NCBI RefSeq assembly: GCF_000407145.1
Contig: NZ_KE136472.1
Location: forward strand, 1 to 64,000
DNA: 64,000 nt
Source of the DNA: Enterococcus caccae ATCC BAA-1240
GTDB lineage: Bacteria > Bacillota > Bacilli > Lactobacillales > Enterococcaceae
Direction of reading: 5' to 3'
The position numbers and the translations under genes were made by a program. Shown here one piece after another: positions 1 to 64,000 of the stretch (position 1 is the stretch's first letter; each line of letters opens with the position of its first letter). Below the pieces are notes generated by a model, which was not told the origin of the DNA, searched no databases, and was given only the letters and a program-made list of their open reading frames with translations.

Positions 1-4
1 TTAT

Positions 5-78
5 TCCGGCATAGCTCAGTTGGTAGTAGCGCATGACTGTTAATCATGATGTCGTAGGTTCGAGTCCTACTGCCGGAG
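5..78 (+). tRNA. tRNA-Asn (anticodon GTT)
   Basis: A full cloverleaf can be drawn. The acceptor arm TCCGGCA (5-11) pairs with TGCCGGA (71-77), followed by discriminator G78. The D arm contains AGCTCAGTTGGTAGTAGC, the anticodon loop reads CTGTTAA with GTT as anticodon, and the T arm carries GGTTCGAGTCC. CCA is not encoded. A strong terminator follows at once, so this is probably the last gene of a tRNA or rRNA-linked transcript that begins left of the window. Confidence 0.97.
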
Positions 79-80
79 TA

Positions 81-117
81 AAGAACGAAAACTTTTCAGT
101 TTTCGTTCTTTTTTTAT
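81..117 (+). terminator. Rho-independent terminator of the tRNA transcript
   Basis: AAGAACGAAAAC and GTTTTCGTTCTT form a 12-bp stem with a short TTTTCA loop, followed by a run of T. It begins three bases after the tRNA. Confidence 0.93.
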
Positions 118-328
118 TTTTATAGTAAAGTAAACTTTATTATTTGATAGAAACAACAAAACATGAAATAATAATAATGATGGGTAAAAATGATGATCTT
201 TATCTAACATTTTTGTCATGTGAAGAATCTATTTTGAGGAATAATGGCTTTCTTATGCTGTTTTTTGATATAATACTTGTAAGTTGATCACTCTAAGACT
301 TTAGGTTGAGTGAGGTCTCTTTAACATG

Positions 329-337
329 TGTTATAAT
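329..337 (+). promoter_or_regulatory. Extended -10 promoter for bgsA-bgsB
   Basis: TGTTATAAT is a perfect extended -10 element (TGn plus TATAAT), 27 bases before the bgsA start. No good -35 hexamer lies 17 bases upstream, which is common for extended -10 promoters. Confidence 0.6.
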
Positions 338-363
338 GATTTTAAGAAGTTAGGAGGGGCAAC

Positions 364-1410
364 GTGAAGGTTTTATTATATTTTGAAGGTGAAAAAATAT
401 TAGCAAAGTCTGGAATTGGCCGAGCGTTAGACCATCAGAAACGAGCTCTCTCTGAAGTTGGGATAGAGTATACTTTAGATGCTGATTGCACTGATTATGA
501 TATTTTACATATTAATACATATGGAATTAATAGCCATAGTATGGTAAATAAAGCAAAAAAAATGGGAAAAAAAGTTATTTATCATGCACACTCAACTGAA
601 GAAGATTTTAGAAATTCTTTTATTGGATCAAATCAGATTTCTCCTTTAGTTAAGAAGTACTTAGTAGGTCTGTACTCTAAAGCAGATTATTTAATCACAC
701 CTACACCATATTCGAAAGACTTATTAGAAGGGTATGGAATCACTGTTCCAATCGTTTCTATTTCAAATGGAATTGACTTAGGTCGATTTAAACAGTCTGA
801 TGAAAAAGAACAAAAATTTAAAGAGTATTTTAATATAAAGAATAATCAAAAAGTAATTATTTGTGTTGGTTTATACTTTGAAAGAAAAGGAATTATTGAT
901 TTTGTTGAATTAGCTAGAAAGTTTCCAGAATATCGTTTTATCTGGTTTGGGCATACACCAATGTACTCGATTCCTAAGGCTATTAGAACCATAGTGAAAG
1001 AGGAGCATCCCGAAAATGTAGAGTTCCCTGGTTATATTAAAGGGGATATTATTGAAGGTGGATATTCAGCAGCTGATCTATTTTTCTTTCCCTCATATGA
1101 AGAAACAGAAGGAATCGTTATATTAGAAGCTTTAGCGAGTAAACAACAAGTTTTGGTCAGAGATATTCCGGTCTATAAAGGATGGCTTGTAGATAAGCTA
1201 AACTGCTATATGGGTAGAACTAATGAGGAATTTGCTCATTTAATTGAAGAACTTGTTGAAAAGAAAATACCAAGTACATGTGAAGCTGGCTATAATGTAG
1301 CAGAAGAAAAGAGTATTGAACGAATTGGGCATGAGTTAAAAGCTGTTTATGAAAAAGTATTAGCAAATGAAGTTATTGAAGACAACGAAAAAAAACATCA
1401 GGAAAATTAG
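364..1410 (+). CDS. bgsA: GT4 glycosyltransferase, diglucosyl-diacylglycerol synthase BgsA (LafB-like)
   Basis: Predicted to add the second glucose to monoglucosyl-diacylglycerol, making the diglucosyl lipid that anchors lipoteichoic acid on the inner face of the membrane. The 348-residue protein has the two-domain GT-B look of family GT4. A C-terminal EX7E nucleotide-sugar motif is visible (E247 and E255 in YEETEGIVILEALA). It starts at GTG 364 behind AGGAGGGG. Five bases separate it from the next glycosyltransferase, the same pairing as bgsA-bgsB of E. faecalis and lafB-lafA of streptococci and Listeria. The order and the lengths support BgsA for the first gene. In E. faecalis, bgsA loss impairs biofilm formation and lipoteichoic acid structure (known of the family, not seen here). 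Confidence 0.85.
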   Translation: MKVLLYFEGEKILAKSGIGRALDHQKRALSEVGIEYTLDADCTDYDILHINTYGINSHSMVNKAKKMGKKVIYHAHSTEEDFRNSFIGSNQISPLVKKYLVGLYSKADYLITPTPYSKDLLEGYGITVPIVSISNGIDLGRFKQSDEKEQKFKEYFNIKNNQKVIICVGLYFERKGIIDFVELARKFPEYRFIWFGHTPMYSIPKAIRTIVKEEHPENVEFPGYIKGDIIEGGYSAADLFFFPSYEETEGIVILEALASKQQVLVRDIPVYKGWLVDKLNCYMGRTNEEFAHLIEELVEKKIPSTCEAGYNVAEEKSIERIGHELKAVYEKVLANEVIEDNEKKHQEN

Positions 1411-1430
1411 AATTAATGGAGGGGAACAAA

Positions 1431-2654
1431 GTGAAATTTGGTTTCTTTACAGATACATATTTTCCCCAAGTTAGCGGGGTTGCAACATCTATTAAGACGC
1501 TCAAAGAGGAATTAGAAAAAAAAGGGCACGAGGTCTATATTTTTACGACTACTGATCCTAATGCTAAAGATTTTGAAGAAGATGTTATTCGAATGCCCAG
1601 TGTTCCTTTTGTATCGTTCAAAGATCGGCGAATTGTAGTACGTGGTATGTGGTATGCTTATTTAATTGCCAAAGAGCTGGAATTAGATTTAATTCACACA
1701 CATACAGAATTCGGTGCCGGTTTACTTGGTAAAATGGTTGGAAAAAAACTCAAAATTCCAGTTATTCATACTTACCATACTATGTATGAAGATTATCTTC
1801 ATTATATTGCTAAAGGAAAAGTGGTACGTCCGACTCATGTAAAATATTTTTCTCGTTTTTTTGCGAATCATACGACTGGTGTAGTTTGTCCAAGTGAACG
1901 AGTAATCGATAAATTAAAGGAATATGGTGTAACATCACCAATGAGAATTATTCCAACTGGAATTGATATTAAAAAATTTGAAAGACCAGACATTACAGTA
2001 AACATGAAAAAAACACTTCGTGATGAATTAGGGTTAGATGATGATAACATCATGTTACTATCTTTGAGTCGCATTTCATATGAAAAAAATATTCAGGCTG
2101 TTGTGAATGGCTTGCCAATTATTTTTGAACGCTTTCCAAATGCACGTTTTGTTATTGTTGGTGATGGTCCTTACGTTAATAAACTTCAATCGCTTGGTGA
2201 AGAGTTGGGAATTAGCGATAAAATTCAATTTATTGGTGAAGTTCCCAATGATCAAGTGGCTATCTATTACAAAGCTGCTGATTATTTTGTCAGTGCTTCA
2301 ACTTCAGAAACACAAGGACTTACTTATACTGAGGCAATGGCTTCAGGTGTGCAATGTGTCGTTGAAGGAAATGCTTATTTGAACAATTTATTTGATCACG
2401 TAAGCTTAGGACGAACATTTGAGACAGATGAAGATTTTGCACCAACATTTATTGAGTATGTTGAGTCTGAGATCGCACCTGATGAAGCAATTTTAAAAGA
2501 CAAACTTTATGAAATATCCGCGACTCGTTTTGGCAATGTAATGCTTGAATTTTATGAAGATATGATTAAGTATTACGAACAGCTAACGACAGAAAAAGAG
2601 GCGGCTGACTCAATTGAACGTATTAAAGTGAAATTTACATCATTGAGAAAATAA
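1431..2654 (+). CDS. bgsB: GT4 glycosyltransferase, 1,2-diacylglycerol 3-glucosyltransferase BgsB (LafA-like)
   Basis: Predicted to transfer the first glucose from UDP-glucose to diacylglycerol. The protein is 407 residues long and opens with FFTDTYFPQVSGVATS, the N-terminal signature of this GT4 subgroup. It carries an EX7E-type motif (SETQGLTYTEAMASG) in the C-terminal nucleotide-binding half. The longest frame begins at ATG 1416, but that codon lies inside the Shine-Dalgarno sequence GGAGGGG (1418-1424). GTG 1431, seven bases after it, is the better start. It is co-transcribed with bgsA, and a terminator follows at 2660. Together the two genes build the cell's glycolipids. Confidence 0.87.
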   Translation: MKFGFFTDTYFPQVSGVATSIKTLKEELEKKGHEVYIFTTTDPNAKDFEEDVIRMPSVPFVSFKDRRIVVRGMWYAYLIAKELELDLIHTHTEFGAGLLGKMVGKKLKIPVIHTYHTMYEDYLHYIAKGKVVRPTHVKYFSRFFANHTTGVVCPSERVIDKLKEYGVTSPMRIIPTGIDIKKFERPDITVNMKKTLRDELGLDDDNIMLLSLSRISYEKNIQAVVNGLPIIFERFPNARFVIVGDGPYVNKLQSLGEELGISDKIQFIGEVPNDQVAIYYKAADYFVSASTSETQGLTYTEAMASGVQCVVEGNAYLNNLFDHVSLGRTFETDEDFAPTFIEYVESEIAPDEAILKDKLYEISATRFGNVMLEFYEDMIKYYEQLTTEKEAADSIERIKVKFTSLRK

Positions 2655-2659
2655 TTATC

Positions 2660-2701
2660 AAAACTTCTTTTCTTAGTTTATACTAAGGAGAGAAGTTTTT
2701 T
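2660..2701 (+). terminator. Terminator after bgsB
   Basis: AAAACTTCT and AGAAGTTTT, with an inner CTTAG/CTAAG stem, form a hairpin ending in T residues between bgsB and the following dehydrogenase. Confidence 0.75.
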
Positions 2702-2728
2702 CATTAAAAGCGTAGGAGGGGTATAATT

Positions 2729-3619
2729 ATGCCGCAAATTGGATTCATTGGAACAGGTGTTATGGGTAAGGCAATCGTTAGAAATATGATGAAACAAGGT
2801 TTACAGGTCAATGTATATAATCGTACTAAGAGAAAAACGGATGAACTTATAAAAGAAGGTGCTGTTTGGAAAGACACCCCAGCTGAAATTACTGCAAGTA
2901 GTGATATTATTTTTACAATGGTAGGATTTCCTAAAGATGTTGAGTCAATCTACTTTGATGAAAATGGTGTTTTTTCAACTGACATTACGGATAAGATAAT
3001 TGTTGACTTAACTACAAGTACCCCTACATTGGCCGAAAAAATTGCCTTAAGGGCCCTTGAGCTTGGAGGGGCGACGTTAGATGCTCCTGTCTCAGGAGGT
3101 GACCTAGGAGCTAAAAATGGGACACTGACAATTATGGTCGGTGGTGCTCAAGAGATTTATGACCGAGTGTTACCAATATTTAAGACTTTTGGGACAACAT
3201 TTACATTGCATGGAACAGCTGGTAAGGGGCAACATACTAAAATGGCTAATCAAATCATGATTGCAGGAACAATGACTGGTATGACAGAAATGCTAGCTTA
3301 TGCGAATAAAGCTGGATTAGATTTGAATAAAGTAATTGAAACATTATCTGGTGGAAGTGCAGCTAACTGGTCGTTAAGTAATTACAGCCCAAGAATTTTA
3401 AATGAAAACTATTCTCCTGGTTTTTTTGTAAAGCATTTTATCAAAGATTTAAAGATTGCCTTAGATGAAGCTGAGAAAATGGACCTTAACTTACCGTCTA
3501 CTAAATTAGCAGCAGAACTATACGAAAAGCTTGCTAATAAAGGGTTTCAGGATGATGGGACACAAGCCTTGATCAAACTTTGGTGGGCAGATGGAAAACA
3601 GCCTAAAAGCAAAAATTAA
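2729..3619 (+). CDS. NAD(P)-binding beta-hydroxyacid dehydrogenase (6PGDH / 3-hydroxyisobutyrate dehydrogenase family)
   Basis: A 296-residue cytosolic oxidoreductase of the beta-hydroxyacid dehydrogenase superfamily. The N-terminal Rossmann motif is GTGVMG (residues 8-13). The family substrate signature is DAPVSGGDLGAKNGTLTIM (119-137), and the catalytic lysine of the TKMANQ segment is K171, with N174 close by. The length is typical for the family. The substrate cannot be read from sequence: 3-hydroxyisobutyrate, tartronate semialdehyde, succinic semialdehyde and similar small acids are all handled by relatives. It starts at ATG 2729 after GGAGGGG. It stands alone between two terminators, next to the glycolipid genes but without an obvious functional link. 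Confidence 0.85.
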   Translation: MPQIGFIGTGVMGKAIVRNMMKQGLQVNVYNRTKRKTDELIKEGAVWKDTPAEITASSDIIFTMVGFPKDVESIYFDENGVFSTDITDKIIVDLTTSTPTLAEKIALRALELGGATLDAPVSGGDLGAKNGTLTIMVGGAQEIYDRVLPIFKTFGTTFTLHGTAGKGQHTKMANQIMIAGTMTGMTEMLAYANKAGLDLNKVIETLSGGSAANWSLSNYSPRILNENYSPGFFVKHFIKDLKIALDEAEKMDLNLPSTKLAAELYEKLANKGFQDDGTQALIKLWWADGKQPKSKN

Positions 3620-3676
3620 AGAACAGCAAAAAAATTAAAAAAAATGACGAAAAATCATGCAAGAAAGGCAATGTTT

Positions 3677-3685
3677 TGATACAAT
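3677..3685 (+). promoter_or_regulatory. Extended -10 promoter for the YkuJ-like gene
   Basis: TGATACAAT (TGn plus TACAAT) lies 34 bases before the start codon at 3720. No clear -35 element is seen. Confidence 0.5.
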
Positions 3686-3719
3686 GATACAGAACTAGTT
3701 TTTAAAGGGAGGCCCATTT

Positions 3720-3950
3720 ATGAAACATTCACAACTTGTGGCGATTATCAAGCGACTTGAAGCGATGACTGAAGCAACAGACAACGAAATTCAAGTTCGT
3801 CGTTTTGAACGTGAAGGTGCAGAAAAATGCATCGTAAACTATGATAAATCAACTGAAACATTTGAATTAACAGAAACTGATTCTCAACAAAGTTATCAAT
3901 TTGATAATATTGATATTGTTGCGATGGAAATTTATGATTTAATTCAATAA
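3720..3950 (+). CDS. YkuJ-like DUF1797 protein
   Basis: A 76-residue acidic protein that resembles Bacillus YkuJ over its whole length, notably the closing stretch FDNIDIVAMEIYDLIQ and the ICVNYD-like core. No catalytic motif, signal peptide or membrane segment is visible, and the family has no agreed function. The start ATG 3720 follows GGGAGG. The gene is monocistronic, with its own extended -10 upstream and a strong terminator at 4006. The frame on the opposite strand across it is a shadow. Confidence 0.8.
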   Translation: MKHSQLVAIIKRLEAMTEATDNEIQVRRFEREGAEKCIVNYDKSTETFELTETDSQQSYQFDNIDIVAMEIYDLIQ

Positions 3951-4005
3951 TTAAGAATTTCGGTTTGTATTTAACAAAAAAATCAATAACAATGATCAAA
4001 AACTC

Positions 4006-4041
4006 TGTGGCGTACATTTTTGTACGCCACAAGGTTTTTTT
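4006..4041 (+). terminator. Terminator after the YkuJ-like gene
   Basis: TGTGGCGTACA and TGTACGCCACA make an 11-bp perfect stem with a TTTT loop, followed closely by a long T-run. Confidence 0.93.
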
Positions 4042-4171
4042 ATTTATGTTTAAAAAGGGAAAATAAGGTTGTTCTTGTAGTGTTTCTAGAAACTAACTGA
4101 AAATAAATTGCCAGTGTACGTACATGAATGTGAAAGTTCATGAAGAAGTTCGTTTTTAACAGTAAAAATAG

Positions 4172-4184
4172 TTTGATTATCAAA
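4172..4184 (+). promoter_or_regulatory. FabT-type operator, distal box
   Basis: TTTGATTATCAAA is a perfect inverted repeat around one base and matches the FabT box known from lactic acid bacteria. It lies about 150 bases upstream of the fab promoter, so it may bind FabT for looping or serve a second promoter. The remainder of the 3,951-4,334 gap is AT-rich, with a FabT half-site (ATTTGAT) near 4,254 and nothing else recognised. Confidence 0.6.
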
Positions 4185-4334
4185 ATAAAAATAAATAATT
4201 GTAAAATAAGTGAAAACTACTAAAGTTTCGCGTAAAGTAAACTAAGTCATAAAATTTGATAGTACTTTTTCAGTGAAACATAATGGATGTAGCACATTTC
4301 TTGATTAAGAAAATTTAAAAATCAATTATTTTAC

Positions 4335-4363
4335 TTGCAATATTATTTTATTTGCGATATAGT
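4335..4363 (+). promoter_or_regulatory. Main promoter of the fab operon
   Basis: TTGCAA (4335-4340) and TATAGT (4358-4363) are separated by exactly 17 bases. The predicted transcript starts near 4370, inside the FabT boxes, so repression by steric block is expected. Confidence 0.72.
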
Positions 4364-4391
4364 TTGAACATCAAATGATTTGATAATCAAA
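4363..4391 (+). promoter_or_regulatory. Two FabT-type operators over the fab transcription start
   Basis: TTTGAACATCAAA (4363-4375, one imperfect half) and TTTGATAATCAAA (4379-4391, perfect) lie three bases apart and cover the end of the -10 hexamer and the start region. The tandem layout fits autoregulation by FabT, which in relatives binds better when complexed with acyl-ACP. Confidence 0.78.
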
Positions 4392-4412
4392 GTATATGGA
4401 TGGTGCACACAA

Positions 4413-4853
4413 ATGGAACCTAATTTAGAAACAGTCAATGATTATCTTGTCAGCGTCTTTAACGACATTTTGACGATTGAAGAATCCGAACTGAAAAAAT
4501 CACAATTCAATGACTTATCTATTACTGAGATGCACACAATTGAAGCAATTGGAATGTATAAGAAAAAAACTTCTTCTGAAGTAGCCAAAGAATTGTCGAT
4601 CACTGTAGGAACGTTGACAGTAGCAATCAATAATCTTGTGAAAAAAGGATATGTTGAGCGTATACGTAGTGAAGATGATCGTCGGGTAGTCAAATTAGGT
4701 TTGACCAAAAAAGGAAAGTTACTTTTTCGTGTCCATCAGCATTTTCATAGAGAAATGGTTAAGAGGATTTTGAATGGGATGGATAAAACTGAGGAACAAG
4801 CTTTATTAAAAGCATTGAAGAATCTTCATGATTTCTTAAAGGAATATAAATAA
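4413..4853 (+). CDS. fabT: MarR-family repressor of fatty-acid synthesis, FabT
   Basis: A 146-residue winged-helix regulator of the MarR type. The helix-turn-helix runs through TSSEVAKELSITVGTLTVAI, and the wing contains the family's DDRR (RSEDDRRVVKLGLTKKG). As first gene of the fab operon behind FabT boxes, it should repress the operon and itself, with long-chain acyl-ACP as corepressor as known in streptococci. The longest frame starts at TTG 4380 inside the operator. ATG 4413 gives a protein of the normal family length and is preferred, although its ribosome site (GGATGG) is weak. The weak site may keep repressor levels low. Confidence 0.9.
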   Translation: MEPNLETVNDYLVSVFNDILTIEESELKKSQFNDLSITEMHTIEAIGMYKKKTSSEVAKELSITVGTLTVAINNLVKKGYVERIRSEDDRRVVKLGLTKKGKLLFRVHQHFHREMVKRILNGMDKTEEQALLKALKNLHDFLKEYK

Positions 4854-4868
4854 AAAGTGAGGACCAAG

Positions 4869-5828
4869 ATGAATCAATATGCAAAAATAACTTGTACGAG
4901 CCGATATGTTCCTGAAAATGCGGTATCAAATCACCAACTTTCAACGATGATGGATACATCTGATGAATGGATTTCTAGTCGGACGGGTATTCAATCAAGA
5001 AATATTGTCACTAACGAAAATACTTCTGACTTATGTGTTCGAGTAGCTGAAAAGTTATTAGAAAAATCTGGGAAAAATGCTGAAGATCTTGATTTTATCT
5101 TAGTAGCAACGATGACACCCGATTATGGAACGCCTTCTGTCGCTTGCCTTGTTCAAGGTCGTATTGCAGCAACTCAAGCATTTGCTTTTGATATTAGTGC
5201 TGCATGTAGTGGTTTTGTCTATGCACTAAGCATGGGAGAAAAACTGATTCGCACAGGAAAAAAAGTAGGAATGATAATTGGTGGTGAAACATTATCTAAA
5301 GCTCTTGATTGGAATGACCGTAGTACAGCAGTACTATTTGGTGACGGAGCAGCAGGTGTGTTATTGGAAGCAAGTGATGAAGAACATTTCCTAAACGAAA
5401 AACTTCAGGCTGATGGTCAAAGAGCTAAGTCATTGACTTCTGGTTATATAGAAAACAAGAGCCCATTTTACACGGGAGCTCCCGAGAGTTCGGGCTACTT
5501 GCAGATGACTGGTAGAGATATTTATGATTTTTCACTAAATGATGTGACGAATAATATCCGAGAAATCGTAGAAGAAGATGTAGATTATTTGTTACTACAT
5601 CAGGCAAACAAACGAATTATCGAAAAAATATCAAAAAAACTCAATGTTCCAAGAGAAAAATTTCTCACGAATATGGAACATAATGGTAACACTTCTGCTG
5701 CTAGTATCCCTTTGTTACTGGATGAATCAGTAGAAAATGGAGTGCTTCAATTAGGCTCCAAACAAAAACTTGTGTTAACAGGTTACGGCGGTGGCTTAAC
5801 ATGGGGATCAATCCTCTTAACGCTGTAA
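4869..5828 (+). CDS. fabH: 3-oxoacyl-ACP synthase III
   Basis: Condenses acetyl-CoA (or another primer) with malonyl-ACP to start fatty-acid elongation. In the 319-residue protein the triad is at the textbook places: C113 (AACSGF), H244 (LLHQAN) and N274 (HNGNTS). The frame is open from GTG 4857, but that GTG is part of the Shine-Dalgarno GTGAGG. ATG 4869, six bases after it, is the likely start. It follows fabT by 15 bases and belongs to the same transcript, so chain initiation is directly under FabT control. Confidence 0.95.
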   Translation: MNQYAKITCTSRYVPENAVSNHQLSTMMDTSDEWISSRTGIQSRNIVTNENTSDLCVRVAEKLLEKSGKNAEDLDFILVATMTPDYGTPSVACLVQGRIAATQAFAFDISAACSGFVYALSMGEKLIRTGKKVGMIIGGETLSKALDWNDRSTAVLFGDGAAGVLLEASDEEHFLNEKLQADGQRAKSLTSGYIENKSPFYTGAPESSGYLQMTGRDIYDFSLNDVTNNIREIVEEDVDYLLLHQANKRIIEKISKKLNVPREKFLTNMEHNGNTSAASIPLLLDESVENGVLQLGSKQKLVLTGYGGGLTWGSILLTL

Positions 5829-5877
5829 AACTGTAACTATATAAACTAAAAAAGAAAATTATTGGAGGAATATACAC

Positions 5878-6102
5878 ATGGTATTCGAAAAAATTCAAGC
5901 AATTATTGTAGAAGAATTAGGTAAAGAGCCTGAGGAAGTAAAATTAACAACAAACATTCAAGAAGAATTAGATGCGGATAGCTTAGATTTATTCCAAATC
6001 ATCAATGAAATCGAAGATGCTTTCGATATAAAAATTGAATCTGAAGATGGTATCACTACTGTTCAAGATTTAGTAACATATGTAGAAAAACAAAAAGCAT
6101 AA
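5878..6102 (+). CDS. acpP: Acyl carrier protein
   Basis: A 74-residue, very acidic carrier protein that holds the growing acyl chain on 4'-phosphopantetheine. The attachment serine is S35 in the DSLD motif. It has the typical four-helix ACP pattern and length. ATG 5878 follows TTGGAGG. Fifty bases separate it from fabH, and two hairpin terminators stand between it and fabK. ACP is therefore probably made from the short fabT-fabH-acpP message as well as from any read-through. Confidence 0.95.
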
Positions 6103-6137
6103 TATTTAAAGCGATCAGGTAAAATAAAAGTTGGATG

Positions 6138-6179
6138 AGCAAGGCTCTTCAACAATTGCTGAAGAGCCTTGCTTTTTTT
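6138..6179 (+). terminator. Strong hairpin terminator inside the fab operon
   Basis: AGCAAGGCTCTTC and GAAGAGCCTTGCT form a 13-bp perfect stem with a nine-base loop and a T-run. It sits 36 bases after acpP and would split the operon unless read through. Confidence 0.9.
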
Positions 6180-6200
6180 CACACCGCTCGTTGGAATTAA

Positions 6201-6246
6201 AAAAGCTGGTACTAAACTTATAGAGTTTTGTTCCAGCTCTTTTTTC
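6201..6246 (+). terminator. Second hairpin terminator before fabK
   Basis: AGCTGG/CCAGCT with an inner AAACT/AGTTT stem, then TCTTTTTTC. It is the second terminator in a row between acpP and fabK. Confidence 0.7.
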
Positions 6247-6279
6247 ATTAATTATTCTACAATTTAAAGGATGTAATTT

Positions 6280-7236
6280 ATGCAGTCAAAGATATGTGAG
6301 CTAATTGGAATTAAGTACCCGATTTTTCAAGGAGGAATGGCTTGGATTGCAGATGCTTCATTAGCTGGAGCAGTTTCTGAAGCTGGTGGGCTTGGGATCA
6401 TCGCTGGAGGTAATGCACCAAAAGAAGTGGTTCAAGCCGAAATCAAAAAAATTAAAGAAATTACAGATAAACCTTTTGGCGTCAATATCATGTTGCTTTC
6501 ACCATTTGCGCAAGATATTGTGGATTTAGTTTGCGAAGAAAGGGTACCAGTTGTTACGACAGGGGCAGGTAACCCAAGTAAATATATGGCTCGTTTTAAA
6601 GAACATAATATTAAAGTAATTCCAGTGATACCTTCAGTTGCACTTGGTGCCCGCATGGAAAAAATAGGGGCTGATGCAGTAGTTGTTGAAGGCATGGAAG
6701 CTGGAGGACATATCGGTAAATTAACAACAATGAGCCTTGTACCCCAAGTCGTAGATGCACTAACAATACCAGTTATCGCTGCGGGTGGTATTGGCGATGG
6801 ACGAGGAATGGCAGCAGTGCTGATGTTAGGAGCTGATGGCATTCAAGTGGGTACACGTTTTCTGGTAGCAAAAGAATGTACTGTACATGAAAATTATAAA
6901 GCCAGAATCATCAAAGCAAGGGATGTTGATACAACGGTCACATGTCAACATTTTGGACATCCAGTGCGAACAATCAAAAATAAGTTGACGAATGAATATG
7001 ATCGATTAGAGAAGATAGAATTAAGAAAAATTGAACCTGATCTTGAGAAATTTGATAAATTGGGACAAGGAGCCTTACGTAAAGCAGTCGTTGAAGGTGA
7101 TGTGAATCATGGATCGATCATGGCTGGACAAATTGCAGGACTTGTAAAAAAAGAAGAAACAGCAAAAGAAATTATTGAATCTTATATTAGTGAAACAAAG
7201 AAAGTTATGGCCGCTGAATGTAGCCGCTGGCTGTAA
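6280..7236 (+). CDS. fabK: FMN-dependent enoyl-ACP reductase II
   Basis: Reduces the enoyl-ACP double bond in the last step of each elongation cycle, using FMN and NAD(P)H. The 318-residue TIM-barrel protein belongs to the nitronate monooxygenase-like family. It shows the N-terminal PIFQGGMAWIADASLAGAVS, the flavin-phosphate region VIAAGGIGDGRGMAA and the GADGIQVGTRFL strand. FabK is the triclosan-insensitive alternative to FabI, and no fabI is seen in this window. It starts at ATG 6280 after AAAGGA. It stands downstream of two terminators and upstream of fabD. Confidence 0.94.
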   Translation: MQSKICELIGIKYPIFQGGMAWIADASLAGAVSEAGGLGIIAGGNAPKEVVQAEIKKIKEITDKPFGVNIMLLSPFAQDIVDLVCEERVPVVTTGAGNPSKYMARFKEHNIKVIPVIPSVALGARMEKIGADAVVVEGMEAGGHIGKLTTMSLVPQVVDALTIPVIAAGGIGDGRGMAAVLMLGADGIQVGTRFLVAKECTVHENYKARIIKARDVDTTVTCQHFGHPVRTIKNKLTNEYDRLEKIELRKIEPDLEKFDKLGQGALRKAVVEGDVNHGSIMAGQIAGLVKKEETAKEIIESYISETKKVMAAECSRWL

Positions 7237-7280
7237 GAACGATTAAATTTATTTAGCATTTAATGTAAGGGAGTAAAGTA

Positions 7281-8210
7281 ATGAAGACAGCTTTTTTATT
7301 TAGTGGGCAAGGTGCTCAGTATATTGGAATGGGTAAAGAATTATTTGATCAAGAGATGATTGTTCGCGAAACATTTCAAGAAGCAAGTGATGCTCTAGGT
7401 TATGATATGGCAGAACTTTGTTTTACTGAAAATGACAAGTTAAACGAAACAATGTACACACAACCTGCGATTTTAACAGTTAGTGTTGCTTTTTATCGTC
7501 TTTTGAATGCTAAAGGATATCAGCCGGATGTTGTAGCCGGATTAAGTCTTGGAGAATACAGTGCACTTGTTGCCAGTGGTGCGATTCCATTTAAAGAAGC
7601 TGTTCAATTAGTGGCTAAAAGAGGCAAATTCATGGCTGAGGCTGCGCCATCTGGAACAGGAAAAATGGTTGCAGTGATGAATGCAGAGCGATCATTGATT
7701 GAAGAATGCTGTCAAAAGGCAAGTTCTTTTGGAATCGTGTCCCCTGCAAACTATAACACGCCTCAACAAATCGTGATTGGTGGCGAAACACCTGCTGTTG
7801 ATAAAGCTGTCGAGTTATTAACAGAAGCTGGTGTGAAGCGAACAGTTACGCTAAAGGTCAGTGGTCCTTTTCATACGGCACTATTAAAACCTGCTTCTGA
7901 AAGATTAGCAGATGAACTGAAAAAAATAAACTTTGCAGAAATGACGATTCCTGTAATTAGTAATACAACGGCTCAAGTAATGGAGCAAACAGAGATCAAT
8001 GAATTATTAGAAAAACAAGTCATGTCTGCTGTTCGCTTTGCCGACAGTATTGACACAATCAAAAAAATGAATGTTGATGTAATTATAGAAGTGGGACCAG
8101 GAAAAACATTAACTGGTTTTATCAAGAAGATCGATAAAGAATTAAAAACAGCTCGTGTTGAAGATAACAAAACATTATCTGAAACAGAAGCTCTTTTGAA
8201 AGGGAGGTAA
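7281..8210 (+). CDS. fabD: Malonyl-CoA:ACP transacylase
   Basis: Moves malonyl from CoA to ACP to supply the elongation units. The protein has 309 residues. The oxyanion segment is FSGQGAQ (7-13), the nucleophile is S89 in GLSLGEYS, and the partner histidine is H198 in GPFHTALL. ATG 7281 follows AAGGGAG. It is 45 bases after fabK and three bases before fabG, which suggests translational coupling with fabG. Confidence 0.95.
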   Translation: MKTAFLFSGQGAQYIGMGKELFDQEMIVRETFQEASDALGYDMAELCFTENDKLNETMYTQPAILTVSVAFYRLLNAKGYQPDVVAGLSLGEYSALVASGAIPFKEAVQLVAKRGKFMAEAAPSGTGKMVAVMNAERSLIEECCQKASSFGIVSPANYNTPQQIVIGGETPAVDKAVELLTEAGVKRTVTLKVSGPFHTALLKPASERLADELKKINFAEMTIPVISNTTAQVMEQTEINELLEKQVMSAVRFADSIDTIKKMNVDVIIEVGPGKTLTGFIKKIDKELKTARVEDNKTLSETEALLKGR

Positions 8211-8213
8211 CAC

Positions 8214-8951
8214 ATGGAATTAAAAGGGAAAAACGTATTTGTTACAGGAAGTACACGAGGCATTGGAAAGGCTGTTGCTCAAGCTTTTGCTAAGGCTGGA
8301 GCAAATGTTGCCTTGAATGGGCGTGGGGAAATCAGTTCTGATCAGATTTCCGAATTGGAATCATTTGGTGTTAAATGTATTGGCGTATCTGGCGATATCG
8401 CTAATTTTGAATCAGCTGGGGAAATGATACAGGCTGTTGTTGACGGTTTAGGATCAATTGATATTTTAATCAATAATGCTGGAATCACAAATGATAAATT
8501 AATGTTGAGAATGTCAGAGGAAGATTTCACCCGTTGTATCCAAATCAATTTAACGGGCACTTTTAACATGACGCAACATGCAATCAAACGAATGATGAAA
8601 CAACGTAGCGGAACAATTATAAACATGTCAAGTGTTTCTGGATTGATTGGAAATATCGGACAAGCTAATTATGCTGCAAGTAAAGCCGGAGTAATCGGGT
8701 TTACAAAATCGGTTGCAAGAGAAGTAGCAGCAAGAGGAATTACGTGCAATGCAATTGCACCTGGCTTTATCGAAACCGAAATGACAGAAGTTTTATCTGA
8801 TAAAGTAAAGGAACAAATGAATCAACAGATCCCATTACAAACGTTTGGTCAAGTAGAAGATATCGCAAATGCAGCGATCTTTTTGGCAAGCAGTCCATAT
8901 ATTACTGGCCAAGTATTAAATGTTGACGGTGGTTTAGTCATGCACGGCTAA
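8214..8951 (+). CDS. fabG: 3-oxoacyl-ACP reductase
   Basis: NADPH-dependent reduction of 3-ketoacyl-ACP. This is a 245-residue classical short-chain dehydrogenase. It has the cofactor motif TGSTRGIG (11-18), NNAG (87-90), and the catalytic triad S140, Y153 and K157 (YAASK). ATG 8214 follows GGGAGG within the end of fabD. The FabG C-terminal signature TGQVLNVDGG is intact. Confidence 0.95.
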   Translation: MELKGKNVFVTGSTRGIGKAVAQAFAKAGANVALNGRGEISSDQISELESFGVKCIGVSGDIANFESAGEMIQAVVDGLGSIDILINNAGITNDKLMLRMSEEDFTRCIQINLTGTFNMTQHAIKRMMKQRSGTIINMSSVSGLIGNIGQANYAASKAGVIGFTKSVAREVAARGITCNAIAPGFIETEMTEVLSDKVKEQMNQQIPLQTFGQVEDIANAAIFLASSPYITGQVLNVDGGLVMHG

Positions 8952-8977
8952 TGAACAAGCTTGAAAGGAGCGATCGA

Positions 8978-10213
8978 ATGAATCGCGTAGTGATTACAGG
9001 TTATGGCGTAGCCTCCCCAATTGGGAATAACGCAGAAACCTTTTTAGAAAGTTTACAAACAGGAAAAAACGGAATTGGACCGATTACAAAATTTGATGCC
9101 ACCGAAACAGGCATTACATTAGCAGCAGAAGTCAAAGATTTTCCATTCGATAAATATTTTGCTAAAAAAGATGCTAAAAGAATGGATTTATTTTCTCTTT
9201 ATGGTATCTATGCAGCACTGGAAGCGATGGAAATGAGTAAATTAGATACAGAGCAAATCGATGTTGACCGTTTTGGGGTCATGGTTGGTTCTGGTATTGG
9301 TGGACTTCAAACGATCCAAGACCAAGTGACTCGAATGCGTGAAAAAGGTCCAAAAAGAGTAGCCCCGCTATTCATACCAATGGCAATTGGGAACATGGCG
9401 GCAGGCAATATCGCTTTACGTGTGGGTGCAAGAGGAACTTGTACTGCAACAGTTACGGCCTGTGCTACGGCGAACAATTCAATCGGTGAAGCTTTTAGAA
9501 ATATTAAACATGGTTATTCTGATGTTTTACTAGCAGGGGGAACAGAAGCTTCCATTACTGAGATAGGTATTGCAGGTTTTGCTTCGTTAACTGCTGTAAC
9601 TTCTGAAGAAAATCCAAATAGAGGTTCGATTCCCTTTGACAAAGACCGTAGTGGTTTTGTGATGGGAGAAGGAGCAGGTATTCTAGTTCTTGAGTCATTG
9701 GAACATGCTCAAAATAGAGGCGCCAAGATTTTGGGAGAGATTGTTGGTTATGGTTCAAATTGTGATGCGTATCATATGACTTCTCCTAGACCTGACGGAA
9801 GTGGTGCCGCTAAAGCCATGAAACTAGCAATCGAAGAAGCGGCAATCGACACTTCTAAAATAGGGTATATCAATGCTCACGGTACAAGTACACCATCAAA
9901 TGATGTTGCGGAAACTAAAGCAATTCAAACGGCATTGGGCGAAGCTTCTAAAAATGTTCGTGTCAGCAGTACGAAAAGTATGACTGGACACTCATTAGGT
10001 GCAACTGGTGGTATTGAAGCAATTGCTACTTTGAATGCTTTACAACATCAATTTATTCCACCAACGATCAATGTTGAAGAGCTTGATGAAGCTATTGAAA
10101 TAAATATCGTTACAAATGAAAGTCAGAAACATGAATTTGATTATGCTTTAACAAATTCATTCGGCTTTGGTGGTCATAATGCAGTACTTTGTTTAAAACG
10201 TTGGGAGGATTAA
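8978..10213 (+). CDS. fabF: 3-oxoacyl-ACP synthase II
   Basis: Elongating condensing enzyme that extends acyl-ACP with malonyl-ACP. The 411-residue thiolase-fold protein has the C-H-H triad at C162 (TACATANNS), H301 (AHGTSTPSND) and H338 (GHSLGATGG). The open frame begins at ATG 8951, overlapping the fabG stop. AAAGGAG at 8964-8970 clearly selects ATG 8978 (MNRVVITGYG), which matches the usual FabF N terminus. It precedes accB by one base after the stop codon. Confidence 0.95.
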   Translation: MNRVVITGYGVASPIGNNAETFLESLQTGKNGIGPITKFDATETGITLAAEVKDFPFDKYFAKKDAKRMDLFSLYGIYAALEAMEMSKLDTEQIDVDRFGVMVGSGIGGLQTIQDQVTRMREKGPKRVAPLFIPMAIGNMAAGNIALRVGARGTCTATVTACATANNSIGEAFRNIKHGYSDVLLAGGTEASITEIGIAGFASLTAVTSEENPNRGSIPFDKDRSGFVMGEGAGILVLESLEHAQNRGAKILGEIVGYGSNCDAYHMTSPRPDGSGAAKAMKLAIEEAAIDTSKIGYINAHGTSTPSNDVAETKAIQTALGEASKNVRVSSTKSMTGHSLGATGGIEAIATLNALQHQFIPPTINVEELDEAIEINIVTNESQKHEFDYALTNSFGFGGHNAVLCLKRWED

Positions 10214-10214
10214 G

Positions 10215-10706
10215 ATGGATATCAATGAAGTGAAAGAGCTATTAACACAATTTGACCAATCAACATTAACAGAATTTGACCTTAGGGAAGGTTCGTTTGG
10301 TCTTTATATGAATAAAAATAAAGTAACGCAAAAATCATCAAATGAAGTAAAACAAGTAACTGACAGTAACGTAGTAAGTCAAGGAACACCAGAAGTCTTA
10401 AGTCAAACAGTAGAAGTAAAAGAAACTGTAAATGAGACTGTAAAAAATGAACCAAAACCAGAAAATACAGAAGAAATTATTTCTCCAATCGTAGGAGTTG
10501 TGTACTTAAAACCTGCACCAGATAAAGAAAACTTTAAGCAAGTAGGCGATTCAGTAAAAAAAGGTGAGGTCGTTTGTATTGTTGAAGCGATGAAACTGAT
10601 GAATGAAATCACCTCAACTATAGATGGTGTGATCACGGAAGTCTTGATACAAAATGAAGATGTTGTTGAATACAATCAACCGCTATTCCGTGTAGCGACT
10701 TCTTAA
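10215..10706 (+). CDS. accB: Biotin carboxyl carrier protein of acetyl-CoA carboxylase
   Basis: Carries biotin between the carboxylase and transferase parts of acetyl-CoA carboxylase. The protein has 163 residues: an N-terminal docking segment, a charged linker rich in V, E, T and N (about 40-88), and a C-terminal biotinyl domain with EAMK, biotin being attached to K127. ATG 10215 is one base after the fabF stop and uses GGGAGG at the end of fabF, so the two are probably translationally coupled. Confidence 0.95.
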
Positions 10707-10749
10707 AATTAAATTTGCTGCAGAAAGAATACCAAGACAAATAAAGGCT

Positions 10750-10817
10750 CAACGAACACTTCGTTCGTTGTACTGTTTAACGTCAGCTCATAAAATATAT
10801 TCGCTGTGTTTCACAGC
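10750..10817 (+). repeat. Two short hairpins ahead of fabZ
   Basis: CAACGAAC/GTTCGTTG (10750-10757 and 10763-10770, loop ACTTC) and GCTGTG/CACAGC (10803-10808 and 10812-10817) lie in the accB-fabZ gap. The second ends one base before the fabZ Shine-Dalgarno. Neither has a T-run, so they are more likely mRNA-processing or translation-tuning structures than terminators. Confidence 0.45.
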
Positions 10818-10830
10818 AAAGGAGTGTAGT

Positions 10831-11250
10831 ATGAATATTCAAGAAATCAAAGAAATTATACCCCATCGATATCCTTTTTTACTGTTAGACACTGTGGAAG
10901 AAATCGTTGTGGGTGAAAAAGTTATCGCCAAAAAAAATGTCACGATCAATGAGCCTTTTTTTCAAGGACATTTTCCTGGTGAGCCTGTTATGCCAGGGGT
11001 TCTGATTCTTGAAGCATTGGCACAAGCAGGAGCTGTAGCATTATTGTCTATACCTGATTTTAAAGGTAAAACCGCTTATTTTGGCGGTATTGATAAAGCC
11101 AAATTTAGACAAAAAGTTGTTCCAGGAGATACTTTGATGTTAGAAGTAGAAATTATGAAAGTAAAATCAAGAGCCGGTATTGGCAAAGGAACTGCGACTG
11201 TGAATGGGAAAAAAGTAGCGGAAGCAGAATTGACCTTTATGATTGGATAG
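10831..11250 (+). CDS. fabZ: 3-hydroxyacyl-ACP dehydratase
   Basis: Dehydrates 3-hydroxyacyl-ACP to trans-2-enoyl-ACP. This is a 139-residue hot-dog-fold protein. The catalytic histidine is H47 in [11 protein letters not shown] and the catalytic glutamate is E61 in LILEALAQ. The frame is open from 10768, but AAAGGAG at 10818-10824 and the usual FabZ length select ATG 10831 ([16 protein letters not shown]). Enterococci usually keep a second dehydratase-isomerase, FabN, elsewhere for unsaturated fatty acids. Position in the long acc-fab operon marks this copy as the elongation enzyme. Confidence 0.93.
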
Positions 11251-11257
11251 GTGAGCT

Positions 11258-12628
11258 ATGTTTTCAAAAGTTTTAATTGCAAATAGAGGAGAAATCGCAG
11301 TTCGGATCATTCGCGCATGTCGTGAATTAGGCGTGCAGACCGTTGCCGTATACTCTGAAGCGGATAAAGAAGCGTTGCACACACAACTTGCAGATGAAGC
11401 AATTTGCATAGGGCCTGCGAAAGCAGCAGATTCTTATTTAAATGTTCAAAGTGTTTTAAGTGCGGCTATCGTAACGAATGCAGAAGCGATTCACCCTGGT
11501 TTTGGTTTCTTATCAGAAAACAGCCAATTTGCGGCAATGTGTGAAGAGTGCAATATTACCTTTATCGGTCCAAAAGCAGCAACGATTGATGCAATGGGCA
11601 ATAAAATCAATGCACGTGAATTGATGCAAAAAGCCAAAGTACCGGTTATTCCTGGAAGTACTGGTGTGATCAGTTCTGTTGAAGAAGCTTTAAAAATTGC
11701 TGATGATATAGGTTATCCTGTTATGCTGAAAGCAGCAGCTGGTGGCGGAGGTAAAGGAATTCGTAAAGTGATGAATAAAGAAGAACTACCTCAGCACTTT
11801 ACTTCTGCTCAACAAGAAGCAAAAGCAGCTTTTGGTAATGATGATATGTACTTGGAAAAAATTATTTATCCAGCACGTCATATTGAAGTACAAATTTTAG
11901 GTGATCAGTATGGACATGTGATTCATTTGGGCGAACGAGATTGTTCTTTACAAAGAAATAATCAAAAAGTTCTTGAAGAATCGCCATCGATCGCAATCTC
12001 ACCTGAAAAACGTCAATTGTTAGGTGAAACGGCTGTGCGTGCAGCAAAAGCTGTTCAGTATGAAAATGCTGGAACAATCGAATTTTTGATGGATAAATCT
12101 GGTGAATTTTATTTTATGGAAATGAATACTCGAATTCAAGTTGAACATCCTGTTACTGAAATGGTGACAGGGATTGATCTTGTCAAAGCACAGTTACAAG
12201 TGGCTTCTGGTGAAGAATTAGCGTATACACAAGAAGATATCATGATTTCAGGACATGCAATTGAATGTCGAATCAATGCAGAAAATCCTGCCTTTAATTT
12301 TGCGCCATCTCCTGGGAAAATCAATAATTTACTACTTCCAAGTGGAGGCATGGGTTTAAGAGTTGATAGTGCGATGTATTCAGGCTATACGATTCCGCCT
12401 TACTATGATTCGATGATTGCTAAAGTGATTGTACATGGAAATGACCGGATGGATGCGCTGATGAAGATGCAGCGGGCGTTGCATGAGATCGTAACAGATG
12501 GAATCATCACGAATGCAGAATTTCAGCTAGATCTGATCACGCATGAAAATGTATTAGCTGGTGAGTATGATACTAGCTTTTTACAAGAAACATTTTTACC
12601 AAATTGGGAACCAGAAAGCGATAATTAA
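11258..12628 (+). CDS. accC: Acetyl-CoA carboxylase, biotin carboxylase subunit
   Basis: ATP-dependent carboxylation of biotin on AccB. The 456-residue ATP-grasp enzyme begins with [18 protein letters not shown]. It shows the glycine-rich ATP loop [13 protein letters not shown], the [10 protein letters not shown] segment and the metal/biotin region [16 protein letters not shown]. The length is normal. ATG 11258 follows TAGGTGAG seven bases after fabZ. It lies between fabZ and accD in the same operon. Confidence 0.96.
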
Positions 12629-12642
12629 AAAGGAGCAAGTGT

Positions 12643-13509
12643 ATGGCTTTATTTAAAAAGAAAAACTACATTCGAATCAATCCGAATCGCACAGGCGACC
12701 AATCTTCCGTAAAAAAACCGACAGTTCCAGATAACATGTGGGCCAAATGTCCTTGTTGCAAACGCACGCTATACACAAAAGATATGGGGGCAGAAAAAGT
12801 CTGCCCTTATTGTGGTTATAGCTTTAGAATTGGTGCTTGGGAACGCCTTGCCTTGACGGTAGATGAGAAGAGTTTTGAAGAATGGGATACAGATTTAGTC
12901 ACTAAAGATCCGTTAAATTTTCCTGATTATTTGGATAAAATCGCTATTATGCAGGAAAAGACAGAATTGCATGAAGCAGTTTTGACGGGGAAAGCTAGAA
13001 TAGATGGTCAAGAAATAGGTATTGGTGTGATGGACGCCAATTTTATTATGGGAAGTATGGGAACTGTTGTAGGTGAGAAGATCACTCGTTTATTTGAACG
13101 TGCAACGGAACAGTGCTTACCAGTGATCATTTTTACTGCTTCAGGTGGAGCGCGAATGCAGGAAGGGATTTTTTCTCTGATGCAGATGGCAAAAATCTCT
13201 GGTGCACTTAAACGACATAGTAATGCAGGATTGCTGTATATTACTGTATTGACGGATCCAACCACTGGTGGTGTCACAGCTAGTTTTGCGATGGATGGCG
13301 ATGTTATAATAGCCGAGCCTCAAAGTTTGATCGGGTTTGCAGGCCGCCGAGTAATCGAACAAACGATCCGTCAAGAGTTGCCAGATGATTTCCAAAAAGC
13401 TGAGTTTTTATTGGATCATGGATTTGTTGATAAAATTGTTCCTAGAAATCAGTTGCAGGAAGTACTTAGTAGATTAGTCAAGATTCATACGATGAAAGGG
13501 TGGAAATAG
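12643..13509 (+). CDS. accD: Acetyl-CoA carboxylase, carboxyltransferase beta subunit
   Basis: With AccA it transfers the carboxyl group from biotin to acetyl-CoA to give malonyl-CoA. The protein has 288 residues with an N-terminal four-cysteine zinc ribbon (C36, C39, C54, C57) and a crotonase-like carboxyltransferase core with SGGARMQEG and the oxyanion stretch [13 protein letters not shown] 12643 follows AAGGAG. Its 3' end overlaps the ribosome site of accA. Confidence 0.95.
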
Positions 13510-13511
13510 CG

Positions 13512-14297
13512 ATGGAAAAAACAGCCAATGATATTGTCACTCTAGCTCGAGCACAAGATCGTTATACTACCTTAGAGTATATTGCTGCCATCTTTGATGA
13601 CTTTATTGAGTTTCATGGAGACCGTTATTTTGGCGATGATTTAGCTGTTGTAGGTGGTATTGCAACATTAGAAGAAAAACCAGTAACAATCGTTGGAATC
13701 CAAAAAGGACGTAACTTACCTGAAAATATTGAGCGGAATTTTGGTGCACCGCATCCAGAAGGTTATCGTAAAGCCTTGCGTTTAATGAAGCAAGCAGAAA
13801 AATTTGGCCGTCCGGTTGTTACGTTTATCAATACTGCTGGCGCTTATTGCGGAATTGAAGCGGAAGAACGTGGTGAAGGGGAAGCAATCGCTCGAAATTT
13901 GATAGAAATGGCTGATTTAAGTGTGCCAATCATCGCAATCATCATTGGTGAAGGTGGCAGTGGTGGCGCATTAGCACTTGCTGTAGCAGATGAAGTTTGG
14001 ATGTTGGAGCATACGATTTACGCGGTTTTATCACCAGAGGGATTTGCCTCGATTCTCTGGAAAGACGGAAGTCGAGCTAAAGAAGCAGCAGAATTAATGA
14101 AAATTACAGCGACAGAATTAAAAGAATTAACAATCATTGATCGAGTGATTCCAGAAGAAATGAATGGCGAAGCATTAGAACAAACAAAAATCAATCGAAT
14201 GATTCAAAAAGCACTTATTAGTCAATTTTCTGAGCTTTCAAAATGGGAGACCGAAATTCTATTGGAAAAGCGTTATCAAAGATTCCGAAAATTTTAA
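13512..14297 (+). CDS. accA: Acetyl-CoA carboxylase, carboxyltransferase alpha subunit
   Basis: Partner of AccD in the carboxyltransferase. The 261-residue crotonase-fold protein has GDRYFGDD near the N terminus, the [15 protein letters not shown] helix and the conserved [13 protein letters not shown] oxyanion region. The frame is open from GTG 13500, but ATG 13512, two bases after the accD stop, sits eight bases behind GGGTGG and matches the usual N terminus MEKTANDIV. It is the last gene of the fab-acc operon, and a long hairpin terminator follows at 14389. Confidence 0.94.
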
Positions 14298-14336
14298 AGA
14301 AAATCGAAAATTTCTTATTAGAATAAGTAAAAGTAT

Positions 14337-14388
14337 GAGGTTGGGACAGAATACGTGGCTGCTTCTCCCGCTTTTTATTCGATTTTTA
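14337..14388 (+). repeat. Short copy of the intergenic 'GAGG(C/T)TGGGACA' repeat
   Basis: GAGGTTGGGACAGAA begins this copy, followed by GCTTCTCCCGCTTTTTATTCG. The same opening and the GCTTCT/TTTATTC parts recur at 43111, 46982 and 58211. Here it sits just before the terminator of the fab operon. Confidence 0.55.
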
Positions 14389-14436
14389 AGGGTTCAAGAT
14401 ATAACTTTTATAGTTATATCTTGAACCCTGTTTTTA
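14389..14436 (+). terminator. Terminator of the fab-acc operon
   Basis: An 18-bp perfect stem (14389-14406 with 14412-14429, loop TTTAT) starts with AGGGTTCAAGATATAAC and is followed by GTTTTTATTTG. The remaining gap to 14694 is very AT-rich, with nothing else recognised. Confidence 0.93.
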
Positions 14437-14694
14437 TTTGTTATTATTTGTACTAAATAATTATGTATAAATTAGGAAAAATGTATATTTCTAATAATAT
14501 AACAAACGTAATAAATTTAGAAAGGTAATACAATAAAAAGAGAATTAAGTTATAAATTTCATACATTTCTAAATGTTTAAGTTACTGTTACAAAGAACGA
14601 TTTCTCCTTTTTTTTGTAGATATCTTTGATAATATAGAGTGAGTTTGGTACAGCTGACCAAACGTTAATAATTTACTAGAGAAGGAGAAGATAA

Positions 14695-15129
14695 GTGATG
14701 AAAAAATTAGCTATTTTAGGAAGTGTAATGGGCGTATTATTATTTGGTGCATTCACTCAAGGAACATCTGTAGAAGCAACAACTGTAAGTCAACCGGTAA
14801 AAAGTGAAATGGCTTTTCTTAAGTCTGGCACCCCTGAATTTACGAAAGAAGAGATTCAACAGACAAATGCTTTAAAAACTTTTAAAGGGGATACAATCAT
14901 CCTGACGTCAATCAATCCAAATCCAAAATATGAATTGAAAATTGGTGAAATTGATACTAAAGGGACTGGCTTTTACAATGTACAGCCTGTAAAATTGAAT
15001 AAGATTGATCCTCAACTTTCTTTGATTAATGTTTCAAAAACGCTAAATGAAAGTATGTTTATCATGTTTTACGTAGAAAAATCAAATCCTAATGTTACAG
15101 TGGATTATTTCTTCGTCAAGGAAATATAA
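14695..15129 (+). CDS. Small secreted protein of unknown function
   Basis: I do not recognise this 144-residue protein. It opens with a clear signal peptide (KKLAILGSVMGVLLFGAF, then TSVEA as a likely cleavage site near residue 29). The mature part of about 115 residues has alternating hydrophobic and polar stretches suggesting beta strands, no cysteine, no LPXTG and no WxL motif. GTG 14695 and ATG 14698 are both possible starts behind AAGGAG (14682-14687). It is monocistronic, lying between the fab terminator and a repeat-rich gap. It is probably released or loosely wall-associated. Confidence 0.75.
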   Translation: MMKKLAILGSVMGVLLFGAFTQGTSVEATTVSQPVKSEMAFLKSGTPEFTKEEIQQTNALKTFKGDTIILTSINPNPKYELKIGEIDTKGTGFYNVQPVKLNKIDPQLSLINVSKTLNESMFIMFYVEKSNPNVTVDYFFVKEI

Positions 15130-15170
15130 TCAGATAATTAAATAAGAAACAACTAAGACGACATATTAAA

Positions 15171-15225
15171 ATCTGAGAAATAAGCAAGGGCCTACGAAAA
15201 TTGGACGTCAGCTTATTTCAGAGAT
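15171..15225 (+). repeat. Imperfect inverted repeat in the gap after the secreted protein
   Basis: ATCTGAGAAATAAGC (15171-15185) pairs with GCTTATTTCAGAGAT (15211-15225) with two mismatches. The GAAATAAGCTGA-like core recalls a module of the intergenic repeat family seen at 43111 and 46982, so this may be a decayed copy. Confidence 0.45.
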
Positions 15226-15314
15226 CGTCAACTCATAGTGCTTTAGAGTATAGAAGTTGATATGGTTGAATCAGAGTGTAGTATCTTCTTTAGTTGTACC
15301 GTTTATTGGATTTT

Positions 15315-15362
15315 AGGGGTATGAGACATAACTTTTATAGTTATATCTCATACCCCTTTTTT
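15315..15362 (+). terminator. Terminator in the 15130-15516 gap
   Basis: AGGGGTATGAGA and TCTCATACCCCT flank an ATAAC/GTTAT inner stem and a TTTTATA loop, then a T-run. The inner part is nearly the same as in the terminator at 14389. The rest of the gap holds a TATAAT at 15447-15452 that may serve yqeG. Confidence 0.88.
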
Positions 15363-15516
15363 AGATTTTAATTCGGCAGAGAAAGTTTTTAGTTATGATT
15401 ATGAGTATCAGACGAATAAAAAGATGAAATTTTATTAAAAATAGCGTATAATCAAGAAGCGAATAACAAAATGGGGAGCCTATATGTTGCTCCTCTTTTA
15501 CTATTAAGGAGATAAT

Positions 15517-16044
15517 ATGTTTTCAAAATATAAACCAACATGGATGGTTGATGCGATTTACAAAATCACACCCAACCAACTAAAAAAATTAGGAATCAAC
15601 GCTGTTCTGACTGATTTAGATAATACCTTGATTGCTTGGGATAATCCTGATGGAACAGAAGAGCTATTGACGTGGATCTTAGAAATGAAAAATGCTGGAA
15701 TTCCAGTTGTGGTAGTATCAAATAATAAGTCTAGCCGAATTAAACGAGCAGTTGAGAAGTTTGAATTAGATTATGTATCTAGAGCATTAAAGCCATCAAC
15801 TAGAGGGTTTAAAGAGGCACAAAAGAAGCTAAATATGAAACCAGAAGAATTAGTAATGGTCGGTGATCAGATCATGACCGATATTCGAGGGGCCAATGCT
15901 GCTGGAATTAGAAATATTTTAGTTCGTCCAATTGTTGATACTGATGGGTGGAATACAAGAATCAATCGTTTTTTTGAACGAAAAATTATGAAGCATTTAG
16001 CAAAGAAACATCCAGATATGCTATGGAAAGGCGGACTAGAATGA
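15517..16044 (+). CDS. YqeG-family HAD phosphatase (IIIA type)
   Basis: A 175-residue haloacid-dehalogenase-like phosphatase of the YqeG group. Motif I is LTDLDNTLIAWD, motif II is VVVSNN, and the distal acidic motif is MVGDQIMTDIRGAN. The physiological substrate is not established. ATG 15517 follows AAGGAG. Its stop overlaps the yqeH start (ATGA at 16041-16044). It is the first gene of the conserved yqeG-yqeH-yhbY-nadD-yqeK-rsfS cluster that links ribosome assembly with NAD synthesis in Firmicutes. Confidence 0.9.
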   Translation: MFSKYKPTWMVDAIYKITPNQLKKLGINAVLTDLDNTLIAWDNPDGTEELLTWILEMKNAGIPVVVVSNNKSSRIKRAVEKFELDYVSRALKPSTRGFKEAQKKLNMKPEELVMVGDQIMTDIRGANAAGIRNILVRPIVDTDGWNTRINRFFERKIMKHLAKKHPDMLWKGGLE

Positions 16045-17156
16045 GCGAACAAGAAGCAATTCAATGTATTGGTTGTGGAGCAGTCATTCAAACAGAGGAT
16101 AAAGATGAACTAGGTTATACGCCTAAGGCTGCGTTTGAAAAAGGTATAGAGACAGGAGAAGTCTATTGCCAACGCTGTTTCCGTTTGAGACATTATAATG
16201 ACATTCAAGATGTTCAATTGACGGATGATGACTTTTTACGTTTATTGAATGAACTAGGCAAAGAAGATGCGTTGATTGTAAATGTAGTTGATATTTTTGA
16301 TTTTAATGGATCATTAATCCCAGGTTTACATCGTTTTATTGGGGATAATCCAGTATTGATGGTAGGAAACAAAGTCGATATTCTCCCAAAATCATTAAAG
16401 AAACCTAAAATGATTCAATGGATGAGAGAACGAGCACATGAAGAAGGCTTACGCCCCGTTGATGTTTTACTAACTAGTGCCAAGAAACCTCATGAAATGG
16501 AAAATTTGCTTGAAATGATCGAAAAACATCGGGATGGCAAGGACGTTTATGTGGTTGGTGTGACTAATGTTGGAAAATCAACGTTGATCAATCAAATCAT
16601 CAAGCAGACTGCTGGTGTTCAAGATGTTATTACAACGTCACAATTTCCAGGAACGACATTAGATAAAATTGAAATTCCTTTAGATGATGGACATTTCTTG
16701 ATCGATACACCAGGAATCATACATCGTCATCAAATGGCGCATTATCTAGGTAAAAAGGATTTAAAAATCATTGCACCACAAAAAGAAATCAAGCCGAAAG
16801 TATACCAGTTAAATGCTGAACAAACATTGTTTTTAGGTGGATTAGCCCGTTTTGATTTTGTTCAAGGGGAGCGTAGCTCATTTATTGCCTATGTTTCAAA
16901 TGATTTATCCATTCATCGCACCAAGTTAGCAACAGCTGATGCTTTTTATGAAAAACATGTTGGGGGCTTATTACAACCGCCGCGTCCAGATGAAGTAGCT
17001 GAGTTTCCAGAGTTAGTTCGTTTTGAATTTTCAGTTAAAGAGAAGACAGATATCGTATTCGCTGGACTTGGTTGGATCACTGTAACAGAGCCTTGTGTAG
17101 TTGCTGGCTGGGCACCTAAAGGCGTTGATGTTTTAAGAAGAAAAGCCTTGATTTAA
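16041..17156 (+). CDS. yqeH: Ribosome-biogenesis GTPase YqeH
   Basis: A circularly permuted GTPase needed for 30S subunit assembly in Bacillus. The 371-residue protein begins with a zinc-finger-like CIGCGA...CQRC pair. The GTPase motifs then appear in permuted order: NKVD (G4) and SAK (G5) come before GVTNVGKST (G1, Walker A) and DTPG (G3). The frame runs from 16023, but ATG 16041 (MSEQEAIQCIGCG) matches the family and overlaps the yqeG stop by four bases, which suggests coupling. Confidence 0.94.
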   Translation: MSEQEAIQCIGCGAVIQTEDKDELGYTPKAAFEKGIETGEVYCQRCFRLRHYNDIQDVQLTDDDFLRLLNELGKEDALIVNVVDIFDFNGSLIPGLHRFIGDNPVLMVGNKVDILPKSLKKPKMIQWMRERAHEEGLRPVDVLLTSAKKPHEMENLLEMIEKHRDGKDVYVVGVTNVGKSTLINQIIKQTAGVQDVITTSQFPGTTLDKIEIPLDDGHFLIDTPGIIHRHQMAHYLGKKDLKIIAPQKEIKPKVYQLNAEQTLFLGGLARFDFVQGERSSFIAYVSNDLSIHRTKLATADAFYEKHVGGLLQPPRPDEVAEFPELVRFEFSVKEKTDIVFAGLGWITVTEPCVVAGWAPKGVDVLRRKALI

Positions 17157-17187
17157 TTATAAGTGAAAATAGAGAGAAGGAAAATTA

Positions 17188-17499
17188 GTGGATTTAAGAG
17201 GAAAACAAAAGCGTTTTTTACGTAGTCAAGCGCACCATTTACAACCGATTTTTCAAATTGGTAAAGGTGGCTTGAATTCTGCGATGGTAGTACAGATCAA
17301 CGAAGCGTTAGAAAAACGTGAATTAATCAAAGTCACTTTACTACAAAATACGGATGAAATCGCTGAAGATGTAGCGGAAGCGCTAAAAGCAGATATTCAT
17401 TGCGATATCGTTCAAATCATTGGACGCGTATTAGTATTATTTAAACCGTCATCTAACGAAAAATATCAAAAGATCTCTAAAGAAGTTAAAGCAATTTAA
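17188..17499 (+). CDS. yhbY: YhbY-family RNA-binding protein (CRM domain)
   Basis: A 103-residue single CRM/KH-like domain protein bound to ribosomal precursor particles in relatives. It shows the basic N terminus LRGKQKRFLRSQAH, the GKGGL loop (IFQIGKGGLN) typical of CRM domains, and the closing IGRVLVLFKPS. It starts at GTG 17188 after GAAGGA. It lies between yqeH and nadD, as in other Firmicutes, where an aroE gene may also be present; none is seen here. Confidence 0.93.
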   Translation: MDLRGKQKRFLRSQAHHLQPIFQIGKGGLNSAMVVQINEALEKRELIKVTLLQNTDEIAEDVAEALKADIHCDIVQIIGRVLVLFKPSSNEKYQKISKEVKAI

Positions 17500-17517
17500 A
17501 ACTTGGAGGTAACAAAA

Positions 17518-18162
17518 ATGGGGACAAATACGAATGCAGCATTAAGAGCAGAAGTAATTGTAGAAGAAGCAGAGCTTTTTCAAAAGCGTAAACAGGTAGG
17601 AATATTAGGTGGAAATTTTAATCCAGTTCATGTGGCTCATTTAGTAATGGCCGACCAAGTGCAACAACAACTTGGGTTGGACAAAGTCTATTTGATGCCT
17701 ACTTATTTGCCACCTCATGTAGATGAAAAAAAGACAATTGATAGCAAACATCGTTTGGCAATGCTGGAACTAGCAATTGAGGATAATCATAATCTAGCAG
17801 TTGAGCCGATAGAATTATTCCGTAAAGGGAAAAGTTATACGTATGATACAATGAAAGCTTTGACACAAAATAACCCGGATACAGATTATTATTTTATTAT
17901 TGGTGGAGACATGGTGGAATACTTACCAAAGTGGTATAAAATTGATGAGTTGTTAACGTTGATTAATTTTGTTGGTATTCGCCGACCTCACTATGGTACG
18001 ATCACGCCTTATCCGATTATGTGGGTGGACGTTCCTCAAATGGATATTAGTTCAACTCTAATCAGAGAAAAAGTCAAAAATGGTTGTTCTACACGCTACT
18101 TACTGCCTGATAGTGTGATACACTATATAGAAGAAAAGGAGCTGTATGTAGATGGATTTTAG
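17518..18162 (+). CDS. nadD: Nicotinate-nucleotide adenylyltransferase
   Basis: Joins ATP and nicotinate mononucleotide to give deamido-NAD. The 214-residue nucleotidyltransferase has the GGNFNPVHVAH motif near residue 29 and the distal ISSTLIREKV motif. The frame is open from TTG 17503, but this TTG overlaps the ribosome site TTGGAGG. ATG 17518 is favoured. An N-terminal extension of about 25 residues before the catalytic motif is seen, longer than in many NadD proteins. The 3' end overlaps yqeK by 11 bases. Confidence 0.93.
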   Translation: MGTNTNAALRAEVIVEEAELFQKRKQVGILGGNFNPVHVAHLVMADQVQQQLGLDKVYLMPTYLPPHVDEKKTIDSKHRLAMLELAIEDNHNLAVEPIELFRKGKSYTYDTMKALTQNNPDTDYYFIIGGDMVEYLPKWYKIDELLTLINFVGIRRPHYGTITPYPIMWVDVPQMDISSTLIREKVKNGCSTRYLLPDSVIHYIEEKELYVDGF

Positions 18163-18742
18163 CGGAAAATATACAACGCTTAAACGCGAAGAATTGATGC
18201 AAGAAGTTCAAATGCATATGAGTGAACGCCGTTTTCAACATGTTTTAGGTGTGGAAGAAATGGCTGTAGCCTTAGCAGCTAAATATGGAGCTTCTGAGGA
18301 AAAGGCAAGTATTGCAGCTTTGACCCACGATTATGCTAAAGAACGTCCTGATGAAGAGTTTGAGTTAATCATCCAACGTGATGGTTATGATCAAGACTTA
18401 CTGAATTATGGCAATGCGATTTGGCACGGCCTAGTTGGTGCTAGCATGGTTCAACGAGAACTTGGAATTGACGACGAAGAAATTTTAGAAGCGATTCGTT
18501 TGCATACGACCGGTGCTGCAAAAATGAGTTTGCTAGATAAAATCATTTATGTTGCTGATTATATCGAACCAGGTCGAAATTTTCCAGGGGTAAAAGAAGC
18601 ACGGGAATTGGCTTTGGTTGATTTGGATGAAGCAGTTGCTTATGAAACAAAACATACACTGCTGCATCTTATTGAACAAGAACAAAAAATTTATCCAAAG
18701 ACCATCGAAACATACAATCAATGGGTCAGTAATAAAAGCTGA
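18152..18742 (+). CDS. yqeK: YqeK HD-domain phosphohydrolase (Ap4A hydrolase family)
   Basis: A 196-residue metal-dependent HD-domain protein. H30, the H59-D60 pair in LTHDYAKE, the HGLVGA histidine and LHTTG form the HD set. Proteins of this family have been shown to cleave diadenosine tetraphosphate symmetrically to ADP. ATG 18152 follows AAAGGAG and overlaps the end of nadD, so the two are translationally coupled. Confidence 0.92.
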   Translation: MDFSGKYTTLKREELMQEVQMHMSERRFQHVLGVEEMAVALAAKYGASEEKASIAALTHDYAKERPDEEFELIIQRDGYDQDLLNYGNAIWHGLVGASMVQRELGIDDEEILEAIRLHTTGAAKMSLLDKIIYVADYIEPGRNFPGVKEARELALVDLDEAVAYETKHTLLHLIEQEQKIYPKTIETYNQWVSNKS

Positions 18743-18789
18743 TTCAAAAACTAGAAAAAAATTAGATCAATTAATGGGAGGAAACCATC

Positions 18790-19143
18790 ATAGATAGTCA
18801 ACAGATTTTAGAAATTGCTGTAAAAGCAGCGGATTCAAAACGAGCAGAGGAAATTGTCGCTTTAGATGTGCATGAGATTTCACTTTTAGCAGATTACTTT
18901 ATGATTTGCCAAGCAACAAGTGAACGTCAAATCAATGCCATTGTGGAAGAAATTATCGAAAAAGAAGAAGAAGCACAGGTTGAAGTGAAACGAATTGAAG
19001 GAAAAGATGGCGGTAAATGGGTTTTAATCGATTTAGGTGATATCATTGTTCATGTATTCCAATCAGCAGAACGTGGTTTTTACAATTTAGAAAAACTTTG
19101 GTCAGATGCACCAATGGTTGATCTTCACGCTTGGGTCGAGTAA
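18790..19143 (+). CDS. rsfS: Ribosome silencing factor RsfS with an apparent ATA start codon
   Basis: Binds ribosomal protein L14 and blocks subunit joining in slow growth. The body (LDVHEISLLADYFMICQATS... to DLHAWVE) is a clear RsfS/YbeB domain. Conserved family residues continue upstream of the first standard start (GTG 18868) for 26 codons, reading DSQQILEIAVKAADSKRAEE. An in-frame TAA at 18772-18774 closes the frame. The only codons between that stop and GAT are TGG GAG GAA ACC ATC ATA. The Shine-Dalgarno GGGAGG (18777-18782) lies seven bases before ATA 18790. ATA is therefore the best start, giving 117 residues, the family's normal length. A G-to-A change or a sequencing error in an ATG is the main alternative. 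Confidence 0.85.
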   Translation: MDSQQILEIAVKAADSKRAEEIVALDVHEISLLADYFMICQATSERQINAIVEEIIEKEEEAQVEVKRIEGKDGGKWVLIDLGDIIVHVFQSAERGFYNLEKLWSDAPMVDLHAWVE

Positions 19144-19144
19144 T

Positions 19145-19882
19145 ATGGCATACGAAACATTTGCATTTGTTTACGATGAGGTAATGGATGATAGTTTGTA
19201 TGATCAATGGCTAGCATTTTCAAAACGTCATTTACCAGAAGGAAAAATGGATGTTTTAGAAATGGCTTGTGGGACTGGAGCATTAGCTGTAAATTTTGCT
19301 AAAGCTGGTTTCACTGTTACAGCCTTAGATTTGTCAGAAGAAATGTTGATGATGGCTAGCAAACGAGCGGCAGAAGAAGAGGTTCATGTTCAGTTTGTCC
19401 AAGGAAATATGATGGATTTATCTGAAATGGGTCAATATCATGCAATTACTTGTTTCTCTGATTCATTGTGTTACATGGAAAATCGTCAGGAAGTTCAACA
19501 AGTATTTGATGATGTATATCAAGCATTAGAAGACGATGGTGTCTTTATTTTTGATGTTCATTCGACCTATCAAGTAGATAAAGTATTTCCTGAATATAGC
19601 TATCATTATCAAACCGAAGAATTTGCTTTTTTATGGGATAGTTATCCTGGTGAAAAAGAACATAGCATAGAACACTTCCTTACTTTCTTTGTAAAAGAGC
19701 ATGAGAATGACGAAGTGTTTGTTCGGCAAGATGAGCTACATCAAGAACGAACCTATACAATGGAAAATTATCTGATGATGTTGGAAAGCGCTGGGTTTAT
19801 GCATGTTGAAGTTTATGCGGATTTCACAGATGATGCACCAACAGAAGAGAGCAGACGCTGGTTTTTTGTTTGTAAAAAGTAA
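19145..19882 (+). CDS. Class I SAM-dependent methyltransferase (YqeM-like)
   Basis: A 245-residue methyltransferase that follows rsfS in this Firmicute cluster. The SAM-binding glycine loop is VLEMACGTGALA, with the acidic ribose-binding residue in ALDLSEEML and the NMMDL segment of motif II. The substrate is unknown. The frame is open from 19106 inside rsfS, but ATG 19145, one base after the rsfS stop, fits the family N terminus MAYETFAFVYDEVMDD. Its ribosome site is weak, so coupling to rsfS is likely. Confidence 0.88.
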   Translation: MAYETFAFVYDEVMDDSLYDQWLAFSKRHLPEGKMDVLEMACGTGALAVNFAKAGFTVTALDLSEEMLMMASKRAAEEEVHVQFVQGNMMDLSEMGQYHAITCFSDSLCYMENRQEVQQVFDDVYQALEDDGVFIFDVHSTYQVDKVFPEYSYHYQTEEFAFLWDSYPGEKEHSIEHFLTFFVKEHENDEVFVRQDELHQERTYTMENYLMMLESAGFMHVEVYADFTDDAPTEESRRWFFVCKK

Positions 19883-19886
19883 TCTA

Positions 19887-19938
19887 AAAATGAGTGGAGC
19901 AAAACTTTTTTAAGTTTAAGCCGCTCATTTTTCTTTTG
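19887..19938 (+). terminator. Terminator after the methyltransferase
   Basis: AAATGAGTGG and CCGCTCATTT (one G-T pair) with a long loop, followed by TTCTTTTG. It ends the yqeG-methyltransferase operon. Confidence 0.7.
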
Positions 19939-19958
19939 TTTCCGTAATAAAATAAACA

Positions 19959-19967
19959 TGGTATGAT
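19959..19967 (+). promoter_or_regulatory. Extended -10 promoter for tmcAL
   Basis: TGGTATGAT (TGn plus TATGAT) lies 39 bases before the tmcAL start. A weak TTGTTT lies upstream at 19936. Confidence 0.5.
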
Positions 19968-20006
19968 GGATTTTAATAGAAACGATCTGGATGAAGGAGA
20001 ATAGAA

Positions 20007-21176
20007 ATGAAAAGTTGCGGCATTATTGTTGAATACAATCCATTTCATAATGGGCACCAATACCATGCGAAGAAGGCACGGGAAATAAGTGGTGCAGAAG
20101 TTGTGATTGCTGTGATGAGTGGAAATTTTTTACAACGAGGCGAGCCTGCGATCATCGACAAGTGGGCACGAGCAAATGAAGCGTTGAATCACGGTATTGA
20201 CTTAGTTATAGAATTACCGTTTGCTTATGCTGTGCAATCAGCCGATTACTTTGCTGCTGGAGGAGTAAAATTACTTCAAGCTTTGCATTGTGAGGCTTTA
20301 TGTTTTGGTACGGATAATCAAACAGAGATGGATTATGAACATTTTGGGGAATTTGTGAATCATCATCAGATAGAAATCGATCAAGCTTATCAGACAATCA
20401 AAAACAACGGAATGAGTTATCCTCAACAAATGACAGAAGTTTTTCGCACGCTTTATCCAAATAATGGGTTAGATTTTTCTTCTCCAAATCATATTTTAGG
20501 GTTAAGTTACGCAAAAGAAAATGCCACGTATGAAAAGCCGATGATTTTATACCCGTTAAGACGAGAACAAGCTGGGTATCATGATACTAAGATTTATCAA
20601 GAATTTGCGAGTGCAACGGCGATTAGAAAAGCCGTCTTTTCAGGGGAATTAGAGAAAATCAAACAAGTATTGCCTGAGCAAGTAGCAATCGATTTAGCGA
20701 ATTCACCTACCGTTTCTTGGGAGAATTATTGGCCGTTATTAAAATATAAGTTGATCAGCAGTTCGATCACTGAATTACAAGAGATTTATCAAATGAAAGA
20801 AGGCATAGAATATCGCCTACAAGAAGCAGCTAAGGTTTCTGATTCTTTTCAAACTTTTATGAAACAAGCTAAAACAAAACGTTACACTTGGACGCGTCTG
20901 CAACGATTGGCGACATACATTTTAACTAATGTGAAACAACAGGAAATAGAAAACTCTTGGAATTATAGTCATTTACAAGTTCTGGGCTTCACGGAACAAG
21001 GACAACGTTTTTTGCGAGAAGAGAAAAAAAAGCTAGCATTGCCGCTGATCACAAAAGTTTCTAAGAATTTGACTACCCAGTTAGCATTGGATATTCGCAG
21101 CAATCAACTTTATCAGTTAGGAAATGATCATATTTTAGAACAAAGTTTTGGCCGTTTCCCGATTCGTATCTCTTAA
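20007..21176 (+). CDS. tmcAL: tRNA(Met) cytidine acetate ligase
   Basis: Makes N4-acetylcytidine at the wobble position of elongator tRNA-Met from acetate and ATP. The 389-residue protein has the nucleotidyltransferase-like opening [16 protein letters not shown], the [12 protein letters not shown] loop and the [16 protein letters not shown] segment, all diagnostic of the YlbM/TmcAL family. ATG 20007 follows AAGGAG. It has its own promoter-like extended -10 and stands alone. Confidence 0.93.
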
Positions 21177-21189
21177 AAGCAAAAAACAC

Positions 21190-21218
21190 TTAACAAAAGT
21201 CCGTTTGCCAAGTATAAT
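21190..21218 (+). promoter_or_regulatory. Sigma-A promoter for the YebC-family gene
   Basis: TTAACA (21190-21195), a 17-base spacer and TATAAT (21213-21218). A second TATAAT at 21230-21235 may add a further start. Confidence 0.75.
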
Positions 21219-21269
21219 AAGAAAGGCGCTATAATCAAAAATAATAATGAATGAAAGCGAAGTGAGAAT

Positions 21270-21989
21270 ATGGGTCGTAAGTGGGCAAATATTAAAGAGA
21301 AAAAAGCTGCCAAAGACGCAAATAACAGCCGAGTTTATGCAAAATTCGGAATTGAAATTTACGTAGCAGCGAAATCGGGTGATCCTGACCCTCAAGCAAA
21401 TCAGAAATTAAGATTTGTTATCGAGCGCGCAAAAACATATAATGTACCAAAACATATCATCGATCGAGCAATCGAAAAAGCTAAAGGTTCTGGCGATGAG
21501 CAATATTCTGAATTACGTTATGAAGGATTTGGGCCAAATGGTTCAATGGTCATCGTTGATGCATTAACAAATAACGTAAACCGTACAGCTTCAGATGTCC
21601 GTGCGGCATTTGGTAAAAATGGCGGAAATATGGGTGTCAGTGGTGCTGTAGCATACATGTTCGATCATACCGGCGTGATTGGTTTCGCTGGCGATGATGC
21701 GGATGAAATCCTTGAATACTTGATGGAAAAAGACATTGATGTTCGTGATGTGACTGAAGAAGAAGGTCAAATCATTGTTTATACAGAGCCAGAAGATTTT
21801 CATGCCGTGCAAGAAGCACTAAAAGAAAAAGGCGTTGAAGAATTCTCAGTAGCAGAATTGGAAATGATTGCGCAAAACGATGTAGAATTAGCAGGTGAAG
21901 ATTTAGAAAAATTTGAACACATGATTGATGTTTTAGAAGATCTTGATGATGTTCAAAAGGTTTATCATAACGTTGATTTAGGTGAGTAA
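21270..21989 (+). CDS. YebC/PmpR (TACO1) family protein
   Basis: A 239-residue protein with the N-terminal basic signature [16 protein letters not shown], the family's [20 protein letters not shown] stretch and the acidic C-terminal half of three-domain YebC proteins. Members were annotated as transcriptional regulators; recent work ties the family to translation of proline-rich or other difficult stretches. Which role applies here cannot be read from sequence. It starts at ATG 21270 and has its own promoter and terminator. Confidence 0.9.
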
Positions 21990-21997
21990 AAAAGTGG

Positions 21998-22028
21998 AAG
22001 AACCCTATAATTAAGGGTTCTTTTTTTA
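21998..22028 (+). terminator. Terminator after the YebC-family gene
   Basis: AAGAACCCT and AGGGTTCTT with a seven-base loop, then TTTTTTATTTTT. Confidence 0.92.
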
Positions 22029-22448
22029 TTTTTAAGATATGAAAACAAAAAAATAAACCCTTCATACACACACTATATGAAGGGAAACACAATATGAAAA
22101 AACTAAGAACAAAACTATAATAGCATCTTTCGATTAAATTCTCAAATATTTAGCATTTTATCGAAATTTTTGAGAATAATAGATATTTAACATAGAAACG
22201 GTTACTTTTTACTAAAATTATTTTCTTTTGCTGGTTCTATTAATAGAATTATTTTTTTATTGAAAATACTAAGAAAAAGATCACAAATATTTTACTTTAT
22301 TTTAGCATCAGTATAAAATCAATCTAAGGACATGAAGTATTCTTTTCTTATTTTTAAGTATAATACTTTTTAAATTATATTTTTATATTAGTTAATACTA
22401 TTGGAAATAAATGCTATTAAGCAATCACTAGCTAGTGGGGGTGTCAGT
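22029..22448 (+). other. AT-rich leader of WxL locus 1 with a promoter-like palindrome
   Basis: No gene was found here. AAGTATAATACTT (22356-22368) is a perfect 13-base palindrome that contains the -10-like TATAAT (22359-22364). AAGTAT also occurs 20 bases earlier at 22335-22340. A regulator that binds the palindrome would cover the -10. No good -35 stands at 17 bases. The rest is A and T runs. Confidence 0.4.
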
Positions 22449-24653
22449 GTGAAACGTAAATGGTTATTTTTATTTTTAGTAGGGCTGATGTTCAGTACTC
22501 TTTTAGTCAATTTCCATCAAGTTTTTGCGGAAGATGAAATAGTAGAGGAACAAACTGAGTTGTATAATGAGCAAACTGAAACGTCGAGAGATATTCAGGA
22601 GCGTCTGGTTACTGTTGGATCAGGTTCACTTAGTGGAACTTATACAACGGGTGCAACGGGACAATCAATTATCACAATGACGTATACTTACACACCAACA
22701 CTAGATCTATCTCTGGGGGGGCAGCCTGTAATCATACTTCAATTACCCTCAGAAATAGCGAATCAACTTAATGGTAGTACGGCAAAGCAACAGAGTTTTT
22801 TATCATTACTCACTGGAACGGTGACCGTTCCTGCCCCAATAATTGGAAGTACTTCCTATAATATTCATGATACGACACGAGGATTCACGTTGGCGTACAG
22901 TAGTACTTATAACTCAGTATATGTAACATTTCCTACCAATCTTGTCACTTTGTTGGGGCTGAGTCGCTGGGCGGTTAGTTTTAGTTTTGATGTAGCAATT
23001 TTGTATCAAAATGGTATTACAATTCCACCGGCAAGTAATGGCATAAATTATCCTATTAAAGGCGTATTTGGTTCATCAACAGATGGATTAAATATTATCA
23101 ACTTAGTTTTAGGAAATGTGTCAAAGTCAGGCGTGATTGCTCTTCCTTCTATGTCAGTTGGGACCAGCGTTCCGAATGTCACAGCGCCTATTTTAGATAG
23201 TCCTCTTTTGAATTTACAAACAACGGTGGGTGGTAAGATTCAACAAGTGCAAAATAGCGCTTACAATTACACTGTTCAACTGACAGTTACCCGTTCTGAT
23301 GGAACCTCAACCCCGATAGTTATTAATGGTATACCCGTTGATATTTCTGGAAATTTCAGCACAGTTTTAGTTGATGCTTTACAGTATGGGGACAGTGTTT
23401 CAGCACTCGTTATTGCACAATCAAAGACAACAAGTAATTATATCCAGAGTCTACCCTCGGCCTCACAATCAGTAAGTTGGCCGATCCAACCAGTAACGAC
23501 TAGCTCAACGACACCAGGATCCACGCAACTTTCAGGAACTGCCGTACAAACAAGTGCAGGAACGTATCAAGTTGCACTACGGATAAATGCTGGAACGATC
23601 TATACAACGTCTTTAAACGCAAACGGAAGTTTCCAGTTTTCAAATTTACCAATGTTTAATGGCGGTGAAACAGTTAGTTTAACAGTACAAGGATTAAGTA
23701 ACAGAACAGGTGCTGTTTTAGTCACAAGTACGGGCTATAATCAAATGGTTCCATATTTAGCCCCAACAATTTCTAGTATACAGACGATTGAAAGACTGAA
23801 TGCACAAGGAAATTGGGAAGTTGCCCCTTCTGCTGTGACGGGCCAAACTGTTCGCTATACATTGACCACTACTTTGATGAATCAGCCAGCGACCTGGGGT
23901 CAGCAAATGTTAAAAGCTTATATCCCTAATGAGTTAACACAATTAAGTTCAGTGTCTTTGACTCGAATCTCTAGCACAGGTGTTCAAACGCCTGTACTGG
24001 GAACTCAGCTTCTAACAGATTCTAGTTTGAATCAGCAATATTGGTATTACCAAAATTCTCTTGCAAGCAATAATTTCACACAACCAAATACTAGCTTTAA
24101 ATTGCAATATACCGGGGTTATAGCTCAAAATATGACAGGTCAATCGTTATCATTTTCTAGTATTATTGGTGGAGTAGACGGTGGTGGAACGGCATTTGCT
24201 CCGAAAAATACTACTGATTCAATTGCAGTCGGAGATGGTACATTACGATTTGTCCAATCACCTAAACAAATTTCATTTAAACGTATCCCAGTCCCTACTA
24301 AAACAACAACTTACAGCCCTAATAATGTTGATACTTCTTTGGTTGTAGCGGATGGACGAGTAGCGAAAAGTCAGTGGCATTTACTCGTCAGAGAAAGCCA
24401 GCCTATGAAGTCCACCACAACAAGTAAAACGATCAATCAAGCATTTGTCTATCGGAAAAATGGGCAGGATACCACGATAACAGCAATTGCTTCTGAAGCG
24501 TATGCCTATACATCTCCTAATAACAATGATGTCGTCATTTCGTGGAATCAGCAGAACGGTGTTTTTTTAAATTTGACTCCTAGTATAAATATCAATGTAA
24601 ATGAATCATACACAGCACAATTACAATGGATTTTATCAGATGCTCCTTTATAA
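22449..24653 (+). CDS. Large secreted protein with Ig-like repeats and a C-terminal WxL domain
   Basis: A 734-residue surface protein. It has an N-terminal signal peptide (KRKWLFLFLVGLMFSTLLV, cleavage after VFA near residue 28) and a long beta-rich body full of S, T, N and Q. The body includes Ig-like segments of the type ANGSFQFSNLP and SGNFSTVLVDALQYGD. The C terminus is a WxL domain with the first motif QWHLLV and the distal motif YTAQLQWILSDAPL at the very end. The WxL domain should hold it non-covalently to peptidoglycan. GTG 22449 is taken as start, since it follows a purine-rich GTGGGGG site and opens on the signal peptide; the frame is open back to 22401. It is the first gene of a three-gene WxL locus. 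Confidence 0.85.
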   Translation: MKRKWLFLFLVGLMFSTLLVNFHQVFAEDEIVEEQTELYNEQTETSRDIQERLVTVGSGSLSGTYTTGATGQSIITMTYTYTPTLDLSLGGQPVIILQLPSEIANQLNGSTAKQQSFLSLLTGTVTVPAPIIGSTSYNIHDTTRGFTLAYSSTYNSVYVTFPTNLVTLLGLSRWAVSFSFDVAILYQNGITIPPASNGINYPIKGVFGSSTDGLNIINLVLGNVSKSGVIALPSMSVGTSVPNVTAPILDSPLLNLQTTVGGKIQQVQNSAYNYTVQLTVTRSDGTSTPIVINGIPVDISGNFSTVLVDALQYGDSVSALVIAQSKTTSNYIQSLPSASQSVSWPIQPVTTSSTTPGSTQLSGTAVQTSAGTYQVALRINAGTIYTTSLNANGSFQFSNLPMFNGGETVSLTVQGLSNRTGAVLVTSTGYNQMVPYLAPTISSIQTIERLNAQGNWEVAPSAVTGQTVRYTLTTTLMNQPATWGQQMLKAYIPNELTQLSSVSLTRISSTGVQTPVLGTQLLTDSSLNQQYWYYQNSLASNNFTQPNTSFKLQYTGVIAQNMTGQSLSFSSIIGGVDGGGTAFAPKNTTDSIAVGDGTLRFVQSPKQISFKRIPVPTKTTTYSPNNVDTSLVVADGRVAKSQWHLLVRESQPMKSTTTSKTINQAFVYRKNGQDTTITAIASEAYAYTSPNNNDVVISWNQQNGVFLNLTPSININVNESYTAQLQWILSDAPL

Positions 24654-24714
24654 TTTGGATTTGGCTTCTTAAAAAATAAGAAGTTAAAATAAAAAAAGAA
24701 AGAAGGCAGTAAAG

Positions 24715-25452
24715 ATGAAAATAATTCTAGGTTCTTTAGCTACAGTTGCTATAGTTAGTTCATTTGTTTTTGTTGGCGGAACGGTTGGAGAAGCAGTTGC
24801 TGTAGGTTCTTTAACATCAAATGCAGATATTAGTTTTTCCCAAGATACGACAATCACACCCCCTGTTGATCCGACTGATCCAACATCTCCTGTTACGCCT
24901 AATCCAGGTGATCCTCATCAACCAGGAACGGGGGGACCACTAAGTTTAGACTATGTATCAAATTTTCACTTTGGAACAAAAGTTATCCAAGCCGCTGATG
25001 CAACGTATTATGCCCAACTCGATCAAGTTCAAAATTCACTTTCTACATTGATCAGTGTTCCTAACTATGCTCAAGTGACTGACAAACGAGGCTTAAATCT
25101 TGGTTGGAAATTAACTGTAAAACAAAATGGTCAATTTCAAACAGCTGATACTACACCAGCTGTGTTGACGAATGCTCAGATGAGTATGGTAGCTGCAACC
25201 CCAAATTCTACTGAATTAATCGCACTAGCACCGTTAACTGTACCTGTAACATTAGATCCAACAGGTGCGGCATCTTCACCAGTTGCTACTGCAGCGGTTT
25301 CTACTGGGATGGGGACTTGGACACTTGCTTTTGGTTCAGGAACAGGAGCAGCCCAAGGCGTCAAATTGACTGTTCCTAACGCAACGACAAAATTGACAAA
25401 TAATCAATATAAGACAACACTTACTTGGACATTAAACGATAGTCCGTTATAA
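24715..25452 (+). CDS. WxL domain surface protein
   Basis: A 245-residue secreted protein. A signal peptide (about 1-28) is followed by a proline- and threonine-rich linker (PPVDPTDPTSPVTPNPGDP, about 49-67) and a WxL domain of about 165 residues. The first WxL motif is at 131-133 (LGWKL), and the distal motif TLTWTLNDSPL forms the C terminus. WxL domains bind the cell wall without a sortase. ATG 24715 follows AAAGAAGGC. It lies 61 bases after the large WxL protein and before a WxLIP gene, the usual composition of such loci in enterococci and lactobacilli. Confidence 0.92.
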   Translation: MKIILGSLATVAIVSSFVFVGGTVGEAVAVGSLTSNADISFSQDTTITPPVDPTDPTSPVTPNPGDPHQPGTGGPLSLDYVSNFHFGTKVIQAADATYYAQLDQVQNSLSTLISVPNYAQVTDKRGLNLGWKLTVKQNGQFQTADTTPAVLTNAQMSMVAATPNSTELIALAPLTVPVTLDPTGAASSPVATAAVSTGMGTWTLAFGSGTGAAQGVKLTVPNATTKLTNNQYKTTLTWTLNDSPL

Positions 25453-25517
25453 TGGCGAAATAAAAAAAGTCTAATTTTGAAAAGTCTCCAACAGAGAGGA
25501 AAAGCATTTATTTAGTG

Positions 25518-25563
25518 TTTAGGCCCAAAACAAATCAATTGTTAGGTTTGTCTAGGGCCTAAA
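25518..25563 (+). repeat. Stem-loop between the WxL gene and its WxLIP gene
   Basis: TTTAGGCCC (25518-25526) and GGGCCTAAA (25555-25563) form a perfect 9-bp stem, with an inner CAAA/TTTG pairing. No T-run follows directly. It may be an mRNA processing site or partial attenuator that sets the WxL to WxLIP ratio. Confidence 0.6.
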
Positions 25564-25596
25564 TAGAACGAGTTGTATGCAAAAGGAGTTTTGATC

Positions 25597-26670
25597 ATGA
25601 ATATGAGGATATCTAAGCTAGGATTTGCTATTATTTTATTATTATTGTTTTTGAGTTCTGGGATCGACGGTCAAGCAAGTGAGATTAATTTTAATGTTAA
25701 AGCAATCTTACCGGAGAATCAGCGTAGTAAGGAAGTTAGTTATTTTGACTTAAGAGTAGTTCCAGGTGAGAAGCAGATACTTAGTGTAGAGTTGATAAAT
25801 GATACGCAAGAGGATGTTACTATTCAAGCTTCAGCAAATTCAGCCATTACTAATGATAATGGAATAGTTGATTATTCTTATTCTGATACCAAAAAAGACT
25901 CATCAGCTGCTTTTACATTTAGCGAAATTGCAAAGATGCCGAAAAACATCGTTTTGCCTAAAAAATCAAGTAAAATAATGGAATGTATTGTTGAAATTCC
26001 AGAAGAGTCATTTGACGGATATGTTTTAGGCGGCCTTTATTTTGAGCAAAAAGGAGAGGCGGAAGAAAAGAGTAAAGGCGCTTTAGCAGTTGGTAATCGT
26101 TTTTCTTATGTAGTAGGTGTTTTACTGAGCGAGACAGATAAAGAAGTCAAACCAGAATTGGCATTGAACAAGGTGCAGGCAACTCAACTTAACGGAAATA
26201 ATGCAGTAATTATGAATCTTCAAAATAAAAAACCCGCCATGGTCAAAAAATTACAGCTAGATGCAAAGCTTTATTATGAAAACGAAACGAAGCCAAGGTA
26301 TGAGAACCATCAAGAATCATTAGCTATGGCCCCAAACACCAACTTTAATTATAAGATCGATTTAAAAGAGCAACCATTTATTGCTGGAAACTATACAGTT
26401 AAAATCAAAGCAAATGATGGTTATAAGGATTGGACCTGGGAGAAAACATTTGTGATAAAGGAAAAAGAAGCAAAAAAATATAATGCTACAGCTATTAACC
26501 TACCTCCTAATCCAAAACTTGGGTTTCCTTGGACACTTGTGATTAGTATAGGTGCGGGGATATTAGTTGTAATTTTGGGGATTATTTATTACTTTAATCA
26601 AAAATTGAAAAAAGAACAACAGAAACAGCATGAAAAGTATGAAGAATTAAAAAAGAACCTAGACAAGTAG
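25597..26670 (+). CDS. WxL-interacting protein (DUF916-DUF3324)
   Basis: A 357-residue membrane-anchored partner of WxL proteins. A signal sequence (about 3-25) is followed by the DUF916 peptidoglycan-binding domain with the usual opening VKAILPENQRSKEVSYFDLR. Next come the DUF3324 domain and one C-terminal membrane helix (WTLVISIGAGILVVILGIIY), ending in a lysine-rich cytoplasmic tail. The frame opens at 25573, but AAAGGAG at 25582-25588 selects ATG 25597 (ATG 25603 is also possible). It is the last gene of WxL locus 1. Confidence 0.92.
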   Translation: MNMRISKLGFAIILLLLFLSSGIDGQASEINFNVKAILPENQRSKEVSYFDLRVVPGEKQILSVELINDTQEDVTIQASANSAITNDNGIVDYSYSDTKKDSSAAFTFSEIAKMPKNIVLPKKSSKIMECIVEIPEESFDGYVLGGLYFEQKGEAEEKSKGALAVGNRFSYVVGVLLSETDKEVKPELALNKVQATQLNGNNAVIMNLQNKKPAMVKKLQLDAKLYYENETKPRYENHQESLAMAPNTNFNYKIDLKEQPFIAGNYTVKIKANDGYKDWTWEKTFVIKEKEAKKYNATAINLPPNPKLGFPWTLVISIGAGILVVILGIIYYFNQKLKKEQQKQHEKYEELKKNLDK

Positions 26671-26796
26671 CTTCAAAAATAATTAGATAGTAAAACGATT
26701 TTTGAAGCAGGAATAGGATGAAAGAAAGTATCTATTTTCTTCATGGTTATCCAGTAACATACCGTTATAGTGAACCTATTTTTTATTTTTAATTCC

Positions 26797-26828
26797 ATCC
26801 CCGCCACTCTCAAAGGGCGGGGATTTTT
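26797..26828. terminator. Bidirectional terminator between WxL locus 1 and the YdcF-like gene
   Basis: ATCCCCGCC and GGCGGGGAT form a GC-rich 9-bp stem, with T on the right and A-rich sequence on the left. It serves converging genes on both strands. Confidence 0.85.
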
Positions 26829-26855
26829 CTGTGTATGAAAGATCGACCTTCAAAA

Positions 26856-27437
26856 TCAATGGTCAAAAATTAATCCATATCCTAAGGCAAAAATCTCTCT
26901 AATATAGGTTTTGAATACAGCAGAAGATTTAGAAACTGAAGGAAGTCCACTAATATCAGAGATGCCCAAACGTTTTGCTAATAATTTTGCTCGATACATA
27001 TGGAAATCGCTTGTAACAATAACCGTATTTCCTAGTTTTTGTTTCTTTTGGGCATTTTGGATATTCTCTTTTGTCCGAGTAGAGGTATCTTCAATTAGTA
27101 TTTGTTCTTGTGATAGTCCATTGGCTCTTAAGTATTCGGCCATTACATTGGCTTCACTATCAGGTTCATCAGAGCCTTGTCCGCCGCAGACGATAGCAAT
27201 AGCCTTGGGATGTTCTTTTAAATATGGAATAGCTGCATCTAGTCGCTCTTTTAAAACAGTGCTAGGATAAGCATTGTCTTTTGAAGAACCTTTTACTTGT
27301 GCACCTAAAATAAGTACAGAATCAGGTTTTTTTGTAGGTTGATTTTTCGTTCCGCTTAAAATTAAGCAAAAAATGAGACCTGTATACACGATTCCTAAAC
27401 CTATAATAATCAACATCATTCGTTTCACCCATTTCAT
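26856..27437 (-). CDS. YdcF/SanA-family (DUF218) membrane protein
   Basis: A 193-residue protein with one N-terminal membrane helix (LIIIGLGIVYTGLIFCLIL region) and a DUF218 domain outside the membrane. The domain shows SVLILGAQV, IVCGGQGSDE with SEANVMAEYL, the EDTSTRTKEN motif and VTSDFHMYRA. Relatives (ElyC, SanA, YdcF) act in envelope maintenance, but no reaction is established. It starts at 27437 behind AAAGGTTGTGG. It is the only ordinary minus-strand gene in the first half of the window and is divergent from the ANT(6)-like gene. Confidence 0.87.
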   Translation of the reverse strand: MKWVKRMMLIIIGLGIVYTGLIFCLILSGTKNQPTKKPDSVLILGAQVKGSSKDNAYPSTVLKERLDAAIPYLKEHPKAIAIVCGGQGSDEPDSEANVMAEYLRANGLSQEQILIEDTSTRTKENIQNAQKKQKLGNTVIVTSDFHMYRAKLLAKRLGISDISGLPSVSKSSAVFKTYIREIFALGYGLIFDH

Positions 27438-27593
27438 AACACCACAACCTTTCTTATCTAGTGTAGTAGATAAAGCGATTGAACAGTGTGCATCCTTTCT
27501 ATTTTAAAGTTTTTTTAACGAATTTAAGAAAAAGTATAACATAACTGTCAACTTATCTTATACTTTAGATAGAAGGTAAAACTGGAGGAGATT

Positions 27594-28448
27594 ATGAGAA
27601 CAGAAAAAGAAATGTTTCAACTAATTTTAGATACAGCGAAAAACGATTCTAGAATATTGGCAGTTGGGCTAAATGGTTCGCGAACCAATAAAGCTGCTCC
27701 GAGAGATTTATTTCAAGATTATGATGTTGTTTACGTTGTAGAATCCGTTGAAGACTTTGTTAAAGAGACGGCATGGATCGATAAATTTGGCTCGCGTTTA
27801 ATTATGCAAACACCAGAAGATATGACATTATTCCCGCCAACTGGAAATGGCAGGTTCACTTATTTAATGTTGTTTGAAGATGGTAACCGGATCGACTTAA
27901 CCTTATGTCCAAAAGAGCAGGCTAATACTTGGAATGAAGGTGATCGGTTAGCTGAGGTTTTATTAGATAAAAATCATATATTACCTAATTTAAGTGTTGC
28001 CACCGATCAAGATTACTGGGTCAAACAGCCAAGTCAAGCTGAGTTTTCGGATTGTTGTAATGAATTTTGGTGGGTTAGTACATACGTTGTTAAAGGATTA
28101 TACCGTAATGAACTATTCTATGCAGCGGATCATCTAAATGAAATCTGCCAAAAAGAACTTCTTCGTTTGCTCTCTTGGTATGTAGCAGGTGAAATTGAGT
28201 ACAAGTTTAGTGTTGGTAAAAATTATAAATATCTACCTAACTATTTAAGTGAAGAACAATATCAAGCCATCTTAAGAACAATGAATATCGCCAGTATTCC
28301 ATTGGCATGGGATGCTTTGATTTCATTACAAAACCAGTTCGATTATTACGCTCAGGTGTTTTCCAAAAAGAACAATTTGGTTTATGATCAGAATACTGCA
28401 GAAAAAGTCAAAGATTATACAAAAGTTTTTAGACTAGAGTGGAATTAG
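27594..28448 (+). CDS. Aminoglycoside 6-adenylyltransferase-like protein (AadK/ANT(6) family)
   Basis: A 284-residue nucleotidyltransferase of the streptomycin adenylyltransferase family, the same length as Bacillus AadK. The polymerase-beta-like site is visible: G28-S29 in LNGSRTNK and the paired acids D42 and D44 in QDYDVV. Further typical stretches are DLTLCPK and CCNEFWWVSTYVVKGL. It would transfer AMP from ATP to the 6-hydroxyl of streptomycin if active. Codon use looks like that of its neighbours and no mobile element flanks it, so it seems to be a resident chromosomal gene. ATG 27594 follows TGGAGGAG. Confidence 0.85.
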   Translation: MRTEKEMFQLILDTAKNDSRILAVGLNGSRTNKAAPRDLFQDYDVVYVVESVEDFVKETAWIDKFGSRLIMQTPEDMTLFPPTGNGRFTYLMLFEDGNRIDLTLCPKEQANTWNEGDRLAEVLLDKNHILPNLSVATDQDYWVKQPSQAEFSDCCNEFWWVSTYVVKGLYRNELFYAADHLNEICQKELLRLLSWYVAGEIEYKFSVGKNYKYLPNYLSEEQYQAILRTMNIASIPLAWDALISLQNQFDYYAQVFSKKNNLVYDQNTAEKVKDYTKVFRLEWN

Positions 28449-28858
28449 CTAGTCAATCGAGTGATGTTACAGAAAAAAAGATGCTATTAAGTGACTGATT
28501 AAAGTTTAATGTAAATAAATAATAATTTAACGAAATATATTGTCAAATAGTCTTTTTTCCTCTCCCTTATGTGTGGTAGAATGGTAGGTACACTGTATCA
28601 AATTTTGTTGGTTCCTGCTCACTAAAAAATAAACATTTATATATATAAAATATAAATTTTTCTCATATGTAGGCAAATTAATTGAAGATTGCCGGAATTT
28701 TAACTACACTGTCTTTAAAATGCAGTTATGAAAGCAATAATTAGGGGAAAAGTTAAAGCAATCAAGAGGAAGCACCCATTCTTTTTGTACTATTGTTAGA
28801 TCAGGAAAAGTAATCCATCAAAATAAGTATATAAATCATAAAAAAGGAAGATAGCTCA
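28449..28858 (+). other. Long leader region before the L,D-transpeptidase
   Basis: No coding frame was found. An extended -10, TGGTAGAAT (28574-28582), implies a 5' leader of about 270 bases for the next gene. The leader is AT-rich and I see no known riboswitch pattern in it. Confidence 0.35.
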
Positions 28859-30331
28859 ATGGAAAATGAAGAATCAGTTAGTCGCTCGGCAAAAAATGCA
28901 AGAGCACCCCATAATAAAAATCAACCAAATAATAAAAAGAAAAAATGGTTAGTTCCATTAGTTGGTTTGTTGATTTGTTTAGCATTAGTATTCACTGGCG
29001 GACTTGTCTATTTTCAATCGCACTTTTTCATTACAGCAAAGGCCAATGGTGTTGATATTAGTTTGTTGAACGCTAAAGCAGCCAAAGATAAGCTAGAACA
29101 GCTGAATAAAGCTGAAGATGTTGTGATTAAGATGAATGGTAAAGAAGAAAAAATAGCTTTACCTGTAAAATATGAAATCACAGAAGAGTATTTGAAACAA
29201 AATATTGGTGACCGTTCAATTAAATTACCAATTAATGAAGACTACAAGAACGAATTAAAAAACAAGTTAAATGAGCTTTCATTTGAAGCAGGAACACCAA
29301 GTCAAGATGCTCGGGTGGAAAAAGTTGACGGTAGTTATCAAATCGTACCGGAACAAATCGGAACAGCGGTTGATAAAGAAGCGTTGATGAACCAAGTGTT
29401 GAAAGATGTTGACGAAAACAAAGGTAACTATGTTTATGATGTGAAAGATTTTTATCAAAAACCGACTGTAACAAAAGACGATAAAAAATTACAAGAACAG
29501 TTGACATTACTATCGAAAAAAGAAAATAAATCGATTACGCTTGATATCAATGGTGAAAAGTTAACACTTACCAAAGAAGAGTTACAATCATTTATGGATA
29601 CAGCAGGTAACGTTGATCCAAATAAAGTGTATGCTTGGGTAGAACAAACCAACCAAAAATATGGGTCGATTTTTAAACCAATTATTTTTAAAAATGTTCA
29701 TGGTGTGACAACGAAATACAAAAACAATGGTAGCTATGGTTGGGATATCAACATGCCACAAACGAGAGATCTACTTGTTCAAGCAATCAACAGTGACAAA
29801 GATACTGAAGTAATCACTGTACCGATTGATGGTGATGTGACACAATCTTCAACAGTTGATAAGGATTATGTAGAAATTGATCTGAATGATCAAAAAATGT
29901 ACTTCTTTAAAGATGGTGTTAAAGTTGTTGAAACAGATGTTATCACTGGTCGTTATAATAAAGGGACTGCAACTGTGCCAGGATTCCACACTATTTTGTA
30001 CAAAGATACAGATACAAAATTAGAAGGTGAAATGCTTGATGGTTCAAAATATAGCGTACCTGTAAAATATTGGATGCCATTAAAAAGCTTTGGTGGTGTG
30101 GTTACTCAAATAGGAATCCATGATGCAGATTATAAAGCAGAATATTTTGGGAATAAACAAGCTTATAAAACTAATTTTGGAAGTAACGGTTGTATTAATA
30201 CACCGGGTGCTGCAGTTGCTCAAATTTTCAACGGTGCCTATGCTGGAATGCCGGTAATTATTTATGGACACATTTATGATGATGCGCCAGGAGAGTTTGA
30301 CAAACCGGTTGATTATGGTGAGCCAGCATAA
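28859..30331 (+). CDS. L,D-transpeptidase with YkuD domain (Ldtfs-like)
   Basis: Makes 3-3 peptide cross-links in peptidoglycan, which gives beta-lactam-insensitive cross-linking in enterococci. The 490-residue protein has a short basic cytoplasmic tail and a membrane anchor (WLVPLVGLLICLALVFTGGL, about 30-49). An extracellular region related to the PG-binding_4/VanW-associated domains follows, then a YkuD domain with H421 (GIHDADY) and the nucleophile C445 in GSNGCINTP. Length and layout match the enterococcal Ldt enzymes. ATG 28859 follows AAGGAAG. It is monocistronic with a terminator at 30344. In E. faecalis this gene also lies close to thrS, a class B PBP and rpmG. Confidence 0.92.
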   Translation: MENEESVSRSAKNARAPHNKNQPNNKKKKWLVPLVGLLICLALVFTGGLVYFQSHFFITAKANGVDISLLNAKAAKDKLEQLNKAEDVVIKMNGKEEKIALPVKYEITEEYLKQNIGDRSIKLPINEDYKNELKNKLNELSFEAGTPSQDARVEKVDGSYQIVPEQIGTAVDKEALMNQVLKDVDENKGNYVYDVKDFYQKPTVTKDDKKLQEQLTLLSKKENKSITLDINGEKLTLTKEELQSFMDTAGNVDPNKVYAWVEQTNQKYGSIFKPIIFKNVHGVTTKYKNNGSYGWDINMPQTRDLLVQAINSDKDTEVITVPIDGDVTQSSTVDKDYVEIDLNDQKMYFFKDGVKVVETDVITGRYNKGTATVPGFHTILYKDTDTKLEGEMLDGSKYSVPVKYWMPLKSFGGVVTQIGIHDADYKAEYFGNKQAYKTNFGSNGCINTPGAAVAQIFNGAYAGMPVIIYGHIYDDAPGEFDKPVDYGEPA

Positions 30332-30343
30332 AATAATAAGTAA

Positions 30344-30371
30344 AAGAAGTCCAGTAGGGCTTCTTTTTTTA
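30344..30371 (+). terminator. Terminator after the L,D-transpeptidase gene
   Basis: AAGAAGTCC and GGGCTTCTT (one T-G pair) with loop AGTA and a run of seven T. The following 30372-30686 stretch is AT-rich, with nothing recognised. Confidence 0.88.
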
Positions 30372-30686
30372 TTTAAAAAATCTTAATACATACGGAAAAA
30401 CAAGCAAATAGAAATAGTCATATTATGTTTTAGGGAATAAATAAACGTCTTGAAGTAGATTTAAACTATTAAGCAAATGATATGTATGATAAAATTTTAT
30501 TATAATTCATTTTTATGAGTAAGTAATAGCTATTTGTAAAATGAATTTGAATTATCATGTTTAGAGAAAGATATTCTTGGTAATAATTAGATAGGATAGT
30601 TTTTTATGGTGGTCTTAAATCAGAGCATAATAAAAGAGTAGATTAATGTTTTCAAATGAATATAGTTTGTATGAGGGGAATAACAT

Positions 30687-30860
30687 GTGGAGATCTCTCA
30701 AATCGTGATTTCTTATGCAGGAACAAATCCGAGAGACTTAAAGGATATAGAAATAGACTTACGAACAGTTGGTGGTTTCTTTGATAAAATAGTTAGTCCG
30801 GGATTTTCATGTTCTCCGATTCAACAGCGATTAGAAGGGAAATTAGGTTCTGCTAAATAG
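30687..30860 (+). pseudogene. 57-residue fragment resembling an alpha/beta lipase
   Basis: A short open frame from GTG 30687 (with GAGGGG eight bases upstream) encodes a protein containing IVISYAGTNPRDLKDIEIDL. That is like the core of Mbeg1-type or class 3 lipase-like proteins, which have VSYAGT followed by acidic residues. The catalytic GxSxG part is absent, and a stop ends the frame after LGSAK. It is most likely a remnant of a larger gene, although it still has a ribosome site. A novel small protein cannot be excluded. Confidence 0.4.
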
Positions 30861-30950
30861 AAAGAAGAAATAAGAGAGTTGAAAGAATGAGCAAAAGAAT
30901 ATCTAAAAAGTAATACTTTTTTTAAAACTATCAGAACAGGAGCGAAAAAC

Positions 30951-31130
30951 ATGCCATTTATTCACGTAGAATTAGTCGAAGGACGCAGTGAGGAACAACT
31001 AACGAACATGGTCAAGGAAATAACCGAAGTCGTTTCTAAAAATACGGGAGCACCTCAGGAGAATATCCACGTTATTGTAAATGAAATGAAAAAAGGCCGC
31101 TATGCGCAAGGGGGAGAATGGAAAAAATAA
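30951..31130 (+). CDS. 4-oxalocrotonate tautomerase family protein
   Basis: A 59-residue tautomerase subunit. The N-terminal proline that acts as the general base after methionine removal is present ([17 protein letters not shown]). The family's helix and the closing strand region ([17 protein letters not shown]) are also present. Such proteins assemble as hexamers. The natural substrate is unknown in Firmicutes lacking catechol pathways. ATG 30951 follows CAGGAG. It stands just before the thrS T-box leader. Confidence 0.9.
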
Positions 31131-31147
31131 TCATTTTTAAGAAATAC

Positions 31148-31176
31148 TTGCTTTTTATTTCAAGAAGTGTTTAAAT
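31148..31176 (+). promoter_or_regulatory. Probable promoter of the thrS leader
   Basis: TTGCTT (31148-31153), 17 bases, TTAAAT (31171-31176). It is placed correctly for a T-box RNA starting near 31184. The -10 is weak. Confidence 0.45.
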
Positions 31177-31187
31177 TAACACATAAA

Positions 31188-31423
31188 TGATTGATGAGAA
31201 AGACAACTGAACTTGCAAGCAGTCTTTTAGAGAGGAAAATCTTGGCTGAAAATTTTCCAGACCCGCACAAGGAATGACCACTTTTTCCAACCTTTGTCGA
31301 AACAAAGGCGGTCGCACCGTTAATACGCTTGAGGAACATGGCTGTTTGCTATGTTTAAAAATAGGTGGAACCACGAACTTTTCGTCCTAGTATCTGATTT
31401 AGTATCAGGTACTAGGACTTTTT
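31188..31423 (+). promoter_or_regulatory. T-box riboswitch for thrS (threonine specifier ACC)
   Basis: The leader carries the conserved T-box sequence AGGTGGAACCACG (31363-31375), which pairs with the tRNA acceptor end. A terminator hairpin follows (GTCCTAGTA to TACTAGGAC, 31384-31418, then T-run). The 3' side of stem I reads GAATGACCAC, with ACC (31277-31279) as the specifier codon, a threonine codon. Uncharged tRNA-Thr should stabilise the antiterminator and switch on thrS. Confidence 0.93.
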
Positions 31424-31511
31424 GCATTTTTTCAAAATTTTGCAAAGTACGGTTCAAATAAAGTGAATACACGATCTTTTCAATCATAATTTACTAAAGG
31501 AGGAAACAAAA

Positions 31512-33452
31512 ATGTCAATTAAAATCACATTTCCAGATGGCGCAGTCAAAGAATTTGAGGCTGGTTCATCAACGTTAGACATCGCTAAAAGTATCAGTAA
31601 CAGTTTAGCTAAAAAAGCATTAGCAGGGAAATTCAATGGTATATTAATAGATTTGACTCGCCCGATCGAAGAAGACGGAAGTATTGAAATCGTAACACCA
31701 GATCATGAGGATGCGCTCGGTATTTTACGCCATTCATCTGCTCACTTAATGGCTAATGCTTTACGTCGTTTATTCCCAAAGATCAAATTCGGTGTAGGTC
31801 CAGCCATTGATTCTGGTTTTTACTATGATACTGATAATGGTGAAAATCCAATAACAGCAGAAGATTTACCAGCGATTGAAGCTGAAATGATGAAAATCGT
31901 GAAAGAAAACAACCCAATCGTCCGTAAAGTTGTTTCTAAGGGTGAAGCGCTAGAATTATTTGCGGATGATCCTTACAAAGTTGAATTGATTTCAGAGCTT
32001 CCAGAAGATGAAGTCATCACTGTTTACGACCAAGGAGATTTCGTTGATTTATGTCGTGGTGTCCATGTACCATCAACTGGTCGTATTCAAGTATTCCAAT
32101 TATTATCAGTAGCTGGTGCGTATTGGAGAGGAAATTCTAACAACCAAATGATGCAACGTATTTACGGAACAGCCTTTTTCGATAAGAAAGACTTAAAAGA
32201 ATTTATCAAAATGCGTGAAGAAGCCAAAGAACGCGATCACCGTAAATTAGGGAAAGAGCTTGATTTATTCATGCTTAATCCAGATGTTGGTTCTGGTTTG
32301 CCATTCTGGTTACCTAAAGGTGCAACAATCCGTCGTACAATCGAGCGTTATATCACAGATAAAGAAATCAGCTTAGGGTATCAACATGTGTATACACCAA
32401 TCATGGCCAATGTTGAGTTTTATAAGAGATCAGGACACTGGGATCACTATCATGAAGACATGTTCCCACCAATGGATATGGGAGATGGCGAAATGTTAGT
32501 CCTTCGCCCAATGAACTGCCCGCATCATATGATGGTGTATAAAAATGATATCCATAGTTATCGTGAATTACCAATTAGAATCGCCGAACTTGGGATGATG
32601 CATCGTTATGAAAAATCTGGGGCTTTATCTGGGTTACAACGTGTGCGTGAAATGACATTGAATGATGGGCATACATTTGTTCGTCCAGATCAAATCAAAG
32701 AAGAATTCTTGCGTACACTGAAATTAATGGTGGAAGTCTATGCTGATTTTGATGTAACAGATTATCGTTTCCGTTTAAGCTTAAGAGATCCGAATAACAA
32801 AGAAAAATATTTCGATGATGATGCAATGTGGGAAAGATCTCAAACAATGATCAAAGAAGCAGCGGATGAAGCAGGAATCGATTATTTTGAAGCCGAAGGT
32901 GAAGCTGCTTTTTACGGCCCTAAACTTGATGTTCAAGTGAAAACTGCATTAGGTATGGAGGAAACACTTTCTACAATTCAAATCGATGCACTTTTACCAG
33001 AACGTTTTGATTTGACTTATGTAGGGGAAGATGGAGAAAATACACACCGTCCACTAGTTATCCATAGAGGAATCGTTTCTACAATGGAACGTTTCGTAGC
33101 ATACTTGACAGAAGTATACAAAGGCGCTTTCCCAACTTGGTTAGCACCGATCCAAGCAACTATTATTCCTGTATCTGTTGAAGCTCATTCTGATTATGCG
33201 TATGAAGTGAAAAAACGCCTGCAAGAACAAGGGTTACGCATTGAAGTAGACGATCGTAATGAGAAAATGGGTTACAAGATCCGTGCCTCTCAAACACAAA
33301 AAATCCCTTACCAAATCGTGGTTGGGGATAAAGAGATGGATGACGCAACGGTTAATATCCGTCGCTATGGTAGTAAAGAAACAGAAGTGATCGATTTAAA
33401 TATCTTTGTGGATAGCATGGTCGCAGATGTAGCAAATTATAGTAGAAGATAA
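31512..33452 (+). CDS. thrS: Threonyl-tRNA synthetase
   Basis: Charges tRNA-Thr. The 646-residue class II synthetase has an N-terminal TGS domain ([12 protein letters not shown] onwards, about 1-62). An editing domain with [11 protein letters not shown] and GFYYD follows, then the class II core with [12 protein letters not shown] and [15 protein letters not shown], and an anticodon-binding domain at the C terminus ([13 protein letters not shown] onwards). ATG 31512 follows AAAGGAGG. Expression is controlled by the T-box leader upstream. Confidence 0.97.
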
Positions 33453-33472
33453 TAACAAAGAGATGAAAAAAG

Positions 33473-33516
33473 AGTGTTTAGTTCCAAGAAATCATGAGGA
33501 GCTAAACACTTTTTTC
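33473..33516 (+). terminator. Terminator after thrS
   Basis: AGTGTTTAG and CTAAACACT with nested TCC/GGA pairing, then TTTTTTC. Confidence 0.88.
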
Positions 33517-33635
33517 ATCATTGACTCAATAAAAATTAAATATTTTCTTAGTAAGAGGATTCCCTCTATTTTTTTTTGTGTTTTTTCGTTACAATAGAGA
33601 AGCGAGACTTTTCTCATATGGAGGATTAAGAATAA

Positions 33636-35753
33636 ATGAAAAAACTGAGCTTTTTAGATAAATTAAAAAATGATAATGAAGAACCCATGACACAAAAAAG
33701 TAAAAAATCACATATTCCATTTCGGTTGAACTTATTGTTTTTTGTGATTTTTGGTTTGTTTGTGGCGTTGATCGTTCGCTTAGGGTATTTACAGATCGCT
33801 GAAGGACAGCAATATGCACAAAAAGCCGAAGAAAATTCGGCATTAAGAATCAAAACCAGTGCTCCTCGTGGTGAGATTTATGATGCAAAGGGCAATTTAT
33901 TAGTAGGAAATAAAGCAAATTTAGCAATCACATATACACGTGGCAAAAAAGTTCAAGCAAAAGATATAGTACCAGTCGCAAATAAAGTGAATGATTTGAT
34001 TCATGTACCCGCAGACGAATTATCAGAACGAGATAAAAAAGATTTCTGGTTAGCAAATCCTGAAAATTTGAAAGCTGCGCAAAAACGGTTAACAGATGCA
34101 GATAGAACAGATGAAAAAGGAAACAAGATCACGGACGAGGGGACTTTGTACGTAAAAACAGTCGAAAAAGTAACACCAGAAGAAATCAATTTTGATGAGC
34201 ATACTATGCAAGCAGCTACGATTTTCAAACGAATGAATGCTGTTCAGGAATTAAATACGGCTTTCATTAAAAATGAAGGTGTTACTCAGAATGAAATTGC
34301 GATAATTGGTGAGCATACATCAGAAATTGCTGGGGTTTCAACAGGAATGGACTGGGATCGGGAATATCCTCAAACTACGGATCTTAGAAGTCTATTAGGA
34401 AAAGTCTCTTCGCAAAAAGCTGGTTTACCTGCCGAGGAAGTAGATGAATATATCACAAAAGGATATGAACTAAATGATCGTGTAGGCACAAGCTATTTAG
34501 AAAAACAATATGAAGAGGTTCTTCAAGGCCAAAAAGGCATTTCAGAAGTAACATTAGATAATAAAGGAAAAGCACTTACACAAACACCTGTTAAAGAAGG
34601 TAAAAAAGGGGAAAATTTAAAATTAACGATCGATATGGCTTTTCAAGCGAAGATCGAAGAAGTTGTTAGAGCTCAGTACCAGCAGCTATTAGCAACGGGA
34701 AATGCCGCGTATTCAGATGGAGCATACGTTGTTGTCATGAATCCTAAAACAGGTGCTGTGATGGCAATGGTTGCGCTAGATCGTGATTTAGCTACGAATG
34801 AATTGACCTCTAATCCATTGGCTACGATCAATAAAGCTTTCGAACCAGGGTCAGTAGTAAAAGGAGCCACAATTTCAGCTGGGTATGAGCAAGGTGTGAT
34901 TACTGGAAATGATGTACTGATCGATGAACCGCTACAAATATACGGAAGTGAACAGAAATCATCTGTATTTAATAAGATTCCAGGAAATCAAATTCCGCTT
35001 AGCGCAGAACAAGCTTTAGAATATTCATCAAATGCTTATATGATGAAATTAGTATTAAAAATGATGAAAACAGACTACCAATACAATATGGTTTTACCTT
35101 ATCAAACTGGCGATCCTACATTATTTAATGTGTTACGTAAGACATTTGGCGAGTATGGAATGGGTGTTTCGACGGGTATTGACTTGCCAGGAGAATCAAC
35201 AGGACTTTCTAATAAGGACTTTGATTCAGATTTAGCACCAATGCCAGGTCATTTACTAGATTTATCTTTTGGTCAGTACGATACTTACACAGCAATGCAA
35301 CTAGCACAATATGCTTCAACTGTGGCAAATGGAGGCACTCGGATTGCACCGCGTATCGTTGATGGTATTTATGAAAATAAAGAGGACGGTTCACTGGGTC
35401 AGCTAAAAGAGGAAGTGAAACCTAAAGAGTTGAACAAAGTTGATATCAGCTCAGAGCAAATGGATATCATTCAAAAAGGTTTTTATGATGTGGTACATGG
35501 AAATGGTATCTTTACAACAGGAAAATATATGCAAGGTGCAGCTCTTGATATTGCTGCTAAAACAGGTACGGCTGAAACCAATGTAGGAGAGCATGTTACT
35601 GTTAATAGTAACGTAGTTGCTTATGCACCGTCTAATGATCCAGAAATTGCTGTGAGTGTGATTTTACCTCACTTAACTAGCGAAAGTACTCGACCTAACC
35701 AATCAATGGTGACTGCGATTGTTAATGCATATGCTGAATATAAAGCGCAATAA
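33636..35753 (+). CDS. pbpA: Class B penicillin-binding protein (elongation type, PbpA/PBP2b-like)
   Basis: A monofunctional D,D-transpeptidase for septal or side-wall peptidoglycan. The 705-residue protein has one N-terminal membrane helix (LLFFVIFGLFVALIVRLGYL, about 33-52), the dimerisation region with APRGEIYDAKGNLL, and a transpeptidase domain. The catalytic motifs are S406-VV-K409, S464-S-N466 and K642-T-G644. The arrangement fits the PbpA(2b) protein found next to rpmG and thrS in E. faecalis. ATG 33636 follows GGAGG. A TACAAT at 33590-33595 may be its -10. Confidence 0.92.
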   Translation: MKKLSFLDKLKNDNEEPMTQKSKKSHIPFRLNLLFFVIFGLFVALIVRLGYLQIAEGQQYAQKAEENSALRIKTSAPRGEIYDAKGNLLVGNKANLAITYTRGKKVQAKDIVPVANKVNDLIHVPADELSERDKKDFWLANPENLKAAQKRLTDADRTDEKGNKITDEGTLYVKTVEKVTPEEINFDEHTMQAATIFKRMNAVQELNTAFIKNEGVTQNEIAIIGEHTSEIAGVSTGMDWDREYPQTTDLRSLLGKVSSQKAGLPAEEVDEYITKGYELNDRVGTSYLEKQYEEVLQGQKGISEVTLDNKGKALTQTPVKEGKKGENLKLTIDMAFQAKIEEVVRAQYQQLLATGNAAYSDGAYVVVMNPKTGAVMAMVALDRDLATNELTSNPLATINKAFEPGSVVKGATISAGYEQGVITGNDVLIDEPLQIYGSEQKSSVFNKIPGNQIPLSAEQALEYSSNAYMMKLVLKMMKTDYQYNMVLPYQTGDPTLFNVLRKTFGEYGMGVSTGIDLPGESTGLSNKDFDSDLAPMPGHLLDLSFGQYDTYTAMQLAQYASTVANGGTRIAPRIVDGIYENKEDGSLGQLKEEVKPKELNKVDISSEQMDIIQKGFYDVVHGNGIFTTGKYMQGAALDIAAKTGTAETNVGEHVTVNSNVVAYAPSNDPEIAVSVILPHLTSESTRPNQSMVTAIVNAYAEYKAQ

Positions 35754-35815
35754 GATTTGTAAAGTAGTTTTCCTTTACAAATTTCGTTAAAAGGGTAGAA
35801 ATTCCTGAATAAACA

Positions 35816-35824
35816 TGATATGAT
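35816..35824 (+). promoter_or_regulatory. Extended -10 promoter for rpmG
   Basis: TGATATGAT (TGn plus TATGAT) lies 56 bases before the rpmG start. Confidence 0.5.
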
Positions 35825-35880
35825 ATTTGAGGCTAAGAAATATCTTAGAAATACGAAATTAGATATAGGAGGGAAAACAC

Positions 35881-36030
35881 ATGCGCGTAAACATTACTTT
35901 AGAATGTACTTCTTGTAAAGAACGTAACTACCTAACAAGCAAAAATAAACGTAACAATCCTGATCGTTTGGAAAAACAAAAATATTGCCCACGTGAAAGA
36001 AAAGTTACTTTACACCGTGAAACGAAATAA
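35881..36030 (+). CDS. rpmG: Ribosomal protein L33
   Basis: A 49-residue basic 50S subunit protein beginning [12 protein letters not shown] and ending TLHRETK, typical of L33. It keeps three zinc-ligand-like cysteines (C9, C12, C36). The fourth position is not cysteine (KYCPRERK), as in the zinc-independent or degenerate L33 paralogues of low-GC bacteria. ATG 35881 follows AGGAGGG. Monocistronic. Confidence 0.95.
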
Positions 36031-36044
36031 GGTTTTTAATTATA

Positions 36045-36085
36045 GCGCTAAACCCTTGTCATAAAAGGGTTTAGCGCGTTTTTTA
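36045..36085 (+). terminator. Terminator after rpmG
   Basis: GCGCTAAACCCTT and AAGGGTTTAGCGC, a 13-bp perfect stem, followed by GTTTTTTATTTTG. Confidence 0.95.
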
Positions 36086-36474
36086 TTTTGCCAATCTACT
36101 GATGTAACGCTGTGGAATCTTCTAAACGATCAAATTTTCAACGAGTAGTACGACAATCACTAACCCGTCTTAAAATGTTCCCATCTACTATCATTATCTG
36201 GCCCATATAAAAACCGCCTTACATATAAGTATGCAAGGCGGAAGTAAATTGTTTTATCTAACAAAATAATTACTATCATAACGATTTTTGTTCCTATTGA
36301 AGTAAATTTGAGTGAAAAATCTAAATAACTCTTTTTTTTAACGTTAATTTTTCATATACTGTTATAATAGGGTTTTATTTTTTTTGTTCACAAAATGTTA
36401 AGAAAAAATTAAATGCTTCAAAAGTGCATCTAAAATATTTCTATTGTGTTACATTGTTGTTGAAGGAGTTTTTC
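36086..36474 (+). other. Non-coding gap with an orphan minus-strand terminator
   Basis: I see no gene in either strand. CCGCCTT (36214-36220) and AAGGCGG (36235-36241), with inner CATA/TATG, form a strong hairpin with five A on its left, so it would terminate leftward (minus-strand) transcription. No minus-strand gene lies to its right. The plus-strand promoter for the next gene is at 36360. Confidence 0.5.
36360..36368 (+). promoter_or_regulatory. Extended -10 promoter for the membrane-anchored protein
   Basis: TGTTATAAT, a perfect extended -10, lies 106 bases before the start at 36475. Confidence 0.6.
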
Positions 36475-37395
36475 ATGAAAAAAATAATGTTGGTTGTTAG
36501 TGGGTTGTTATTGTTTGCACCTGTTATTTGTTATGGAGGGGATACGTTTGATTCTTCAGTTGTATCAAAGTTCGATGCATCAAGTGATTTAACAAAACGT
36601 TATGCTCGTAAACAAGTTTTAAATGGGGAAACAACAAAAAGAAAAAAGAAAAATGGAGAAGTTTATTTAGAGTTTCCTTTTGATAATAGTCCTTATATGA
36701 GTTTCTCAAACTTTGTATTGAATGGCCCGACTACTGTTTATAGTGGGTTTATTGAAACTATTTTTTATCGAGATAAAATCAAGATCAGAGATATGTATTA
36801 TGAAAATAATCCAGTTAAAACAGATCAAATAGGGATTTTTTCAACTGATTTATGTTTTACTTCTGAAGAAGGAGTCATTTATCATTATAAAAATGTACCC
36901 TATTTGGTTAGCAGTGATAAACCGACCGTCTTCTTTTCAAAAGTGGATTTTAACAAAGACGATGCTATTATATCTGGCGAAATCAAAAAGCCAGCATCAC
37001 TAAATTCTTATCAAATTGAACTTTTTTATACTGATAATAATGAGTATCACTATCAAGAAACATCTGCTGATGAAAATGGCAATTTTAGTATAGCATTGAA
37101 TCGTGATGGGATTGAAGGTGATATGTACCTTAGAAGTAGTGACGGTTTGGGAAATTATGCAAATGCTTGTGATATCGACAAACAAGGGAAGACTAATTAT
37201 TCAATCTCCACCGAGGATCTAAAAGAAATTAAAGCAAGTCAGCAAAAGATTGTAAACAAAGAAACGAGTATCATAAACATGATTAAAATCATTGTTTGGA
37301 GATTTTTGGTTATAATCATACTTATTCTAGTATTACTGCGCTTACGCGTCATTTTAAAAAGAAGAAAGAGACGAAAAATGATGAAGTATAAATAG
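36475..37395 (+). CDS. Secreted, C-terminally membrane-anchored protein of unknown function
   Basis: I do not recognise this 306-residue protein. It has a signal peptide (KKIMLVVSGLLLFAPVICY), an extracellular region of about 230 residues, one membrane helix near the C terminus (IIVWRFLVIIILILVLLRL) and a very basic cytoplasmic tail (KRRKRRKMMKYK). Residues around NKDDAIISGEIKKPASL and DENGNFSIALN look like a bacterial Ig-like domain similar to those in WxL-locus proteins. The frame is open from 36424, but GAAGGAG (36462-36468) selects ATG 36475. It is monocistronic. Confidence 0.8.
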   Translation: MKKIMLVVSGLLLFAPVICYGGDTFDSSVVSKFDASSDLTKRYARKQVLNGETTKRKKKNGEVYLEFPFDNSPYMSFSNFVLNGPTTVYSGFIETIFYRDKIKIRDMYYENNPVKTDQIGIFSTDLCFTSEEGVIYHYKNVPYLVSSDKPTVFFSKVDFNKDDAIISGEIKKPASLNSYQIELFYTDNNEYHYQETSADENGNFSIALNRDGIEGDMYLRSSDGLGNYANACDIDKQGKTNYSISTEDLKEIKASQQKIVNKETSIINMIKIIVWRFLVIIILILVLLRLRVILKRRKRRKMMKYK

Positions 37396-37478
37396 TTCTA
37401 ACAATAATCCCTACTATTCAGCGATTAGGGTGTATACTTAGGGGAAAATAAGAAATGGGTATTTAGGGAGAGAATGAA

Positions 37479-38240
37479 ATGAAAATCAGTATTCGCCATC
37501 GATATATCAAAAAAATACCAGTATTAGAAGTTGTTTCAGAGGAATATAAAAACGCTACGTTACCTTTAGTCATTTATTATCATGGTTGGCAATCATCAAA
37601 GGAATTATCATTGACTCAAGCGAGAAAATTAGCGAGAAAAGGAATGCGTGTGATTTTACCAGATGCAATGAATCATGGTGAACGCAAAACAGGGCCTATT
37701 TCACCAATTCCTTCAGTGACATTTTGGTCAAGTATTCAATATAATATTATTGAGTTTGCTCAGTTAGTACGTCATTTTGATAAGCAAGGGTTGATTGAAT
37801 CTGGAAAAATTGGTGTTGGGGGTGTTTCGATGGGGGGCATTACCACATGTGCGTTACTGACTCAACATTCGGAAGTCAAAGTAGCAGCATGTATGATGGG
37901 AACACCTAAACCGTCGCGTTATATTGAGCGAGTGATGGATCGTTCTGTGGAAATGGATTATTTTGTGCCTCAAGACTTGCCTTTGTTGCTTAGCTGGGTG
38001 ATGCATTACGACCTTTCGAACAATGCTGAAAAATTAGCGCAACGTCCTGTTTTATTTTGGCATGGAACTGAGGATCCTAAAATTCCATACGAAGATGTGG
38101 CAGAATTTTATCAAATGATTGAAGGAGAACCATATGCTAAGAATAGTCAGTTTATCACAGGCTCTGGCGAGGGACATTTAGTCAAGGGTGAAATGATGGA
38201 TGTTGTGGCTAACTTTTTTGCAAAAGAACTAGATCTTTAA
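37479..38240 (+). CDS. Alpha/beta hydrolase, esterase type
   Basis: A 253-residue cytosolic hydrolase of the prolyl-oligopeptidase/YitV-like esterase group. The oxyanion segment is YYHGWQSS, the nucleophile is S117 in GVSMGG, and the acid and histidine are probably in FWHGTEDPKIPYEDV and GSGEGHLV. The substrate is unknown, possibly small acyl esters. ATG 37479 follows GGGAG. No partner gene is obvious. A repeat-rich region with transposase debris follows. Confidence 0.85.
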   Translation: MKISIRHRYIKKIPVLEVVSEEYKNATLPLVIYYHGWQSSKELSLTQARKLARKGMRVILPDAMNHGERKTGPISPIPSVTFWSSIQYNIIEFAQLVRHFDKQGLIESGKIGVGGVSMGGITTCALLTQHSEVKVAACMMGTPKPSRYIERVMDRSVEMDYFVPQDLPLLLSWVMHYDLSNNAEKLAQRPVLFWHGTEDPKIPYEDVAEFYQMIEGEPYAKNSQFITGSGEGHLVKGEMMDVVANFFAKELDL

Positions 38241-38325
38241 TTTAAAAATATGATAAGAGAAAGAGGGTAGAATAAAAGCGCCTAGCCTCGAGAAGCAAGT
38301 AAGTGCTGTTCTAAGTCAGTTTGTA

Positions 38326-38390
38326 CTTCACAGCAATTTTGGCTTATTTCCGAAGGGATTGCTTCTGCTTCCATCGTTTATCCGGATTCC
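38326..38390 (-). repeat. Inverted copy of the intergenic repeat
   Basis: Read on the minus strand, this gives GGAATCCGGATAAACG, then CAGAAGCAATCCCTTCGGAAATAAGCC and an AATTGCTGTGA part. These are the same modules in the same order as the plus-strand copies at 43111 and 46982. Confidence 0.65.
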
Positions 38391-38522
38391 ACTCACTTTC
38401 CTACAATTAGTCAAGCAGAAAATAAAGAAATAATGAAAGATAGTTTAATAGTTGTAAACGAAGGAAGTATTTTAGAATGAATTCCGCAATAAATAACCCT
38501 GATGGATTATTTGTTTTTTCAA

Positions 38523-39074
38523 TCAGGGTGTTATAATCAAATTATAAGACATTGCCTCATTGGTCCTTAGAGACCGTGTGCGCCTTTGTCTTATTCTCAA
38601 CTGTTTACAGGCTACGGTCGCAACCTTACCCTTCTTAGGTATAGGTTGCGTTTTTAATTTGTAATAGTAATCTACAATATGATTTGAAGCGGCAGCTTGT
38701 TGGCAGATCATATTTTTTACAGTGAAATAAAGAATTTTCCGAGCTTTAGGATTGCCAAGTTTATTGATGTGATCTTTGGCAAGGTACTTTCCTGATTGAT
38801 ACCTACGAGTATCTATCCCAACAAAAGCATTGACTTTCTTGTGGTTCTCAAATCGTCGAATGTCCCCGATTTCACCAATAAGTAAGGCCGCAGAAACTTC
38901 ACCAATTCCTGGAACACTTTGGTAAAGATCAAACTCAGATAATGGTTTGGTTTGTTCAATAAGCTGCTTAGACAAGGCCTCCTTTGATTGAATAAGCTCT
39001 TTTAATTTTTAGGCATAATATTGAACCTTATAACTTTTCCACATAGAAACATCCAATACAAGTACATAAACCAT
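38523..39074 (-). pseudogene. Decayed IS110-family transposase
   Basis: On the minus strand the frame starts at 39074 with MVYVLVLDVSMWKSYKVQYY, which looks like the N terminus of IS110-type DEDD transposases (YVLGIDVS...GKS). It then reaches a stop codon and continues in the same frame with KELIQSKEALSKQLIEQ. From there the C-terminal transposase_20 domain follows: VPGIGEVSAALLIGEIGDI, FVGIDTRR and NPKARKILYFTV. The central part, normally some 200 residues, is missing. The C-terminal end after KVATVAC is out of frame. This is an internally deleted, inactive remnant. Confidence 0.8.
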
Positions 39075-39479
39075 AGTTTCGTCTTCTTTTTCTTTTTTTG
39101 AAAGGTTCTTCACTGTTTCATTTCATTCCTAATTTCCTAAACACGAGCTCGAAGCTCCAACATACTTAAACCAGATTTTAAAATGACAGTGAAGTATACC
39201 GTTTTTTTTGTAGGGACTCGAAGTCCATGTGAGTATGGTCGATCTTCCTTTCACATCTTACTATATACCTAAAAATAGGAAAATAGAGGAACTCATCCGT
39301 CGATAAGTTTACCCTCTAATCTTAGTATGTTTTTTCTGTTAGCCAATGATTTTAGTTGGTTGTGTTTTTACTAATGTTATATTTATGTAATCGTTATTTT
39401 AAAAGTTTCAGTCAATTTTTATAACAGTTAAATCAAAAGGTTTTACTTCCGAAATCCAAGTAAATATTGTGGAATATCA

Positions 39480-39521
39480 ACTTGTGTTCTTATTGTGTTT
39501 TACAGTAATAAGAACACAAGT
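39480..39521. repeat. Perfect 15-bp inverted repeat
   Basis: ACTTGTGTTCTTATT (39480-39494) and AATAAGAACACAAGT (39507-39521) are exact inverse complements with a 12-base loop. No T-run follows on either side, so it is not an ordinary terminator. Confidence 0.85.
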
Positions 39522-39823
39522 TTCGGGAATTATAGTGATTTTTGGGAACTGATGATGAGGAGGACATACGGACTCTTTTTCACATTTGAGGCAGCAAAAG
39601 ATAATGCTCTATTTCGCTCTGGATTATTTGGATGCAGAAAGAGTAACAGAGAGCTTCTTGTTTACGCAAAAAAGATGACCATTTCAAATAAATCGTATAT
39701 AGAAAAATGAGTCGTGTTATTTTAACTCTTTACAACTATTATTTTACAATAATTACAATTCAATTATTTGAAATAAAATTATTTAGATAGTATTCTTTAC
39801 AAAGAAATCCTGTATTTATTCGC

Positions 39824-39857
39824 TATCTATTTAGGTCGACCTAGAATGAAATAGATA
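39824..39857. promoter_or_regulatory. Compound palindrome upstream of WxL locus 2
   Basis: TATCTATTT (39824-39832) and AAATAGATA (39849-39857) flank the ten-base self-complementary AGGTCGACCT (39833-39842). It is a good candidate for a regulator site in the long leader of WxL locus 2. Confidence 0.55.
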
Positions 39858-39870
39858 AATAAAATGAAGG

Positions 39871-39894
39871 ATTGAATAAGTGATTCAATTTTTT
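39871..39894 (+). terminator. Small terminator or attenuator before WxL locus 2
   Basis: ATTGAAT and ATTCAAT with loop AAGTG, then six T. It lies 61 bases before the first gene of the locus and may attenuate its transcription. Confidence 0.6.
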
Positions 39895-39954
39895 ATTACC
39901 TAGTCATGGGGAGCAGAACATGTCTGCTAGACATCTAAAATGAAGGAGGCAATC

Positions 39955-42453
39955 ATGAAGAAGTTAACGTGTTCTAAAATTTCGTTAGTGGGGGTATTGG
40001 TTTTACTATTGGCAGCAATTACTCCTAGCTCACTTGTTTTTTGGGAGGATCATAATCAATATGAAGTAAATGCGGAAAGTTCGGCAAGTGCTGCTGATTT
40101 AGCAGATATTAGTATTTTAAAGGGAACGCAACTTTCTTCAAAAAATGGCACAATCATGAGTGACGGTGTCAAGTTGGAAAAAAATGCTGATGCTACATAT
40201 GATTTGGATCTTTCATTTAAAGGTACTGCGATAGCAGATGTTGGTTTGGTATCTCCTAAAGTAATTGTTTTTGCGATTCCAGAAGAATTACGTGGCAAAA
40301 TGGATGGCCCGATTTTGATTAATGCAAATGCGAAACTATTGCCAATTGTGCCAGGAGATGTGCCTGTTGTGAAAGATTTAGTTTTAAAAGTAGGTGGTTT
40401 AGTGACCAGATTACTTGGATTGGCGAAACCTTTAGGCTTACAGCTTGATTCATTAGAAAAAGCGTTTGAGGGACTTAATTCACTTCAAGAGTTAGGGAGC
40501 TATCAAGCGACAGTTGAAGGGAAATTATCGCCAGATGGTAAATATGTCATGGTAGATTTCACCGATGGTTTAGGTCAATATGTACGTACAACATATGCTA
40601 AATTATTTAATCCTTTGAAAGAAGCCGTTGCAGGGTTAAAATTTACTGGGATTTTAGCGATTTTGAATCCTGTTCTTGATTTACTAAAGCCTGCAGTTAA
40701 TGGTTTACTGGATCTTGTAGGGGAAATTGCTAATGGTACATCAGATGTATTGACCAATGCGCTGCAAGCTAATGTTCTTGGTGATGTTGATTTTGAGTTT
40801 TCTACGAAAGTTTCGGATGTAACGGCAGAAAAAGCTAAAGTGACGGCAATGGCAGTTAATAAACCAGTGATCGATTTGGAAATATTAAATACAATCCATG
40901 CAAATGGAGATTCAATTAATCTTTATTTTGATAAAGCTGAAGAGAATCCGTTAGCGGATTATTCTGTTGCAAGCCCGATTGTTGAAGATGTTATCGAAGG
41001 TATGACTAGTCTTAAAGGCAGTGTATCTCTTTCACAGCCAGTTCCAACTGGCACGATATTTGAAGCGAAAGTTGAACTACCAGATGGAAATAGGTTATCT
41101 GTCGTAGTCAATAAAGAAGGAACATTTGAGGTTCCTTTTGGTGATTATCATCCTCAAGCTAAAGATCAACTAAAAGTACTAGTTGAAGCCCATGTTGGGG
41201 AGTATTCCAAAGTCAGTGACCCTATAATAAAACAAGTTATAGCAGACTCATTCCTCAATTATCCTATCGCAAATCCGGTTGTTGAAGATATTATTGAAGG
41301 TGCGACGAGTCTTAACGGAAATGTAGTGCTTGTTCAGCCAATACCAACTGGGGTAACATTTAAAGCAAAAGTTGAATTACCAGATGGAACAAGTCTAACG
41401 GGCGTCATCAATGAAGATGGGACGTTTACCATACCCTTTGGTGATCATCAAGTGAAAAGTAATGATTCGGTAAAAGTAATGATTGAAGCAACTGATGGCA
41501 AACGAATAAAAGTGAGTGATCCAGAAATCAAACAGGTCATTCCAGATCCGTTTTTACACTATATTGTTGCAAAACCTGTAATTGGAGACATTTTGGAAGG
41601 GATGCCTAATCTCAATGGTAATGTAGCAATTACTCAGCCGATTCCAAATGGTGTGACATTCCTAGCAAAAGTTGAATTGCCAGATGGAACAAGTTTAACA
41701 GGACCCGTCAATGAAGATGGAACGTTCACCATTTTATTTGGCACCTATCAGCCTCAAGGCAATGATCAATTAAAGATAATGATCGAAGCAAATGATGGTA
41801 AAAGAACAAAAACAAGTGAGCCAGAAATCAAACAAGTTATTGTAGATCCTTTGAAGAACTACCAAGTGCCAAAACCACAGTTCAAAGCTGTGAATGAAGG
41901 TAGTAAGTTGATTACAGGATCTATCGATATAAAAGATGTTCCAGTAGGGAGTAAATTATTTGCCCAAGTTCAATTTCCTGATGGTTCACTGAGAAAAGTA
42001 GCGATTGAAAAGGATGGAACCTTTTTGATATCGATAGAGAACAAAAACTTAAAAGAAGGCAATCCCTTAAGGCTTGTAACGATTGCAGAGCATCCTCAAT
42101 CGTACAAAGGCAAAAATAGTGAAAGTGTTGTTTTTGCAGTTGGCAAGATTCCTTCTTTAGAAGGGTACATTGTTTCGACGCCAGTTGTAGCACCTATTTT
42201 TGTTGGCGATACGACAATCAAAGGATCTGTTACCATCACTAATCCGCCGGAAGGAACCAAGTTTAGTATAAGAGTAAGATTCCCAGGAAATATTTATGAA
42301 GAAACACCAGTCAATGCAGATGGAACGTTTTCATTGGATATTTCTAGTCGTCAGTTAGTTGCTGGAACTTCGATTACCTTTAATACAACGGCAATACTTG
42401 GTGCTGAGACTGTATCAAGCGGTAGAATCATTGTTTCTGTCGGTGCCAAATAA
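39955..42453 (+). CDS. Large secreted adhesin-like protein with five Ig-like repeats
   Basis: An 832-residue protein with a signal peptide (KKLTCSKISLVGVLVLLLAA, processing near residue 30-45). An N-terminal domain of about 290 residues is found at the head of other WxL-locus proteins. Five Ig-like repeats follow; the first three are exactly 100 residues (300 bp) apart. Each carries a VELPDG-like strand and a core of the EDGTFTIPFG type (DGTFTILFG, KDGTFLISI, ADGTFSLDI in later ones). There is no LPXTG and no WxL motif, so attachment must come from partners or from the N-terminal domain. The frame opens at ATG 39940, but that codon precedes the ribosome site AAGGAGG (39942-39948), so ATG 39955 is used. 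Confidence 0.87.
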   Translation: MKKLTCSKISLVGVLVLLLAAITPSSLVFWEDHNQYEVNAESSASAADLADISILKGTQLSSKNGTIMSDGVKLEKNADATYDLDLSFKGTAIADVGLVSPKVIVFAIPEELRGKMDGPILINANAKLLPIVPGDVPVVKDLVLKVGGLVTRLLGLAKPLGLQLDSLEKAFEGLNSLQELGSYQATVEGKLSPDGKYVMVDFTDGLGQYVRTTYAKLFNPLKEAVAGLKFTGILAILNPVLDLLKPAVNGLLDLVGEIANGTSDVLTNALQANVLGDVDFEFSTKVSDVTAEKAKVTAMAVNKPVIDLEILNTIHANGDSINLYFDKAEENPLADYSVASPIVEDVIEGMTSLKGSVSLSQPVPTGTIFEAKVELPDGNRLSVVVNKEGTFEVPFGDYHPQAKDQLKVLVEAHVGEYSKVSDPIIKQVIADSFLNYPIANPVVEDIIEGATSLNGNVVLVQPIPTGVTFKAKVELPDGTSLTGVINEDGTFTIPFGDHQVKSNDSVKVMIEATDGKRIKVSDPEIKQVIPDPFLHYIVAKPVIGDILEGMPNLNGNVAITQPIPNGVTFLAKVELPDGTSLTGPVNEDGTFTILFGTYQPQGNDQLKIMIEANDGKRTKTSEPEIKQVIVDPLKNYQVPKPQFKAVNEGSKLITGSIDIKDVPVGSKLFAQVQFPDGSLRKVAIEKDGTFLISIENKNLKEGNPLRLVTIAEHPQSYKGKNSESVVFAVGKIPSLEGYIVSTPVVAPIFVGDTTIKGSVTITNPPEGTKFSIRVRFPGNIYEETPVNADGTFSLDISSRQLVAGTSITFNTTAILGAETVSSGRIIVSVGAK

Positions 42454-42489
42454 AATACACGGTTTATCAATCAAGAAAGGGTGTATAAA

Positions 42490-43092
42490 ATGAAAAAATC
42501 AATATTTGCTACAACGAGTTCTACAGTACTATTATTGTCAGTTGTTTTAGGAACATTATTTATAGAACAAACTGTATCAGCAGCTGATATTAATAAAGCA
42601 ACTGATCTTGACGTTACGTTTACGCCGGGGGCTTTAACATTAGAGGCTGTTTCTACCATTAGTTATGCATCGCAAACAATCTCGGTGAATGATGCTTCAT
42701 ACATTCCAACTAATCCTAACGCAATCAATGTAGTCGTTTCAGATGCCCGCGGAACAAATGCTGGATGGAAGCTTAGTGGGAAATTAAATGGATTTAAGGA
42801 TAATGCAGATGCCGCTTCTTTACCAAATGCAAGTCTGAATTTTAAAAATACGCAAGCTGGAACAAATAGTGATGCAGAAGCACCAACGCCAGTTAACTCC
42901 GTCGCACTATCCAGCAGCGCTCAAACTGCTTCGCCATTTGCAACTGCTGCAGTAGGTGCTGGTGCAGGAACTTGGACCTTTACTTGGCCTGATGCTGAAA
43001 GTAAAGGCGTGACCTTGAATGTACCTGCTGCAATGGCAACACTTGGCAAACATACGTCTACGATCGATTGGACATTGGCTGATGCGCCATAG
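42490..43092 (+). CDS. WxL domain surface protein
   Basis: A 200-residue secreted protein that is almost entirely a WxL domain. The signal peptide ends at VSA near residue 31. The first motif is W93-K-L95 (NAGWKLSGKLNG), and the distal motif is STIDWTLADAP at the C terminus. There is no proline linker, unlike the WxL protein of locus 1. ATG 42490 follows AAAGGGTG; the frame begins at 42481. It lies 36 bases after the adhesin-like gene and before a WxLIP gene. Confidence 0.92.
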   Translation: MKKSIFATTSSTVLLLSVVLGTLFIEQTVSAADINKATDLDVTFTPGALTLEAVSTISYASQTISVNDASYIPTNPNAINVVVSDARGTNAGWKLSGKLNGFKDNADAASLPNASLNFKNTQAGTNSDAEAPTPVNSVALSSSAQTASPFATAAVGAGAGTWTFTWPDAESKGVTLNVPAAMATLGKHTSTIDWTLADAP

Positions 43093-43110
43093 AATTAAAG
43101 TCTGAATGTA

Positions 43111-43333
43111 AGGGTGTGGGACAAAAGTAACAATCACTTTTGTTTCACACCCTAAATGCGAATAAACGGTAGGATCAGAAGCACTCCCTTCGGAAATAAG
43201 CTGAAATTGCTGTAAAACACAAAGAGGAATGAGTTGATGCTTTCTCGCTAAAGGCTCGTCGCAGATAAACATTGTTGCACAGTACCTACTTGGTTCTCGG
43301 GATTAAACGCTTCTGTCCATCCTCTTATATTCG
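43111..43333 (+). repeat. Intergenic repeat, full copy with hairpin head
   Basis: It starts with an interrupted hairpin (AGGGTGTGGGACAAAAGT with ACTTTTGTTTCACACCCT, 43111-43128 and 43136-43153). Next come AATAAACGGTAGGATCAGA, CTCCCTTCGGAAATAAGCTG and GTTGCACAGTACCTACTTG, then CTTCTGTCCATCCTC, which mirrors the start. It splits WxL and WxLIP genes of locus 2. Confidence 0.75.
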
Positions 43334-43390
43334 AAATAAATGTTTTTATCTCGGCCTCTTTGTTCTGATAATAATAAAGGAGTGATTTGG

Positions 43391-44434
43391 ATGAGAGGGT
43401 GTTCTAGGTCGAACGTAGTTGAAATACTAGTTTTAATTGGACTTATTTTTTGTTGTTTATTGAATATAAAGACGGTTTCGGCACAGGAAAAAAGTAAGGA
43501 AACGAATAGTTTTTATATACAAGCAGTTATTCCTGAGAATCAAGTTGACATCAATCGATCGTATTTTGATTTGAAAATGTCACCAGAAGAGAAACAAGAG
43601 CTACAAGTTAAGCTAGTCAATCCAGAGGCTGAACCAATATCAATAGCGATTAACGCAATAAATGCTACTACAACAGAAGAAGGAATGATCGACTATACGT
43701 TAAAAGGAATCAAAGATAAAAGCTTGAAATATCCTTTTGAATCTCTGATCAAGGTTTTAGAAACGAATATCACCTTGCAACCATACGAAACAAAAATTGC
43801 CCGTTTTCACGTGAAGATGCCAAAAGAACAGTATGACGGTGTGATTGTTGGAGGAATACGCTTTACAAAAAATTTACCCGAAAGTGAAATAAAAACCAAA
43901 GAAGTAACGATTGGTCAGCGTTTTCATTATGTTATTGGTGTTGTTTTGAATGAGACCAATACAATAATTTTACCAGATTATGAAATGGATGGGGTAAAAG
44001 TAGCAGAGTCCAAAAATGGTAAGAAAATCTCAGTTATTCATTTGCTTCGGAACAAAAATGCCGCTATTTCAAAAAAAATGACTCTTAAAGTTGCGATTCG
44101 AAAAAAAGGGAATCAAACTCCTTTAATTAAACTGGACAAAACAGCATTGGAAATGGCACCTAATTCTGTGATGGATTTTCCAGTGCCAATCAAAAGACAG
44201 CTTCAGCCTGGAAAATATATCAGTAAGACTCAAATTGAGCAAGATGGCAAAAAATGGAGTTTTGAAAATGAATTTGAGATAACACGAGAACAAGCCAAAT
44301 TAATCAATGAAGAAAATAAACCGATGGAGACCAAAAATGATGTTCCTTTATGGTTGTTAGTTGTAATTTTTTTATTAGTTTTACTTGTGTTAGTACAAGC
44401 CTATATTTTATGGAAAAAACAGCAAAGTAAATAA
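43391..44434 (+). CDS. WxL-interacting protein (DUF916-DUF3324)
   Basis: A 347-residue membrane-anchored protein. A signal sequence (VVEILVLIGLIFCCLLNI region) is followed by the DUF916 domain opening IQAVIPENQVDINRSYFDLK, the DUF3324 domain, and a C-terminal membrane helix (WLLVVIFLLVLLVLVQAYIL) with a short basic tail. It resembles the WxLIP of locus 1 along its length, but the two are clearly diverged. The frame is open from 43340; AAAGGAG (43376-43382) selects ATG 43391. A 300-base gap with a repeat separates it from the WxL gene. Confidence 0.92.
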   Translation: MRGCSRSNVVEILVLIGLIFCCLLNIKTVSAQEKSKETNSFYIQAVIPENQVDINRSYFDLKMSPEEKQELQVKLVNPEAEPISIAINAINATTTEEGMIDYTLKGIKDKSLKYPFESLIKVLETNITLQPYETKIARFHVKMPKEQYDGVIVGGIRFTKNLPESEIKTKEVTIGQRFHYVIGVVLNETNTIILPDYEMDGVKVAESKNGKKISVIHLLRNKNAAISKKMTLKVAIRKKGNQTPLIKLDKTALEMAPNSVMDFPVPIKRQLQPGKYISKTQIEQDGKKWSFENEFEITREQAKLINEENKPMETKNDVPLWLLVVIFLLVLLVLVQAYILWKKQQSK

Positions 44435-44555
44435 ATAGTTGCGGGTTCATTGATTATTATTAATTTGATTCTGAGGTTAAGATGGTTTAACCGAGATTGT
44501 ACTTTGGACATAGTTTCTTATTTCCATTTTTATTAAGTTATTTCCTTTGTATATT

Positions 44556-44564
44556 TGTTATAAT
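44556..44564 (+). promoter_or_regulatory. Extended -10 promoter for the 131-residue protein
   Basis: TGTTATAAT, a perfect extended -10 element, lies 37 bases before the start at 44601. Confidence 0.6.
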
Positions 44565-44600
44565 ATAAAGGGAATAAATGAGGTGAAGAAAGGATTTTCA

Positions 44601-44996
44601 ATGATGAAAAAAGCGCTAATTACTAAAACTGTTAACTTACTAGATGGAGGTTGTAATGTTTGTGGCATTATTGAGGATGAAAATTATGTGTTGACGATTG
44701 GGGAGCAAACAATTCCTTTAGAAGAACTGACTGTTAATGCTTTAATAACAGGGATTGTTTTGAAGAATGGTTATAAGCGAAAATATGTGTCTGATGTTAT
44801 TGACGATTATACTTTGTATATAAAAGAAGAATATCAAGTTATCCTTAAAGAAGAGTATAACTTTTTGACTTATTCTAATGATACAGAAAAAATAGAAACG
44901 CAAGATCAAATTGTGGATGAAAAAAAGTTAGCTGAAAAGGTAAATGAACTATTAGTCACTCTTTTTAAGGTAGAAGAATTAGTATTTTGTTTTTAG
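44601..44996 (+). CDS. Unknown cytosolic protein
   Basis: I do not recognise this 131-residue protein. It has no signal peptide or membrane helix. It has a beta-rich first half with DGGCNVCGIIEDENYVL, an acidic middle part and a C-terminal helix (KKLAEKVNELLVTLFKVEEL). The CNVC pair could bind a metal but has no partner pair. The frame starts at 44547 inside the promoter; the AAGAAAGGA site selects ATG 44601 (ATG 44604 is also possible). It is monocistronic, between WxL locus 2 and the lysins. Confidence 0.7.
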   Translation: MMKKALITKTVNLLDGGCNVCGIIEDENYVLTIGEQTIPLEELTVNALITGIVLKNGYKRKYVSDVIDDYTLYIKEEYQVILKEEYNFLTYSNDTEKIETQDQIVDEKKLAEKVNELLVTLFKVEELVFCF

Positions 44997-45034
44997 AAGA
45001 CTAAAAGAAGCTTTGGACAAACATTCATGAGGCT

Positions 45035-45122
45035 ATCATTTTCATCGAACAGAATGAAAATGATCGACCGATAGGCTTTTTCCTATCATCCTTGGAGATG
45101 ATAGGGGAGCTTATCGGTCGAT
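45035..45122. repeat. Nested long hairpins in the convergent gap
   Basis: Hairpin 1: ATCATTTTCAT (45035-45045) with ATGAAAATGAT (45054-45064), perfect. Hairpin 2: ATCGACCGATAGGCT (45063-45077) with AGCTTATCGGTCGAT (45108-45122), one mismatch. Inside it lies a third stem, CCTATCATC (45082-45090) with GATGATAGG (45097-45105). A weaker GATCAG/CTGATC pair follows at 45167-45192. It may be a bidirectional terminator, but T-runs are lacking, and a structured RNA is possible. Confidence 0.75.
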
Positions 45123-45207
45123 TACTCATTAACGTTCTTTTCTAAGTTAACTTGAAGGGCAAACCAGATCAGTTTATTTTTTTGAGCTGATCATTAGGGT
45201 AAGTAAT

Positions 45208-46686
45208 TTACTTTTGTAAATATACCTGTGCATTAGTATAAGCATTTGTATCCCCTGGAAACCATTTTTTCAACTTAGCTGCAAGTTCAACTGCACGTTC
45301 ATTATTCTCGATATTTATAATCTGTAAATAAAATTTCCCATCGCTTTGTTTGCCATAAGATACTCTAGTGGAAAGGAAATATTGACAGAATTTTTCGCGT
45401 AGATTTCCTCGTAAACGATTACTAATCGCTTGCCAATCTTTTGGCAAATTATCGATTTCGATCCAATTGTACTTTTTATCTGCTTGAGCAACAACTTTCA
45501 TATCGCGTTCATTGTAATTGGAAATTTGGCCTTTTGTCAGTCTTAAACATTCTGATTTCATATAGTCAGTCCATTCAGGTTTTACACCAACGACTTTAAC
45601 CATTAAGTGAGTTGGATATTCAATTAAAAAGACATTTCCATTTGTTAACATAGGCCATGTATTTTGACGAACAAATCCTGCCATGCTTTTTGCTCCTGTT
45701 TCAAGAGGAATATCATTAATGACTGTTTTATATAGCTTTCCATTCTTTACTTCAGGATTTTGATTATGCCCTTGATTCATGAAAGGCTCTTTTGTAATAA
45801 ACCAGATGGTTCGATCCATTAAATCTTGTTCTAAGACCCAGAGATTTCCTAAAGTAGGGCTGCTGATCATATATTGATAAGGACTGTGTGATTCAGCGGT
45901 GCTATCAATTTGTCCAATTGTGTATTCTTGACCAAGGTATTTTTTTTCCAATATGCGCTTACTCCAGTGAATGCTAGCGTTAGTGGCACTGGTACTTAAA
46001 CGAACTTTAGTACCTACTTTAAATTTCGCAGCAGGAGCAAGAGAGAGATCTTGTTCGTAGATCCATTTACGATAGGTTGTTTCATTAGAGCGGATCAATA
46101 CCTCATATTCTGAATTACTCCATTTAGAGCTGAGTGCATGAATTTCTTCTACTTTGTAATATTGATTGACTCTGTTTGCCGGAATCGCTTCATTAGACGA
46201 CCAAGGTGATGTGATTTTTGCGCCAGCAGATAGTAAGACAATATTTCCCACTTTTACTTTACAGGCTCTAGTTGGAAATGCTGTAAATGGGGGGCGCACA
46301 ACCCCTGCAAAATTATTATAGTTAAATGTACGTTGAGTAGAGGCTTCATTTTTTTCACCTCCATTTTGATCAACACCAACAAATCCTGAACTGGTCACGG
46401 AGCCTAAAACAATTCCTGTATGACCTGCTGTACCATAGTTATAAACAAAAATATCTCCTGGTAACGGATAAAAGCCTGCTGTATTCGGAATTACTCGAAA
46501 TCCTCCAACGTTGCCTGTTTGCATTAAATCTTTTGCTACTGCTCCACTAAATGCAATTCCAAATAACTCATGTGCATATTGATTGATTAAATCAAAACAT
46601 TGAATGCCGCTTGCACCATCATAATCATATGCCTTTCCGATTGAATTTTTTGCCCATTGTACGCCTTGTGTTTGTGTAACTCCCAT
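45208..46686 (-). CDS. CHAP-domain lysin with SH3-like repeats (twin lysin A)
   Basis: A 492-residue peptidoglycan hydrolase. The N-terminal CHAP amidase/endopeptidase domain (about 1-135) has C30 in GIQCFD and H89 in AGHTG. Two SH3-like wall-binding repeats of about 75 residues follow (KVGNIVLLSAG... to WIYEQDL, and KVGTKVRLSTS... to WVLEQDL). A C-terminal domain of about 200 residues that I do not recognise completes the protein. From residue 136 on it is identical to the neighbouring GH24 lysin. There is no signal peptide, as in phage endolysins, but no holin or other phage gene is adjacent. It starts at ATG (46686 on this strand) after AAGAAGGAA. Confidence 0.9.
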   Translation of the reverse strand: MGVTQTQGVQWAKNSIGKAYDYDGASGIQCFDLINQYAHELFGIAFSGAVAKDLMQTGNVGGFRVIPNTAGFYPLPGDIFVYNYGTAGHTGIVLGSVTSSGFVGVDQNGGEKNEASTQRTFNYNNFAGVVRPPFTAFPTRACKVKVGNIVLLSAGAKITSPWSSNEAIPANRVNQYYKVEEIHALSSKWSNSEYEVLIRSNETTYRKWIYEQDLSLAPAAKFKVGTKVRLSTSATNASIHWSKRILEKKYLGQEYTIGQIDSTAESHSPYQYMISSPTLGNLWVLEQDLMDRTIWFITKEPFMNQGHNQNPEVKNGKLYKTVINDIPLETGAKSMAGFVRQNTWPMLTNGNVFLIEYPTHLMVKVVGVKPEWTDYMKSECLRLTKGQISNYNERDMKVVAQADKKYNWIEIDNLPKDWQAISNRLRGNLREKFCQYFLSTRVSYGKQSDGKFYLQIINIENNERAVELAAKLKKWFPGDTNAYTNAQVYLQK

Positions 46687-46715
46687 ATTCTATTCCTTCT
46701 TTCTTTTTATTAGTT

Positions 46716-46743
46716 TATAACACGTCTGTTATATAGGAATTCC
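46716..46743 (-). promoter_or_regulatory. Palindromic operator-like element upstream of lysin A
   Basis: TATAACA-CGTC-TGTTATA (46716-46733) is a perfect inverted repeat, and GGAATTCC (46736-46743) follows. The same pair of palindromes with the same CGTC centre occurs upstream of the second lysin. A TATACT (-10-like, minus strand) lies at 46756-46751. Confidence 0.65.
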
Positions 46744-46981
46744 TACATTTAGTATAAATTATTTATTCTTTAGAAAACTTTCTATTCTCTGTTGAAATCC
46801 TGTTAAAATTCTGTTTGAAGATTTCTAGAGAACAAGTTTTAAGAAAATAGTTATGTATTTAGTAAGAATAAAGTACGGACTAGTCTAATAAGAAAGGGAG
46901 GGATGAATCAGTTGGGTAACCGAAATATAAGTTGATTGTATTAAGTGATTTTTTATCTCATATTTTTTTCAGAAATTGAAA

Positions 46982-47172
46982 AGAGCCTGGGACAAAACTA
47001 AAAATCAGTTTTGTCCCAGGCTCTAAATCTGAATAAACGTTGGGATCAGAAGCAAGCCCTTCGGAAATAAGCTGATGTTGCACAGTACCTACTTGCTCAC
47101 AAAAATTTGAAGAGCAATTTTCGTGAATCCCATCTTATTTCTCGGGGTTAAAAACTTCTGACCCAGCCTCGT
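46982..47172 (+). repeat. Intergenic repeat, full copy between the twin lysins
   Basis: It begins with a perfect 18-bp hairpin (AGAGCCTGGGACAAAACT, 46982-46999, with 47007-47024). Next come GAATAAACGTTGGGATCAGA, GCCCTTCGGAAATAAGCTGA and GTTGCACAGTACCTACTTG, and the end CTTCTGACCCAGCCTC mirrors the start. The 46,744-46,981 gap to its left is AT-rich without recognised content. Confidence 0.8.
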
Positions 47173-47181
47173 AATTAGTCC

Positions 47182-48699
47182 TTACTTTTGTAAATATACC
47201 TGTGCATTAGTATAAGCATTTGTATCCCCTGGAAACCACTTTTTCAACTTGGCTGCAAGTTCTACTGCACGTTCATTATTCTCAATATTTATAATCTGTA
47301 AATAAAATTTCCCATCGCTTTGTTTGCCATAAGACACTCTAGTGGAAAGGAAATATTGACAGAATTTTTCGCGTAGGTTTCCTCGTAAACGATTACTAAT
47401 CGCTTGCCAATCTTTTGGCAAATTATCGATTTCGATCCAATTGTACTTTTTATCTGCTTGAGCAACAACTTTCATATCGCGTTCATTGTAATTGGAAATT
47501 TGGCCTTTTGTCAGTCTTAAACATTCTGATTTCATATAGTCAGTCCATTCAGGTTTTACACCAACGACTTTAACCATTAAGTGAGTTGGATATTCAATTA
47601 AAAAGACATTTCCATTTGTTAACATAGGCCATGTATTTTGACGAACAAATCCTGCCATGCTTTTTGCTCCTGTTTCAAGAGGAATATCATTAATGACTGT
47701 TTTATATAGCTTTCCATTCTTTACTTCAGGATTTTGATTATGCCCTTGATTCATGAAAGGCTCTTTTGTAATAAACCAGATGGTTCGATCCATTAAATCT
47801 TGTTCTAAGACCCAGAGATTTCCTAAAGTAGGGCTGCTGATCATATATTGATAAGGACTGTGTGATTCAGCGGTGCTATCAATTTGTCCAATTGTGTATT
47901 CTTGACCAAGGTATTTTTTTTCCAATATGCGCTTACTCCAGTGAATGCTAGCGTTAGTGGCACTGGTACTTAAACGAACTTTAGTACCTACTTTAAATTT
48001 CGCAGCAGGAGCAAGAGAGAGATCTTGTTCGTAGATCCATTTACGATAGGTTGTTTCATTAGAGCGGATCAATACCTCATATTCTGAATTACTCCATTTA
48101 GAGCTGAGTGCATGAATTTCTTCTACTTTGTAATATTGATTGACTCTATTTGCTGGGATCGCTTCATTAGACGACCAAGGTGATGTGATTTTTGCGCCAG
48201 CAGATAGTAAGACAATATTTCCCACTTTTACTTTACAGGCTCTAGTTGGAAATGCTTGTTCTAAAAATAGTGATGCCTCTGCCGCTCTACGATTGACTAA
48301 ACCTTGCAGAATTTGCCCAGTATTATCATGAGTATAAAGTTTCATTTGATTTGTAGCAGCTTCCCATTGTCTGTTGTTGAGACAGGAAAGTAATGCAGAC
48401 CCTCTTAATATTTCTGGACCTAAATTAAAGTGAAAGCTTGCAAGTGCATCAAATTGGTTTTGATTTAACTGAACACTTACATATTTTGAAATTCCTGCGG
48501 CATGGGTGGGCATATCCTCAGCTAAAAATGCATCTGCTTGAGCCTCTGTAATTGTCATACCGGATTTTACTCCTTTTATATGACCATAACCAATCGTCCA
48601 AATACCTGATGAATCTTGATAAGCAGTCAAACGTAATCCTTCGAACCCTTTTATTAATTTTATTCCTCTTGGTGATATCTTCATTCCTTCATTTGCCAA
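47182..48699 (-). CDS. GH24 lysozyme-type lysin with SH3-like repeats (twin lysin B)
   Basis: A 505-residue muramidase-type lysin. The N-terminal phage-lysozyme domain (about 1-148) shows the T4-type triad with exact spacing: E20 (KGFEG), D29 (AYQDSSG) and T35 (IWTIGYGH). The rest, from AFPTRACKV onward, is identical in protein sequence to lysin A. The frame is open to ATG 48717, but that codon has no ribosome site. GGAGG (complement of 48707-48711) lies seven bases before TTG 48699, giving MANEGMKISPRG, so TTG is preferred. No signal peptide is present. It should cut glycan strands, where lysin A cuts peptides. Confidence 0.9.
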   Translation of the reverse strand: MANEGMKISPRGIKLIKGFEGLRLTAYQDSSGIWTIGYGHIKGVKSGMTITEAQADAFLAEDMPTHAAGISKYVSVQLNQNQFDALASFHFNLGPEILRGSALLSCLNNRQWEAATNQMKLYTHDNTGQILQGLVNRRAAEASLFLEQAFPTRACKVKVGNIVLLSAGAKITSPWSSNEAIPANRVNQYYKVEEIHALSSKWSNSEYEVLIRSNETTYRKWIYEQDLSLAPAAKFKVGTKVRLSTSATNASIHWSKRILEKKYLGQEYTIGQIDSTAESHSPYQYMISSPTLGNLWVLEQDLMDRTIWFITKEPFMNQGHNQNPEVKNGKLYKTVINDIPLETGAKSMAGFVRQNTWPMLTNGNVFLIEYPTHLMVKVVGVKPEWTDYMKSECLRLTKGQISNYNERDMKVVAQADKKYNWIEIDNLPKDWQAISNRLRGNLREKFCQYFLSTRVSYGKQSDGKFYLQIINIENNERAVELAAKLKKWFPGDTNAYTNAQVYLQK

Positions 48700-48734
48700 T
48701 ATATTTCCTCCGTTCATTCGTATCTTTTTTTTAG

Positions 48735-48764
48735 AAATAACACGTCTGTTATTTTGGGAATCCC
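48735..48764 (-). promoter_or_regulatory. Palindromic operator-like element upstream of lysin B
   Basis: AAATAACA-CGTC-TGTTATTT (48735-48754) is a perfect 8-bp-arm inverted repeat, and GGGAATCCC follows (48756-48764). It matches the element upstream of lysin A in core, centre and spacing. TACAAT and TATACT -10-like hexamers lie just upstream on the minus strand. Confidence 0.65.
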
Positions 48765-48868
48765 CACTTGTATTGTATATTTTTTAAATAGTATAAAACT
48801 GTCTACTATCTGTCATAATTCTGTTTTATATTCACTATGCACTAAGGAAGAAATTTGGAAAAGAAAAT

Positions 48869-48912
48869 AAAGAGCTAGAATAAACAGATAATCATTGTTT
48901 TTCTAGCTCTTT
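48869..48912. terminator. Bidirectional terminator between lysin B and the DUF4303-like gene
   Basis: AAAGAGCTAGAA and TTCTAGCTCTTT form a 12-bp stem with flanking T/A runs. It would end the minus-strand gene at 48947. Confidence 0.8.
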
Positions 48913-48946
48913 TATAAAGTTTTATTTTTAGGTTGCCTGTTCTTTA

Positions 48947-49444
48947 TTAGTCTATTTGAAAATAATCAGACATTGTCAATTTTTCAAATCGTTCTTGTGA
49001 TGCAAAAACATGTTCATCATGATCGTAAACCAATACTTTAAAATCTTTTGTCTTAGGAATACGCTCAAATGTATCAGTTTCTACTAATAATAGCATTTGC
49101 TGACAAAGCCAGTCGAGAACTGTTTCAATATCTTGTTCGTCTTCCACCCAATCGTCAAATAGGTGAAGAGAGGCAAAACGTTGATTTTCATCCCAGTCAC
49201 GAGCATTATATTTCATTTCTTCTAACTGTGATGTGCTGTGGTTTTTACTCGTATAATAATCGGTTGTTTCTTGCCAAAGGTCTACGGTATTAAAGTAAAG
49301 ATTGATTTCACCTTCTTCATAAATAGTGCAGTCTAAAGCAAATACATAAAAGGTTTCATCAGAACGATCTAATAGAAAATTATCGATGCTATCTGTTAAA
49401 AAGCTGAAAAAGAATTCTTGTTGTTTCTCTAAAAAATTTTCCAT
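48947..49444 (-). CDS. DUF4303-like protein
   Basis: A 165-residue acidic, soluble protein without signal peptide. The pattern FYVFALDCTIYEEGEINLYFNT, followed by a tryptophan-containing RDWDENQRFA segment, resembles DUF4303, a family with unknown role that occurs among immunity-protein-like folds. The frame is open to 49477, but GGGAGG selects ATG 49444 (MENFLEKQQE). It follows the lysins on the same strand but has its own terminator. A role as immunity or regulator for the lysins is only speculation. Confidence 0.65.
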   Translation of the reverse strand: MENFLEKQQEFFFSFLTDSIDNFLLDRSDETFYVFALDCTIYEEGEINLYFNTVDLWQETTDYYTSKNHSTSQLEEMKYNARDWDENQRFASLHLFDDWVEDEQDIETVLDWLCQQMLLLVETDTFERIPKTKDFKVLVYDHDEHVFASQERFEKLTMSDYFQID

Positions 49445-49647
49445 GTCTATCCTCCCAATGTTAGGTTCTTTAAACATTGAAACAGATAAAACCTGGTCTG
49501 TCTATGGAAAGTTACGATTTGATAGAAAATAGCTATTATTTAAGAAAATGTAAAGTTTTTTTAGTTTAGAATGTTTGTTTATTCTGTAGGGCAGCTAATG
49601 TAGCTTTAGATGTAATGTACTTTCAGTTAAATAACATAGTTGTAAAT

Positions 49648-49665
49648 GTGAGGCTCCTATATAAA
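49648..49665 (+). repeat. Partial duplicate of the M-box 5' segment
   Basis: GTGAGGCTCCTATATAAA occurs here and again at 49727-49744 inside the M-box. This first copy lies upstream of the promoter and is not followed by the rest of the riboswitch. Confidence 0.8.
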
Positions 49666-49672
49666 ATTTAAT

Positions 49673-49701
49673 TTGACTTTGTGATTCGATACGCTTATAG
49701 T
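49673..49701 (+). promoter_or_regulatory. Promoter of the M-box leader
   Basis: TTGACT (49673-49678), exactly 17 bases, TATAGT (49696-49701). The RNA would start near 49708, just ahead of the riboswitch. Confidence 0.8.
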
Positions 49702-49714
49702 TTAAAATGAATTA

Positions 49715-49947
49715 AATACTTGTTAGGTGAGGCTCCTATATAAACACAGGCTACTGCTCAGAAATGTCGAAAGACAGGTATGGGTAGGACAAATTTCGTC
49801 GAATTAAGGCGTTTTTCAAAGTAGCTAAAAGCAATGCTTTTTACGTTATATAGTGCTAAAACTCAACGAAGAGAAGATCAAGGAAAGTTGTAAATAACTG
49901 GCACATGCCATGCGTTTGACTTCTGTTATCTAATCCCTTCGCTGAGT
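49715..49947 (+). promoter_or_regulatory. M-box (ykoK-type) magnesium riboswitch and expression platform
   Basis: The leader has the conserved M-box blocks in order: GTTAGGTGAGGCTCCTATAT (49722-49741), GCTACTGCTCAGAAATGTCG, GGTATGGGT, TCGAATTAAGG, GTAGCTAAAAGCAATGCTTT and AGTGCTAAAACTCAACGAAG. The last block can pair either with the 5' end (P1) or with CTTCGCTGAGT (49937-49947), which offers the two alternative states of a switch. High Mg2+ is expected to lower expression. The gene controlled is the LCP protein at 50011, not a recognised magnesium transporter. Confidence 0.9.
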
Positions 49948-50010
49948 GTTCTTGGTGAAGGATTTTTCTTTTACACGAGAAACCATTTAAGTAGCAGAAA
50001 GGAATAACCA

Positions 50011-50925
50011 ATGAAAAAATCTTTAAAAATAATGACAATTGCCTTATTATCAATCCTACTTGTAGTAGTGAGCGCAGGCTGTTATGCAGCAATTTCATTC
50101 CAAACAGCAAAGGAAAAAAGTGAATCGAAGCTCTCAAATAAAAATAAAGGTTTTACTGGTGATGAACAGACAAGTGATAAAGAATTGACTGTAATGATCG
50201 TGGGGAATGACTCTAGAGATGATGATGAAGATCAGGGACGTTCAGATACGTTGATGGTCGCTCATTATGATGGAAAAACGAAACAACCTAAATTGATTTC
50301 GATTATGAGAGATAGTTACGTTACTTTTCCAGATGGCGGACAAGACAAAATCAATGCAGCTTATGCATATGGTGGAGCACAAATGACCAAAGATGTGCTG
50401 AAGACAAATTTTGATTTACCAATCAATTATTATGTGGTCATGGATTTTAAAGAGTTTAGTGATATAATTGATGAACTTTATCCCAAAGGAGTGACGATCG
50501 ACTCCGAAAAAGATATCAATTTAGATGGTGTGGATATTTTGAAAGGGAAACAAACGTTGCACGGCAATAGCTTGCTGCAGTATGCACGTTTTAGAATGGA
50601 TGAAGAAGGCGATTTTGGGCGAATCAGACGTCAGCAACAAGTGATGGATGCCTTAGTCGCTCAATCTAAAGATTTGATTCCAATTTGGGAACTACCCCAA
50701 GTTGCAGGAAAAATGGTCGGGAAAATCGATACAAATGTTCCAACAAGCTTGTTAATCGATTTAGCGAAGGACTTTTTGTCTGGAAAGGTAAATCCTTTAA
50801 AATCGTTATCAGTTCCAGTACAAGGCTCTTGGAATTTCAATGACTATACAGAATCTGGCAGCGTGATTGAAATCGATGAGCAACAGAATGCAGAAGCTAT
50901 TAAGAATTTTATGAAAGATAATTAA
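50011..50925 (+). CDS. LytR-CpsA-Psr (LCP) family wall-polymer ligase
   Basis: Transfers anionic glycopolymers (teichoic acids, capsule or rhamnopolysaccharide) from undecaprenyl carriers to peptidoglycan. The 304-residue protein has an N-terminal membrane helix (MTIALLSILLVVVSAGCYAA, about 8-27). The LCP domain shows VMIVGNDSR near 62, RSDTLMVAHYD with the catalytic acid, LISIMRDSYV, and DFGRIRRQQQVM near 209 with the phosphate-binding arginines. ATG 50011 follows GAAAGGAA. It is behind an M-box leader, which suggests magnesium control; LCP enzymes use Mg2+ in their active sites. The leader contains no other gene. Confidence 0.92.
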   Translation: MKKSLKIMTIALLSILLVVVSAGCYAAISFQTAKEKSESKLSNKNKGFTGDEQTSDKELTVMIVGNDSRDDDEDQGRSDTLMVAHYDGKTKQPKLISIMRDSYVTFPDGGQDKINAAYAYGGAQMTKDVLKTNFDLPINYYVVMDFKEFSDIIDELYPKGVTIDSEKDINLDGVDILKGKQTLHGNSLLQYARFRMDEEGDFGRIRRQQQVMDALVAQSKDLIPIWELPQVAGKMVGKIDTNVPTSLLIDLAKDFLSGKVNPLKSLSVPVQGSWNFNDYTESGSVIEIDEQQNAEAIKNFMKDN

Positions 50926-50938
50926 ATTGTCATTGATC

Positions 50939-50975
50939 TGTCAGCTCTTATGTAGGGAGCTGATGGGTCTTTTTT
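50939..50975 (+). terminator. Terminator after the LCP gene
   Basis: TCAGCTC and GAGCTGA with a short loop, then TGGGTCTTTTTTAG. Confidence 0.75.
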
Positions 50976-51060
50976 AGTATAAAAAGGGTATTTCTATGCG
51001 TGAACTTCGAGCTTGTGCTATTCTTTAGGAAAACGGTTTATTTAGAAGGAAGGTTTTACT

Positions 51061-52396
51061 GTGAAGGTTGTAATCATAGGCGCTTCATTTGCTGGAGTGT
51101 CAGCGGCTTTAGCGATTAGAAAAAAACATCCAGAAGCTGATATTCATCTACTGGATAAGCAGCAAACGATCGGTTATTTGCCTGGAGGCATCAATCTTTA
51201 TTTGAATGAAACGATTGCTCCAATTGAAACAGCTCAGTTCATTTCGGAAAAAGAGCTAGTAGCCAATAAGATTTCATTGCTATTGAACGTCAGAGTAGTC
51301 AGTATGGATTCCAAACAACATATTATCACATATGAAAAAGAATCAGTTGCGTTTTTTATGTCGTTCGACAAATTGATTTTAGCGACGGGGTCAAGTCAAT
51401 GGTCTAAGAACATTATTGGGAGTGATTCGGAGAAAGTTTTAAAATATAAGTTTTTACCAGGGGTACGGCAAGCTATCGAACACTTGGAAAAAAGTGATAA
51501 AGTAGCCCTGATCGGTGGTGGTCAAATCGGTGGGGAAGCAGCAGATGCATTGCTAAAAAAAGGCAAAGAAGTACATCTCTTTGAGCGTATGGATTATTTG
51601 TTATTTAAGTATTTTGATGAAGAAATGATTCAGCGGGTTCAAGCTGAAATGATCACTCGAGGGGTTGTGTTTCATTTTGATGAAACGGTGGAAAAAATCA
51701 CAGATACAGATGATGGTCTTTTGATTGAAACAAAGAAGTCTGAGTTAATGTGTGACAGTGCTGTTTTTGCAATGAATGTTCGGCCAGATATACAGTATTT
51801 AGACGAACATATTCAAACCCATACGGATCAAACCATTATGGTAAATGAGTATTTACAAACTTCTCAGGCAGATATTTTCGCGATTGGAGATTGCATTCAG
51901 GTACCTTATAGTTTGTCAAATGAATCATTTTATATCCCACTAGTGAATAATGCAGTTAGGACAAGGATTAGTAGTAGCTCAAAATCTTGTAGCGCCTACC
52001 ACGCCGTTTGTGGGCTCGATTCGTACGATCGGCACAAAACTTGTGGATTATTATATAGCAAGTACAGGATTGACCGAAGCAGAAGGATTATTTTATGCTA
52101 AGCCAATTTCTGTGACTCATGTTCAACAAAAGAGTTCGTTATTTTCTGGTAGTGAGACAATCTGGGGCAAGATTATTTTTGAAAAGGATACGCATAAAAT
52201 TTTAGGAGCACAATTAGTTTCAAAAGCGAACATCTTGGAAAAAATCAATACATTAGCACTTGGAATTCAAATGGGTCAAACGCTAGAAGTGTTTTATCAG
52301 AAAGATTTTTTGTATCATCCTTATTATTCCAACAGGATCGATATCACGAACCAGTTAGGTTTTGCAGGCTTGTGGAGTGAAGCTGATGAAAATTGA
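51061..52396 (+). pseudogene. Frameshifted FAD/NAD(P)-dependent oxidoreductase (NADH oxidase/peroxidase-like)
   Basis: Two overlapping frames together encode one flavoprotein of the Nox/Npr/CoA-disulfide reductase group. The first holds the FAD motif VVIIGASFAGVSAAL, the NAD motif VALIGGGQIGGEAADAL and the second FAD strand IFAIGDCIQVP. The second frame holds the dimerisation domain from GLVVAQNLV to the end. Removing one G at 51959-51960 joins them as NNAVRQGLVVAQNLV and gives 444 residues. The total length of 3n+1 bases agrees with a one-base insertion. The redox cysteine of the Nox family (SCG near 42) is replaced by PGG in GYLPGGINLY, so even the intact protein would not be a typical NADH oxidase. 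A sequencing error is possible. Confidence 0.85.
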
Positions 52397-53858
52397 AGCA
52401 TTATTAGATAGAAAAGAAGCAAGAGAAATTGGCATTTTAAAAAAAGTGATTTTGGCTGGCGGTAAAATCAAGGATGCAGAATTGCTAGATTATTTGGGCG
52501 TGTCAAAAGCTTCTTTTGAAAGTGATTTAAAGGAATTAGGTTATTACTTGAAACCTTATGAAAAAGACTGTTCCTTGTTTTACGATGGACAATGGGTGGT
52601 AATTCACATGTCGGATCAGTTTTCGATTAGTAAAATTGTAGATGACTATGTTCGAGCATCAATCAAATTTCAGCTAATTGATTATTTATTTCATTATCGG
52701 GAATTTACGATTGCTCAGTTGACAACAAAATTTATGATCAGCGAGTCTTCATTATTTCGAAAAATCAAAGAGCTGAATCTATTGTTGAAAGAATTTGATC
52801 TTAAAATACGAAATGGTCAATTAAAAGGGGAAGAATTACAAATTCGTTATTTTTATTTTCAAATTTATTGGTTTTTGACGCCATATGAAGTGCATCGGGA
52901 AAAAACATTGACCGTTCAAAATTCTAGAATTATTGAAGGTCTGGAAAAAGCTTTGTCACTTTCTTTTGAAGAGCACGGAAGATTAAAAATCAGTTTATGG
53001 CTGACCATCAGTAAGAAAAGAATCGTAGTACAAGCAAAACAATTTCAGGAATTGTACAAGAAGAGTCAAGTATACGAACAAGATCCTTTTTTTAAAACAT
53101 TGCGCTCTTTTGTTTTGCGTTTTTTTAGTCGCTATCCGCTTGAAATCGATGAAGAGGAGAGCTTACTACATTTTATCTTTTTAACAAGTATGTCTGTTTT
53201 AGCAGAGTCAGATTTCGCAGATTATAGTTTGATTCGAGGAAGGCGTACGCCGACATCGTTGGCAGATACATTTGTGTTAGAGCATGTGATTTTGTATTAT
53301 CGTCCACAAAAATTTTTCCCTGAACTAGAGAAAAAAATCTTCTATTATTTTTCTCAAATTCATAGTCGCCTCTATTTTTTCAAAGGTGAGCTAGAATTGT
53401 TTGATCGTGAGAATATTTGGCAAAAGGAACAGAATCTTTCTAGTCATCAATTAGCAGATTTTTCTCGTATTCTGCTAGATAAAAGTTTAGAGTGTTTTGA
53501 TCAATGCTATGAAAAGGGGAATAGCTTACACGAATGGTCATTGGTAAAATACCTTAGTGTACTAGCAATCATTGATTTTGAAATCGTTGGTGAAACCCGT
53601 ATTGGAATTGATTTGAAAATGGATCATTTGTACAAAGAAGTCATGACGCAAGTATTAGTTTTGAGTTTGAAAAATTTGAATGGTTTAACGATCGAAACGT
53701 ATGATTCAAAGAAAGCGTATGATTTGATGATCACAAATGTTATGAAGCCGAACGTTTATCGCTCTGTAAAAGAGGTTTATGTTTTATCGGAATTAGGTTC
53801 GAGTTATGATATCAATCAAATTAGAATAAAGATTCGTGAACTGCATAATAAAAAATAA
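52386..53858 (+). CDS. Mga-family transcriptional regulator
   Basis: A 490-residue regulator of the Mga/AtxA/PRD-like type. Two N-terminal helix-turn-helix regions are visible (DAELLDYLGVSKASFESDLKE near 34-54 and FTIAQLTTKFMISESSLFRK near 107-126). A large, mostly helical PRD-like middle part follows, and a C-terminal EIIB-like segment ends the protein. ATG 52386 follows GTGGAGTG and overlaps the flavoprotein gene by 11 bases, so the two were co-expressed. It lies directly before the glpKOF operon and may control it. Confidence 0.82.
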   Translation: MKIEALLDRKEAREIGILKKVILAGGKIKDAELLDYLGVSKASFESDLKELGYYLKPYEKDCSLFYDGQWVVIHMSDQFSISKIVDDYVRASIKFQLIDYLFHYREFTIAQLTTKFMISESSLFRKIKELNLLLKEFDLKIRNGQLKGEELQIRYFYFQIYWFLTPYEVHREKTLTVQNSRIIEGLEKALSLSFEEHGRLKISLWLTISKKRIVVQAKQFQELYKKSQVYEQDPFFKTLRSFVLRFFSRYPLEIDEEESLLHFIFLTSMSVLAESDFADYSLIRGRRTPTSLADTFVLEHVILYYRPQKFFPELEKKIFYYFSQIHSRLYFFKGELELFDRENIWQKEQNLSSHQLADFSRILLDKSLECFDQCYEKGNSLHEWSLVKYLSVLAIIDFEIVGETRIGIDLKMDHLYKEVMTQVLVLSLKNLNGLTIETYDSKKAYDLMITNVMKPNVYRSVKEVYVLSELGSSYDINQIRIKIRELHNKK

Positions 53859-53867
53859 AAAGAGTGA

Positions 53868-53917
53868 AAAACCTTAAAACAAAAAGAATTAGCTTGTTTG
53901 TTTTGAGGTTTTTTGTA
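53868..53917 (+). terminator. Terminator after the Mga-family gene
   Basis: AAAACCTTAAAACAAA and TTTGTTTTGAGGTTTT form a long stem, mostly paired, then TTTTG. Confidence 0.85.
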
Positions 53918-54017
53918 GTTAAAATAAGGATACTGTCAAAAACTTTCAATTATTTTTGAAATAAAAAAAAAGATGACGTTTTTATAAAACGATTTGCGAT
54001 TATTATAAATACATGAA

Positions 54018-54033
54018 ATATAAAGCGTTTTCA
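54018..54033 (+). promoter_or_regulatory. Catabolite-responsive element (cre) before glpK
   Basis: ATAAAGCGTTTTCA resembles the CcpA site, with the core AANCG...CA. Its left end deviates from the consensus. Glycerol genes of enterococci are catabolite repressed, which agrees. No clear sigma-A promoter was found at good spacing; TATAAA at 54004-54009 may be the -10. Confidence 0.5.
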
Positions 54034-54089
54034 AATAGAGGTGCTGTTACGATGTGTTATCTAGCTACAAAAGCCCGTTACGCTTTTAA

Positions 54090-55616
<1,527 letters not shown>

Positions 55617-55633
55617 AGGAAGAAGTGAATGGT

Positions 55634-57469
55634 ATGTCATTTTCAATTAAAACAAGACAAGCATCGATTGAAAAGATGAAGTCTGAAGAATTAGATTTAT
55701 TGATCATTGGTGGCGGTATTACAGGAGCTGGTGTTGCCTTACAAGCAAGTGCTGCTGGAATGAATACAGGGTTGATCGAAATGCAGGACTTTGCAGAAGG
55801 AACTTCTTCTCGTTCCACTAAATTAGTTCACGGTGGCATTCGCTATTTGAAAAATTTTGATGTAGAAGTTGTTGCAGATACAGTCCAAGAGCGCGCAGTT
55901 GTTCAAGCCATTGCACCTCATATTCCAAAGCCAGACCCAATGCTTTTACCGATTTATGATGATCCAAAAGCGACGTTTAATATGTTTTCGGTCAAAGTGG
56001 CGATGGATCTTTATGATCGTTTGGCAAATGTGATTGGAACTAAATACGAAAATTATACCTTAACAAAAGAAGAAGTACTAGAAAGAGAACCTCAGTTAAA
56101 AAGTGAAGGTCTACAAGGCGGCGGTGTTTATCTTGATTTTAGAAATAACGACGCTCGTCTGGTGATTGAAAATATCAAACGTGCCGCATCCGATGGCGGA
56201 CTGATGGTCAGTAAAGTCAAAGCCGTTGGGTTCATCCAAAATGATCAAGGCAAAATCATTGGCGTAAAAGCAGAAGATTTGCTGACAGGTGAACAATTTG
56301 AAATCAAAGCAAAAGTCATTATCAATACAACAGGCCCTTGGTCAGATAAAGTTCGAGGGTTGGATACGAAAGAAAATTTAGTGCCACAAATGCGTCCGAC
56401 AAAAGGAGTTCATCTTGTTGTGGACAGTAGCAAATTATACGTACCTCAACCAACTTATTTTGATACTGGAAAGCATGATGGACGGATGGTTTTCGTGGTT
56501 CCTAGAGAGAAGAAAACCTATTTTGGTACGACAGATACAGATTATACTGGGGATTACGAACATCCTACTGTTACCCAAGATGATGTCGATTATTTACTGG
56601 AAATCGTCAACAGTCATTATCCTAAAGCCAACGTAACGATCGATGATATTGAAGCTAGTTGGGCTGGTCTTAGACCATTGATTTCAGAAAATGGCGGATC
56701 GGACTACAACGGTGGGAATAATGGAAAAGTCTCTGATGAAAGTTTCGATCAAGTTATCGAGGTTGTTGAGAAATATAAAAATCAGCAAGCAACGCGTTTT
56801 GATGTGGAAAATGTCTTGAATCACTTAGAAGATTCATTAGCCGAAAGCAAAGAAAATCCTTCAGCGGTTTCCCGCGGTAGTTTGCTAGAACGCTCAGATG
56901 ACGGATTGTTGACTTTGTCAGGTGGGAAAATCACAGATTATCGCAAGATGGCAGAAGGTGCTTTGAAAGAAATTCAACGTATTTTGAAAGAAGAATTTAA
57001 TTGTGCGTTTGAGTTGATCGATTCAAAAACGTATCCTGTTTCAGGGGGAAATCTTGATGCAACAAATGTGGAAAATGAATTAAATGATTTGGCCGCATTA
57101 GGTGTGGAAAAAGGATTGAGCCAAGAAGAAGGGGAGTATCTTGCTCATCTTTATGGTTCAAATGTAACAGAACTTTTTGAAAAAATTTCTACAACTGAAA
57201 TGGTCACAGGTTTAAGTTTAGCTGAAACCTTAGCGCTACACTATGCTTTAGAAAATGAAATGGCCCTAACGCCTGCTGATTATCTTGTGCGTAGAACGAA
57301 TCACTTGCTCTTTATGAGAGATACGTTAGATGAAGTCAAACAAGGGGTAATTTCGGAAATGAGTCGTTATTATCATTGGTCTAAAGAACAAGAAGAACAC
57401 TATACAAATGAGTTAAATCAATTGATTGCAGAATCTGACTTGAGTACATTGAAAGAAGGGAAGAAGTAA
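55634..57469 (+). CDS. glpO: Alpha-glycerophosphate oxidase
   Basis: Oxidises glycerol 3-phosphate to dihydroxyacetone phosphate with O2, releasing H2O2. The 611-residue FAD protein has DLLIIGGGITGAGVALQA near 25, the family signature GTSSRSTKLVHGGIRYLKN, and the flavin-contact stretch LRPLISEN. It contains the roughly 50-residue insertion (around DYNGGNNGKVSDESFDQ) that distinguishes soluble GlpO from GlpD. The frame opens at GTG 55625, too near AAGGAAG; ATG 55634 is preferred. It lies in the operon with glpK and glpF. Confidence 0.96.
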   Translation: MSFSIKTRQASIEKMKSEELDLLIIGGGITGAGVALQASAAGMNTGLIEMQDFAEGTSSRSTKLVHGGIRYLKNFDVEVVADTVQERAVVQAIAPHIPKPDPMLLPIYDDPKATFNMFSVKVAMDLYDRLANVIGTKYENYTLTKEEVLEREPQLKSEGLQGGGVYLDFRNNDARLVIENIKRAASDGGLMVSKVKAVGFIQNDQGKIIGVKAEDLLTGEQFEIKAKVIINTTGPWSDKVRGLDTKENLVPQMRPTKGVHLVVDSSKLYVPQPTYFDTGKHDGRMVFVVPREKKTYFGTTDTDYTGDYEHPTVTQDDVDYLLEIVNSHYPKANVTIDDIEASWAGLRPLISENGGSDYNGGNNGKVSDESFDQVIEVVEKYKNQQATRFDVENVLNHLEDSLAESKENPSAVSRGSLLERSDDGLLTLSGGKITDYRKMAEGALKEIQRILKEEFNCAFELIDSKTYPVSGGNLDATNVENELNDLAALGVEKGLSQEEGEYLAHLYGSNVTELFEKISTTEMVTGLSLAETLALHYALENEMALTPADYLVRRTNHLLFMRDTLDEVKQGVISEMSRYYHWSKEQEEHYTNELNQLIAESDLSTLKEGKK

Positions 57470-57470
57470 A

Positions 57471-58190
57471 ATGGATACTTCAAATATGACACAGATTTTC
57501 AGTGAGTTTTTAGGCACGATGATTTTGATTCTTTTAGGTGATGGCGTATGTGCGGCAGTTAATTTAAAGAAAAGTAAAGCCGAAGCCTCTGGTTGGATCG
57601 TGATTGCATTTGGCTGGGCGATGGCGGTGACAATCGCCGTTTATGTTGCAGGTTATATGGGACCGGCCCATTTGAACCCAGCGGTGACGATCGCAATGGC
57701 TATGACGGGAAGTTTTGAATGGAGTTTAGTTGTACCGTTTGTTGTAGCGCAAGTTCTTGGAGCAATTGTTGGGGCAGTTTTAGTGTGGTTGGCTTATTTA
57801 CCTCACTGGCAAGCAACAGAAGACCAAGGTGCGATTTTAGGAACCTTTGCTACAGGTCCTGCAATTCGTAATTATCCAGCAAATATGGTTACAGAAGTGA
57901 TCGGTACATTCGTTTTAGTTTTAGGATTACTTTCATTCTCACAACACAGTTTTACAGATGGTTTAAATCCATTAGTTGTTGGGGCTTTGATTTTATCGAT
58001 TGGTTTGTCTTTAGGTGGACCTACAGGGTATGCAATCAATCCAGCGCGTGATTTTGGTCCTCGTTTAGCCCATCAATTATTACCGATTTCAACAAAAGGG
58101 GATTCTGATTGGAGTTACTCTTGGGTTCCAATCGTGGGACCTGTGATTGGAGCAGTGGTTGCTTCTGGTGTTTACATGATGATGGTTTAA
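57471..58190 (+). CDS. glpF: Glycerol uptake facilitator (aquaglyceroporin)
   Basis: Membrane channel for glycerol entry. The 239-residue MIP-family protein has six membrane helices and both NPA motifs (HLNPAVTIAMAM near 67 and GYAINPARDFGPR near 185). The D after the second NPAR is the usual glycerol-channel residue. ATG 57471 lies one base after the glpO stop and uses the GAAGGGAAG at its end. It is the last gene of the glycerol operon. Confidence 0.96.
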   Translation: MDTSNMTQIFSEFLGTMILILLGDGVCAAVNLKKSKAEASGWIVIAFGWAMAVTIAVYVAGYMGPAHLNPAVTIAMAMTGSFEWSLVVPFVVAQVLGAIVGAVLVWLAYLPHWQATEDQGAILGTFATGPAIRNYPANMVTEVIGTFVLVLGLLSFSQHSFTDGLNPLVVGALILSIGLSLGGPTGYAINPARDFGPRLAHQLLPISTKGDSDWSYSWVPIVGPVIGAVVASGVYMMMV

Positions 58191-58210
58191 TTTTGATATG
58201 TTTATTCATA

Positions 58211-58272
58211 GGTTGGGACAGAAGCTTATTTCCGAAGGGATTGCTCCTGTTTCCACCGTTTATCTGGATTCC
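58211..58272 (+). repeat. Rearranged copy of the intergenic repeat
   Basis: GGTTGGGACAGAAG, the usual repeat head, is joined directly to the inverted body GCTTATTTCCGAAGGGATTG and CCGTTTATCTGGATTCC. The middle of the element is missing. Confidence 0.65.
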
Positions 58273-58320
58273 ATGTGATTGGGGTATGACTCGAAGAGTT
58301 ATGGCCCAATCACATTTTTT
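58273..58320 (+). terminator. Terminator of the glpKOF operon
   Basis: ATGTGATTGGG and CCCAATCACAT form an 11-bp stem with an inner ATGACTC/GAGTTAT stem, then TTTTTTATT. Confidence 0.92.
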
Positions 58321-58566
58321 ATTCGCTAACCAAGTGATTCAGGCAGAATTAAATTTATGATGAAAAAGACAATAATTTATTTACAAGAGGCTTGTTTTTC
58401 TGTACTCTTAGATTGAGTTTATTTTTCAAACATTGGGTGAAATGAATTAGTATGATGGAAAAAAGATAAAACATAAATGGAACAAAAAAACGTCACAGTG
58501 CTGTTTTCCTATTTTTCATCGATGCTAAACGGCTCACTCAACTTTCAAAATAAAGGAGGAACAAGT

Positions 58567-60300
58567 GTGTCCTATCAAGAAATATTGTTTCCGTTTCTCG
58601 GAGGATTAGGGATTTTTCTATTTGGTATGAAGTATATGGGGGATGGTTTACAGAAATCTGCAGGGGATTCCTTACGGGAGATTTTGAATACCTTTACATC
58701 TACACCTTTAAGATCTGTTTTAGCAGGATTAGTTGTCACGGCGATTATTCAAAGTAGTTCTGGTACGACTGTTTTAACTGTCGGGCTGGTCAGTGTCGGA
58801 TTTATGTCATTGCGTCAAGCAATCGGTGTGATTATGGGAGCAAATGTCGGGACAACTGTTACAGCTTTTATTATTGGGTTTAATTTAAGTTCGTATTCAT
58901 TGCCGATCATTGGTGTTGGATCGATTTTACTGTTCTTTTCAAAAAGAGAACGAGTCAATAATGTGGGGCAAATTTTGTTTGGTTTTGGTTGCTTATTTTA
59001 TGGTTTAAAATTAATGGGTGAAGGAATGGCGCCTTTGAGCACGTTGCCTCAATTTGCGGATTTAATGGTAGATGTTTCTCATCATCCTATTCTAGGCGTA
59101 GGGATCGGAACCTTGCTCACGATGGTCTTGCAAAGTTCTAGTGCAACAATCGGAATTTTACAGCAATTGTATAGTCAGGGAAGTTTAGCAATTGGTGCTG
59201 TATTGCCAATTTTGTTTGGAGACAACATCGGCACAACAATTACTGCTGTGATTGCAGCATTAGGTGTCAGCGTCGCAGCTAAGCGAACAGCAGCTTCTCA
59301 CGTGATTTTTAATCTAGTAGGTGCAATTATTTTTACAACGTTGTTGACGCCATTTACAGCGGTCGTTGTTCGTATTTCCAACTTGTTAGATTTAAAACCC
59401 GCAATGCAGATTGCCGTTGCGCATGGTTTATTCAATATTTCAAATTTATTGATTCAGTTTTGGTTTATTGGCAAGATTGAATGGCTTGTACGGAAAATTA
59501 TCCCTGGCAAAGATAAGAGTATTGACTTTAAACCATCTAATTTAAATGAATCGATTATTCACAATTCAGCTACATTAGCTTTGAATCAAGCGAAAATCGA
59601 ATTATCTCAAATGGGTGAATATGTTCTAGGTGCTTTTGAAGCGACGAAATCGTATTATGAGAAACAAGACAACATTGATAAGGAAAATGCGAGCCAATAT
59701 GAGACTGCAATCAATGATACAGATAATCGCTTGACTGAATACTTAGTGCAACTTTCGGCAACAGAACTCACGATTTCTGAAAGCCATGAACAAACGATGA
59801 TGTTAGAGCTAACCAAAGATTTAGAACGAATTGGTGATCATTGCCGTAATATTATACAAAACCTCAATGAAGCAATTCATCTTGAAAAGAAACAAAAAGC
59901 GAAAGAGAAAAAGGCGGGTAAAGCTTCTGACCGAGACACACTGATTTTATATGATGAAGATGTAGTAGATTTGTTTGAAAAAGTGTTGAAAAATATTCGT
60001 GATTCTTTAGTTGTTTTTGAAAATGATGACAAAGAAATGGCCGCTCATATGATAAGTCGGGAAGAGCAGATCGATCATATGGTCAAAATGCTTCGCAAAA
60101 AATATATTTCCATCATGAATAGTGGTAAAGGTCGAGCGGCTGATGGAGTTTTATTTATTGACATAGCCTCGAATTTAGAACGCATGAGTGATCGGACGAT
60201 CCATATGGCTAAGTATGTTTTAGGCGAACGCTATGGGACCGAAGAAATTGTAATCGATCAGTCAGTGAATCCAGTCATTACTTTGCAAACACAGGAATAA
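58567..60300 (+). CDS. Na+/Pi cotransporter family protein with PhoU-like domain
   Basis: A 577-residue membrane protein. The N-terminal half has two inverted Na_Pi_cotrans repeats, each with the QSSS motif (AIIQSSSGTTVLTVG and MVLQSSSATIGIL), and GANVGTT/GDNIGTT loops. The C-terminal half is a cytosolic PhoU-like helical domain (DLERIGDHCRNI, SNLERMSDRTIHMA). It probably exports or imports phosphate with sodium. The frame is open from ATG 58477, but AAGGAGG (58553-58559) selects GTG 58567 (MSYQEILFPFLGG). Confidence 0.92.
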   Translation: MSYQEILFPFLGGLGIFLFGMKYMGDGLQKSAGDSLREILNTFTSTPLRSVLAGLVVTAIIQSSSGTTVLTVGLVSVGFMSLRQAIGVIMGANVGTTVTAFIIGFNLSSYSLPIIGVGSILLFFSKRERVNNVGQILFGFGCLFYGLKLMGEGMAPLSTLPQFADLMVDVSHHPILGVGIGTLLTMVLQSSSATIGILQQLYSQGSLAIGAVLPILFGDNIGTTITAVIAALGVSVAAKRTAASHVIFNLVGAIIFTTLLTPFTAVVVRISNLLDLKPAMQIAVAHGLFNISNLLIQFWFIGKIEWLVRKIIPGKDKSIDFKPSNLNESIIHNSATLALNQAKIELSQMGEYVLGAFEATKSYYEKQDNIDKENASQYETAINDTDNRLTEYLVQLSATELTISESHEQTMMLELTKDLERIGDHCRNIIQNLNEAIHLEKKQKAKEKKAGKASDRDTLILYDEDVVDLFEKVLKNIRDSLVVFENDDKEMAAHMISREEQIDHMVKMLRKKYISIMNSGKGRAADGVLFIDIASNLERMSDRTIHMAKYVLGERYGTEEIVIDQSVNPVITLQTQE

Positions 60301-60301
60301 A

Positions 60302-60349
60302 AAAAGAACCCTTTTTGACATGTTTTAAGCGTCATAAAGGGTTCTTTTC
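60302..60349. terminator. Bidirectional terminator between converging genes
   Basis: AAAAGAACCCTTT and AAAGGGTTCTTTT, with inner TGAC/GTCA, lie between the Na/Pi gene (plus) and the kinase gene (minus). Confidence 0.88.
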
Positions 60350-60877
60350 TATGATATGCTTGATTGACTGATATAAAATTTCTAGTGGTTGACTGCTATC
60401 GAGTTTTAAAACTGGACTTTTGGAATGGACGATTTGATAATTATGCTCAGCAAATGTCCCAATATCAGAAGGCGTTTGAGCGGTATAATATGTTTTGCAC
60501 CACTCTAAAAAGTCATTGGTTTGGTATCCTTGTTCATCTAACCAGAGTGAGTCAATACCACCTCTAGCTATTTCTCTTTTTATTAAACGCTGGAATCGTT
60601 GCTCGTCATCTAACGTGAGAAAAACTAAAAGGTCTCGATCCGTAAAACCAGTAGGATTCCAAGAAAATACTGAGCCTGAAACGATAAAGCGCTCGAATGT
60701 TTCACGATCATCATGGTACATTTTTAAGCGCTGCTGGACTGGATAATTCTCAGAAAAATTTTCATCTTTCCAAAGATAGTCATCCGTATCGATCCACTTA
60801 ATCTGCTCTTTTTCAGCAATATAATTTCCTAAGGTACTTTTTCCAGTACCAGAGGCGCCAATGAGTTGAATTTTCAT
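60332..60877 (-). CDS. P-loop nucleotide kinase-like protein (AAA_18/adenylate-kinase-like)
   Basis: A 181-residue soluble P-loop protein. Walker A is GASGTGKST (8-16), DTDDYLW carries acids at the substrate side, and the lid region follows LLVFLTLDDEQRFQRLIKR. It resembles the small shikimate- or topology-modulation-type kinases (FlaR-like), whose substrates are mostly unknown. It starts at 60877 with GGAGGAAG upstream on the minus strand. Its 3' end overlaps the shared terminator. It stands alone. Confidence 0.8.
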   Translation of the reverse strand: MKIQLIGASGTGKSTLGNYIAEKEQIKWIDTDDYLWKDENFSENYPVQQRLKMYHDDRETFERFIVSGSVFSWNPTGFTDRDLLVFLTLDDEQRFQRLIKREIARGGIDSLWLDEQGYQTNDFLEWCKTYYTAQTPSDIGTFAEHNYQIVHSKSPVLKLDSSQPLEILYQSIKHIIEKNPL

Positions 60878-60993
60878 CTTTATTCTTCCTCCGTTTAAAT
60901 AAGAAATAATCTTAAAAGAAAATGCACATTAGACTATTTCATTTACTAAGAATACTTTATAATAAATACTATCAATTGAGAAGAGGGAAGAAT

Positions 60994-61926
60994 ATGAAAC
61001 ATAATACTTTTTTGTCATCCGATCAGACAACTACAAGTCATTTTATCTGCTGGGAACCAGAGAAAGAGGCAATCGGAACGGTTCAAATCATCCATGGAAT
61101 GGCAGAGTATATTGAGCGTTATCATGATTTTGCTAAGTACTTAACTAGTCTAGGCTTTATTGTAGTTGGTCATGATCATTTAGGGCATGGCGAATCTGTA
61201 GCGAGCGATCAACCAAAACATGGGTATTTTGGTCAGGGAGAGCCGGTGACTTTTGTGCTGGAAGATATTCATCAGGTCAAAGAGTGGATCGAACATACTT
61301 ATTCAGGCTTGCCACATTTTATGTTGGGGCATAGTATGGGTTCATTTGCTTTGCGCAATTATTTACAATTGTATAAATCTGAGATTAGCGGTGCTATTTT
61401 TATGGGAACTGGTAAAAATGCTTCGATGTTATCACTAGCTCTTTCTCTAACGAAAGGATTAAATCTTACCGCTCCCGAAAAACAAAATAAATGGTTGGAT
61501 CATATGGCTTTTGGCTCTTTTAGTAAACAATTTCCAGAAGCGGGAAGCTTTAATTGGTTAAGTAAAAATCAAGAAAATGTAAGACGTTATGAAGACGATC
61601 CATTAACAGGTTTTACGTTTACGAATAATGGTTTTTATACGTTGTTCCGTTTAGTGGATGGAGCAAATCGTAATGGTTGGGCGCAGAATATTGATCGAGA
61701 CTTACCGATTTTGGTCATTAGTGGTGAACAAGATCCAGTAGGAGATTTTGGTAAAGGTCCTAGAAAAGTTGCAAAAGAACTTGATGAGGCAGGAATCAGA
61801 GATGTATCACTTGTTTTGTTTACCGATTTGCGTCATGAAATTTTGCTGGAAGAAGAAAAAAATGAGGTTTATAAAGCGATTGGCAATTGGTTGGAAAAAA
61901 GACTACATCATGAACCAAAAGACTAG
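60994..61926 (+). CDS. Alpha/beta hydrolase, monoacylglycerol-lipase-like (Hydrolase_4)
   Basis: A 310-residue serine hydrolase of the Hydrolase_4 (S33-like) group. It shows IIHGMAEYIERYHDFAKYL, the HDHLGHGES turn, the nucleophile elbow GHSMGSF, SGEQDPVG with the acid, and a histidine in TDLRHEILLE. Lysophospholipids or monoacylglycerols are likely substrates. The frame is open from 60922; AAGAGGGAAG selects ATG 60994. A TATAAT at 60958-60963 may be its -10. Confidence 0.87.
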   Translation: MKHNTFLSSDQTTTSHFICWEPEKEAIGTVQIIHGMAEYIERYHDFAKYLTSLGFIVVGHDHLGHGESVASDQPKHGYFGQGEPVTFVLEDIHQVKEWIEHTYSGLPHFMLGHSMGSFALRNYLQLYKSEISGAIFMGTGKNASMLSLALSLTKGLNLTAPEKQNKWLDHMAFGSFSKQFPEAGSFNWLSKNQENVRRYEDDPLTGFTFTNNGFYTLFRLVDGANRNGWAQNIDRDLPILVISGEQDPVGDFGKGPRKVAKELDEAGIRDVSLVLFTDLRHEILLEEEKNEVYKAIGNWLEKRLHHEPKD

Positions 61927-62045
61927 AAATCTAGTTGCTATTTAAAGGTTTTTTCTATAAACTACAGAGTAAGGTTAAAAAGATCAAGGAGTAAAAAATA
62001 AAGTAATTTATTGTGCTGAATTTTTCTGATAAAGGAGGGCTGGTT

Positions 62046-62585
62046 GTGGAAAAAACACAGCTAAGAAAACTAGGGTTGGCAAACTTAAAATGGCTTCAAG
62101 AACATCCAGAACTAAAAGTGCAAAAAGAACAAGAAATCAGCCAAACACTGTTTCATGATCCATGTTGGGAAAATGCAGAAACGATTGCGATCACTAAATC
62201 ACTTGATTTTGAATTTGATACGCATATTTTACTTAGTAGAGGGTGGCAAGAAGGAAAACAACTGTTGATGCCGATCACTGGCAAGAATCGAGTGTTGACA
62301 TTTCATAGGATCACTCCTGAAACCATTTTTGAAAGAACTGCATTTGGTGTAGAAGAACCGAAAGATGCATCTGAAGTTTCTGTTGAAACAATCGATTTAG
62401 TCGTTGTACCAGGGATCGTTTTTACGCATGAGGGATTTCGGATTGGTTTTGGCGGAGGATTTTATGATCGTTTTCTAAAACAATATCAAGGAGAAACATG
62501 TAGTTTGGTATTCAGTGAACAGATTCAAGAAAACTGGCAAGTAGAGCCTTTTGATTTGCCTGTAAAACGATTATTTATCAGCTAG
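62046..62585 (+). CDS. 5-formyltetrahydrofolate cyclo-ligase
   Basis: Converts 5-formyl-THF to 5,10-methenyl-THF with ATP. The 179-residue protein has the basic N terminus typical of the family and the diagnostic GFRIGFGGGFYDRFL motif near the C-terminal third. The frame opens at 62013, but AAAGGAGGG selects GTG 62046 (MEKTQLRKLGLANL). Ten bases separate it from the rhomboid gene. In Firmicutes this trio, cyclo-ligase, rhomboid and yqgQ-glucokinase, is a conserved operon. Confidence 0.93.
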   Translation: MEKTQLRKLGLANLKWLQEHPELKVQKEQEISQTLFHDPCWENAETIAITKSLDFEFDTHILLSRGWQEGKQLLMPITGKNRVLTFHRITPETIFERTAFGVEEPKDASEVSVETIDLVVVPGIVFTHEGFRIGFGGGFYDRFLKQYQGETCSLVFSEQIQENWQVEPFDLPVKRLFIS

Positions 62586-62594
62586 GAGGAACAC

Positions 62595-63305
62595 ATGAAT
62601 TATCAAACACAAATGAAGATAAAAAGAATATTGAAGCAGCCGCTAGTGACCTATGCCTTACTTGGAATTACAACGATTGTTTTTCTAGGGATGGAACTGA
62701 CAGGTGGATCAGAAAACGGACAGGTTTTGGTTAACTGGGGTGCGATGTCGCGAGGCGAGATTCTTTATTTACATGAATATTGGCGCTTTTTTACTCCGAT
62801 GTTTTTACATATCGGTTGGTTGCATTTTGTTGTAAATATGGTGACACTGTATTATGTGGGTTCTCAGGTAGAAAGTATTTATGGTCATTGGCGCTATCTC
62901 TTGATTTATTTATTGAGTGGTGTTGCTGGAAATATTGTGAGCTTTACCTTTGGCTCACCCAATAGTATTTCAGCGGGTGCTAGTACGGCCTTGTTTGGAT
63001 TATTTGGTGCTTTTGTTATCTTAGGTCGTCATTTTAGAAATAATCCAGCCATTTCATTTATGGTTCAACGTTATGCGACGTTTATTGGAATCAACTTGAT
63101 TTTTAATTTATTTAGTAGTTCTGTAGATATTATGGGACATATTGGCGGCTTGATCGGTGGGCTTTTAGTAGCATCTGCTTTAGCTGTACCAGATCGTTCT
63201 GACGAGTTCAATATCCATGAACGAATCATATCTGGTATCCTTTTTGTATTTTTATTAGGCGTTTGTCTACTCTTGGGTTTTAAAAAATTCGGTTTACTTG
63301 TATAA
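62595..63305 (+). CDS. Rhomboid-family intramembrane serine protease (GluP-like)
   Basis: A 236-residue protein with six or seven membrane helices. The rhomboid site is complete: H77 and N81 in LHFVVNMVTLY, the nucleophile S130 in GASTALFG and the catalytic H182 in GHIGGLIGG. The WRFFTPMFLH loop is conserved. It lacks the extra TPR part of Bacillus YqgP. Substrates are unknown. ATG 62595 follows TAGGAGG. Its end overlaps the open frame of yqgQ. Confidence 0.94.
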   Translation: MNYQTQMKIKRILKQPLVTYALLGITTIVFLGMELTGGSENGQVLVNWGAMSRGEILYLHEYWRFFTPMFLHIGWLHFVVNMVTLYYVGSQVESIYGHWRYLLIYLLSGVAGNIVSFTFGSPNSISAGASTALFGLFGAFVILGRHFRNNPAISFMVQRYATFIGINLIFNLFSSSVDIMGHIGGLIGGLLVASALAVPDRSDEFNIHERIISGILFVFLLGVCLLLGFKKFGLLV

Positions 63306-63321
63306 TAAGGAAGTGCATTTA

Positions 63322-63540
63322 ATGGAAACGCTATATGATGTACAGCAGTTATTTAAACAGTTCGGTATTTACATTTATGTAGGTGCCAGAATTTATGATA
63401 TCGAGTTGATGATGATCGAATTGAAAAATATTTATGAAGGTCACTTGATCGATAGAGACACGTATCTCCATGCGAGAAGTATTTTACAAAGAGAACATCG
63501 AATTGAAGAAAGCAGAGCGACTGAGAAAGGAACCGAGTAA
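63322..63540 (+). CDS. yqgQ: YqgQ family protein (DUF910)
   Basis: A 72-residue protein with the DUF910 pattern LYDVQQLFKQFGIYIYVGAR and the helix ELMMIELKNIYEGHLID. The family is small, with a three-helix fold and unknown role, and lies before glucokinase in many Firmicutes. The frame opens inside the rhomboid gene at 63298; AAGGAAG selects ATG 63322. The stop is followed at once by the ATG of glucokinase. Confidence 0.9.
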   Translation: METLYDVQQLFKQFGIYIYVGARIYDIELMMIELKNIYEGHLIDRDTYLHARSILQREHRIEESRATEKGTE

Positions 63541-64000
63541 ATGGATAAGAAATTGATTGGGATTGATTTAGGCGGAACAACGATTAAGTTTGCGATTTTA
63601 ACAGCTGATGGAGATGTTCAGCAAAAGTGGAGTATTGAAACGAATATTCTGGATGAAGGTCGTCATATTGTGCCGGATATTATTGAATCAATCAATCATC
63701 GAATCTCTCTTTATGAGATGAAGCATGAGGATTTTATCGGAATCGGTATGGGCACGCCAGGTAGTGTAGATATTAAGAAAGGCACAGTAGTTGGTGCTTA
63801 CAATCTTAATTGGACAAAAAAACAAAATGTAAAAAATCAAATTGAGGAAGCAACTGGAATTCCTTTTATTTTAGATAATGATGCTAATGTGGCCGCTTTA
63901 GGTGAACGTTGGAAAGGTGCTGGCGAAAACAATCCTGATGTTGTTTTTATCACACTTGGGACAGGTGTTGGCGGTGGCATTATTGCAGAAGGCAATTTAT
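63541..64000 (+). CDS. glk: Glucokinase, ROK family (partial, runs off the window)
   Basis: The first 153 residues of a ROK-family sugar kinase. The ATP loop is GIDLGGTTIKFAI (7-19), the sugar-binding region is ILDNDANVAALGE with the catalytic aspartate, and the second phosphate loop is ITLGTGVGGG. It phosphorylates glucose at C6. The zinc-binding cysteine motif of the family would lie beyond the window edge. ATG 63541 follows directly on the yqgQ stop, with AAAGGA upstream. Confidence 0.93.
   Translation, partial: MDKKLIGIDLGGTTIKFAILTADGDVQQKWSIETNILDEGRHIVPDIIESINHRISLYEMKHEDFIGIGMGTPGSVDIKKGTVVGAYNLNWTKKQNVKNQIEEATGIPFILDNDANVAALGERWKGAGENNPDVVFITLGTGVGGGIIAEGNL

Follow-up and report, generated by a model that had tools for sequence, protein, structure and literature searches.

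Two adjacent Enterococcus lysin genes with different catalytic heads and an identical tail: candidate domesticated endolysins for self- or kin-lysis

Two neighbouring genes on the minus strand of the Enterococcus caccae ATCC BAA-1240 chromosome, lysin A (45208-46686, 492 aa) and lysin B (47182-48717, 511 aa as an open reading frame [ORF]), combine two different catalytic heads with one and the same tail protein (positions are those of the window, i.e., the whole 64,000-nucleotide stretch of DNA that was analysed). We favour, with a probability of about 0.55, the explanation that the pair represents domesticated endolysins, comparable to LytA, which would be co-regulated and serve self- or kin-lysis, a function suggested by the features described below. 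Modular heads and tails are already well known in phage lysins; the element newly described here is a leader hairpin with phased ACAG-like boxes that is common to five tail-bearing lysin genes. If the favoured explanation is true, a chromosomal pair with tails held alike by conversion and with one private promoter-leader would form a naturally occurring lysin system of two enzymes and clearly illustrate host taming of phage lysis genes. A literature search, with subscription journals and preprints outside its scope, found no published account of the pair or of its tail.

Within the genus, the tail-bearing lysin genes are found in four species and at three different chromosomal places, and include, besides lysins A and B, a GH24-type gene in genome G005 and CHAP-type genes in G010 and G011; weak tail matches in G008, G013, and G014 were SH3-like repeats in other proteins and were not counted. 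The preliminary description of a CHAP head in lysin A and a GH24 muramidase head in lysin B, on same-strand neighbours, was borne out by Pfam, in which the head of A (residues 1-134) matched CHAP (3.9e-6, 27.7 bits vs. a cut-off of 26) and that of B matched Phage_lysozyme (GH24; 1.2e-41, 142.4 bits vs. a cut-off of 22.3), and by QCFD at 29 and GHTG at 88 in A and E-x8-D-x5-T at 26 in B, which we take to be the catalytic motifs. The true start of lysin B is probably the TTG at 48699 (giving 505 aa), which is preceded by GGAGG and lies at the same residue as the start of the G005 lysin, there an ATG. Position 48699 is also the end coordinate given in the preliminary description. Production of free tails from an internal start was considered and not retained. 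An SD-like site with an in-frame start occurs at the same place inside the tail of both proteins (residue 335 in A, 354 in B), and other SD-like internal starts were seen at 30 and 54 in the head of B and at 265 and 264 in the G010 and G011 lysins, respectively, with none in the G005 lysin and none at the head-tail junction of the lysins; an internal start in LysIME-EF1 reportedly yields free tails.

The DNA behind the heads was aligned from the stop codons in the assembled sequence, and the two tracts, 45208-46282 in A and 47182-48256 in B (1,075 bp each, stop codon included, minus strand), differ at nine bases. Numbered from the final base of each gene, these stand at 58, 70, 82, 103, 154, 196, 967, 973, and 976, and all nine are synonymous (nine silent vs. 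zero replacement changes), so that the tail of lysin A equals that of lysin B at the protein level. The alignment thus confirmed what had been counted by eye (equal tracts, nine silent differences, six near the 3' end and three near the head junction, one tail protein), with the core that had been put at about 750 bp now measured as 770 bp. This core (45404-46173 in A, 47378-48147 in B, minus strand) holds no difference at all, for which P is about 1.2e-4 if nine differences are placed at random, and it is the probable most recent conversion tract. Identity stops at base 1,076, i.e., in the head, on one side and directly past the stop codon on the other. A search of the genome itself found two full copies of the tail, those of lysins A and B, and one further site with a partial tail (residues 153-356 at 66%).

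Comparison with the relatives supports the gene conversion that had been proposed as one of two origins (the other being a recent duplication with head exchange), with a probable direction from the B tail type to A. The synonymous pS of the A head (first 132 codons) was 0.45 (95% interval 0.35-0.55) to G010 and 0.46 (0.36-0.56) to G011, and that of the A tail was 0.67 (0.60-0.75) and 0.69 (0.62-0.76), respectively, while the tail protein was 90.6% identical to the G005 GH24 lysin vs. 78.3% to the G010 CHAP lysin. These distances suggest that lysin A is a chimera, with a head that groups with the E. termitis and G011 CHAP lysins and a tail that groups with the GH24 type. Its protein identities to G010 (83% in the head, 78% in the tail) lie little apart and count against a chimera, and the control pair G010-G011 is also lower in the head than in the tail (0.30 vs. 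0.37, with overlapping intervals). The grouping of the A tail with G005 rests on protein identity; silent sites do not place it there, because the A-G005 silent distance of 0.81 is near saturation and exceeds that of A-G010. Since its head appears to be of the CHAP lineage and its tail of the GH24 type, lysin A probably had its tail overwritten from B. Such a conversion would be bounded by the ends of homology, at the head junction and the stop codon, and a later event probably covered the 770-bp core. An unlikely alternative is that the whole of B was duplicated in tandem and then exchanged its leader and head, with no pre-existing A converted; this would end in an identical gene order with identical tails, but a duplicate of B should share DNA past the stop codon, where none is shared, two steps are required, and the difference-free core suggests an extra conversion even then.

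Both genes lie in a 3,950-bp interval (44997-48946) between a DUF4809 gene, which all 22 genomes of the genus have, and a 176-aa gene, which 15 of the 22 have. These two genes adjoin each other in 13 other genomes, with an interval of about 40-390 bp, and judged from this comparison the lysin pair is an insertion between two core genes. The neighbours were scanned as 16 distinct proteins against NCBIfam (10) and PHROGs (10, with 4 in both), plus Pfam, and proved to be unnamed genes or genes with housekeeping or surface-protein functions. The scanned ORFs of the window (20 of the 49 of at least 150 aa, lysins included, which take in all but a few of those beyond the first 28 kb) contained no holin, portal, tail, or integrase gene. 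Among the scanned neighbours, no holin or late phage gene adjoins the pair as in a phage lysis cassette, and on this evidence its chromosomal place is outside a prophage. The preliminary claim that the pair is not simply a prophage lysis module therefore holds for the locus, given the non-phage scanned neighbours and the flanking core genes that adjoin in 13 other genomes, but the parts are phage-like, as a prophage endolysin terminates in the same C-terminal domain as the tail. IS110-type remnants were observed near the pair. The 176-aa gene was considered as an immunity gene and dropped because it is found in 15 of 22 genomes.

This C-terminal domain (about 200 aa; 45211-45813 in A, minus strand) stands behind four kinds of head, i.e., CHAP, GH24, Amidase_2, and a trypsin-like protease. 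Since the last 200 tail residues recur at the C-terminus of an amidase endolysin of a prophage and of a prophage-borne protease, parts of the lysins appear to be phage-derived. The Amidase_2 endolysin of G271 (L094:9049-10155; the same protein is in IMG/VR contig L097) lies with integrase and tail genes and carries a C-terminal domain 46-47% identical to that of the lysins, with the differences that it has another head, no room for the two SH3-like units between head and C-terminal domain, and a place in a prophage. Weaker matches were seen in G195, in a Phage_lysozyme2 protein, and in G288. The tail matched nothing in Pfam at E up to 10; given this and the four kinds of head behind which it stands, the C-terminal domain is a candidate for a new type of wall-binding module. 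It was modelled as two beta-alpha-beta-beta-alpha-beta units (pLDDT 78.7). Foldseek gave no match to it at E 0.001 or better, and SPOR was found neither in Pfam nor among the 50 structural matches listed. The model of the whole tail was of low confidence (pLDDT 58.8) and its structural matches were uninformative. The CHAP head matched 613 phage records (best listed 41%) and the GH24 head 2,849 (best listed 53%). LysIME-EF1 and other enterococcal phage endolysins also join a CHAP head to a wall-binding tail, but the tail of lysins A and B had no relative in 50,697 phage records (E up to 0.01). One enterococcal lysin is described as having a 122-aa unknown domain (CTD2) and two SH3 domains (PMC13379245).

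Such parts could also be relics of the lysis genes of prophages since lost, retained by chance with no host role, and the phage endolysin families of the heads, the prophage endolysin with the same C-terminal domain, and the nearby IS110-type remnants would fit this. We nevertheless regard it as improbable, as none of the five tail lysin genes has an internal stop, dN/dS is low, and the same leader has been kept at three chromosomal places in four species, in surroundings that do not look phage-like (ORF lists, by eye). The dN/dS was 0.09-0.16 for the heads (four pairs), 0.06-0.09 for the tails (three pairs), and 0 for A-B, with dS saturated in three further tail pairs; by these ratios both heads and tails are under purifying selection. 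The lysins might also help prophages or satellites residing in the genome that have no adequate lysin themselves, since a prophage in the same genome has a protease with the same C-terminal domain adjoining lysogeny genes. This is very unlikely, because that prophage has holin-like and lysin-like genes of its own (L014:2536-3724, by eye), and the leader element was not seen at the protease gene and had no exact match in viral contigs.

The leader element of A (46717-46743, minus strand) consists of GGAATTCC, 4 bases, and the hairpin ATAACA-GACG-TGTTAT, and that of B (48737-48763, minus strand) has the same 16-bp dyad, with two mismatches in the first block. A putative promoter is marked by a -10-like TATACT in A (46751-46756, minus strand; by eye), five bases before TAGGAATTCC, and by a -10-like TACAAT in the same register in B (48772-48777, minus strand; by eye). 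Further upstream stand three ACAG boxes, 11 bp apart (46789-46814 for A and 48799-48824 for B, minus strand). The hairpin and phased ACAG-like boxes occur at all five tail-bearing lysin genes; the leader pattern was found nowhere else in the 22 genomes, and the exact triple ACAG has two sites in this genome, one at each lysin. We propose that one activator acting on the boxes would switch both lysins on together, with the dyad, lying where the transcript would begin (its 5' end), as a possible second level of control. Phage-endolysin-type peptidoglycan hydrolases would have been turned into chromosomal host genes, whose proteins may build up in the cytoplasm and reach the wall upon cell stress or lysis. 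The common tail would direct both lysins to the same sites, where one would break peptide or amide bonds and the other would cut the glycan, so that the cell and any neighbours having the same wall would be lysed quickly. Since the tails are identical, we infer the same wall target for both proteins, and the pair may serve to attack related cells or in programmed lysis. A more specific and tentative version is a holin-less lysis device of this Enterococcus group, with interchangeable heads, a private leader, and a two-part tail kept uniform by conversion, for programmed self- or kin-lysis; if true, the two enzymes would be produced jointly and would act at identical sites in the wall.

The two cutting modes on one tail would also suit a secreted bacteriolysin pair resembling class III bacteriocins and directed at related bacteria, as would a probable transfer of the tail lysin between species, suggested by G010 and G011 tails that are 90.2% identical in DNA vs. 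84.8% and 80.1% for two pstS genes and 69.0% for the DUF4809 gene. We consider this quite doubtful, given that no export signal or hydrophobic N-terminus was evident by eye in A, B, or the relatives' lysins, that no holin, immunity, or secretion gene common to the lysin loci was seen by eye in the ORF lists, and that the 176-aa neighbour is in 14 other genomes, nearly all without these lysins. With no signal peptide evident by eye and neither a holin nor a common immunity gene seen beside the genes, the pair agrees better with lysis acting from inside the cell, or with release when cells lyse, as in LytA, than with a secreted bacteriocin. CbpD, a competence fratricin that lyses kin, likewise has a CHAP head, an SH3-like middle, and a wall-binding tail, but it is secreted and under competence control, and lysins A and B have no export signal evident by eye.

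LytA of Streptococcus pneumoniae is a chromosomal wall hydrolase without a signal peptide, with prophage homologues and chimeric genes formed by recombination (PMC12029793). The lysin pair resembles it in being chromosomal and in having relatives in prophages, and lysin A is probably chimeric too; no signal peptide was seen by eye in A or B. The pair differs in having two heads (CHAP and GH24) rather than one amidase, a tail without a Pfam match, and two copies in one chromosome with tails kept alike. LytA has choline-binding repeats, and neither A nor B has the amidase head and such repeats of the LytA family proper. In Lactococcus lactis IL1403, prophage endolysins, with three copies 99% alike, aid autolysis without phage production (PMC5247546); those are prophage-encoded, unlike lysins A and B.

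Several further observations concern the leader. Its identity between A and its relatives over 110 bp, with gaps left out, was ambiguous (82.9% to G010, 73.4% to G011, and 71.7% to B), and the leader RNA folds were weak (z -1.8 to 0.0), that of B as folded lacking the hairpin. A wider regulon was sought in 105 genomes of the family and rejected, the two extra matches (G094 with 3 mismatches, G115 with 2) lying inside unrelated coding genes and a backward control also giving two matches. No known RNA family was assigned, as the three Rfam matches (E up to 1, 44000-50000) were an M-box elsewhere and two below gathering scores. Pho regulation of the boxes was likewise dropped: five genomes, each with two pstS genes, were compared over the 330 bp upstream of these genes, and nowhere did even two of the three ACAG (or CTGT) boxes keep the 11-bp register. 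One of the pstS genes has TTTACA-like repeats instead (by eye).

Lysin A (45208-46686, minus strand), a CHAP head on the shared tail, and lysin B (47182-48717, minus strand), a GH24 muramidase head on the same tail, are enzymes of two different bond classes with motifs present and a single tail type. In an alignment anchored at the stop codons, the two genes match over 1,075 bp except at nine bases, none of which alters the protein; this is the number that the preliminary description had counted, and the identical core it had put at about 750 bp measures 770 bp. The differences sit 58-196 and 967-976 bases from the gene end; a gap of 770 bp has P ~1.2e-4 if nine differences are randomly spread. 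The agreement stops at the head junction and directly past the stop codon. The whole tract occurs at only two places in the E. caccae genome (3.55 Mb, 7 contigs), namely A and B, and at a third place a portion of the tail recurs with 66% protein identity. A collapsed repeat (misassembly) as the source of the A/B identity is made less likely by the nine differences and by the unlike flanks.

The pair is flanked by a DUF4809 gene (present in 22/22 genomes of the genus) and a gene for a 176-aa protein (15/22), which, on hand-read coordinates, are separated by ~40-390 bp in 13 of the 14 other genomes having both (on different contigs in the remaining one, G014) and by 3,950 bp in E. caccae. G005 has one GH24 lysin, placed after this DUF4809 gene, and a search for the 176-aa gene there found none. 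No prophage was seen to enclose either lysin: the holin, portal and integrase genes earlier said to be missing nearby, as well as phage tail genes, were absent from the scanned set, which comprised 20 of the 49 ORFs of 150 aa or more in the window, the lysins among them (almost all of the others lie within the initial 28 kb). Named neighbours among the scanned ORFs were thrS, a PBP2B-like protein, an esterase, WxL genes, an LCP enzyme, an EbpR/MafR-type regulator, glpK, glpO and a Na/Pi transporter. Three of ten neighbour proteins, including threonyl-tRNA synthetase, matched PHROGs at 1e-10, in families of unknown function or esterase/lipase.

The proposed search of other Enterococcus genomes found the tail in 4/22, with two full copies only in E. 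caccae; it stands behind a GH24 head in G005 and behind CHAP heads in G010 (Enterococcus termitis LMG 8895) and G011. Among 105 family genomes, seven matched at E up to 0.001, three of them weakly and through SH3-like repeats only, and at an E threshold of 0.01 none of 50,697 phage or 72,556 plasmid records matched. The C-domain alone (the last ~200 residues of the tail) matched in 6/395 genomes of the order, a sample evidently not including G005: strongly in E. caccae, G010, G011 and G271, and weakly in G195 and G288. In G271 it forms the C-terminus of an Amidase_2 endolysin encoded by a prophage that also has integrase and tail genes, the same proteins being present in an IMG/VR contig. A trypsin-like protease of E. 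caccae with a hydrophobic N-terminus also ends in it (L014:9703-11220, C2; last 197 residues), adjoining repressor-like and ImmA-like prophage genes (names read by eye) in a prophage likewise present in IMG/VR; this protease is a possible lysogenic-conversion gene, and a role of the lysin pair as prophage helper is also possible. Three genomes of the genus carry adjoining pairs of apparently secreted proteins (L031:4721-6967, L032:5107-7356, L033:3184-5391), of which the longer member has SH3-like repeats and weak likeness to the lysin tail. Head-tail modularity as such is already known, as a survey from 2026 on prophage endolysins in enterococci describes several heads followed by SH3 domains and by new domains (PMC13379245).

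Of the two origins first suggested, gene conversion or a recent duplication with head exchange, we consider it more likely that B's tail converted that of A, because the A/B identity ends where homology ends. The head of A lies at a silent distance (pS) of 0.45 from the G010 CHAP lysin and 0.46 from that of G011, compared with 0.67 and 0.69 for its tail; the 95% ranges do not overlap, the head being nearer. Its tail protein is 90.6% like that of the G005 GH24 lysin and 78.3% like that of G010. From these distances and identities, A looks like a chimera of a CHAP head and a GH24-type tail. Against or neutral to this chimeric history are the silent distance of A's tail to G005 (0.81, near saturation, with no grouping of the two), the control pair G010-G011, in which the head is likewise nearer (0.30 < 0.37, ranges overlapping), the leader of A (over 110 bp, gaps left out, 82.9% identical to G010, 73.4% to G011 and 71.7% to B), and the nine A/B sites, only one of which (976) has A agreeing with G010 and G011, and B agreeing with G005. 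The G010-G011 tails are 90.2% alike, compared with 84.8, 80.1 and 69.0% for three other genes, which suggests tail transfer between species. Judged by dN/dS, heads (0.09-0.16 in four pairs) and tails (0.06-0.09 in three pairs, 0 for A-B; dS saturated in three further pairs) are under purifying selection. That the pair is a passive remnant is possible.

Upstream, all five tail-bearing lysin genes show a common candidate promoter layout: ACAG-like boxes in an 11-bp register, a -10-like hexamer (read by eye), five bases, then AGGAATTCC (GGGGATTCCC in B) and, ~four bases beyond, the dyad TARCA-GACG-TGYTA. The number of A[CT]AG boxes in register is three for A, B and G010 and two for G005 and G011, and in the G005 dyad one stem pair is changed on both sides (A-T to G-C) with the loop unchanged. 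Allowing up to 3 mismatches, the leader pattern (block and dyad) was found in 22 genomes at the five lysin places only (backward control: one match, in G020), and in 105 genomes at two more places inside unrelated coding genes (control also two); within the window it marks the two lysins only (0 in 100 shuffles). An exact run of three ACAG boxes with 11-bp spacing is present at two places in E. caccae, both lysins, and at four in six genomes, three of them lysins, missing those of G005 and G011. Since RNA fold prediction yields the hairpin for four leaders out of the five, B's as given being the exception, and the z-scores are weak (-1.8 to 0.0), the dyad may as likely be a DNA operator as an RNA element.

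In the working we propose, an activator would induce A and B jointly, the proteins would be stored in the cytoplasm, and at lysis they would act on the wall of the producing cell and of its kin. Pneumococcal LytA has no signal peptide and recombines with prophage homologues 85-92% identical to it (PMC12029793), and in L. lactis prophage endolysins contribute to autolysis (PMC5247546). In anatomy the pair is similar to both, although it is not LytA, as both heads and tail are different. Overall, we hold this LytA-like reading slightly more probable than its negation (about 0.55), its history being firmer than its function; a secreted bacteriocin is also possible.

Several further features were observed around the pair. 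Positions 38523-38975 hold part of an IS110-type transposase; the DNA beside it has related short repeats at 43110-43210 and 46981-47081, the latter falling between the two lysins. A WxL gene group (39940-44434, plus strand) encodes a large adhesin-like protein with 300-bp repeats, a WxL protein and a WxL-interacting protein. An LCP (LytR-CpsA-Psr) gene (50011-50925) is preceded by an M-box magnesium riboswitch (RF00380, 142 bits; 49712-49880, plus strand); M-boxes were also found in the stretches examined from G018, G001 and G005, in the last again preceding the LCP gene, and among the papers listed in a literature search none had the pairing in its title. An oxidoreductase-like gene (51061-52396, plus strand) is split into two overlapping frames of 346 and 148 aa, where its G005 counterpart is one 450-aa frame, pointing to either a frameshift or a sequencing error.
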